DNA of 64,000 nucleotides from Aldrovandia affinis (Eukaryota > Chordata > Actinopteri > Notacanthiformes > Halosauridae): NCBI GenBank assembly GCA_029706075.1, contig JAINUG010000261.1, positions 491,807 through 555,806 of the forward strand. The letters run 5' to 3'. Position numbers and translations under genes: made by a program. The notes beneath the pieces are model-generated. The model made no database searches and was not told the origin of the DNA. It saw only the letters and a program-made list of their open reading frames with translations. This document shows, in pieces, positions 1 to 64,000 of this stretch (positions within the stretch are counted from its first letter, which is position 1; each line of letters starts with the position of its first letter).

Positions 1-3000
1 TCTCTCCAACTGCTGTCTTCTGATCCTCCCCTCTTCTTCCACACATTTGTCTCCTCTCATGTCCTTTCATCTCTCCTGTCCTGTCTTCCCCTCCCTGCCC
101 CCCCTCCTGTGTCATCATGCATTCTCTCTTCCACTTTCCATCACCCCTCCACATCTCTTAATTCCTCTACATATTTTATTTGTCTGTTTCACATGTGCCC
201 CTTGTTGCTATTCCCCTACATTTCTACTCTTTTCCCACACAGTCTCTCTCCCCTTCCATCTCTGACCCTCATCCTCCCCTTTTTCCATCCCCCTCCCCTT
301 CAACCTCCCCCCTCCCCTCTCTGTCCGGCTGGAGTTTAAAATAGCTCAGCTTGAGCACTATGATCTGGTTGTCCCACACAGAAAGAAGGGACAGCAGCTG
401 TTGTTGGTGTCATGTGAGAGCTGATATCAGGAGAAAGAAGCATTTGGGGCAGAGGGAATAGGACATCACCCCTCGACCCCACTCCACAGAACCACTGTTC
501 TGTAGGTAGTAAACACTGACATAATGGCCGAGTCAAACAGGACTAGAGTGGAACAGGAAAGACGACCCATCTGCATTCAAATGCGCAAAAACCTAAGAAT
601 CACTACGACCCTGGGATTCGAAGTTACAACATTTTCGCTCTCTTTTCGGATTGTTTCTGTTTTCATTTCAGTTGAACTGACATTGTTCTCATTCAGAGCC
701 ACACAGGTGGTACCACACCCAACAGGGGTTACTGCCATGTTATAATAGTCAAGAGGGCAGGGTGGCAGTACTGGGTAAGAGAAATGTGTTTTAGTTTTGT
801 GAGGATCCTGGAATGGGGATATTAGTTGTGGACAGGGAGGTCTAATAAGGAAATGAACATGGGTGGGGTCTCAACATGGGTTACACTACATTACATTACA
901 CTACACAACATGGCTTACCACCAAGCCTGGGCTCCGATTCCTTTGATAGTGAAGAGATGTGTAACTGGATCCTTGGCATCCATTCAAAAACCTAAAGCGA
1001 CTGTGACTTAAGTGGGGTCAGATGTTTCTCTCCTCAACAAACATGACATGAAGGTGCAGACAATGGACTTTGTGATACTGCCCAGCCCCCAGAGTGGGCC
1101 CAAACCTGAACCCTTCACAACCACATCATGTAAAGCCTCCCACAAGCAATGTTCAGCCCTTCACAGGAAAAACATATATAGTTATATACTAGATTCAATA
1201 AGCACTTACCATTTGACTTGATCACAAAGAAGTCGAAAAGGGTCTGTGAAAAGTCTTCTGAAGGAAGGTTCTAAACTGTATGGTGTGTAATGGCACTGTA
1301 CAAGCTGTACATATTGCTGAAATATTGGTCATCTCCGTGACTGTGATTTCGCTGAGGCAAAACAAGTCAAGCACAGGGTTGTCTTTCAAACATCTGCTCT
1401 TCTCCTTCACCAAACTGAGAAGGTGACTACTGACAAACGATCACCGTTGGGTGTGCTCCCACTCAAACTGGTGACCCACTTGGCTGTTGCATCTACACGA
1501 GACAACGAGCTGGACACAAATAACCTGCCACTGGCGGAATGTTGGCATGGGCCCAGAGAAGCGTCCTGGTTTTGGGTAAGATGAGGCTGCACATGGCATA
1601 TCAAAACACACATGGGGAAGAACACCTGTGCTGATGCCTGCAGTCCTCCTCTGGAAACTCCCACCACCCTGAAATCAAGACAGAGACTCAACTATTGAGC
1701 ATAGGAACGATCAATCAGTCCAACCACCAGATAGCAGTACAGCGTATTCACACAGATATACACACACACCTGTGTATATGAATACATACTATTTTGGAAA
1801 ATATATTTTCCCAACTGAAATCAAATGGAAAGATTTGGTGTGTAAGTCATTGGTGAAATCGATTAGATGTCTAAGCATGAATTGATTCTGTGACCATTTT
1901 GCACCTCTAAACCGAACAATAGATTATCTGCTACCCTAAACAAGTAATTGTATTTTTCTGGGGACCTGAGACAGGAAGTGAGATATGTTGTCATGGCAAA
2001 GGGTGAATTAGAGTGGATTCTATGGAAACCAGGCTGGGCAACAGCCTGTGGAGAGGGGAGGAGGACACTGTTGACAATGATGCGTTTGATTACCAGCTGG
2101 TTAGATCTCGGTTCACTTGGTACACAGATTATATGTCGTTCAGATTATGAAGGAGAGTGAGGGAGCTGACAGGGAAAGAGAGAATTGGAAAAGAGGAGAG
2201 CTGGAAGGGAGGGGAACTGGGGAAGGTGATGGGGGTGTAATCTAAGCAGCAAGAGCCCTGCTATACTCAATGTGCCTTCTCCTTCTATTTATAGAAGGTG
2301 TCTGTGCGTGTGTGTGGGTGTGTGTGGGTGTGGGGGTGTGTGTGTGTGATATATTTCATGTATGTCAGCATGCTGTAGGCCATATACTAAAACTTAACAC
2401 CCCCTCAAAAAAAAAAATTCTGCGACACCCAAGCTTGTCAATCACTTCATGTGTGTTTGTGTGTGTGTGTGTTATTGCATGTATGTCAAACTGCTCTAAA
2501 CTGTAAACATCCCTCTCTCCACCCACACGACCCAAACACCGTCGATCAATGCTCTCTTCCTCCAGGACGTGTGCGTTCGTGTGAGTGAATGTGAACGTGA
2601 GAGAAAGAGAGAGAGACTGAATATTCACACTGTGTTACCAGCTTCTCCTTCCTATCAGAGCCACCGCGAAAAGGGTCACTCACCCACCGCTCACCACCCA
2701 CTAGCTGGCACCAAGCCAGGTTTTCGAAGCCAGATTTCCTCTTACCTCTGTGCCGATGAGTGCAGACACGTGTCCACCTTGTGTTGGAAGACGACCTTTC
2801 ATACGCAGCTGGAGCAGGCGGACTGCAAGTGCCCCTCCTACCAGAGGAGGCGCTCTTACATGATGAGATTCACCGCACACGCCACCCAGGCCCTTGTGCA
2901 AGATGACTTGATGGGAAAGGGGCTAGAGAGAAGGGGAGACCGTTGGCGAGACTGCATGTGTGTTTCAAATTTCATACATTGTGATTTTCTTTTTCTTTTG

Positions 3001-3430
3001 TAAATTGGTCAATTAATTTCTATACTGTACTTGTGTGTCCACAGGTGCTGTGTGCAGCTGTGCAAAAATTTCATCATCCACCCTGCCCCGATCCTACCCC
3101 CCCTCCCCCACTTCATTCTCGATCCTTCAAACACCAGTGTGTCCCTCTGTCAGTCTCTCAGTCCCACTCTCACTCAGCTAGGTGCAAGAACATACAGTAG
3201 GTGGTCAGTCTGTCAGATCTGTCTGTCAATCCTTCCACCAGTCAGTCAGTGCATCACTTGATTAGGGAGGGACTGTCAGTGAAACAATAGTTACCCAGTC
3301 TGCCTGTCAGTAAGTCAGCAAGCGATTTGAGAAGTCTGTCAGTCAGTCCGTGAGCCTTTTAGGACGGTGATTTCCCAGACAGCCGGCGCGTACTGCGTTT
3401 GGGCAAGAGTGCCAGAGTCACTGCAGAAAC
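1..3430. other. upstream region without a recognised gene
   Basis: No coding exon could be supported here. The first 330 bases are strongly pyrimidine-rich on the + strand. A (GT)-rich tract lies near 2,300-2,350, and CAGT/CTGT-rich simple sequence runs from about 3,180 to 3,350, just before the kelch-like gene. The open frame near 2,569-3,003 has no family resemblance I recognise. Untranslated first exons or the promoter of the kelch-like gene may lie in this region, but nothing marks them clearly. Confidence 0.5.
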
Positions 3431-6400
3431 ATGGCCCCTAAGAAGAAGGCCGCCCGCCAGAAGAAGATGGTGCTGGAGACCACAGAGGGCGAGGCCGGGG
3501 TGATGGTTGTGGAGGAGGTCAAGAAGATTGACGAGGCGCTGAACATCGAACAGCTGAACCGGATCAACGGGCTGCCCCTGTCTCTGCCCATCCCTGCGCC
3601 GGGGGTGAAAGGCCTGGGCCTGGGCAGCGAGCTGACGCGCCCGCTCCACGGCACCGCCCTGCTGGAGGAGCTGAGCCGCATGCGCCAGGAGCGATTCCTC
3701 ACCGACCTGGAGCTGGCCAGCAAAACCAAAGCCTTCGACGTGCACAAGCTGGTCATCTCCTCAGTCAGCCACTACTTCCGTGAGCTGCTGGCCAAGGACC
3801 CGGGAGTGAAGCGTGTGGAGCTGCCCTCCCTCTCGCCCCTCGGTACCTGCCCCCCGCCTTCTCCCAAATACCCTCTTATTTTAGCTTCCTCACTCCAAAC
3901 CCCCACCCTACCCCATGACTAGAATTCTAGTGCTTGCAGCTTCTTAGTTTTTAATACTGTTGTCTCTAATGTAAGAATAGCCACAGACCTCCTTACTAAG
4001 ATATGTCAGACAATCACGAATATGTCATTCGGACATGTGTCATAAACAGCAATGTAAAACATGTACATTTTAGGCATTTAGCAGATGCTCTTATCCAGAG
4101 CGACTTACACAGTTTGCATTTCTTTTTTCATACAATCCATTTATACAGATGGATATTTTACTGAAGCAATTCAGGTTAAGTACCGTTAAGCTCAACGGTA
4201 CAACGGCAGTGCCCCCACCTGGGAATCTAACCAGCAACCTTTGTGTTACAAGCCCAGTGTCCCTTAACCATTATGCTAACACTGCCGTTAACGCCGTGAC
4301 CACATGTTAGAAAATGTTGGGAATTGTTAGCAGTTATTAAGCATGAGTGTTAACTTCATCACGACGGCTTGCAGGTCTGGCCAACGTGATCACCTTCGCG
4401 TACCTGGGGCGCGTCCACATGTCCCTCTACACCATTGGCTGCACCGTGTCCGCAGCCAGCATGCTGCAGATCCCGCAGCTGCTCCAGATGTGCATGGACT
4501 TCATGCTGGCCGAGCTGAACGTGCAGACGTGCGTGTACGTGTGGAACATCGCCGCGGCGTACGGCCTGGGCGAGGTGCGCGACGCCGCCCGCCGCTTCCT
4601 CCTGGAGAACTTCGCCCAGTTCGTGGACACGCCCCAGTTCACCCAGCTCACGCTGGAGCAGATCAGCGCCTTCCTGCAGGATGACGCCCTTGTCCTCCCC
4701 TCTGAGCTCATCGCCTTCCAGGTCAGACACCACCCCTGAAACCTCGCACCCAACCCCCGTGACACGCCACCTGACAGCCCAGAACACACGGGGCGGGGGA
4801 GGAGCATATTTTGTTTATAAAGGGATTTACTATGAGGAAATAAAATACAGGAAATACATTTACAACCACGCGCTAAAAGATCGAATGGCTTTGTGTGCGT
4901 CTGACATGTCCAACAAATCACTTTCCCAGATTAGTTCACTTTCAAATTTGTGTTGACACTTTGAAGAAAAGGTCAACTAAACATCAAGCTCCATTTTCAT
5001 TGGCCCGTTAAATAAGGAACTTAAGCTAAGCTACTGATCAATTTGTCATGGAACAGATCATATATGCCCTTTCAAAACAGCCTTTGTTACGGACCAACTG
5101 CCTCACCTCGCTTGTATCTGTCACCCTAGATGGTCATGAAGTGGCTGGATTTTGACCCCAAGCGCCAGGACCACGCTGTGGAGCTGCTCTCCCACGTGCG
5201 CTTCGAGACAATCCCGGCCAGTGAGCTGGTCAGCGAGGTGCAGCCCGTGGCCCGTATGATGCAGGACCGCCAGTGCCACCGCCTGCTGGTGGACGCCATG
5301 AACTACCACCTGCTGCCGCACCAGCAGAACGCCCTGCAGTCACGACGCACAACCATCCGGGGGGGCCAGAACGTGCTGCTGACGATCGGGGGGCGGCCCT
5401 CCCTCACCGAGCGCGCCCTGAGCCGAGAGGTGTGTGCAAGCGAGGGGCGAGGGGGGCGAGGGGAGTTTGGGGGGTGAAATGGAAGACATTTAAGAGTAAA
5501 AAGGGCAGGAAGAGCAGTCGAGTTAAAACACGAGCATTCTTTCAACGGCCAGTATGAGTGTCCAAAATATTAGGGAGGGGGCAGGACTTCACAAATCACA
5601 GTACCACCGAAGCAGGTCATTCTATCAGTGTTGCCCGTTCCGAACAGTGGCGATGTCTTGCCGCGCAGAGCTCTTATTTGTTTCTTGTGTTCTAGCAAAG
5701 TGAACTAACAGGAGTAGTTTAGTGGTTTATGAAGCCCCACTTCACTGCCTCACAGATGAGGGTGAGACTCGGTCCTACATCGACAACCAAGAGCTGAGAG
5801 GAATTAGTAAAGGCAGGAGTACCATGTTTTAGTCCTTTTTCCTCCTTGTCCAAGGTTGTGTCGATAACAAGAGCTGTGGCTGGGTTGCTCCTCTGAATGA
5901 ATCAATAACCAGCATCCTCTGTTCAGAGTGATATGAGTAGACCAAAGGCAGCTGGAAGTCTGGCTTGACGTGTGCCAGTCAGAAATTCAGAAGAAAGTTG
6001 AACTTTAAGAGTCTTAGGCATCTCTTCCATTAGTTATTAAGATGAATGGTGCAATTCAACGTTAGAGTAATTGTTGGTTACATTTTTTTTAAATGAGCAA
6101 AAGAGCAAAATTGGCTCCGTATTGACTTTTCACCTGTCCTCCACCCTGCAGGTGCTCTGGAGGGACCCCCGTGAAGGCGTGGCCACCTGGCGCCACCTCG
6201 CCCAGCTTCCGGCCAAGAGCTTCAACCAGAGTGTGGCGGTGATGGACGGATTCCTGTACGTGGCCGGAGGAGAGGACCAGAACGATGCACGCAACCAGGC
6301 CAAGCACGCCGTGAACAACCTCAGCAGGTACCAGCATGCACTCACATGCACTCATGCCCACCCACGCAAGCATATGCACAATGGAAATAAACAATGAATA

Positions 6401-8185
6401 TACATGTATATTATAACATTTATATTATAAATTAATAATGATAATATTATTAAATCATTCACAGGGGTCCCTCCATTATAATTTAATAATATATATGTGT
6501 GTGTCACTCAAGGGACCTATTGCTGCAGTCCTACAAACTTTGCAGTCCTGTGGAGCCAAGGTCTATACATTCCATCTGAACCTATTGGATTGTTCCATTG
6601 GAAAATCAAAACATAAAAGCATACAATAAATGAGTACATAAATAAATAAATATATAAATGACCCAAAATACAAAATACCCTTTGGCTCACAATTACACAT
6701 TCTCATAACAGGGCATCTCCATGAAACATACAACTGAAACACTTATTTTGAAACCCCTGCAAAAGAAAGTAGAATTTTCCAGCATTGTGAATGATCCCCA
6801 AATTCCCCAGTGCTTGTAATCTCACACTAAAGGGCAAAATATATGAGATTGAATTTTGTAAACAAACCTATTCAAGCACTGTAACCACTTTAAATCACAA
6901 AATGAAACTGGTCAAAGGTCAATATCCATGTGTATCCAAATACCACACTTTCAAAGATAAATCGCTTTAAATGCCATTTGGGGCTTTTTATACCAGAAAT
7001 TGAGATTTTATGTGGGAAGGCATTGTGGTTACATTTTGTTTCATTGCATAGACTTGACTTTTGATGTATTTATTTGCCAGACATTCTTATCCAGAGTGAC
7101 TTACAAGGCTAGCATGGCATGAAATATTGAACACACCACAGCAGAAACAACAACAACACTGATAGCATGACAAACTATGTATACAACAGTAAGTCATGGG
7201 TGCAGACCAGCAGGCATAAAACAGAACAATGAAAACGTAATGCCCAGCAATTATCCTTAAGAACAATATAACTTGCCATCGTGCTTGTTTCATCATCACA
7301 AACTATGTGCATTTTTAGTCATTCTGTTAAAAAGATCGTATTTTCTGATGCTGTTTTTCCAGTGTTTTTTCCATCCACTCTTCTTGTGTCCTACGCTCCC
7401 AGGTATGATCCGCGCTTCAACACCTGGCTACACCTGAGCGCCATGCGCCAGCGCCGCACGCACTTCAGCCTGGTGCCCAGCGGAGGGCGCCTGTACGCCA
7501 TCGGGGGGCGCAATGTGGAGGGCCTGCTGGCCACCATAGAGAGCTACCTGCCCTCATCCAACAGCTGGCAGCCCCGCGCTCCTATGGAGCTTCCCCGCTG
7601 CTGCCACGCCAGTGCAGTGCTGCCCTCCGGAGACATCCTGGTGACCGGAGGCTACATCAACTGCGCATACTCCCGCTCTGTGGTCTGCTACAGCCCCGAG
7701 ACAGACTGCTGGAGTGAGCGGGCGGGGCTGGCCACGCCCCGAGGATGGCACTGCGCCGCGGCCCTGGGTGGGAAGGTTTACGTGGTGGGCGGCAGCCAGC
7801 TGGGCCCGGGGGCGAGCGCGTGGACGTTCTGTCACTCGAGGTGTTCTCCCCAGAGAGTGGGGAGTGGAGCAAGGCCGCGCCCCTGTCCCTGGGGGTCAGC
7901 ACGGCTGGCCTAGCGCCCCTCGGGGACCAGCTCTACCTGCTGGGAGGGTGGAACGAGGCGGAGAAGCGCTACAAGGCGGCTGTCCAGCGCTACGACCCCG
8001 GCACCGACAGCTGGTCCACTGGCGAAGAGCTGCCCGAGCCCACAGTGGGAGTGTCCTGTTGCGCCCTGACCCTGCCTCCGCGCAATGCCTCCCGCAGGCA
8101 GCGCCACGCCCCCGGGCCAGTCTCCGCCCACGAAGAGCACCCACCGCGGGATGGCAGTGTGCCATCACAGCCCACCATTGGCTAA
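3431..8185 (+). CDS. klhl31: KLHL31-like BTB-BACK-kelch protein
   Basis: This is a probable substrate adaptor for a cullin-3 ubiquitin ligase. KLHL31 itself is known from muscle; the role of this copy is inferred. Coding exons are 3,431-3,842, 4,375-4,721, 5,130-5,429, 6,152-6,327 and 7,403-8,185, with GT-AG borders and matching phases. The order is a basic start ([12 protein letters not shown]), a BTB domain across exons 1-2, BACK in exons 2-3 and kelch repeats in exons 4-5. Stretches such as [19 protein letters not shown] and [19 protein letters not shown] match remembered KLHL31 almost residue for residue. The start is the first ATG of the conserved frame. In exon 5 the frame breaks in a G run at 7,808-7,812; one extra base would let it continue to the TAA at 8,183-8,185. 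The resulting length, about 672 residues, compares with about 634 in KLHL31. It could be a teleost paralogue rather than the orthologue. Confidence 0.85.
4060..4289 (-). repeat. tRNA-derived SINE in klhl31 intron 1
   Basis: Read on the minus strand, the element has a tRNA-like head near 4,215-4,289. Its 3' part is the common teleost SINE tail, seen on + as GCATTTAGCAGATGCTCTTA at about 4,074-4,093. Related copies or tail fragments occur near 7,062-7,112, 23,455, 24,668, 44,638, 44,823, 56,411 and 63,656. It lies wholly inside the intron. Confidence 0.7.
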
Positions 8186-8219
8186 GAGAGTGAGAGAGAG
8201 AGAGAGCGGAGAGCGGAGG

Positions 8220-8282
<63 letters not shown>

Positions 8283-8442
8283 GGAAAGATAGGAGGGGGA
8301 GCAGTGTATAGACGTGGGGCAGAAGAAAGAAGAGAGGAAGAAAGGGCCAGAAATACAACAGAATGAAAGAAAAGGTGTCTTAGTGGTAGTGAGTTACACT
8401 GTATCATAGTTATAGTTAGTGAGGGTGTGAATGATAGAAGAA

Positions 8443-8476
<34 letters not shown>

Positions 8477-8480
8477 ATAT
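8186..8480. repeat. (GA)n and (GT)n microsatellites after the klhl31 stop
   Basis: A GA-rich tract starts right after the stop codon and is an almost pure (GA)n run from 8,221 to 8,279. A (GT)n tract follows at 8,444-8,475. Both probably lie in the 3' untranslated region of the kelch-like gene. The long Ser/Leu and Arg/Glu open frames across the GA tract are artefacts of the repeat. Confidence 0.9.
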
Positions 8481-11400
8481 CTGTTAGTTCTAGTGTATGT
8501 ATTTCTAATTGAGCCATCATCATTTGGCACACATAATGATACACAGCCACGACAATTGCGCATAAAGTCCTGAAGAATCAGAATCAACACAGAATCAATC
8601 AGTTATCAAGATTATTTATTGATGCCATTTCCTTGTACTGTGATTTATATATTTACTAAAGGAAACTAGAGATTGTAGTTTAGTTTAAAAACAAGAAAAA
8701 AAAAGAAAAAAAAATGTTAGGTGTATTAAGATAGAAAAAAATGTTTTTATATGTGCAATGAAACTTTGGTTTAGGGTGAGAGGTGGAATGACGAATGAAC
8801 AGTTGTGAGAGGTGAGTGAAAAAGACACTGCCCACAGACACAGGTTAGAAACAGATGAGGTTCACCTTTTATACCCAAAGAAGACCACAACCCCCCTCAC
8901 AAGATATTATACATTAAGTCCACCACAACCAAAATGATTGCAGAAGCAGAGTTGAATTACACATCACTCTGTTCACAATGCAAATTTAGAACAGTCCACA
9001 AAGCCTTTTTTGTAATGATTTTCTACTTTTTTTAAAGCTTTAGCAACTGGCTATCTGGCTCTGCTTGGTCTTTAGGTTAAAGCTTTTGTGAATAATTCTA
9101 AAATAGTATGGCATCTTAAGTGGACTATAACCCCAAAAAAACGAAATCATTAAATTAATCCTGCCCATTTTCTTCATAGCACCTTGCCAAAAAATGTTCA
9201 GATGACATTCTCATAAATTCAAGGGCTAACAATAAGTCATGGCTCAATTGGGTAGGTGGTCTGGTGACCCTTGACCTCAAGACTACAGAGCACTCTAAGA
9301 AAGTGGCTCATCTGCTCACTCACCTGTGTCTGCCGCCCTAGTAAGCCCTGCCCACGGCCCACTCCTTCCCTTCGCCAGCTAATGAAATGAATAACCAGTG
9401 AAACTCCAGCAGGGGGTAAAGCCAACGCAGAATGATGGTAGTTTGTCTGAGATGCTTATCTGGGCCCTAACCCAAGACCTGATAGGATTGCTATTCGGAC
9501 CAATCTGGATTCTTTTAATTTGATTTACGCCATTGGGAAATTGTGCAGCTCAGTGATATCCTGTGCCAGTGCTGAAGACGGCTGCGGGCAGGGAAAGTGT
9601 GTGTGTGTGGTGGTGCCAGCGTTCCTGGAGTTTCACTGAATAAAGCCAATTTGATCCAACAGAGTGACTTTGAGTCAATTCATTCACCCCTGCAAAGATG
9701 TGGAACTATGTATGCACACACAGCTGGATTAGAATATGAAGATTTTACTCCTACTTTCTCACGATCCCCTGCAAATCATAAAGCACACATGCGTAGCTCC
9801 CTGTATGGTGGAAATAATTGCATTTTCCAACTTCCAATTATCTAACTGGAAAATGAAATGCACTACCCTTTTGTAATTTTATTTAATTAGTAATTTTATT
9901 TGTATTTTATTTAATTAGTAATTTTTTTTTCAATATACTCTTGCCAGAGTAACCTAGTCCATTTCCAGATCACAAGATGTGACCTTGAATGTGTTCTGCC
10001 ACATTACAACCCTACTTGGGCCAATAGGCATGATCACACCCACAAACAATTAACTTCATTATATATAGTACAAAAGAACCATGACCACTCCCACAGCAAA
10101 CTTGTTTTGGACTGGTTGAATGCCAAGTCAATTTCTTAAGTGCTTAGACTTCCACCCTAGAAATGTCATAAATATAGCCGAAAGTGGAGATGAATAGGAT
10201 TCAAGCAAAATGTGCCAATCATTGCTTGTTTGATGAATGGTGCAAGTATTTAGACTACAAGCTCAGTGAAGCATTAGCATGAAGGCAAGTCATTGTACCG
10301 TTCATTACAATGCAAGTCCCATAATTATAGGTCAAACAGATACTGAGATATGGCTCACATCCTGTTTACCGTCAACTTCACTGTTGCATAAAGGCTAAAT
10401 GGTTTCAAGAATCAAAAAAATAAGTATGCTTTTTCCAGGTTACTCCAGGCATACTTTGAGTGAAATTGGAATGGATCAACTTCATAATGCAAAAATGACA
10501 GAAAATCCAGTATGGCAGGGGGTGACACATATCAAATAGATTTGCATTGAGCAAAAGATTCTGGAGAATAAAGATCGTTTCTAGGCTTCATGGTTCAGGA
10601 GTTATGGGCCAAAGGGCAAAATTGCTTATTTTTGACCATTTGGTGTCATTTTTGTCTTTCGAGTAGTGTGTAAGATCTGGAACCCATCTGCCAAGTTTGG
10701 TAGCTGTAGTAGAGGGGGTGGTAATGGGGATGAAAACCAAAATTGTGGAATAGGAATACACCCATTTCAGTGGTGATGCATTGGGTTATTTGGGAGATAT
10801 TTTGCATAGGAATTGGGTATTAACCCCCACCCCACCCAAAAACTAAATCTGCATTATATGTAATGAATAGGCCTACTGTTGTAAAATTGCAACATTATAG
10901 TGCATAGTATTCCTGACCTCATTATATTAGACTCTAATATTTATATTTTTCAGAAAAGTAACACTAAGTCTGACAGCATACAACTAGCCCCATTGAACAT
11001 TGTTAACAAAATTATTTCCAAATGAAGTGAAAGTCTTTATACATATTGATATTAGCAGACAAGACAACTAGTGAGGGCACAACAAATTGCAGAACAAAGA
11101 CCAAAAATTCAGTTTTTGTACACTAGTATTTTTATTTCAAAGGAGACTGGCATTTGGGTTATTTTTAGTTGTTTTGTTTCAAAATTCTTGTATTGATAGT
11201 GTTAATAAATTCCCAAATGGCCACCTTCAAATTTTGATCATGGCGATTACAACGTCCCCCTCCTTAGGTGTAAGTCTTCGTTTCTGACCTCCTGACACAA
11301 AAATAGGGTTCCAGTGCAGCTTCACTGGCCTCATGAATACTCCCTTCAAAATCTCAGAACTTCAGTTAAAATGGCTCTCATACTGCCTCCATGTGGCAAA

Positions 11401-11826
11401 GGAAGGAACTACTGAAAAATAAATGATCACTTGCTTTCTGAACATTTAACCCCTGGCTTTATCTGCATTTCTTCCTCGACAGGACATTTGCATACCATTC
11501 CAGTTTTAAGAGTAGAAAGCCTTGGAATATCGTGAAGAGTTGCCGTTTGTGGATAGAAGTACTTGGGTGTACACCATTCATGTTACTTACATCAGTTTTA
11601 AAATGGTCAGTGACAATGATAAATATACTCGTGATCCAGCAAGGCTCAGTGAGAATGAGTTAACTGCAAAACAATCTAAATCAGCACCCTGTTCAAGTTC
11701 ATGGTCTTTGATGGAAACCCTCTAGTGTAAAGATATGTACATCACATGGTTCATGTAACAGCCCCCACACACTATCAACTGCACAATGCTCAAAACAAAT
11801 TACAACACATGGTTTTTCCCCACAGA
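8481..11826. other. AT-rich stretch between klhl31 and rpl11
   Basis: No coding exon is recognised. The first part probably includes the klhl31 3' untranslated region; an AATAAA lies near 9,637 on the + strand, but whether it is used cannot be told. The rest is AT-rich sequence with no repeat family I can name. The two genes converge on this interval, so both 3' ends should fall inside or next to it. Confidence 0.4.
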
Positions 11827-11832
11827 TTTATT
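11827..11832 (-). promoter_or_regulatory. rpl11 polyadenylation signal
   Basis: AATAAA on the minus strand, about 28 bases after the rpl11 stop codon. This is the short 3' untranslated region expected of a ribosomal protein gene. Confidence 0.7.
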
Positions 11833-11859
11833 TATATTGAACAAAAAAAAGTGGTCCGG

Positions 11860-15252
<3,393 letters not shown>

Positions 15253-15300
15253 GTTTGATCGCTAGAAAAGGGGGAAGAACTTCCGGCTTACAGATTTATA
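15253..15300 (-). promoter_or_regulatory. rpl11 core promoter with TATA-like box and TOP start
   Basis: On the minus strand a TATAAAT lies at 15,294-15,300. An ETS-like CCGGAAGT follows, then a pyrimidine-rich start region (CTTCCCCCTTTTC from about 15,277) a short way before the ATG at 15,252. Ribosomal protein genes normally start transcription in such a 5' terminal oligopyrimidine tract, which puts translation under mTOR control. The exact start base is inferred. Confidence 0.65.
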
Positions 15301-15403
15301 GACAAGCGGCCACAGTTCGTGGTTCGATGAGATACAAAGGATCACGAAGAACGTTCCGATGTAAGAACGTATTCAGTAACCAATTTATACAGGTGGGGGT
15401 GTG

Positions 15404-17290
15404 TATATACACCGATCAGCCACAACATTAAAACCACTGACAGGTGAAGTGAATAACATTGATCATCTCGTTACAATGGCACCTGTCAAGGGTTGGGATA
15501 TATTAGGCAGCAAGTGAACAGTCAGTTCTTGAAGTTGATGTGTTGGAAGCAGGAAAAATGGGCAAGCGTAAGGATCTGAGCAACTTTGACAAGGGCCAAA
15601 TTGTGATGGCTAGACGACTGGGTCAGAGCATAAAATAATGTAACCTTTAACTTTTACCTTTTTAACAGCAAATGTTCACATTTCCTTTTATTTTTTTAAA
15701 ATTTTTGTTTTTATTTATTTATTTAATTTTATATCTAGAACCTTAATTTGTTTCTGTTGTGTTTTGTCTTTGTATTGGTAAATGTACCATCAGGATTGCC
15801 ACTCAATTTCGTTGTACTCTGTGCAATGACAATAAAAGAAATCTAAATCTAAATCTAAATCTCCAAAACGGCAGGTCTTGCGGGGTGTTCCCGGTATGCA
15901 GTGGTTAGTACCTACTAAAAGTGGTCCAAGGAAGGACAACCGGTGAACCGGCGACAGGGTCATGGGCGCCCAAGGCTCATTGATGTGCGTGGGGAGCGAA
16001 GGCTAGCCAGTCTGGTCCGATCCCGCAGAAGAGCTACTGTAGCACAGATTGCTGAAAAAGTTAATGCTGGCTATGATAGAAAGGTGTCAGAACATACAAT
16101 GCATCGCAGCTTGCTGCGTAAGGGGCTGCATAGCCACAGACCGGTCAGAGTTAGCAATATTATCAAGAAGTTTGCTGCTTTTGGAATTGTTAAGAATCTC
16201 CCAGGACGTGGTGGTAAGAGGAAAATTGATCTCAGATGTCGTTGAAGGATGGTGTGAGCTATTGAAAAAACACCTCGTATGACATCCAAAGATCTCAAGG
16301 CTGACCCGGAGAGGTCTGGGGTAATCGTTTCAGCCTGTACCATACACTGGACACTGAACCAAGAAGGGCTTTACGGTCGGAGGCCAAGGAAGACCCCACT
16401 GCTGAAAGAGAAACACAAGAAGGCCCCATTAATCATTGCCAAGACCCACCTAAGCAAGCCTAAATCCCTCTGGGAAATTTTTCTCTGGACCAATTAAACC
16501 AAATTAGAGATCTTTGGCAATGCAGACCAGCGCTTTGTTTACAGACAACAAAATGAAGCTTTTAAAGAAATTAACACCCTACCTACAGTCAAATATGGTG
16601 GAGGTTCCATAATGCTGTGGGGCTGCCTCTGGTATAGGATGCCTTGAACGTATTAAGGGCAGAAGGAAATCAGAGGATTATCAAGGCATTTTGGAGCAAA
16701 ATGTGCTACCCAGTGTCAGAATACTGGGTGTCAGTTGAAGGTCATGGGTCCTCCAGCAGGACAATGACCCAAGACACGCATCCAAAAGCAAGATAAAACA
16801 TTGGACTGTTCTGGAGTGGCCAGCACTGAGTCCTGATCTCAATCCTATTGAACACCTGTGGAGAGATCTGAAAACAGCAGTTGGGAGAAGGCACCCTTGA
16901 AATCTGGGAGAACTGGAGCAGTTTGCAAAAGTTGATTGGGCCAAACTGCCAGTAGAGAGGTGTAGGAATCTCATTAATGGCTATAGGAAGCGCTTGATTA
17001 CAGTTATTTTCTCTGAAGGCTGGCTACCAAATATTAAATCTAGGGTGTCAATAATTTTGTCAATGCCATTTATGTTTATTTTATGATTTAAAAAGGATAT
17101 GTTAAAAACAAAGTTCTGAATAAAATAAAAAAACAAAGTTTCGTCCATCCATCCATCCATCTTTAACAGTGAAATAAAGAAGCAGGAGACCAAATACTTT
17201 TGTCAATTTCAACTTATCTTACAGCGTGTCCTTTTTTGAAAAACCTCACCAAGGAGGCGTCCAGGTGCCAATATTTTTGGCCATGAGTTT
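15404..17290 (+). mobile_element. composite of two Tc1-like transposons
   Basis: The left part, from about 15,404 to 16,148, begins with the terminal sequence of a common teleost Tc1-like family (CACCGATCAGCCACAACATT) and codes the start of its transposase (helix-turn-helix part near 15,943-16,148). Within a few bases of 16,149 the sequence becomes a different Tc1 family. That second part holds a broken transposase (GLYGRRPRKTPLLKEKHKKA, VKYGGGSIMLWGC) and a right end at about 17,240-17,290 (CCAATATTTTTGGCCA). The 3' half of the first element and the left end of the second are missing. Stops and frame shifts show that it is dead. It begins about 130 bases upstream of the rpl11 transcription start region. 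Confidence 0.8.
15631..15861 (+). mobile_element. retroposon 3' end inserted in the Tc1-like element
   Basis: Sequence foreign to the transposon interrupts its frame between GGGTCAGAGCA and CCAAAACGGCAGG. It is AT-rich, contains GTTGTACTCTGTGCAATGAC, and ends in a short ATCTAA tandem tail after AATAAAAGAA. That is the form of a truncated non-LTR retroposon 3' end. The family is not identified. Confidence 0.65.
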
Positions 17291-17689
17291 TTTTAACACA
17301 CACACATTTTGGGCCATGACACACACACACACACACCTTTGTGATGATGATGGTGATTATGATCACCATTATAATTTATGCCTCAGTTACTTGCCTATTA
17401 TGGCTGGAGAACTGGAGATATTTGAAATACCTATGTAGCAACCATATTTATATATCGGCACTTAAATATAATGAATAAATCCATCTTATTTCAGAGGGTT
17501 AAGATCCTTCAGTGACATATTAAAGCTACATAGGTGTTTGACAAAAAAATGTGATGCATTCACTACTGTAAGATGCTTTGGATAGTCTTTCGTGTATATT
17601 TTATTATATATTATATTCTACATGGTGTACAGGTAGTCTTTCTCCAGGGTACAACCACAATATCCCACTCATGGCCCTGACAAGTCAGA

Positions 17690-17830
17690 CCGTTTCTCTC
17701 TCCTGGGTCTGGTAGAGAGATGGCAATAAAGATCCGGTCCGGAGACCGACAAATCCCACTCCTCTGCCACTTTTTACCATTTGCTGCTCGGCTCACATTC
17801 TCATGGATTTGTCACGTGGCGTGTGACAAA
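17690..17830 (+). repeat. dispersed repeat ending in a GTCACGTGGCGTGTGAC block
   Basis: This segment shares its layout with 60,585-60,712: a purine-rich stretch, AATAAA, a GG(A/G)GACC-type segment, a CCACTCC-type segment, then the 19-base TGTCACGTGGCGTGTGACA. The shared 3' block starts with TG, ends with CA and is self-complementary at its ends, which suggests an LTR-type terminus. That reading is inference. Confidence 0.5.
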
Positions 17831-18243
17831 CGCAACTAAAACAAAACACTTGGTATAAGCCTTTCAATTACTTTTTTAAATCAATATAGTGTAGATTGGT
17901 ATATTGTTTCAGTCAGTACAACAGGTTCAAATTAGTGTATCATCACTGAAAATAAACACTAAAATGATTTCCTGGTGTCCCTGTTTTTTCACTGGAAACA
18001 AGACAATACAATAGGGAAATTCTAGGATCCTAATCCATCATTTTAATCCTTAGTCTTGATCTGGTTCAAATGCATGTCCTCAAATATATTTTATTGATAC
18101 TTGATCTGTCTTTGGCTTTGTCACTTGGATGTGGCCTTGGTCTAGACTCCATTACTTGCCTTTTCTGAGCTCAGGACAGGAGTCCAAAATACAAAATGTC
18201 ATATCCTATTGCAGCCAAGGATGAATTCAGGGGAATTAATTTT

Positions 18244-18591
18244 CATCTCATCTCATCTCATTGTCTAAGCCGCTTATTCCTGGTCAGGGTCGCGGGGGGG
18301 GGGCTGGAGCCTATCCCAGCATGCATAGGGGCGAGAGGCAGGAATAAACCCTGGACAGGTCGCCAATCCATCGCAGGGCACACACACCATTCACTCACAC
18401 ACTCATACCTACAGGCAATTTAGACTCTCCAATTAGGCTAACGTGCATGTCTTTGGACTGTGGGAGGAAACCCACGCGGACACGGGGAGAACATGCAAAC
18501 TCCACACAGAAAGGCCCCCGGCCTGGATTCGAACCCGAGACCTTCTTGCTGTGAGGCGACAGTGCTATCCACTGCACCACCATGCCGCCCT
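18244..18591 (-). mobile_element. V-SINE/DANA-like SINE with target-site duplication
   Basis: On the minus strand the element opens with a tRNA-like head whose A-box-like TGGTGCAGTGG and B-box-like GGGTTCGAATCC are easily seen. Next comes the conserved central domain (TGTGTGGAGTTTGCATGTTC), then a LINE-like tail ending in repeated ATGAG. An exact 11-base duplication, GAATTAATTTT, flanks it at 18,233-18,243 and 18,592-18,602. The intact duplication points to a fairly recent insertion. Confidence 0.9.
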
Positions 18592-18602
18592 GAATTAATT
18601 TT

Positions 18603-19508
18603 CTAAAGGGCAAAAACGGCACTGCACAGGTATTTTATTTATTCCTCAATCAATCAGAAAAACTATGGCACCATGCACAAAGGAATAGCCACATATTTAT
18701 TTTCAAAATGAAATTCAGGTAGTTGAAAAAAATAGGCAAAAATATGAAAGATCACAATATAATCATGAAAACAGTCAAAATAAAATGTTATGAGGCTACT
18801 ACTTCAACCTGAAAAAAACTGAAGTAATCCGACAAAACAAAACCCGGAATGTCTGAAATTACTGATAGCATAAAACCAAATGCAAATAACAACTCAAATC
18901 AAATAATTAACTAGTTTGTTCAGAAACAAACCCATGAACAATATGCGCAAGATAATTCAATCACAAGTTATTATGGGTGATACTGTATACTTCATGGGAT
19001 GATAGTCATAATGAAAAACCTGCTGCTATACAGCAGATCACAACCCCTCATGCTTATCACAGATATATATTTTAGAGAGTATATATTATAATTTATATAT
19101 TATAGTTGGAACTAACAGTCATGTCAATGCCATAACAAATAAAAGTGTCGGAGGACAGCAGTGTGAAGAAATGTAAGAATGTATTTAATGGTGTAGGACA
19201 AGGAGCATTGGTGATTACAAACCATTGGTGATCTAAGTCCAGACATAGAATGACAGCAAGGAGACAATTCACATCTTTTTTTTACAGGAAATAAAGCAGA
19301 GACATCAAGTATTAAGGCTTGAGACTCACGCATTAAGAACCAATCTCACACTCCCACGCCCAGCTCCTAAAATCTCATGCATTTCATCCAGATCAACCGT
19401 GCTGGCTATTCTGCAGCTCTGATTGGAAATTTCACTCTTTTTTTGCTGGTTTTTCAATAACCTGGGGTCTGGGAACTAGTCCTGGACCACATTTTGGGAG
19501 CCCCTAGT
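18603..19508. other. AT-rich interval downstream of cgas
   Basis: No exon or known repeat was recognised. The cgas 3' untranslated region must extend into the right end of this stretch. No canonical AATAAA was seen on the minus strand immediately after the stop. Confidence 0.4.
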
Positions 19509-22221
19509 CTATCGGACTAAAAAAGCAACAACCAAGAGGAAACAAAATACCAGCGCTACTATCGATGCTATGATCCTCGCTCGAGAAAAACCTCCCTGGG
19601 TGCATGGTTCTGGATGTGGAGTGATGGGGTTGAGAGTGAGTGGCGGAGCAGGACTGGGCAGCTGCAGGAGAGGCAGTCCCTGCTTCTTCTGCTCCTCCAG
19701 CGCCCTCTGCAGGAAGATCAATGCTTTGCGTGGAAAGGCAGGGGCAGCGAAGAGGTTGCAGCCCGGAATGAAGAAGTGGGGGAGGCTGCCACTGCAGGCG
19801 TGGCCCTCCAGGGCCAACAGAAGTGTCATGAAGCAGGAGGCTAGGTTGTGGGGAGCCCACTGGGAGTCATTGCCACGGATGGAGAGGGTGTGCAGGAAGG
19901 TTGTCTTCCCATGGTATGAACAGAGACGCTCCAACGCCTCAGGGAATTGTACCTTCAGTCCCTCTATTAGACATTTCAAGAGCATGAGACACCTCTTTCT
20001 GAGGGAAAAACACAGGCGAGGGAAAAGGGGACAGGATACTGAGCCTTGCTCATCAGACAAAAGCAGCCCCCCAAGTCAGTGGTATTTTATATTGTGGTTA
20101 TTACAACTTTTCAGGCAGAAAGAAGTCTGTCGCAAGACGAAAAGCCCACCGGCAGCATTTGCTGGCATAGCCCTCGCAGCAGGTCCTGGACTGGCCATGG
20201 TTCTTGATGATTTCCTTTTCAATATGAGAGAATGAAATCCTCCAGCTCTCTGGTGGTACACACACAGGCAGTTACAATTACCCGCAGACAGTTAGAATCA
20301 CACACAGACAGTTAAGGCCCATTTCCACCGGGAATGGTAATTACAACCATAACGAGAAAATATAAATCTTTTGCTCGCATCCGCACCAGAGAAAGTTTAA
20401 CAGACCTGTTAATCAGCACTTCCCGCGAGTACAGCCGGTGCACAGCAGCGTTTGGCTAGATATGCTTCATTGTTGAATTGTTCTGCAGTGGATAGCAGCC
20501 TCACAGCAAGAGGTCCCGAAAAAATGTTCTCCCCGTGTCCGCGTGGGTTTCCTCCAGTTTCCTCCCACAGTTGTTCTAGTCTAAAGATTGATTAGTGAAG
20601 TTATTGGTTACAGTGCAGACACTTTAATTAATTTGAATGGATGGATGGATGGATGTTCAATGACCCAAAAAAGGCTTTCAGTATTGTTCTAGAAGATTAT
20701 TATAGTTATTGTTACAGTGCAGACACTTTAATTAATTTGAATGAGTTATCATTCCCAGTTGAATTGAAATTGGGCCTTTACAGTCACACAGAGACAATCG
20801 CACACAGTGGCTGCCCATTGTGCTTTGTCCCCAACTGCACGTACCCTTAGCGGCATCGCTGAGATTGCGTCCCGCTGGTTTTTTGGGTACAAAGTAGAAG
20901 GCCTGGCTGGTGAGGTCACGGCGCGTCTTCTTGCCCAGCCAGTTATCCACCTTCAGGCCAGTGCGGGCAGCAAGCGGCCAGCTTTGTGATCTGGGTACCT
21001 CCAGTGCGGGAACTACGTCCAGCGACAGCAGTTCCTCCACTGCCTCGTCAGCCTCTGTCTCCTTCCACATTAGTGTCAGGGTCACCGCTGGCGAACTGGG
21101 ACGCTTCCTATTTAGTACCCAGCGACTGGCCTCATCAGGGACTGATGGACCGAGGAACAGTCAGACAGAGAGACACAGAGTGTGGCCAGGGCAAGAGTAC
21201 ACAAAGAGGCCCTCATGCCACAAAATGCACATCCGAGGGCATTTTTTAAAGACTGATAATCAAAAACAAATGAAATTAGATTCAATTTAAAAGAGAAAGT
21301 GCATGGCTGCTAAAAGTGTTCCAGTCCAGGCCCACTTATGCGGCGTGTGTCCCCAGAATTTGACTGACCTTTGTAGGTGCTGATGAACTTTTTGACCAGG
21401 CTACGCATTTCCTTGAGGATTCTGGTGGCAGAGATTGTGAGCTCATCGTCCAGCAGGAAGGCCCGGATCTCACTACGAGTGGGCCGGGTCAGGGAGACAC
21501 TGTAATGCACCCCGTGGTACTCCTCCAGCTCTGTCCAGGTTAGCCGTGGGGTCGGCAGCAGCAGCATCATGTCAAACTCATTCGGCTCATTTATCTGCAG
21601 CAGAGGGGATAGCAGGCCATTGTGGGTTACAGCAACAACAACAAAAAGTACCCTGTGCCGGCCAGAAGAGGATGGGCTCCCCCCCTTTTAGTCTGGTTCC
21701 TCCCAAGGTTTCTCCCTACCAAGGGAGTTTTTCCTTGCCACTGTTGCCTTTAGGCTTGCTTTTGGGGGGGTATAGGCCTGGGTTCCCCCTCTGTTAAGCG
21801 TTTTGTGACAATTCAATTGTAAAAAGCGCTATACAAATACATTTGATTTCATTTGATTTGACATAAGACCTAGGGAGACCCGATTGGATCCCTTCCTACA
21901 CTGAAGGCTCACCTTCACCATTTCATAGTAGCTGCCACTGTTCAGCACTGTGACAGATCTAAAGGCCGGCTGTTCACTGTTCTTCAGATAGTCCAGGAGT
22001 TTCTCTCGGAAGTGATTCACCAGCTTGGCAGACCGCTGCCGGTCGGTCCGACGCAAGCCGAGATGCTTGACCTGCTGTTTGATCCGTTGGATGACGGCTG
22101 AAGGCACCACAGGGAAGTTCTCCTCGATGTTGCATACACCAGCTGGGGTGGGGATGGAGGGCTCTGAGCCACTGTTTACCCTCCTCAATGCAAATTTTTT
22201 CTGGGGAGTAGTTCTGTTCAT
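19509..22221 (-). CDS. cgas: cyclic GMP-AMP synthase with C-terminal membrane segment
   Basis: cGAS makes 2'3'-cGAMP from ATP and GTP on binding DNA and activates STING. Exons on the minus strand are 21,913-22,221, 21,369-21,594, 20,845-21,141, 20,150-20,249 and 19,509-19,998, all in phase, giving 473 residues. Visible are the nucleotidyltransferase GS motif (G96-S97 in LNSGSYYE), the metal ligands E109 and D111 (NEFD), the third acidic residue D220 (SLDVVPALE), and the zinc thumb H295-C301-C302-C309 with the same spacing as human cGAS. That thumb separates cGAS from other Mab21 proteins. Two things are odd. The N-terminus before the catalytic core is only about 40 residues, against about 160 in human. 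After the family's usual end there is a proline-rich linker and a predicted transmembrane helix at about 453-472, followed by one Arg. An acceptor at 22,226-22,227 leaves room for an upstream exon. Confidence 0.9.
20484..20572 (+). repeat. V-SINE/DANA-like fragment in cgas intron 3
   Basis: This is an internally deleted relative of the SINE at 18,244-18,591, in the opposite orientation. It keeps GCAGTGGATAGCAGCCTCAC from the head and the CGTGGGTTTCCTCC core, and most of the region between is lost. A short GGAT tract follows at about 20,638-20,654. Confidence 0.7.
21646..21861 (+). mobile_element. LINE-like 3' end in cgas intron 1
   Basis: The segment carries the widespread teleost retroposon 3' sequence (GGTTCCTCCCAAGGTTTCTC, GGGAGTTTTTCCTTGCCACT, AAAAAGCGCTATACAAATAC) and ends in a short ATTTGATTTC-type repeat. 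It is antisense to cgas and lies wholly within the intron between the first two coding exons. Only the 3' end is present, as is usual for 5'-truncated non-LTR insertions. Confidence 0.7.
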
Positions 22222-23454
22222 CTCCCTGCAGGCACAAAGATGGCTACCGTGGGTTTGGAGCATTCAAAGCCCAGCAGGGAGAGACACCAATGACACAGGA
22301 GTGTTATCTGCTGTGGGGTCAACCTGCAGCTCCTGTGTACGCAACTTGGGAAAAAAAGGGAGAGTTGACCATGTTTTTGTTTCGGCCATTCTAAACAAGA
22401 TTACTGGTTTTGTTTAAATGCAAAGACGTTGCACATGACACTCCCTGTATCGGGACAGGAGTAATAGTTGAATATTATTACAGGCTGATTGTCTGGAACA
22501 GTGTTTCACAGTTATCTCATTCTAGATTCCTCCACTGTCCAAAGATTACTTTATGAGTGTAGGAGCGCTGGTTGATCCTCATCTTACATATAGATATCTT
22601 ATTCGCAAGCTCATTACTAAACGAAAATGTTTGCATACAATAAAATTCAGCCTTTTCCCTTTCTGTCTGTTTCTGCCATTTATTTGCACCAAATTATTTT
22701 ATCCATACTATCTAACTGCCTACCCATTTGGCCCCTCACATCAAACGATGCACTTCATCCAACAGAAATAGGTTGTACATTAAAAATCCACTCTAACTTC
22801 CACTTTGTTCACATCATTGTTGTGCCCTCTGACAAACGGGCAAACTAGATTTCCAAAACTACTGTACCTCTTTATCATTGAATTATTATTTTCAAATTCA
22901 GAACACTCTGCAAATAATCAATCATTTAATGCCTCAACACTCTTTCAATAGACAAAACAGGGTAACACGTGCAGTCACTGACCATAAAAATCCTTTACCG
23001 TGTTTCAAAAATAACTATGAACAATAGCTTTTTTTTACCATAACTCTTGAATTTGCAATCACATGTCTATTCTTACAACCAAATTTCTTACATCTTTCAA
23101 ACAAAATTACAAGAATTATCTTTTGGATAATCAAATATGTCAATACAACTAAATAAGACCTCTATCTCAACCTTGAATATCTTCTTTGTGTGTCTCTCTT
23201 TAAATAGGCTACCATATTTTTATATGAAAATATTTATATATCATCTTCTCCAATCTACGTTGTCCCTTTTCCTCCATCTATTGTATTAGGCATAGGCAGT
23301 ATTTCCTGCATTGAGTGCTTTACTGCTACCTCTGAATTGTGGCTACAGATTTACCTACAGGGTCCTAGTTTAACTATGTGGTTGCTCCTAGCACCCAGGA
23401 ATTGTACTTCCCACTAGGGTGGCTTTCAGCTAAACTGTTCTTGACTACGGTTAA

Positions 23455-23514
23455 CACTTTGTTGTACGTCGCTCTGGATAAGAGCGTCTGCCAAATGCCT
23501 ATAATGTAATGTAA
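23455..23514 (+). repeat. SINE/LINE 3' tail fragment
   Basis: The segment contains GTCGCTCTGGATAAGAGCGT, the tail domain shared by many teleost SINEs, followed by a TAATGTAATGTAA end. The sequence before it is not recognised. Confidence 0.6.
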
Positions 23515-23645
23515 AATCTTTTTACACTAACTTGTTTTCTTTACTCTCTCTTCCCCCCTTTGTGCAGGACAGGGAACCCTCTGTAAACCTGTATTAAATT
23601 GAGAAGGGCCTAATGGTTTTAAAGTCAATGTATTTCACAAACATG

Positions 23646-23758
23646 GACAGCCAATTGGCACTCCCGGCCAGAGCCGAATCTGGCACGATGGGGAATTGAA
23701 ACCCGGTCGCCGTGGCCTGTGTCGGATGTTGAAACCACTAGACCACGCGGGAGGCCCT
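23646..23758 (-). repeat. tRNA-derived SINE head
   Basis: On the minus strand GTGGTCTAGTGG resembles a Glu/Gly-type tRNA A box, and GGGTTTCAATTCCC a B box. The rest does not fold as a proper tRNA and the acceptor stem ends do not pair, so this is a SINE rather than a tRNA gene. Confidence 0.65.
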
Positions 23759-24667
23759 TGGATGGGAACTTTAATCATTTGTTGTTCCAGGTCTTGATTA
23801 GCCACTGGTTGATGGTTCTCGTGACAAAACACACCCATCCTATTGTTCTGTACCCTAAACATGAAAAGAGGTAAAACTGCCAATGCATAGATTTACTGCA
23901 CTTTTATGTTTTCCAACTAAAAATAGAGATTTTAGGTGACTGTATAAAGAAGGATAATTCATAAAATCTTACCTGTAGTCTTGTTGACAGGGCAGTGAAG
24001 GGTGTCAGCCGTGTTGTCAAGTGATCTGAAGCTCAGTTTCACTGACGAGGTTTTCACATCAGCATGCCTCTCCTACACCATGTTTCCTACTCTCGTTTTC
24101 CCCGTTGTGATGTCACCAGGGGGTGGATGTCCAAAGCCTGTGCGGGGGGAAACCAATCAGCCAAGGCCCCCGAGGCAGTTCTCAACTAGTATAGTGTACA
24201 GAGCTAATCTGATCTGTCTTTTTAGTGTCTATGTTTTATTCTGATTTCACAATAAAAACCAGAGGGAAGGTTAATTTTAAGCACTGAAAGCACTTCCTCC
24301 AACAGAGGGTGTGGCAAGCAAATATGTAGACGTCACAGTTAACTTAGTGGCGTACTTAGATATTCAGTTCCACTGTTGACAAATGACACAATACAGTTCC
24401 ATTTAAAAAGTGATGTGATAGAACATAAAATAAATATGCAACTGACAACTGTGCTTGATACATAGAACACTTGAGTAATAGTTATGTTTATTTATATTGA
24501 TGTGGTACACCAATTCATATTCCCAAAATTAAAATGAGGGTTTAGCTATACCTTTACTTTTTGATATTATAAGCTATATGTATGAAGGCTGCTCCACCGG
24601 TTTCCATATGGAGATGAACACTGGAGCGTGGACACTGCAGTACTGCTGATAAAAGATAATATAATAT

Positions 24668-24797
24668 ACGCCATTTAACAGACGCTTTTATCCAAAGCGA
24701 CTTACAGTAGTGAATGCATACATTTTTCAGTATATGTGGCCCCATTGAACCCACAACCAGCCACGCTGTGCTCTACCAACTGAGCCACAGAGAACCA
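24668..24797 (-). repeat. tRNA-derived SINE with common tail
   Basis: Read on the minus strand, TGGCTCAGTTGGTAGAGCAC is a very tRNA-like A-box region and GTGGGTTCAATG a B-box region. They are followed by the tail GTAAGTCGCTTTGGATAAAA. The head is short and joins straight to the tail. A functional tRNA is unlikely. Confidence 0.7.
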
Positions 24798-25694
24798 CAT
24801 AAGAGAATGTGAAGTGCACAGGAACTATCTCATCAGCCATCTCTCCACAAGTTACGGGTTCCCCAAGTGTGTGAACTTAGACCAGGTTAGAATATTTTCC
24901 TGCATGCAGCCAGAAAAATAATATGGCACATTTTTCAGCATTAGTGCCAGGCCGGTCTGAAGCTCCAGACTCCCATCAGTCCCTTTGTAAAACACCTTTA
25001 GAATGTACCCAAGATGCAGGTGAAAGATTTCTCACAGCAGAAATACGAAGTCCACCTCTACTGCATAATCACTAACCATTATTGTTGCTACAAGGCTGCC
25101 ACCTGAAAAATATTTGCTACACATTTGCTGGCAGTTTCTCAATTATAGTCAATGAGAAATTGACTATTTGTGGTGTATTCGTTTCTGCACTTACAGATTC
25201 TGGTTAGATCCCAGTTATACAGTTTGATGGCTTACTTCTAATTTCAGTGGTGAAATTGCAGCTATTATGCCCACTTGCCTTTAGCAGCTTGAAGATGCAA
25301 TGAAGACACCCCAGATAATGAAGCCTGTTTTCCTTACTATAGTGAAAGTAAATAGTTGCTACATAAAGGTCAAATTAATGAGCATCAAATCCCTTTACCC
25401 TAATGAATACAATTTACTTAAGAATATAAGCCATGGTGACTCCTTTCCCTCTCTTTCTGCACATCTACACATTAATAAAACTGTTCTGTAATTAAAAACT
25501 CCACCAGTTTTATTTCATTCTGAACTTTTTCCAAAACAAAAGCATGAGAACTGACAACTGTTACTTGTAACAACCAAATAAATGTACGAAACGGACTGAC
25601 ACATCACTCCCCCCCAAGATGTTGGTCTAGATGACGTGTTGACTTACAAAGAACACAATGGCACTATTTTATTATTTATGCAATTAATGATCAT

Positions 25695-25712
25695 TTTTTA
25701 TTATTGTTAACA
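25695..25712 (-). promoter_or_regulatory. candidate eef1a copy A polyadenylation signal
   Basis: Minus-strand AATAAA occurs in the AATAATAAAAAATG context about 200 bases after the copy A stop codon, with more AT-rich sequence beyond. Its distance from the stop matches the 3' untranslated length inferred for copy B. Confidence 0.45.
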
Positions 25713-25905
25713 TCATTCCCGCTCCTACCCCCCCACCCCCAATGCAGATATATTTAAAGAACGTGTTTTTTTTTCCCTTTCCTGCGAAAACTTTTGCGAT
25801 GGGTTTTGATAAGCATTAGCCAGTCCTTTAGGAGAGAGCTCAGGGTCTGACACATGGTGGGCGGGGCCCCACAGACACGTCACGCTGGGGGTCTGGCGGG
25901 GGAGT

Positions 25906-31031
<5,126 letters not shown>

Positions 31032-32049
31032 TTATTTACTATTTAAGAAAAAAAACTACAGGTATGAATAGATACTGCTAGCTCCGAACGGGAGCAATCC
31101 AGTTCCATAACGGAATATTTAACTAGCGCAATGCAGCCACTTTGGGAAACATGAGCTAGCGAACGTTAGCGCGAATTTAAAACATTACCAGTTAGCTCGC
31201 TATACATCGAGCCAGGGGGAAGTCGGTAGTCGCCTGCATTTAATCCATGCAACCATTTTAGCATTTGTGTAGTAGTTTATTGCGCAGCGCGTGCCCGCCC
31301 CTACACTCCTCCCTCTATGCCCTCCATGTTGAGCTGGTTTGAGACGGTTATCCGGCCATGTTGTTGAGAGCAACCAACCAGATAGCAACATAGCTCCGTA
31401 GACCGGGGCACAGTCCGACCGGAACTGAGCGAACCTCAGCCACTCGCAGTATTGCTTCAGATCAGAGTAATGCTGTAACACCGTCATTTAAAATGCCAGG
31501 ATTATGCCCGAAGTACGCTTGCAGGCAAATATAGCGATCATTGTTAGCAAAGTAGCAACCGCAACTCCTCCCCTCCCCCCATTCTATCCCGTCAGCATGA
31601 TTTGACATTCCGTGACTCATTGAAACGAGCCAGACAGATCTCCACGTACGAACGGCGTTTAAGTGTCACGACTAAAGGACGTGGACAGTCCAATCTTTAA
31701 ATCTGTAGGATGGATGGATTCGGGTAGCCAAAGTTTATACGGGGCTGAGGTTCACTGAGAATATCCAGCGTTAACGTTACGAGTTAAACCCTGATCACGT
31801 CGTTATCTAGCAATGTCGCATGACACTCCCTGTTACCGGTCAGGCAGCGAACGACATTTTTACATGGTCTGTCACTGATCCACATTTTCCCCGCTCACGT
31901 CCAATGTCAAGGTCCTTCTAATCTCGAATTAGCAGGGGCCACCCAGAACGCCGCAAAATGCCAGAAATTCCACGTACCATTCAATCGGTGCCTGTCCAAA
32001 TTACATGCGTAGAATATGGCTACAAACCTGCAGAAAGTGATAACAGCAG

Positions 32050-32106
32050 TTACCCCTGGATCAGACCGGAGAAAGGACAGAAATTGGTTTCACATCGCAT
32101 TTTATA
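32050..32106 (-). promoter_or_regulatory. eef1a copy A core promoter and untranslated exon 1
   Basis: On the minus strand TATAAAA lies at 32,100-32,106. About 25-30 bases further is a TOP-like CCTTTCTCC (near 32,076), then a short exon ending at 32,054 before a GTAACT donor. The matching acceptor is at 31,056-31,057. TATA plus TOP is the known layout of vertebrate EEF1A1. Confidence 0.6.
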
Positions 32107-32474
32107 CCGGCAGGGTGGGGGGCGGGAGAACCTGTCAGTTTGGACCCCGTGCTTAGAACGCAAGATCGACGGGTACCATTGGCTGCTTCAGCACAAACCC
32201 CCCCTGTCGATTGGTTGGCAAAAAAATAAAATGACAGGGCACAGAACGTCAGTGGCAGCTGCAGCCAGGGGGACAACACGTGGTCGAACAAGCACAAAAG
32301 ATTAAGAGTCATTTACAGGGGCATTGCCTCCTCACTACAGACTGAACCCCCCCCCCCAAACCTCCTGAATGTTGCAAAGATTCAGTGCAACTGCATCCAC
32401 AGCTGAACACGTATCAATGTCAGTCAGTAGGGAAAGAGGAAACAAGTATTGAATGATCAAGAAATTCAAAGACC

Positions 32475-32480
32475 TTTATT
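32475..32480 (-). promoter_or_regulatory. eef1a copy B polyadenylation signal
   Basis: AATAAA on the minus strand, about 276 bases after the copy B stop codon and about 370 bases before the TATA box of copy A. It marks how tightly the tandem genes are packed. Confidence 0.65.
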
Positions 32481-32755
32481 AGTCAACAGCAGCTTCTTTC
32501 AAATCCAATAAGTGTGACATGTCAAACAGGTGCAGCTTCCCAACCATCTCAACTGAAATTTAAAGTGAAAGAGGCACTGTCACTCAATTTATGAAGCCAC
32601 ATGGCATCCATTTTTCTTGTTCTTTTCCTGCGGAAATTTTTGCGATGAGTTTTGATCAGCATTAGCCAGTCCTTTAGGAGGGAGCTCAGGTTCTGAGAAA
32701 AGGTGGAATGGGGCGCTGCAGACCCCAGGACCTGAGAGACTGGGGGGCAAGGAAT

Positions 32756-35590
<2,835 letters not shown>

Positions 35591-36327
35591 GGTTACTTAG
35601 TTACGTTTCTACAATGAACAAGTTAAACCGTTAGCTTTGTCAAGCGGATTTACAGCAAGTCGTCAAGTGCCAATCAAACCCATTTCAACTATTAAACAGC
35701 CATGAATAAGGCAAGCCCCAATATCTCAAATTGTGTGCTATACCATAGGGAAACTAGTCTAAAGTCACTTGCTGTAAGAGCTAGGACTATTGCGCGGTAC
35801 TGGGCCTCGGCTTCTGCTCGGGCCGGGAGCCAACACGACACGTGTTACTTAAGGCCACGTCGTATTAAGTTACAGCAAGATTCCCCAAACGACCACAACA
35901 CCTAGATTCACTTCTGGGAGCAGTTGTTTGGGATGAGGGATCACGAGAAGAATCCAGTTTCCTCGGACTGTAGGCCCGATCTCCTCGGCAAACTCCTTTG
36001 TTCTTCCTACAAATCCCCTCCCCCATCACTAGTTCCACAACGCGTCAAAAAGTTACAAATTTCTTGATTACATTTAGAAAAAGCCGAACGTACGAAAACA
36101 CGTAAAAAAAATTGGCTATGTATCGTTCAAAAGTGTGCGCTTACTGGGAAGGCAACCCAACTTGGTAGGTATTGATCTTGTTTCATGGAGTGGTACATCC
36201 ATTGTTGTAGAAAAATATGCTGTAGATTCTAATCTACAAGCAAGCAGATTTTTCTTTTCAAAAAAGAAAACTCGAAAAGGACCTTCCATCTGAACAGAAC
36301 CAAAAAAAAGAAAAGCGAAATACCTAC

Positions 36328-36416
36328 CGGTGTTACGCGATCACTCGGCCGCAGCTGCTGCCCCTAGCCAGGTAACAGAAAGAGAAGGAAGAAAGGCTAA
36401 TGTCGGAGTTTTTATA
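36328..36416 (-). promoter_or_regulatory. eef1a copy B core promoter and untranslated exon 1
   Basis: On the minus strand TATAAAA lies at 36,410-36,416 and is followed by a TOP-like tract, CCTTTCTTCCTTCTCTTTCTG split around the likely start near 36,387. The exon ends at 36,328 before GTAGGT, and the acceptor is at 35,609-35,610. The promoter sequence is not obviously alignable with that of copy A beyond the TATA and TOP elements. Confidence 0.65.
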
Positions 36417-39400
36417 CACGGGGAGGCGGCCAGTCAGGGCTGCACCCCCAGCTTCCTCTCCCCTCCCCAATCGACCCGCAAATCACACAGAATTCAGACA
36501 AAAATTCCCCGCCTGTCGACATACGTCATCATTTCGTTTGTGGAAAAGTGGAAAACTTTATTTCGACGTCACGTACCAAACCTCTTTAAAGTATTTTGAT
36601 CATTAACGTTACTTGTTGTTCGGTAAGAATAGTCCTAATTGAAGTAAATCAAATGAAGGCCCGACGCATGAAATGGTTTTGAGTAGCCTACATTTTATTT
36701 GTGACATTTTGAGTTACAGAGCGTTTACAGTTACCCGATGTTGCTAACGATCAACTGAATATGTTACATTGTTGCTCGGACATGTAGACAGAAGCTACAC
36801 AAAAGCAGATAATAAGGTGTTGCAGTAACAGCTGCTCTGTTAAAATGTCATGTTTTTGTTATCTGATCTCCCATTAAAATGTCCCCTTTAGCTATTTAAA
36901 GGGGTTACCCTTAAGGACATACATCACTACAATTGTGGTAATGTGAAGAAAGGAAAACAAATGCAAAGGGTGGGAATTTTCCATTCAAAATATTTTATTA
37001 CAAAAAATTTAACTAACTTATTTGATATCTTTATTTATCCTGGGTATCCTTATTTTTGAAAAAGGGCTGCAGGGATACGCTGGCATAGGAGTACCTACAT
37101 CACTGTGATTTTTAAGCTAAAGTATTTTTTCCCCCAATTGTTCTTGACCCAAGGTATTTATTACAATGCATCCATGGCCTTTCCAGCAGTCTAAAATACC
37201 CGCTGCTGTATTAATGAAGTCAATCTATATATAATATGTATAATATGAGTCAAATGTGTTTCACAGTACCCTTGGCAATGATGCTGCCTTTTAAAGGTGA
37301 TTCACTCTGCACTCAGCACACCTCAGAGACTCAAGTGCAACCCTTTTCCCTGCAACACACACACCATTCAATCACTGTCCATCCATCCATCCCTCTAGCT
37401 CCCTCCCTCTACCTCTTCTCTCCATTCACTCTTTCAGGTGACAGTCACTGGCCTTCCTGTCAGCTGCTGCTTTCATTTGAGCGTGAGAGAGGGACTACCC
37501 TGTGCTCTTGGAAGTAATCAGAGAAGAGAAACATTAGATGCCAAAGTTGTAGAGAGAGCCAGGCTTGGGGGAGAGTGCATTTCCTGTATGTATGTGAAAA
37601 ACTGTCAAATAAAGAATCTCCTTTCATGCCAAATCAAATAACTCTACTAACCTGTCAAATATGGAGACAGTACTTCTTCTGCTTGGGGAGAAGAGCATCT
37701 ATATTTAATTCATGTCAAAATACATAGCTGCCTGCAACCAATTGAGGGACTGTGGTCTATAAATTAATACATTTTAGAAAAAAGGTAACATTAATTTGAG
37801 ATTGCCAGAAAGAGCAATATTCCATGTCAGGATGAAATACATGATTAGGATAGCACTTTTTATTAGTATATTTTAACACTATATTTATTAGTGCACACAT
37901 TTCCTTCCAATAATAAATTTTTTTAAAAAAACTTCAAATGTCATTCTGGCAGGCCCAGGTGCACACATGAACACTTATAAACACACAAACACAGACAAAT
38001 GCATGCTCTAATTCTGTGTTTTAAGCAGCAAACAAAAAAGGAAATAAATATTACAGACTGGTGCACATGGTCAATTTAAGCCATGGGATTGTTAGTGTAG
38101 CAGATAGGAAATCTCTCAAGGTGCTGAAGCAGGAAAGTGCAAACAGCATACAAAGCAGTACTCTATGTAGGCTATAACGTGTCACTTGTCAAACCGTTTT
38201 ACATCATCACCCACTGCATGACAATGTATAGACAGCATTTATTACAATGTGAAGATTTGAATCCAGTTGTTTGACTTTTAGATTGTAAAATAGTAATCTA
38301 GTGGAAATGAGATTAGGTAGAACATATACAAAAATTAATTAAATCTTCAGAAAATGCAATGAACATTTTTCTCTCTGTGATTTGTCTTAATTCTTTGAGC
38401 ATGTGCAGCCTCTTGCAAATACTGAGAACATATTTACTGTTTGACATACACATCGATCAATCTACACAATTTATTTATTGTAGCACCCTTCAAAGTGGGA
38501 TTGATACACACTAATTTGAATGGTTACAGTATAATAAAATTATTCATAAAAGACAACACCGTGTAACCAAAGGAGCAAATGATAGAATGACATACAGCAG
38601 GCAATGAAGCATGCAACGTGAGATAGTGACACAGTAACAGAAATTAACACAGTTTAACAGCAGGAATGATATAAACAGGACCACAGTGGGACAGAATGAG
38701 AAAACTGTTTCTAAAAACAATAAATGAGAGCAGAGTAAATTATGTAATGCAACTGCATTTCAATCTTTATTGAGGGGGACAAAATATTTGCGAGATCTGG
38801 GCAACTGCCAAGTGAGGCCGCCTGCTGGGAGTCTGACAGCTAAGAAAGTATCCAGCAGAGCAGGGAACAGGTGTAACTGTGTGAGGGGAGAGAGCCACAA
38901 ATGCATTGGTCCTGAGTCCTAACAGTGGCAAGGGTCTGCAACATGGCATCCCATCTAGTCTGCAACATGCACTGACACGTCAATGGCAACATGCCCTAAT
39001 CCCCCCAACCCCCTCTCAGAGTAAAAGGTCAGAGATCACCCAAGGGTACTATATCTTTGTCTGCCATTTGGTGATTTTTGTCAGTTCGTATTCCACAGCT
39101 ACTTTGGAGTTGACTGCTGAAAGTGATGGACATTGGAAAACTAAACAGACGATATGGGGTGCCAATTGCTTCTTGCTTCACCCAATGAGACAACATCTTC
39201 AATGAAGAGGAGAAAGATGAGTAAAAATCTGCATGGCAGGAAGGCCTGCAACAACGTTAAGCAGTAAGTCACACTTCACTCCATGCTTTCTCCTCCTCCC
39301 TATCAAGACTCACTGGTTACTCCCTATATATGTACAATAAAACTACCTGTATGGCTCCAAAGAAATGCAGTTTGTAGATATGTGTTATGTACCTGACAGG

Positions 39401-39746
39401 AGAGACCTGATATAGTGTCATTTATTTTCAGGTAATCAGATTTGTTTTCAATCCGTGGCTTTGTTTATAGCTATCTTAGGTGTCCATTCTGTAAGCTAAC
39501 AGTAGCCTTCTAGGTTAAACATGTATTTTCCCCAAATTCAATTCAGCGCTGACTGCTCATATTACTTTAACTGTTTCTATTTCTTTATCTCCCCTAGAGG
39601 ATCTTGTTGGTTGGTTTTTACTTTAGTACAACAATGCATAATGCCAAAAATCCAGAGATTGCATTATTTAGGCTACCTGTTCTTGTTGCTGTTGTTGCAA
39701 TAACTCAAGGGAGGGAGTCAACTCAGTGGGAGGGACATCTTGTTTA

Positions 39747-39901
39747 AATAAATAAAACACTGCAACACTGCATCTCTTGCTAAATTTGCAACTTTATTGA
39801 TGAGATAATGACTGACAAAGGACAGACATGTCAGAAATGTAAGAGTCTAGTCAATAAAATTGCAAACTAAGCAAGAGATGCAGTGGTGCTGTGCTTTATT
39901 T
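39747..39901. repeat. inverted repeat, about 56-base arms
   Basis: The left arm 39,747-39,803 and the reverse complement of the right arm 39,845-39,901 agree at about 48 of 56 positions, with a loop of about 41 bases. Each arm contains GCATCTCTTGCT and an AATAAA-like segment, as if two copies of one retroposon 3' end had inserted head to head. Confidence 0.7.
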
Positions 39902-41460
39902 CTTTCACTGTAAGCTTTTGTACGGCTCCGGCACCTGTGGTGTACAATATCAGGTGTGCAAACATTCACAATACTCCAAAGAGAGACATCCTGTTAAAAT
40001 ACGAGCCAACTATAGACCGCTTCCTTGTACCACCTTTTGGACAATGCCAAACAGGTCAGATCCACAGTTCATGAATAACCAGTTTAGCAAAACAAAAAGC
40101 TGTGCAGAGCTTAGGAGTGCTCTAGAGGGTCATCTGCAAAAACACTGACTCTCACCTCCAGTGAGTTCACGCATGAGCCCTGTGGGCAGAGATGTGAGGG
40201 AGGGGAGGCAAGGAGAAGGAGATGGCAGCTGTGGCAAGAACTGGGACAGTGAGAGACGAGGGAGACTAGATCATGATCGCAAGCACTGAAAATAAGAGGC
40301 ACTGGCACAGGTCTAGAATGAGGACAGCACAGTGAAGCAGCCTCGGACTGGAACGCTGGAGTGGAGTGGGTAACATTTCGAGTGGTGATCACAGTGAATC
40401 TGCCAATGGGATGGTGAGTTAGCTGTAGAGAACAACTGCAGCTGTCCATGTGTCTGCCAGCTCCCTGCTCCACCCCACCCACATTAGTCAGCATGTCTGA
40501 TGAGTCTCACAGAACGCGAGAGAGAGAAAAATACAGCCCACTAGACACACACAGCTGCACTAGCTGCTTCATATGTAGCAGCTTACCATTGGAAAAGGGA
40601 AAAACGCAGTAACTTATAAATACTATATCAATCTTCAATGTTAGCTATTTTTTGATGAGTGATTCAGTACAGTATTACCAATCTTCTTTACATGAATGTA
40701 TTTGCATACGCATTCATGTTTATATATAACCGCCACAGATTTGTTGTATTTGTATTTGTTGTTGCTGTTTGTAACCTTTGCTTTAATCATGCCAATAAAG
40801 GACCCTGAAATTGAAATTAAGAGAGACATCTACTGCAGAGGAGAAACCATGCCCGAATGTTTCACATGTAGTCTTACTGGGCGAGCACGAGCTGTGAACT
40901 TTGGACAACCATTCATGCTCCTTTCTTAGGCTATACGTGTTGATTGCCGCTGGAGATAATGTTTTCAAATATTAACCAGGGAAGATGGTGGGCAAAGCAC
41001 CAGTGTTGGGCCACAAGTCAGGGCATTTTGTTATACGGTCAGTTGCAAAGTAGACCTCACCATCTCAGCACACACCTCTATGTCTTTGTGTGTCTTTCTT
41101 TCTGTCACATACCTCTGACATGTCAATTCTGCAAAACTGTAACAGGAGTCTCACAGAAAACTAAAAAGTCACCCCACTCAGTAATTGTACACAATTGTTA
41201 AAGAAAAACATAGGGCTATCAGTTAATGCAATTGAAATGAACATTACATTTCTGGACTTGACACATAAAACAAACAAATGATTAAGGTAGATCAATGAGA
41301 TTTACTCATATCTGTATGTAAGGAAATTGCACTCCTGACTCAGTTTGCTTGGATGTTGACTTGAACTGTGACATGTACTGGAGACGTGGATTGGTTAAGG
41401 ACACAGGGGGGTTGATGGCTTGACCAGAGGACAAAAGGGTACACACACAAAGGGGATTGG

Positions 41461-41632
41461 CATGCATACAGAGGTGACAGCGACAATTTGGTTGCCTGCC
41501 ATCCGATTGGTGAACAGGAACCAGCAATTTATTTCAGGTGTGAGGACATGCATACAGAGGTAACAGAAACCATTTGGTTTCCTGCCACCTCCCTGGTGGA
41601 CAGGAACCAGAATTGTATTTCAGGTGTGGGGT
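41461..41632. repeat. two-copy 86-base tandem repeat
   Basis: CATGCATACAGAGGTGACAG at 41,461 recurs with one change at 41,547, and the rest of each unit (TTTGGTT.CCTGCCA..., GGACAGGAACCAG, TATTTCAGGTGTG) follows in the same order. No coding potential was seen. Confidence 0.8.
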
Positions 41633-44600
41633 ATAAAGCAAGAGAAAAAACACCAAAAACAAAAACACTTTGTGATGAACTTGCCTTTCTTTTACCCTGT
41701 ATGTTGCACACTGTGAATTGTACTACTTTTTGCTTTGTTCATAAATTGTCATTGACCTAAACTTTGGCACTACAATGCTTACTTCACAAGAAGCTATCAC
41801 TTACGATGATAAAACCACAGTGAAATGAGTGAAAATGTGCTCACATCACAGTTGGTCATCAATAGGTTGAAAGGGGAAATGTTCAGTAATGCTCAGTAAT
41901 ATTTTGCAACTATAACAATATAATCTCCAAATCATTATTGAAGAGATTGTGGAATACTTGTACAAATCATCTGAATTTAAACTCCTATCAGCACCACTGT
42001 GATCTGTACCATAAGGTTGTGGCTATTGAACTCATCCTATCAACAGATAAAACCTGCAAGTAGTTGCAAAACGCAAGTCTTTGTTGAAAGAAGTGTAATA
42101 TTTTACAGTGGCGCTTGTGTGAGGGATACCTAACTCATCATAACAGTGTACAAATCTGTGAAGCTATAGTCAGTTATAAAACCTCCTCCAAATTCAACAA
42201 TTCAAATAATTGATGCACTATGCAAAAATCATATGAATTGTAATATGATTTTTAAAAAGGCAATTCTGAATGTAAACTGCTGAGAAGCAGTTTAACTGTT
42301 TGGATTATACGGCCGTGTTGTTATTTTTGACACGCTGTCCTACAGGAGAAAATTATATCGTACCTCCAACTGCCACCACAAAGATGGCCGCCACACTAGT
42401 GTAAACACTCTTGCCATTTTTGACACGCTTTACTCCTTCGATACACCAGTACACCATAAATAATGTAGCACTGTATGCTCTGAATATATAAAATTGTCTG
42501 TTGAACAAAGTAGGCTACAAAATCCATCCTGCAAAAAATAAATTAATAATCTTCATATATTGCAAATCACATACAAATGTAGACCTATTTGTAAAATATT
42601 AAACACACATTCGGTATTTTACTTCGACAATTAGCTATATTAAATGTGGGGCTATGTGCGCGCTTACATTTTAGCGAAGGGCAGCCCCCGTGTATTCACA
42701 AAGCTCATATGAACCGATATAACATTTGAAAACAGCGGCGGGAGCCAGTCAAACGAATCATCGATAATAGACGTATGCACAGAATAAATGGGTTAGGCTG
42801 TGGTTGCAACCGATGAACGAAAAAATATCTATTTGATGTAATGTTACGATTTGGCTGCTAAATAAATCCAGTGGCGGGGAAAGCCTAGTTTTTGTAGTGT
42901 AGTTTGGTGCAACGAAGAAGAAACTGTCTGCCAGGACCATTACAAGATCCGTTAATAGTTAAGAACTCGATTCACAAATTAATTGTTAGCCAATTTCTAT
43001 TTTAAACTCGTGAGTTACATTTAAGCAGACAATGAATGCTCCATTGTTCTACTTTGTTTCCAGAACCAGTACTGTACCATAATTTCCTACAGGTGACAGG
43101 GACTATTGAAATGAACAAGGTATAACTTCGGAAACCCGGAGATCACATGGCACAAGCCGATTATAGCAGTGGTCGTGATGTAATTAGGAAGGCATTTGCA
43201 GCAGGACAAATTTCGAACTTTGAATTACGCATGCGCCAGTTCAGTTCCTTACTGGAAGGAACATACACAAGGCAGGCTGATTCATTCACTATTTTAACGT
43301 TAGCTCAGATAATGTTATATTTGTCAAATATAAATATAACGTTATGGAACAGATTTTTAAATATAAACTACAGACATTCTTTGAAATCAGCTAACAAACT
43401 AAAGTTAACGAGTCAACCAGTGTGAAAAGTTTGCTAGCGGCTGTAATCAAGTACAGTATATAATTCAATTAACACGTCCTAGCTAACACCAAACTCATGA
43501 CAACTCTAGCCAACGAGACATATATTCTTACGGCAAACTATCTAGCAAAAAATCATTAGAGAATACATTTGACAACTCATATCGGTAACGTAGCTTATGT
43601 TAGATCGCACAAAGATTTTCAGATTGTTCTCTTCTGGACACCAATGTGGAATTGGGTGCTAACGAATCTGTCATTTTATCCCACTGGGGACATATTTTGC
43701 TATTGCCCCTACGACGCATGTGCAAATGCAGATCGGTTCTACATGGAAGAGATTCTCGCTATAAAATAGTGGACTCTCGCGCATTTTATCACCTTTACTG
43801 CGCTATCTAGCTTTTGTCTAGGCGAACTGTTAACGTTAGATACCCCGGCCAGTTAGCTGTTGGTAAGGTTGGTAGGCAGCCTTTACTGCTCTGTAGCAAT
43901 AGCTAGCTGTGTTTTAACCTATGTAAATATGAATAGCTAACATGACTGGCTAGTTAACATAAATTATCGGCCAGTCAAGCTCTAATCTACGAGCTAAATA
44001 ATACATCCATAACGTTATTCTGCCGCAGTATACACACCGCCACACAGGCAAATATGTGTCAGCTCCCCTGTATAAACCAAGCAACCGGTATCAAAACACT
44101 TCTTATTCATTTACGACATTGGATTACTAGAGCCATCATTTCTTATTTTTCAAAACAACCAAATGCCGCTAACGTTCGCTAGCTGGCCAGTTCCAAGTGA
44201 GCTATTTGCTTTACGTGCAAATACTTCCTTCGAGGAGTACATATTTTTTACACACATACACTTTGCCACAGTGCAAGGTTTTTGCTGAAATAATTTGCAT
44301 TACACTGGGTAAAATATGATGCAAGCAAAGAAAGCATGCTAAATCCAGAATTAAAAATAAAAACTAGAATAACTTGATTGATATGTCTACGCCCTGCTGA
44401 GTACTTGGTAGACGCACCCTTTGCTTGAATTACAGCCATGAGTCTGTTTAGATATGTCTATACCGGTTTTGCACACCTAGATTAGGCAACGTTTGCTCAT
44501 TCTTGTTTACAGAACTGTTCAATTTCAGTCAGATTGCGTGGGGACCGTCGATGGACTGTGCTCTTCAAGTCATTCCACAGGTTTTGAATGGGTTTTAGGT

Positions 44601-44637
44601 TATGGCTCTGACTAGGTCACATTTGTTTTCTAGCCAC

Positions 44638-44821
44638 TCATTTACATTGACATTTTAGGCATTTAGCAGATGCTCTTATCCAGAGCGACTTACACAATTG
44701 ACATTGCTTTATATACAATCCATTTATACAGTTGGATATTTTTACTGAAGCAGTTCAGGTTAAGTATCTTGCTTAAGGGTACAACAGCAGTGCCCCTACC
44801 TGGGAATTGAACCAGCAACAT
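44638..44821 (-). repeat. tRNA-derived SINE, first of a pair
   Basis: This belongs to the same family as 4,060-4,289. On the + strand it shows GGCATTTAGCAGATGCTCTT, the ACTGAAGCAGTTCAGGTTAA centre and part of the B-box region (GGGAATTGAACC). The tRNA-like head is cut off where the second copy begins. Confidence 0.75.
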
Positions 44822-44822
44822 T

Positions 44823-45021
44823 TACATTTACATTTTATATTTTAGGCATTTAGCCGACGCTCTTATCCAGAGCAACTTTCACAGTTTACATTTATTTACA
44901 TACAATCCATTTATTTGAATATTTTCACTGAAGCAATTCAACGGCAGTGGTCCACCTGGGAATTGAACCAGCAACCTCTGAGTTACAAGCCCAGTTACCT
45001 ACCCTTTACACTACACTCCAC
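44823..45021 (-). repeat. tRNA-derived SINE, second of a pair
   Basis: A second copy directly follows the first, in the same orientation. It retains the tail, a shortened centre, the B-box region and the head-side sequence GAGTTACAAGCCCAGTTACC. The pair lies inside the decayed Tc1-like element, so the order of events is transposon first, SINEs later. Confidence 0.75.
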
Positions 45022-47679
45022 TGTTTCATGCTGAAAGGTGAACCTCCTTGCAGAGGGTAGCAGGTTTTCTTCAATAATTTTTCAATTTCCCCTTCTATCC
45101 TGAAAAGTGCCCCAGTCCCTGCTGACAAGAAACACCCCATAACAGAATGCTGCCACCACCATGCTTTACAGTAGGGATGGTGTTCTTTGGGTGATGTGCT
45201 GTATTGGGTTTTGCATTTAGGCCAAAAATGTCTATCTTCTTTCCTCTGACCACAACACATTTTTGCCTCATGGCTTCAGAATCTTCAGTGTTTTTTGAAT
45301 ACCTCAAACAGGACTGAAGGTGGACTTTTTTGAGAAGTGGCTTCCTTTTTGCCACCTTACCATACAGACCAGAACTTTGGAGAGATATTTCCATTTACAG
45401 ACGATAAGGTGGAAAAAAGGACATTCATGTATTGTTTCATGATCATATTTAATGTTTGAATGTGTTGTTTTTGTGCCCCTGTCTTTGTGAAAAGTGTATT
45501 GGTGATCCAAGGGATATTTAAAGCCTTTGAAATCTTTCTATACCAATTTCTTGATATCTGCCTTTCCACTTTATCCCAGAGATCTTTTGGAAGGTCCTTG
45601 ATGCTTGTGGTGGATTATTTACTCTGAAATGCACTACCCAGCAGTGGAATCCTCTAGGAACAGCTGATTGTATTCTGAAGTAATCAGAATCACTACAATT
45701 TAACACAGGTGGAGGCCAATTATGGCGATTTTCCACCGCACAGTAGGGTACGGCAACCATCTGAATCCGTAACTATCCCCTTTCCGGATCGAGTCCCTGC
45801 TTCGTTTATATATATATATTGGCAAGTTTCTCCACAGGGACAAATCAAGTATATCGTATCGTATTGTATATTTATTACTCGGCATTGGTCCTCCAATGCA
45901 TTGCAATTTACAAGGCTACATTTAATATCTCATATTTCTTAGGCTACATATCTGTAGCCTACATTTTTTCAATTGTATAAAAATGAAAACATTAGCTCTA
46001 TTTGTCTTTGTGATTACATCTGTGGTTTTATGTAGCTTGTATGATCACGAATTGGTTACCATGCCATACTGTACGTAGCTTGGTGTGTGATCTGGAAGGT
46101 GATTGATTGCCCCCCTGAGCTAGTTTACAATTTGTATGTTAAGCAGGGCGTAGACTTACAATGCAAGTTATTCTAGTTTTTTAATTTTTAATTAATGTTC
46201 ATTAATTTTGAGAAATTTTATTTCACTTGGTCGTTGTAGGGTAAAATGTGGAAATAAAGGTGGAAAAAGTCTGATTTAATATGTTTTCATTTCAGGCTGT
46301 AAGGCAACCTTTTGGAGATGGACTGTAGATATAGAGAACACATTGTGAATAGAGCTCTATGAAGTTTCAGTTATGAAAAGGGAATTAAATGTTATGGGGG
46401 AAAAAAATTTTCACACACTGTTACACGTAATAAATGACCCAGTAGGGTTTTTTTGGCTGTCATAGTAGCTTGATTTTACATGGGTTTCAATGGAGAGCAG
46501 AATATTTTGCCCTCATATGCGCAGTAGAGCCTGTTTCTAGTCTCTTCCTGGACTTAATCTCTTCGCCCCTCCCACTCTCTCCAGTTTCTGTATAGCTATA
46601 TGGATGCAAGCGACTGACATGACGAAAAGTCTATATTTAGCGCCTCCTGGTGAAATGATAGGGAGTTGCCTAAGGCAGCTCCTTCGTTTTTTTTTTATGC
46701 CCTCAGTTGACCAAAAGCCCCTGAACCAATTGAAATCCCAAGATGAACCAATCCGTTTACAAGTACTCTTTCAAAGACTTCTTATTCAGTTTTGCCTCTC
46801 ACAGGAAGCTCTAAAGGCCCAGGAAACATATTAACATATATATTTATCTTTGATGTTAGAATATGTAAGAGGCTGTGTCTAAACCAGTGGTTCCCAAACT
46901 GTGGTTCGGGACCCACTGGTGGGTTGTGAGAGGGCATTGGGAATGTAAAAAAATAAGTTGCTCTATATTATGCACAAGCGCATTCAGTTTTTGTGGAGGA
47001 CCCTCTGGCACTCCTTCACAGACCACCAGGGTTCCCCAGGTCCCAGTTAATACATTTGGGTTGTAGTGGGTGGGTAATAGAATATAATGAGGCTGGCAGC
47101 ACATCCATATGCCAGCACATGTGGTGGTGTTGCCAAGAAACCCACAAAAAAGAAATGACCTTATTTGGAAGTTTGGTGTGGACGCTCATGTAGGGACCAA
47201 CATTGTGACCTTAAGAAAAAAGTTAAAATAAAAAGCGAAAAAGAAAATAACTGAAACATATACAGTATATGTGAGGTAATGGAAAGTATTCTACTTTCAT
47301 AATCTCGTGAAACAATGTAGTGTACAAGGTAGCCAAACAGGAATAAATGGACCAAAGAAATCACAAAATAAGAAAAAAAGGCAAAGTGAGATTCAGATGA
47401 AGTTTTAATAAATGGTTATAACACAGCCCTGAAGTGAAACTTCAAACATCAACTCAGATAATTGTGTTTTATTTCAATACTTTTTTCCCCCTGTATATTT
47501 CACACAGTAAGATAGAATAATATATATATATATATATATTTTTAATTGTGTAAACTTGGGGTGAAAAGTTGAAATGTCCACACAAAGACTGTTAATGGCA
47601 CACTTTCTCAAGAGTTGAATTTGGGACAAAGTTAATTTGTATAAAAAGTTAGAAAAGTGTATATATACAGCAGGTACAC

Positions 47680-49807
47680 ATACAGTGGGTATAATAAGTA
47701 GTCTGTTTTTTATTTGTAATTAGTTAACAAAAAGCTTTAGAGGTTTATTTTTATTTGACATTATAGAGTATTTTGTATTGATCAGTGGCAGTAATCCGCA
47801 ACTCTCAAAACCCCAAGACCCTCTTTGCCACCATTAACTCTTTAATCAGCCCCCCCTCTAGCACTAGCCTGGATGTGTCTCCAACAAAATGTGAGGAATT
47901 TTTAAAATTCTTCATCAACAAAGTTGAGGACATCAGAAGTAATATCACACCACCTGCATGTAGCCTAGATGTCTCACCGCTCTGCTCATCCAACCTGGCC
48001 TGTTTTCAACCTATCTCTCTCTGCTCTCACAGATATAGTCTCAGCTATGAAACCGACCACCTGCCCCCTTGATATAGTTCCCTCTGCTCTTCTGAAAGAA
48101 GTATTTCACAACTGGCCCCAGCATCCTCTCTATCATTAACACCTCCCTAGTCACTGGTACCGTTCCAACCTGCTTCAGACATGCAGTGGTCCAGCCCCTT
48201 CTGAAAAAACCCAACCTAGACGTCACCCAGCTCAATAACTACAGGCCAATCTCCAAGCTCCCATTTCTGTCAAAGGTCCTTGAAAAGGTTGTTCTCTCCC
48301 AGCTGTCTCCCTACCTGCACTTGAATAACATCTTGGATACATTTCAGTCAGGCTTTAGAGCCAACCACAGCACAGAGTCTGCCCTGCTCAAGGTCACCAA
48401 TGACCTGCTTCTCACTACTGACAACCGCGACTGTGCTGTCCTTATGCTCCTAGACCTTAGTGCAGCCTTCGATACGATAGACCATAACATCCTTATCGAT
48501 CGTCTCTGCCAGGCAGTTGGTGTCAGTGGCACAGCTCTATCTTGGTTCACCTCCTACCTCAGTGATAGAAGCTTCTCTGTTAATATCGGCAATTGCTCCT
48601 CCCCCTCCGCCTCTCTCTCTTGCGGGGTCCCACAAGGCTCCATCCTTGGCCCTATTCTATTCTCTCTGTATATGCTGCCCCTTGGTTTAGTCATTCAGAA
48701 ACACAACATCTCTTTCCATTGTTATGCCGACGACACTCAGGTCTATCTCCCCATGAAACCCAATGACAAGTCCAGTGTTGACAGCCTCCGATCCTGTCTA
48801 GATGACATCAAATGCTGGATGGCACAAAATTTCTTACAACTCAACGAGTCTAAATGTGAAATCCTCCTTTTCGGCCCCCAAACAAAACCAGTGTGATGGC
48901 CAGCAGCCTGGGTAACCTGTCTGTCCTAGTTCAGCCCTTTGTTAAAAACCTGGGCGTGTTCTTCGACCCTGAATTTCACTTTGACAGGCAGGTGAACTCG
49001 GTGGTGAAGGGATGTTTCTTCCAGCTCCGGACCATAGCTAAGATTAAGGCCATTCTCTCCCCTCAGACCTTGAAAGAGTCATTCATGCCTTCATATCATC
49101 ACGACTTGATTATTGTAACTCTCTGTACCTGGGGCTTAATAAGTCGACCATGGCCCGCCTACAGCTACCCCACAACGCTGCTGCTAGATTGCTCACAGGT
49201 ACTCGGAAGAGAGCTCATATCACCCCTGTCCTTGCCTCCCTTCATTGGCTCCCAGTACGCTATAGGATAGATTTTAAAGTTATTTTATTTGTCTACAAAG
49301 CTCTAAATGGTAAGGCCCCCTCCTACCTAGCAGACCTCCTCACCCCTATACCAACGTCAGGGCCCTCAGATCTGCTGATAAGGGTCTCCTAACCACCCGT
49401 AAGTCCAACCTCAAGTCTAGGGGGGGGCGTGCTTTTGCTGTCGCGGCCCCTGACCTCTGGAACAGCATCCCCATGTCCATCAGATTTGCCCCTCCATCGA
49501 GTCCTTTAAATCTAAGCTCAAAACCCACTTGTATTCCTTAGCGTTCCCGACTCACACTGACTCCTGCCTTGTTTGTTCTGTTCCTTTGTATGTCTGTTGG
49601 TTGTTTATTTTCTGTTTATTTTTACCCTTAGTCTACCTGTATTGTAAAGCACTTTGGTTGACGAGCGTCATGTTAAATGTGCTATATAAATAAAATTTGA
49701 TTGATTGATTGAGTAAATGCCAACGAAATCAATTTTGATTCCATTAAGTACAAAAATAAAATGTGAAAAATGCCAAAGAGAGCGAATAGTTTTTATACCC
49801 ACTGTAT
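47680..49807. mobile_element. terminal-inverted-repeat element split by a LINE
   Basis: ATACAGTGGGTATAATAA at about 47,680 is matched in reverse complement by TTTTATACCCACTGTAT at 49,790-49,807. The ends resemble those of short Tc1/mariner-related elements in fish. Almost all of the interior is the LINE at 47,787-49,710, so the LINE inserted into a small non-autonomous element. Confidence 0.6.
47787..49710 (+). mobile_element. L2-like LINE, 5'-truncated and frameshifted
   Basis: The open frame 48,186-48,893 codes a non-LTR reverse transcriptase: [17 protein letters not shown], the [12 protein letters not shown] block with its catalytic Asp, [17 protein letters not shown], and the YADD active site in CYADDTQVY. 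Pieces of the region before it (47,785-48,060) and of the C-terminal part (48,893-49,390) sit in other frames, so the copy is inactive. The 3' end has a CTATATAAATAAAATTTGAT segment and a GATT tandem tail, typical of L2-clade elements. Family assignment to L2 rather than a relative such as Rex1 is by eye. Confidence 0.8.
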
Positions 49808-50564
49808 ATTATTCCAAATTTTATAAATTGATCTTCAAGGTACATACAATAATACAAGGGTGGTGGTTTCATAACTATAATAAAGTGTTTTTTCTTATTA
49901 AAAAAATACCAAATACAGTACATTGCTTTCAAACATTTAAAACCATTTTCAAATATTGGTCCCTTATACCCATGACTACTTAAAACAAAAATGTAAAGAC
50001 TGATTAAAATAAAAGTAGAATAAAACATGTAAACAATGCAACTGTAAACATTAATAGTATAACAGCCACACACCCAAAGCTTTTAGATTACTGTAACACT
50101 GTAGCAGCAATTCGCAAACCTGTTTACCATAGACCAATATCATAGAAAAACCTATACCAAATAGTGGTATTCATTTTCTTTTTTTCTAAATCTAATGAAT
50201 AGTGTCTATTCATAGACCACTACACACTCATTCTCAATGAATGCTAAAATTCATACAGTCATCAGTTCTTCAGTAATTTGAGGATGTGTGTATTGTTGCT
50301 ACTTGCATAAAAAGTCACTTCATTATTAATCTTTAGTTTGTTGTAACTCCTTGTCCTGGTCATTATCTGGAACATTAATACATATTAAAATATTTATAAT
50401 GCTGAAAAGCATTACACAGATAATCACATCAGGAGGCAAGCAGTGTCGTACTTTGTGGTAAATTAAGTGATAAAACTTATCAAAAGGCTCAGAAGGAGAC
50501 TGGCTGAATCGAAGTATGAAATGATCCACAAGACCTTTTGTTTTTCTCCTGCATTTGTTCCAGG

Positions 50565-53500
50565 TCAGATATGTCCATATGTCTGTCTCTCTGAATGCCC
50601 TCCCTCTGTCTCGCTTTCGACCTCTTCATCTCCCAGAGCCCAGCTCTGGATCTTTCCACTGCCGAACAGGGTGAAGATGACGGCTCCAACCGCACTCACC
50701 CCTGCTGACACACAGAACACATTCCTCCACCCAGCCAAGGAGTGCTGGGGAAGGGAGAGGGTAAAGAAAATAGATATTTAGAAGATATTTCTATTCCAAC
50801 TTCTTGGAGACCTAATTTCAATTTGTCTTGTATAGATTATATAGCATCTGATACAGATTGTTTTAGGGTGCTCGGTGCTCACATCTTTGGTGAGGTAACC
50901 CACAGCAATGGGTGCTACAACCCCTGGGATGGTCCCAAAGGTGTTGGTGATTCCCAGCAACACACCTGCATATCTGAGAGAGGGAGGGAGGGAGGGAGGG
51001 GGAACAAGCGAGTGAGAGAGTGAGAAGACAAGAGAGAGTGAAAAGAAAGTGAGAGCATGGCCACAAACAGCAGATGAGATAGACACTGATACAGTATAGG
51101 GTGTTGGGACTGTCAGATACATGATGACGTGAGAGAGAGACAAAAGTACAACTCTCCACTCAGCATAATATATATATTTTCCCTGGACTGTCGAGTCAGC
51201 CCACTGTAAGTTTTTGCATTGGGTTGAAATCCATTTGTAAATTCTATATTTGTTCCGAGGTAAACAAGCTTAATTCTACTCAAGATGCTTACTCAAAAAA
51301 CATTGCTATATAGGTCTATGAGAAGGGTCCTGAATATCAAAATGACATTTATATGTCACCTGTTAGCTACCAAAATTACTGTTGATATGCTCTCCTGATC
51401 AATAATCAAAGGTAATACAGACATGGTATATTTATGGTTTTTATTACATATGTGCTTTGGGACTATATGTTTTTGTCATGCTAATAAAGCAAAGTAGATT
51501 ATTTTTAGAGAAAGACAGAAAGAAAGGGTGCTCATAAAGAAAGAAAGAGAAAGACGTTAAACCTGCAGACAGAAATACAGACACACACAGTCAGGCAGAT
51601 CAACTTCAGACAACAATTCCTGGACAGACAGAATTCCCAACTGACTGACAGGCAAACCTGTGTCACCCTGTTTACAGCGTAGGCATACCGGGGAGCGATG
51701 TCAATCTGGTTAATGAAGACTCCAGCTGCGCTAGTGCCACCTAGGCTGGTGGACAGTGTGAGGAAGGTCACGGCGAGTACGCCACTGCACCCTGCAAAGC
51801 CAACGGCAACCAGAAAAGCAGCAGGCAAGAGGAGACCTGTGTGTGTGTTTATACACAATAAATAAAGAGAGAGAAAAATATATGTGACAAAATTATTATG
51901 AAATGCTTTGTTGACTACTTCTCACAATCAATAATTATCTGTGACAAATTTCACACACCACACTGATGTTTAATTTGGGCAAAAATACTTTTTTTTATAA
52001 AACAATACAGCAGGAGAGAAAGGTTAATGACATACATTAACCCCCACAGTAAAACTCCTAGGTTGAAAGCCATGACATAAAAACACATGGTGATTACATT
52101 ATAAAGAAGTATAAAGATAAGTGTAAGTATAAAGATACCAAGCTCAGAGTTACGGACTGACCGCTCAACAGAACGTAGTATGAACCCAGAAGTAGCATAG
52201 ACAGGTATGCCTTATCAATATCAAGCTCTTTATAATCACTGGTGCAAATCACTGGGGCATGTCTTAGCACGATTGCTAAAGAATGTGGACAGATCAACAT
52301 TGTTTGATATAAAGACGGGCCAGAACAAAATCAAACACTTCACGCAGACATGTCCATTCTATTCTTACTGTTGGTGAGGGCGGACGGTGGGTTTGGGATA
52401 TCTATAACCGAATGTTCTGAATAACGACATGAAAATCGCTGCTTATGTCAAGTATGTGCGGCTGCAGCCTGCGTCCTGCGGGTGTTTCTTGATATGGGGA
52501 TAAGGCAGCATAACGTAAAGATTTATTATTAGGGTGACCAGCCTGCCTAGTCCCCTGGTCATAAAGGCAAATGCCTGGAGCGGTTCACGTGCTCTGGTTG
52601 GGATATTCGCGACTGCGCTAGCATGAGCATGCGCTGTGTCGTAGGCCCGCGATACTAGTTCACCGGGGATTGGGGCAGCGAGAGTTATCTCTCAACGCCT
52701 CATCCAAGGAAAGCATCAGTGACATAATGCACTAATCCACCATACGCATGTGGCTGAGCCCGTTCTGGTCCGTATTGCGCAGGGCAGCGTCCTGCTGTCA
52801 TTGCCGTGTTGGGTAAGTGAACGTGAGTCGGCTCAGCATCTCTGCAGCTCCTGCGGAAATCAGGTGAGGGTGGCACGCTGAACTGTGCGGGGCCCTCCTG
52901 AGTTAGGGGCTAGCAGCGGGGTCCGTAACCTGAGCGCCGTCGAGCCCTAGCCTGGCCAGCGCGGCATGCAGGGTAGCGCATAGCAAGGTCTCTGGCCCAT
53001 CCTTGGGATTGACACTGGACAGGCTCTCAACACTGGGCAGGAAAATAACTGGGGATTTGATTGATGCCAGTAAGACCTTCAACCTGGGCTAGGCATGTTC
53101 GCCTCACTGCATTGGGTAGGATGGCACAGTTAATGCAGGGGTCTGTGAGGGCCTCTCTGAGATGTCCAATACCCAGGCGTGGGGGCAAAGGTCATGTCCG
53201 TCTTCCACCAGTTAACCGGTTTCACAAAAGGAACAGGTGGGCATGTCCAGTGACGTGGCAAAGTTCTCTATCGCAAGCAGTAAGGCCCTAAAGTAACTGG
53301 CGGCTAAGTTTGTAAAGTTACTTTCCACGTAGAGTGCTTGAGAACACAGTATTATTCTCACAGACACAGTATTGCCTTTCATTGACCCTCAAATAATTTC
53401 AATGATATTTGTTTTATTGGCACGTCAAGCATTTATTTTTTACACAACAGTGACATGGCCCAGTTAAATAAAACAGTGTAAGCAGCTTAATTATGAAACA

Positions 53501-56500
53501 CATTCATGATAGGTGACGGTGTTAAAATTGGGGATAATCCCAGGAAACACACAATGTTGCCACCACGTAGCAACAAATATCCCAGTAAATAAAACTACGT
53601 TGTGACAATGTGATGTGTGCATCAAGTTCACGTCTTCTCTTTCACGGGAATCACATGCAAATCAAAGTCTGTCTGTTTTAGGGCCAATAAGAGCATAAAT
53701 GTATGTTTCTTATGGGCAATATCAATGGTTATAGTACCATGAAAGCACTGCTAACGACAGGCTAATCTCAGCGCTTTAGTGTTGTTTTACAAGACATGAC
53801 GGGAAGCAAAACCCATTATAGTCATTATCTCTAACTCCAAATATAACAAATCCAAGAACTGCATCAATAACATTGTAAGAAATTGTTCTTTTAATTAGCT
53901 TGAGAGATATTGTAGCAATAAAAATGTATATTCTTTCTTCAAGATCTTATTCAGATTTGCATCAGTGTAGGGCTAGGTTCACCATTTTAAGACGTAGCCT
54001 ATAGCACAGCAATTGGTTCAGTGTAAATGAGCAACACATCTGATTGCTGTGGAGTTTGCATAAAAACAACTGTCGACTGAGTGTAGTCCTTTCTCATTTA
54101 TATAAGTATATCTGTCTGTCAGAAAAACATAAATAAGCAGGCTATTGTGCTTTGAGAATCAAACAGACATGGCTAACAGAATGTCAGATCACCTGCCGAA
54201 TCAAACGCTAATTTTCCGTCGCGTTCAAGAAACAAAAAGTAGCCTACAGTTATTATTCAACCTAACCTCTAAAAAGTCAATTGGTGTATTGACGTCACTT
54301 CTGAACATTTCAGATTTCCGAACGGCCTCCATTCCCGATGCGTCAGAGGTTCGACTGTACTATATTATATTTTTTTAATCTTGTTTTTCTGTCACTTTGT
54401 CTCTCATCCCGCTAATCCATACTGCCCATAGCCTTCCCCTCCTGCCCATCCACCTTGCCTGTGAGAGTGAAGATCTTGCGGACTGCAGTGATGCTCAGGA
54501 TCTCCCTCTCCAGGAGGTTGTCTGCCATTACACCTGACATCACAGAAAACAGCCAAGCACCTAGATATGGCAAAGCAGACATGAATCCATTCTACAGAGA
54601 CGGAGGAAGAGAGAGAAAAACACTTATTCAACAATAAGAACATTTAAACTCATTACCCCTCTGTCTCCTTTCTTCTCCCCTCTCTCTGTCTCAAATACTT
54701 CTGAGGAGCTCCCTCTTCCTTCCCCACCCACCCCCCTACTTTCCTTTTCTCCGAATGCTTTTCCCCCCAGTTTGGAATGCCTAATCGTATTCTTAAGCTG
54801 TGCTCGCTGCAACCTCCGCTGTCAATTCGGGAGAGAGTAGAGAAGCACGCACTATCCTCCAAAATATGTGATGTCAGCCACTGCTTCTCTTCACACCGCA
54901 GTTCACCAGTTAAGCTTGCACAGACATGAGTCAGAAGAAGACACTTCATGTGCAGCTTTATACCGGCAGACTGTGGGCACCTGATTGACCAGCGGGGGTC
55001 GCTGGTGTGCAACGAGGCACAGACAACCCATCCAACTGAATCGCTCCCTCCCTGATGCAACTGCCAATTCCAATAACTGCATGAGCCATCGAGCAGACCC
55101 TGCACCCTCCTATCCTGCAACCTTCCCTTCCCTCTCATCTTCTTTCCCTCACCTGCCGGAGGTCAAAGTGCAACACCGTGTCCATGTATGTGGGCAGTGA
55201 GGTCAGCAGTGTGTAGTACGCCCAGTTGGCGCACATCTGAGTGAGGATGATTGACCACAGGGGCACAGATAGCAGCATGGGTATGAGGGGAACTGACCAA
55301 CCATGGGAACCGCCCTGGGTCAGAACAATGGGGGACAAAGAGAAGGAGAGGATGACAGGTTAGTGCACTAACTTTATGCTTGACCTACTTGACTACTGAC
55401 AGAGACTGTTCCAAGTTAGTGCATTGTTGACCTGATGCAGACAGGTCATGTTACCTGAGACCCGATGGAGTTGATGATGTAATCTCTCTCGTGCACGCTG
55501 ATTCGTGGATGAGAGCAAGGCTCATCCGCCACAAGGATGAACCAGAACAGTCCCCACAGACAACCTGCGCCACCTGGTGGTAAGGAAGACACAGAAGCGT
55601 TAATGGTGAGAGCGAGTGTGTGTGTGGGACCAAGACAGTGCTTGGGTGCGAGTTCACGTGTGGTGTGTGCGTCTGTGCTTTTTAAAGGTCATTTCAAACA
55701 AGAAATATGACATCACAGCGTCTGTGTCTGGCATTAGCATACTTTGTTGAGCGTATTATCGTTAATCGTAACATGCCCATAAGCAGCTTTGATTGGACGG
55801 AATACAAAAATGTAACACTGGGCAGTAACATTTGTGTGTGTACATATGCATGAATGTGTGTGTGTGTTGTTATGAACTGGTATTAGGAACACAAAACATT
55901 TTCTTTGTTTAGGCATAATACCTACGTCCAATGACTAAGCAGGGGGCAGTCAATTCCCCAGGGTTTTAAAAGGTGACTTCAGGGGCCTCTGGTAGCGTAG
56001 CGGTCTACGCATTCGCCCGGAATGCAAGTTGCCTACTGCAGCCATGGTTCAAAACCTGGCTGCGCCAGTCTGGCCCCAGGGGGAGGGTGAGCCGGCACGA
56101 GCTCGCCAATAAGCGCAAAGGGTGTCTCTAGAAAGCAGGTGGGTGAGTTCCGTCTCGGATCATTGCCAGCCTCGGGCAATTCACTTCCCCCATAGTGATG
56201 GGCGGTGGGTTGGTGGGGGAGGGAGGGCAAATTGAAAGACATAGAGGGTATAATTGGCTACCAAATTGGGAGAGAAACGGGGAAAAAAATAGACTTCAAG
56301 ACCCGGAAGTGGTGTAGATTGAGAATGTGATGCAATACTCTGATAACAGTGATTTGACTGTAGAGTGGAACATCGGCAGCTAATTTGGCAGTTGCTGTTT
56401 GCCTATAGTTTTACATTTACATTTACATTTTAAGCATTTAGCAGACGCTCTTATCCAGAGCAACTTACAAGATGTGCACTAATACATGGTAGGAACAATC

Positions 56501-57140
56501 ATAGTTAGCGCACGAGATCAGTGCAGTAATACAGCAATAGACATCATTGCAGGCATCTGCGTACCATACCTGTAACACCGGGAAGGAATTGGTAAGGTTA
56601 GTGATTATTATTATTTTTGTAACTTTTTTTTTGTGAAAGTTTTGAAAGGACATTGGTTTTGTCTTGGGGCTGCTGACAGTTTTGGTCCTCTTTGGAAAAT
56701 TCCTGAACAGGTATTTGGTTAGTGACATTTGGAAAACGACCTGCTGTTGAGTTACAAGGTCCAGTTCGGGACGCTGCCTGAGAGCTTCTCCAGGCCCCAC
56801 TATTTTTTTTTCATATACTATTTTTGGGTTGCAGTATTCACAAATGAGGAATTGTGCACACAAACTGACTTCCAGGAAAAAGGAAGACCAAGCCAAGACG
56901 TAGCTTGTTACGAGGCCTGAGGACTGGGCTCACCAAGAGAGAAGGTGTGCAGTGGAAATCATCAGATTGGGTGAGTGGCCTACCCCTTATGATGTTGGGA
57001 CTGCCTCACTCACTAAGTGCCTGCGGTTTTCTTTTGTTTACACTCACACACCTCACAGATATACAATACTAGGTCACGCTCAGCTCTACCCTGAAAACTA
57101 GTGTTAGGGATGGGGTTGAGTTGTAACAGTGTGTGTGTAT

Positions 57141-57214
<74 letters not shown>

Positions 57215-58803
57215 ACGCGTGAATGTATGCAAGTGTGTGGTGCGTGCGCTGGTACGCGTGTCCTCACCGCAGCAGTAGAAGACTGCCGGCCAGCCCAAAG
57301 TATGGCAGATGAAGGCTGTGAGTGGTAGAGCTATAAAGGCGCCAAAGTTTGCCCCCGCTCCTGAAAAGGTCATGAGGCGCGATCTCTCCAGGGGCGGAGC
57401 CCAGCGAGCCCACATCGCCATCATCGCTGGGAACGTCACTCCCTGATAGGTGCACATTAACACGCAGGCAAAGTTACATGCAACACATGCAATTCCAACT
57501 CATTCCGAAACAGTGAACTCCACATTAATAGGTATGCATACACCCTCCCAACACTGCTCTTACCTCCCCGAAGCCTTCCAGAGCTCGCAGGGCAAAGAGC
57601 CAGCTGGCCCCCATCTCAGCAGCCAATGGGGTTAGGAGGGTGAGGGCTGCTGTGCTCACAACCCCCCACCCAGGAAGATCCGCCCCCCGAGATGCCCCGC
57701 CAGGTAACCCCCTGGTATCTGGGTCAGCAGGTACCCAAAGAAGAACGCCCCTAAAAGGAACCCCTGGGTGGCAGAGTCCCATGAGTACTGCGGGATCTGA
57801 GAGATGGAGACGGAAAGAGAGACAGAGGACGAGGGAAGGAGAACGAAGGTGAGGGATGGAGAAACTTTTGACATCCCCTCCTTTGCTTAGAAAGTATGAA
57901 CGGTTTCTCAGATTAGGAGTGCCATTTTGTAAATGTATTTGTGTGCGTGTGTTTGAGAAGTGCTCCTCACCCAGTCTGGCTGCTCTGGATTGTTGCTTCC
58001 ATTACCTAATGTGGACGGGGTGACCGGACACTCCTGCAATGAGGAATTGTTGGTGGACGGCTGACCACTGGTGTTGTTGACCATGGCGACCATGGCAACG
58101 CTTAGGTTGACCCGTAGTCCATAGACCACGGCGAAGCCAAAGAACATCAAGATAGCCAGGTTGCAGCGAGCGGAGCAGCACTGACGGGGTGCTTCAGTGC
58201 GTGACACAAACACAGTTGACAAACACAGTTGACACTGAGCATGATAACCACAGCCATAACCATAAACATTACAACGGACGTGCTCCCACCACTAAAATAA
58301 CTATAAAAATGACCTTCAATAATAATGATAGCTGTGATAATCACAGTGTTTTTTTACACAGCCATCCAATGATGTCATACATGTAACAAAACAATCTTTT
58401 TGTTTGCTATTTTAAAGGCCGACATGGAAGTCGTGAAGAAGATTGAAATTAAAAGTGTCTTTCAAAACATGCGACTGCTGGCAAACGGTGAATCATTTTC
58501 ATCGTGGTTTACTGTTATCATAAACATTCTCAGTGCAACTGGGCCTATGCATTAAGACAATCTCACTGAAGAATCAATGGGAAAGGATAAAAGGTGGTAT
58601 GTTTGACCCATGCTGACATAACCTTAAACACACATCCGTAGAACCGTACTGGGACCCGCAGAGTGATGAACACAATGTGAGCCGACACACTAACACAGGG
58701 ACATACCTGTCTGCTCCTTCACCTTCTCCTTCAGGAGGGGTGTGGCTTCATCATCGTGGTCATCCAGAGGGGAGTTAATGGAATGGCCCTGGTACAATGC
58801 CAT
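50565..58803 (-). CDS. slc17a5: sialin-type lysosomal transporter (SLC17A5-like)
   Basis: Sialin exports sialic acid from lysosomes with protons. Exons on the minus strand are 58,707-58,803, 57,971-58,191, 57,564-57,796, 57,268-57,442, 55,455-55,573, 55,153-55,314, 54,459-54,591, 51,689-51,836, 50,883-50,973 and 50,565-50,744, about 519 residues. Family landmarks are the N-terminal acidic dileucine signal (EATPLL), LRVNLSVA after the first membrane helix (the Arg mutated in Salla disease), [18 protein letters not shown] and [20 protein letters not shown]. The start chosen is MALYQGH; the frame is open further upstream. Exon 3 has a frame break in a G run (57,662-57,671), where one base is missing relative to the expected 234. 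Intron 7 has a GC donor. The motif FPAMHAMW reads FPAMMAMW here. The C-terminal tail is longer than in human. It may be a paralogue. Confidence 0.9.
52535..53290. other. GC-rich foreign-looking block in slc17a5 intron 7
   Basis: About 750 bases of clearly higher GC and CpG content are set in an AT-rich intron. No intact open frame is present and no family was recognised on either strand. The sharp change in composition suggests an inserted element or a decayed retroelement internal region. Confidence 0.4.
55982..56290 (+). mobile_element. tRNA-derived SINE in slc17a5 intron 4
   Basis: The + strand has an A-box-like GGTAGCGTAGCGGTCTACGC and a B-box-like GGTTCAAAACC, then a unique body (GAGCTCGCCAATAAGCGCAA) and an A-rich end (AAATTGGGAGAGAAACGGGG). 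It is oriented opposite to the host gene and does not reach an exon. Confidence 0.75.
56411..56475 (-). repeat. SINE tail fragment
   Basis: This is the tail domain GCATTTAGCAGACGCTCTTA with its leading ACATTT repeats, followed by sequence not shared with the complete copies. It lies inside slc17a5 intron 4. Confidence 0.6.
57128..57211. repeat. (TG)n microsatellite
   Basis: Two (GT)n tracts are separated by TTGTGTTT, about 84 bases in total, inside slc17a5 intron 4 close to the exon that begins at 57,268. Confidence 0.95.
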
Positions 58804-60584
58804 GACGACCCTTATAGACATAGATACACATACATACACATACACACACATGTAGAATCCTGTAAGATTCCACTCAATCAAAGTGTCCGAGTGGTGAAGG
58901 ATAGAGTGTAGTTTTACCTTTGTGATACCGGAACGGGATTAAATGGAGGTTATCTAACTCCAACTACTCTATCTGACTCCAATTTATGTTATTTTTCTCT
59001 CTGTTAACTGTTACTTCTAGAATCGTATATGCAAATGAGACTATAGTCTCTCAGCTCGCGTCGTGTGGCTCTATACGTGTTGCTATCTCTATATGAGATG
59101 CAGACGTTCCTTTGGCCTGTGTAAAGCCTGCCAAGGATACTATTGCGTATCTTGCAACGGCACTAATGTATAAGCGAGTGACTACAGAGCGCGACGTTCT
59201 ATGTGTGTGTGTTAACAGTAACCTTAAAACCACAATGTGTAACTGCAGTTGTTTAGATTCATGAGAGATGCTGAGGTATGAAAATGTTTATTAGCCGAAC
59301 TTGCAGAAATTGTTACAGAAACATCAAACAGAATTTGAGTAATGTAAGCATACAAAAATGGCTATACGCAAATGTTGCGCAGGAGGTCGTAGTAACAAAT
59401 CTCCATGAAGTATGACACTTTTCCCCCTATATCCCCACACACCAAATGGAACCATAAAACACCAAATAAGGACACAATCACTGAAAAACAGAACCACTCC
59501 CTGCGCTGTTTCTGTACGCGCATCACATCACATAATTAGTTTCACAGATGGCCGCTGATGTGTAGATCATTTGCATTTCCACCGTTCACTTTCAACCAGT
59601 GTTCTGAGATCTTTTGTAAGCGCCACCTGTACCACATCATCAATGACACCAACCCACTGCTCATGATGTCAGCTTTCCAACAACACCAAACATGCTTATA
59701 CTGCAAATGTAAATGATGATGTTACAGTATACCACATTAAACTCAGTGATGTGGTCAACAGTCCTGAGAACAGCCCCCTGTTTTGCTGAGACAGCAGGAC
59801 TGCTTCTATTAGTGTGGGGTTGTAAGGCATCTGGGGCAATACCATTGTTTATGCATCTTGCATGTTGGCTCCCTGCTGGCATCATAAACACAGTTCAAAT
59901 TATTTTGGGTTACTTCAGGGCATAGTACTGTGAACTGCCCTACACACACAACGCAAAACACTTTTGTCAGTGACAGACTGAATAACTGACATGCTGCCTG
60001 ACTGACAAACAAGCGAAGCTGATGTATGGTTCGGATCAGATGAGGTACTGTCCGTCAGTCCTCCAGGAGCTGTGTGTTACACGTTGAACAAGTCTTGAAC
60101 TTTACTCCATATGCTCTGATCGTCACACCACACCTTAGGCTGATTGACCGCTCAGTACAAAAAACAAGTTTGCAAAAATGGTTAATGGTCAACTAAGCAA
60201 AACAGTGATAAAACAAGCACACAGTGTGTATGGTAAACATCTACCAATCTGCAAGTTAAATGCCAATACTCTAAATATAGCAGGTGGAAAATAAAATAAC
60301 ACATATGTGGAAGGCGTCGGTCTCGGCAGCGAATCAAGGCGATTAGAGGCCATGCCTACTGGCAGAGCAGCCAGCGCACACACCAGTCCAGGGTTTGACA
60401 ATTACACCTGTGTGCTTAAAACTGCTCTGCTCTCTTCAGCAGGTGGCAGGAACCAGGAAGGAGAAGGCTGTCGAGACCGAGGAAAGTGAGAGTACAAGGG
60501 GAACTGAAAAGTTCCCCTTGTAATCATTTAATTTAGTTTTAGATGGACGAAGAAGTGTTAGTGTTTATTTTACACGCCCGGTCT

Positions 60585-60712
60585 CATTCTCTTCCCCGTG
60601 TTGGGAAAAGAGAAAATAGGAAGAAATAAAAACCGGGTCCGTAGACCCAAAATCCACTCCGTCTCCAATGGCTCTGTTCCCATCAAGGGATTGTCACGTG
60701 GCGTGTGACAAC
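60585..60712 (+). repeat. second copy of the GTCACGTGGCGTGTGAC repeat
   Basis: It shares with 17,690-17,830 an AATAAA, a GGGTCCGTAGACC-like segment, CCACTCC and the identical 19-base block TGTCACGTGGCGTGTGACA near 60,692-60,710. The order of blocks is the same in both copies. Confidence 0.5.
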
Positions 60713-61119
60713 ATATTATTAGTCAAAGCAGATAAATGAAAGTTTAAGGTAACATCATTGATGCCTAGCTCTACACTTGAAACAAACATTGGTAGATCCA
60801 TATGAAGCTGGCTAAAGCTGGTATGTTGGGGATGTACTTCAACACTGATGCACAGGTCTAAGGTAATGCATGGTCTCATTATTTGTGGCTAGGGCCTAGT
60901 GAGTATGTGTGGCAGGTGTCAGTCAGCAGATGCAGGCAGATGTGTTTTCGCTGACAGTGTTAAAACTCCAAAACAAAAGCTCACAGTCAGCAGGGCAAGG
61001 CTATTTGTTCTGGCTGGGGAAATGGGGCTTAAAACACTATGCTGACAGCAGGAAGCATGCATGTGTGCCTCAACACACACTCAAGCAAGCACGCACACGC
61101 ACACGCACACGCACGCACA

Positions 61120-61263
<144 letters not shown>

Positions 61264-61742
61264 ATTATTCCTTCCCTGTCTGGGTTCATGAAAGGTAATT
61301 ACATATATGCAATCAGTTATTATTATTATTATTATTATTATAGACACATAGACAGGTACACACGGACACACTCATACACCACACATGCGCACGCACGCGC
61401 ACACACACACATCATACTTGAAAATAGGGGAGGATTTTCTCTTTAATACGGGAGGCCAGACGGTCCTCTCCAGAAAAATTAGTTTATGAGAGCTTATTTC
61501 CTGCATTTCTGTGACTTCTTAAAAAGAATCATCCAACAAGTCCAGAAAAATATTATAAAAAATGACATAATATAAAACTCATCCAATTTAGTATGACTAT
61601 CTCACTTGTTTCTTTCGTGAATGATGTCAAGCTCCTTTAATATTGGTTGCACTGCACACAGTCCACTACAAATGTAGTGCACACAAATCTATCAGTAGTT
61701 ACCAACCAACATAGTATAGAAAGGGAAAAACTGGAAAGTTGG

Positions 61743-61760
61743 CCAGTATGCCAGTATGCC

Positions 61761-61810
<50 letters not shown>
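61743..61810. repeat. CCAGTATG triplet and (CA)n tract
   Basis: Three short repeats of CCAGTATG lead directly into about 47 bases of AC repeat. Confidence 0.9.
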
Positions 61811-61812
<2 letters not shown>

Positions 61813-62725
61813 TCGGAGTTGTGTGTGTACCAGTATAGTAACAAATTAAAGTGGCACACACTCATTCTACAATCATGAAACCTATTACAGGTCATTTTCC
61901 AGGGGACAATGTTCATGCTAAATGTATGAGGAAAAATGGGACCCTCGTGCATAATATAGCACTTTTTACAGGTCTCAATGTGAGACAAGGCAGAGGGCGT
62001 CAAGGAATTTGCTGCTGATCATGTTCCTCAATCTGTGTGTGGCTGACATTTCATGGCTACAGTGCTCGGAAACCCATTTCCTCTTTTCAATCTGCTTCTA
62101 GACACACTAATTTCAACACAGAATATCAACCTGCGGGCTGCGGAACTATAATTGTATGTGTTTAACACATAGTCTGTTTTGTTGGTTTATTCAAATATTA
62201 ACCAGACTAAGGGTTAAATGTAAATTAAAACGTCCCTACAAATGCATTGTGAAATCATCTTTACCAAGAGTAGCGTTGAAACAATGATGAAGTTCATTCA
62301 TGATCCCACTTAAGTCTCCTCCTAACGTTAGCCATATGGTGAGCTAGCTATCTGGAACTCAAGAATGATCTTGCATAAACAACCATTAGTACAAGTACTA
62401 TTAACTCCCTGATATTCATAGGAGACAAAGTAAGTTTGAAGAGTATTTCTGTCAATTTAGCTGGATGGTTGGTTACCTAAGTCTTTCAGTCTTGTGTAAA
62501 CAGGCAGGAAAGAAGTGTGTTCATCTTAACGTTACTACATCATTTACAAAGTCAGTTCGCTCGGGACCCTACCTGATATTGTTAGCCGGCTGAGTCCAGT
62601 CGATCAGGGTCGAGCCGACGGCTAACTGGTGTTATAACCGGTTCAATTCATATCCTCATCGCCCGCAAACCGGCTGAGAAGATTAAAAAGTCAACAATAC
62701 TGTATTACTGTGACAGAAACAGAAG

Positions 62726-62735
62726 ATCACGTGAC
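62726..62735. promoter_or_regulatory. CLEAR-like TFEB site
   Basis: ATCACGTGAC matches the CLEAR consensus GTCACGTGAC at nine of ten positions. It lies about 150 bases upstream of the putative slc17a5 untranslated exon end and about 700 bases upstream of the ppt1 start codon. Both neighbours are lysosomal genes. Use of the site is inferred. Confidence 0.4.
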
Positions 62736-63317
62736 ACACGATCTTCCACTCAACAACCACGCGACGCGGAAGTGTTTACGGTGTTAAACTCTAATACTAT
62801 CCGGCATCTTAGAGATTATACCTTTGATATTACCACTGGCAATCAGAACAAATAAATTATAGCTACCTAACTATCTGTTTTATTACAACGTGTGTGTTGT
62901 CCCTGATGGCAGCGATTGCGTTCAAACCAAGCATTATACTAATTAGCTACCATGTCTAGCTCACGTTAGCTACCTAACTTCGTTCGTTAATATACAGGCT
63001 AACTGCAGCTAGAATTTGCTTTGGTGTTGACTTGGCTAGCTAACTACATACGAAACCAAAGAGTTTGTGTTAATAAGGCCTCTCAACAAGCAGACACAGT
63101 GAACGTATGTCCTAAATATCATCTCTTGCAAGTGAGTATACAATTAACAAGTTTGGACGGGGATACATAACCAACTGCGAAGTACTATTTGAATAGTTTT
63201 ACTCGGAGAAAATCCGCAAAAATTGGGTTAAGCTTCGAATGCATGTTAAGCGTTTTAGCTATTTCGCGATTAGAATGTTCTTAAAAACACTTTCCGCCCC
63301 CTCTCCCTCCCGTAGGT

Positions 63318-63327
63318 GTCACATGAT
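63318..63327. promoter_or_regulatory. M-box-like TFE/MITF site before ppt1
   Basis: GTCACATGAT lies about 112 bases before the ppt1 ATG, a plausible promoter position, and resembles the M-box bound by the MITF/TFE family. The assignment rests on the motif only. Confidence 0.35.
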
Positions 63328-63438
63328 TTAACTAGCTATGATGCATTCGGTTCCGTAAATTTGGAAAGCGCCACTCTTGTTGTTTCTGTTATGTGTGTGT
63401 CTGGCTTTCCAAACGCATTATTTTGAAGACGTCCAGAC

Positions 63439-63556
63439 ATGGCCTCCTCGCCTCTCCTGCAACTGTTCTTCGGAGTCGGCCCGCTGCTGCTAGCGATCTT
63501 AGACTCGGCTCGCGGATCCAACACAACCACTCCGCTTGTTATCTGGCATGGAATGG
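63439..63556 (+). CDS. ppt1: palmitoyl-protein thioesterase 1, first coding exon
   Basis: PPT1 is the lysosomal enzyme that removes palmitate from cysteines of degraded proteins. This exon codes 39 residues plus one base and ends in ATGG before a GTGAGA donor. It holds a hydrophobic signal peptide (LLQLFFGVGPLLLAILDSA) and then PLVIWHGMG, the conserved start of the mature alpha/beta hydrolase fold. Human PPT1 breaks at the same point. The catalytic residues are in later exons outside the window. PPT2 was considered, but its equivalent stretch differs. The ATG is the only one before the signal peptide. Confidence 0.88.
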
Positions 63557-64000
63557 GTGAGAATTTAAAATGGCCTAATTTGTAATGATTATATATGTGA
63601 TACAGTGGCTCCTCTTGTGAATAAAAAGGCATCAGTGTAAATAAAAGTAGTACTATTACATTTACATTACAGGCATTTAGCAGACGCTATTATCCAGAGC
63701 GACTTACAGTTTACATTAACTATTAGTAAACAAATACGACTGATGCAAAATGAAGATGGAAGTAATTGGTAGCGCGTATGTGTTTTGAATAGCTATAAAT
63801 GTATGCATAGGGGAAAAATTAACGTAGTTTTAAAGTTTACTGCGAAAGCAGTCTAAGCTCGCAAATACGGTGCTTCAAGGGTGTTTTCTATGAGCATCTA
63901 AACAAGGAAGTGGATCACTTCCTAGTAACCTTAACCACGTATAGAACATACAGGGAAAAGTCTTAACAAAGGGGGCCTGCGTCTCGCTCTGTCCTGTATG
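63557..64000. other. start of ppt1 intron 1
   Basis: No second exon is reached before the window ends. A SINE tail fragment (GGCATTTAGCAGACGCTATT) lies at 63,656-63,716, and the remainder is unremarkable AT-rich sequence. Confidence 0.6.

Follow-up and report, generated by a model that had tools for sequence, protein, structure and literature searches.

We strongly predict, from conserved sequence features, that ray-finned fish possess a cGAS paralogue that carries a membrane anchor at its C-terminus. cGAS is regarded as an enzyme of the cytosol or the nucleus, and its place in the cell is seen as a limit on its activity. If the prediction is true, a conserved and naturally membrane-built cGAS raises the question of whether a DNA sensor fixed at the membrane of STING works and discriminates self. 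The gene described here belongs to the halosaur Aldrovandia affinis and lies in a window of 64,000 nucleotides (the whole stretch of DNA analyzed; contig JAINUG010000261.1, positions 491,807 to 555,806). For the tailed paralogue we coined the name cGAS-TA in this analysis. We are fairly confident that it represents a second vertebrate cGAS paralogue beside a tail-less form and that its product is a tail-anchored membrane protein, presumably of the endoplasmic reticulum (ER) and with the catalytic head in the cytosol.

The halosaur gene: core, linker and predicted anchor

The gene occupies the minus strand of the window and was modeled with five exons; the borders are GT-AG, and no join interrupts the reading frame. 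Start and stop codons included, it covers 2,713 bases. In a database search, the spliced product of 473 aa matched an annotated A. affinis protein, AAFF_G00196280 (P0001), at 100% identity over its full length. Exon 1 (21913..22221, minus strand like all exons), which agrees between the splice model and annotated P0001, holds the start codon, a 45-residue N-terminus and the first core helices. Exon 2 (21369..21594) encodes the catalytic residues E109 and D111 within the motif NEFDMM, exon 3 (20845..21141) the catalytic D220, and exon 4 (20150..20249) the zinc thumb residues H295, C301, C302 and C309. The C-terminal lobe, linker, anchor and stop codon all fall into exon 5 (19509..19998). The start codon is plausible because the proteins of Albula and Megalops open with almost the same residues (the region M[N/D]RTTPQ is near-identical in both).

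The core has the features of a vertebrate cGAS. Pfam recognizes Mab-21 (PF03281, 7.2e-36) and the HhH/H2TH-like Mab-21_C domain (PF20266, 1.3e-21), and human cGAS is the closest match to the AlphaFold model of the protein (Foldseek E 1.8e-31). E109, D111 and D220 as well as H295, C301, C302 and C309 align with the catalytic and zinc residues of the mouse enzyme. Among the 128 listed fish sequences of the tailed lineage described below, the catalytic E and first D are present in 126 (two gaps) and the second D in all 128; the zinc H and first two C are found in 128/128 and the last C in 127/128 (one gap). Catalytic acids and zinc ligands are thus unchanged in every listed sequence that covers them. 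By its domains, its catalytic E/D/D and its H-C-C-C thumb the window protein is a vertebrate cGAS at the level of sequence, for which DNA-dependent 2'3'-cGAMP synthesis is predicted. Mammalian cGAS (CGAS/MB21D1) has the Mab-21 fold, the catalytic triad and the thumb in common with cGAS-TA. It ends at the core (...FPIFDKL and similar), unlike cGAS-TA with its 51-residue linker and anchor, and its N-terminus is long compared to the 45 aa of cGAS-TA. The preliminary description of this DNA had called the N-terminus nearly absent. It is indeed short (the median is 58 residues and the range 0-153 among 120 fish), but it is not absent and still contains basic residues.

The best cGAS chain in the PDB aligns with residues 46-422, and as this match ends at 421/422, 51 residues extend beyond the usual end of the family. 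The last exon had been described as running on into a proline-rich linker and a hydrophobic stretch followed by one Arg and the stop, in one frame with an intact core. Both parts of this description are borne out: the run-on is present in frame at 19509-19998, and the three catalytic and four zinc residues listed above precede it in the same frame. The linker comprises residues 423-452 (19575..19664, minus strand), of which 431-450 have low AlphaFold confidence (block means of 66 for 431-440 and 56 for 441-450, against a mean pLDDT of 86.9 for the protein). The predicted anchor comprises residues 453-472 (19515..19574, minus strand) and lies inside a helix that AlphaFold places at 450-472 (block means 89-96).

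We used the KD, Hessa and Eisenberg scales. The 20-residue hydrophobic segment of P0001 reaches a KD19 peak of 3.21, compared to a core maximum of 1.28, and on the summed insertion (biological) scale the tail scores -5.47 versus +4.6 for the best core stretch. Membrane insertion of the tail is therefore strongly predicted, and the hydropathy scales used support the absence of a second membrane-spanning stretch. A single residue follows the 20-residue segment, which lies within the approximately 30 residues expected of tail-anchored proteins, and hydropathy predicts neither an N-terminal signal nor an extra transmembrane segment in P0001. We also estimated how often such a tail arises by chance. 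The window contains 503 open 51-codon stretches that run to a stop; 14 of them had KD19≥1.8 in the last 29 aa, and 37 had it in the last 51. At the rate of 14/503 a tail in a single genome is suggestive but not proof.

Distribution of the tail and a second, tail-less cGAS

Three protein searches listed the best 120 of 351, of 593 and of 261 matches, respectively. Of the 296 different proteins obtained in this way, 128 belong to ray-finned fish of the tailed lineage and 168 to amniotes, represented by mammals, birds and crocodilians. Unnamed proteins from short contigs were assigned to fish or amniotes by sequence. Sharks, coelacanth, lungfish, amphibians, lizards and turtles were not among the matches listed. 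One of the three lists was made with a short query and is biased to short proteins, long mammalian and fish proteins falling outside its length window; many of its bird entries are labeled partial and may have cut ends. Entries that do not carry this label, for example P0218 and P0290, have the same end point.

Among the ray-finned fish listed, sturgeon and gar included, 124/128 have a tail, defined as KD19≥1.8 within the C-terminal 75 residues. None of the 168 listed amniote proteins reached a KD19 of 1.6, the maximum being 1.32. The preliminary description had proposed a search of other teleost cGAS proteins for the same tail and had named its absence from the nearest relatives, together with frame decay, as evidence against an anchor. 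Instead, the tail proved to be common among the listed ray-finned fish, and we rejected the idea that it is peculiar to A. affinis. Its occurrence in 124 of the 128 also excludes chance or decay of the 3' end as its source. The tail is missing from four models, namely P0006 (Synaphobranchus), P0050 (Siganus), P0228 (Diretmus) and P0180 (Polyodon). The Polyodon model stops before the C-terminal lobe, which leaves 124/127 among the models that reach the end; the other three may reflect annotation errors or true loss.

We searched the 1.22-Gb A. affinis assembly with the last exon and obtained the window gene and one more site, C2156:1373328-1373690. In the gene at this site (1368000-1373690, plus strand), exons following the five-exon plan of the window gene can be connected without a break in the frame, and the product ends with FPIFRDCS and the stop, which is the end point of mammalian cGAS. 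It shares the spacing of the zinc thumb and 43.6% core identity with the window protein. Unlike cGAS-TA it has no tail, its N-terminus comprises about 70 residues before the core as counted from the first in-frame Met (more if the start is upstream, since the open frame of exon 1 extends as far as the joined piece does), and it is closer to amniotes, with a core identity of 45.7-49.2% to four amniote proteins as opposed to 38.5-41.4% for the window protein. The window gene can consequently no longer be regarded as simply 'the' fish cGAS, as the preliminary description had done, because the same genome encodes a second, tail-less cGAS of the mammalian type. The genome search that revealed the tail-less copy also led us to drop the idea that a tail is a general property of fish cGAS.

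The relationship of the two copies was analyzed using an unrooted FastTree of 172 sequences, which contained the 128 fish, a subset of 43 from the 168 amniotes and the one tail-less fish protein. The tailed fish, including sturgeon and gar, form a clade with a local support of 0.99. The tail-less A. affinis protein lies outside this clade, attached to the branch that connects the amniotes with the tailed fish. The tree shows that the duplication took place before sturgeon, gar and teleosts diverged. Judged in this way, the window gene is an ancient, predicted tail-anchored paralogue that exists in addition to the mammal-type cGAS. Neither its identity to amniotes nor its gene neighborhood fits a one-to-one orthologue of human CGAS, for which the tail-less gene is the better match by both comparisons.

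On one side, the tailed gene is flanked by two apparent eEF1A genes in tandem at 27347..35596 (minus strand; pieces 27347-28961 and 33999-35596 with Pfam GTP_EFTU/GTP_EFTU_D2, and eEF1A1 at 1.1e-47 for one piece) and by exons of a sialin-like transporter (SLC17A) at 57107..58291 (minus strand; MFS_1, Sialin 2.5e-13). On the other side are a gene at 11885-15250 (minus strand) that we take to be RPL11 and a piece of Elongin A (L011:4140-4559, minus strand). Two mobile elements were also noticed in the window. Between RPL11 and the cGAS gene, 15400-17100 (plus strand) holds what we recognized by eye as presumably a decayed Tc1/mariner-like transposase, and a reverse-transcriptase ORF fragment (RVT_1, 4.5e-35), probably from a LINE, is located at 48096-48893 (plus strand). 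Near the tail-less gene are a piece of a helicase that most resembles DDX53 (DDX43/53-like), a sialin-like gene and an eEF1A gene, which shares 84-90% identity with that of the window over three exon pieces. This neighborhood resembles human 6q13, where the order is DDX43-CGAS-MTO1-EEF1A1-SLC17A5. RPL11 and Elongin A are neighbors at human 1p36, which hints at an old 6q13/1p36 paralogous block. The two cGAS loci have the appearance of an ancient block duplication.

We speculate that early vertebrates had two cGAS genes divided by place, a soluble/chromatin form and an ER-membrane form, the latter giving fish a sensor fixed at the membrane of STING. The arguments for and against this scenario seem to us evenly balanced. 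Its second part, which might equally well prove right or wrong, is that amniotes and fish kept the soluble/chromatin form and ray-finned fish kept the ER form, which would be represented by none of the amniotes sampled. Somewhat doubtful, if still a serious possibility, is that the tail did not already belong to one of two early vertebrate cGAS genes and was gained on the stem of ray-finned fish after the duplication. Every tailed sequence found does come from ray-finned fish, and they are monophyletic with the support given above. However, sturgeon and gar already carry the tail, the single tail-less fish protein is not part of the tailed clade, and eEF1A and sialin-like genes adjoin each of the two copies, as expected of an old block duplication. 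These observations bear on the duplication and not on the age of the tail itself.

Function, location and published fish cGAS proteins

According to the mechanism we propose, the helix would be inserted post-translationally and leave the catalytic head on the cytosolic face of a membrane, most likely that of the ER. Held there, cGAS-TA might sense cytosolic or organelle-associated DNA and produce its cyclic dinucleotide at the very membrane in which STING resides; the tail-less paralogue would act as the soluble/chromatin form. Messenger synthesis close to STING at the membrane and direct binding of STING as a brake both fit such an arrangement; the retained catalytic residues favor an enzyme.

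We regard it as rather unlikely that cGAS-TA is mainly a negative regulator which is held at the ER and, by direct binding to STING, acts as a competitor of the tail-less sensor. Two papers report that grass carp cGASL/cGASb binds STING and lowers the interferon response, cGASa having the opposite effect (PMC7582293; PMC11264591), and the grass carp protein P0070, named 'Cyclic GMP-AMP synthase-like protein', is tailed and a candidate for cGASL/cGASb. On the other hand, the unchanged catalytic acids of the tailed lineage suggest that enzyme activity is selected, and the regulatory role does not track the tail, as the reported negative regulator of grouper most likely belongs to the tail-less kind.

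The grouper protein EccGAS is described as having no transmembrane region, as residing partly at the ER and mitochondria, and as binding STING (PMC9945316), and it is found with STING at the ER in a second report (PMC11264591). We translated the grouper primers and siRNAs in the frames that fit cGAS and found that RVSFSH, AVTLTT, MPYYL and TDWSA occur in 0/128 of the listed tailed-lineage sequences. In addition, the Mab-21 domain, given as 258-564, reaches the end of a 1695-base ORF equivalent to 564 codons and a stop (the paper writes 575 amino acids). From the primer translations and the domain map we conclude that EccGAS is most likely the tail-less paralogue. An ER location therefore need not depend on a tail, and we do not count the co-localization at the ER as support for the anchor. 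A truncated zebrafish cGAS, which may be either paralogue, is reported to make cGAMP (PMC6981698). Conflicting studies of fish 'cGAS' as activator or inhibitor may arise because two old paralogues share one name, and the tail alone does not sort these reports. Among the papers listed in searches of an open-licence library, none was seen to describe a transmembrane tail at the C-terminus of fish cGAS, though papers on zebrafish and grass carp cgasa/cgasb may do so; within the reach of these searches, the tailed paralogue is apparently undescribed.

Mitochondrial tail anchors are expected to have a basic C-terminal flank. Past the best 18-residue segment, 71/124 tails have no basic residue, 44/124 (A. 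affinis included) have one and 9/124 have two or more. Because a second basic residue after the helix is absent from most tails, we favor the ER; that it is most likely the ER and not the mitochondrial outer membrane is read from tail charge alone, and the A. affinis tail itself ends in Arg. An anchor that is real but directed to the mitochondrial outer membrane, or to several membranes, where cGAS-TA would guard mitochondrial DNA or adjoin MAVS, appears improbable to us. It would be consistent with this Arg and with the basic residues past the helix in the other tails that have them, and the C-terminus of MAVS provides a precedent for anchoring in this membrane (PMC6723221), but the basic flank is missing from the majority of tails.

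The preliminary description had considered that the tail might keep cGAS near STING or away from nuclear DNA. If cGAS-TA is held at the ER as we predict, the anchor might have replaced binding to nucleosomes. In mammals, two arginines of cGAS are the contacts to the nucleosome acidic patch. These positions are R in 113/128 and 108/128 of the listed tailed-lineage sequences, so that the anchor as a substitute for nucleosome binding is unsupported and contact with chromatin, for example in mitosis, may still occur.

Other proteins combine some of these features. TREX1, which has an unrelated nuclease fold, differs from cGAS-TA in that it removes DNA and does not signal. Both are enzymes of cytosolic DNA in the same pathway and have a C-terminal hold on a membrane, TREX1 being described as a tail-anchored DNase of the ER (PMC11904002; ER also in PMC11373327). 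MAVS resembles cGAS-TA as an innate-immune protein with a C-terminal membrane helix, but is a CARD adaptor on mitochondria and not an enzyme (PMC6723221). The cGLRs of animals are members of the same superfamily and are known to have acquired added domains, namely ANK and TPR; a C-terminal anchor is not mentioned in the available text of the source (PMC9980059). In contrast to them, cGAS-TA is a vertebrate cGAS with a zinc thumb.

Conserved hydrophobicity of the predicted anchor

We compared the anchor with the core in pairs of 118 fish and found a median identity of 25% for the anchor (best of 11 offsets) versus 60% for the core. When drift from the real codons to 25% identity was simulated, KD19≥1.8 was kept in only 19% of 1000 runs, in a test that leaves out relatedness among the fish. 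As hydrophobicity has nevertheless been held at about 25% anchor identity, it is the property and not the sequence of the anchor that looks to be under selection. In the first 120 fish, the core reached KD19≥1.6 in one protein only and the median summed insertion score was +8.7 for the core versus -1.9 for the tail, the tail scoring <0 in 102/120 and <2 in 117/120. Some anchors are weak, with a charged residue inside 42/124 of the best 18-residue segments. This segment is followed by no more than 10 residues in 121/124 tails. The 124 anchors have a mean hydrophobicity of 0.81 and a mean hydrophobic moment of 0.13, which is too low for an amphipathic surface helix, a possibility that we rejected on this basis.

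Fourteen fish proteins are represented by short contigs alone (1,182-2,228 bases), and all 14 have core and tail in one frame. Being shorter than the 2,713-base gene in the window, these contigs, whose source 'lgn' we take to be assembled public reads, look like spliced transcripts; all come from fish other than A. affinis. We therefore give very little credence to a misread 3' end, in which annotation that overran the real stop, or a splice that was missed, would hide a mature protein that has no anchor: a tail in one genome is not very improbable (14/503) and 4/128 listed models lack it, but in A. affinis it shares its exon and a single open frame with the C-terminal lobe and is followed by a stop right after the helix, and its presence in 124/128 listed fish and all 14 short-contig proteins as well as the hydrophobicity held at about 25% identity argue strongly against such an error.

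A further feature concerns the start of the linker. Directly after the core a motif resembling GLPLLxPPAP is conserved, 98/120 fish matching a loose pattern.
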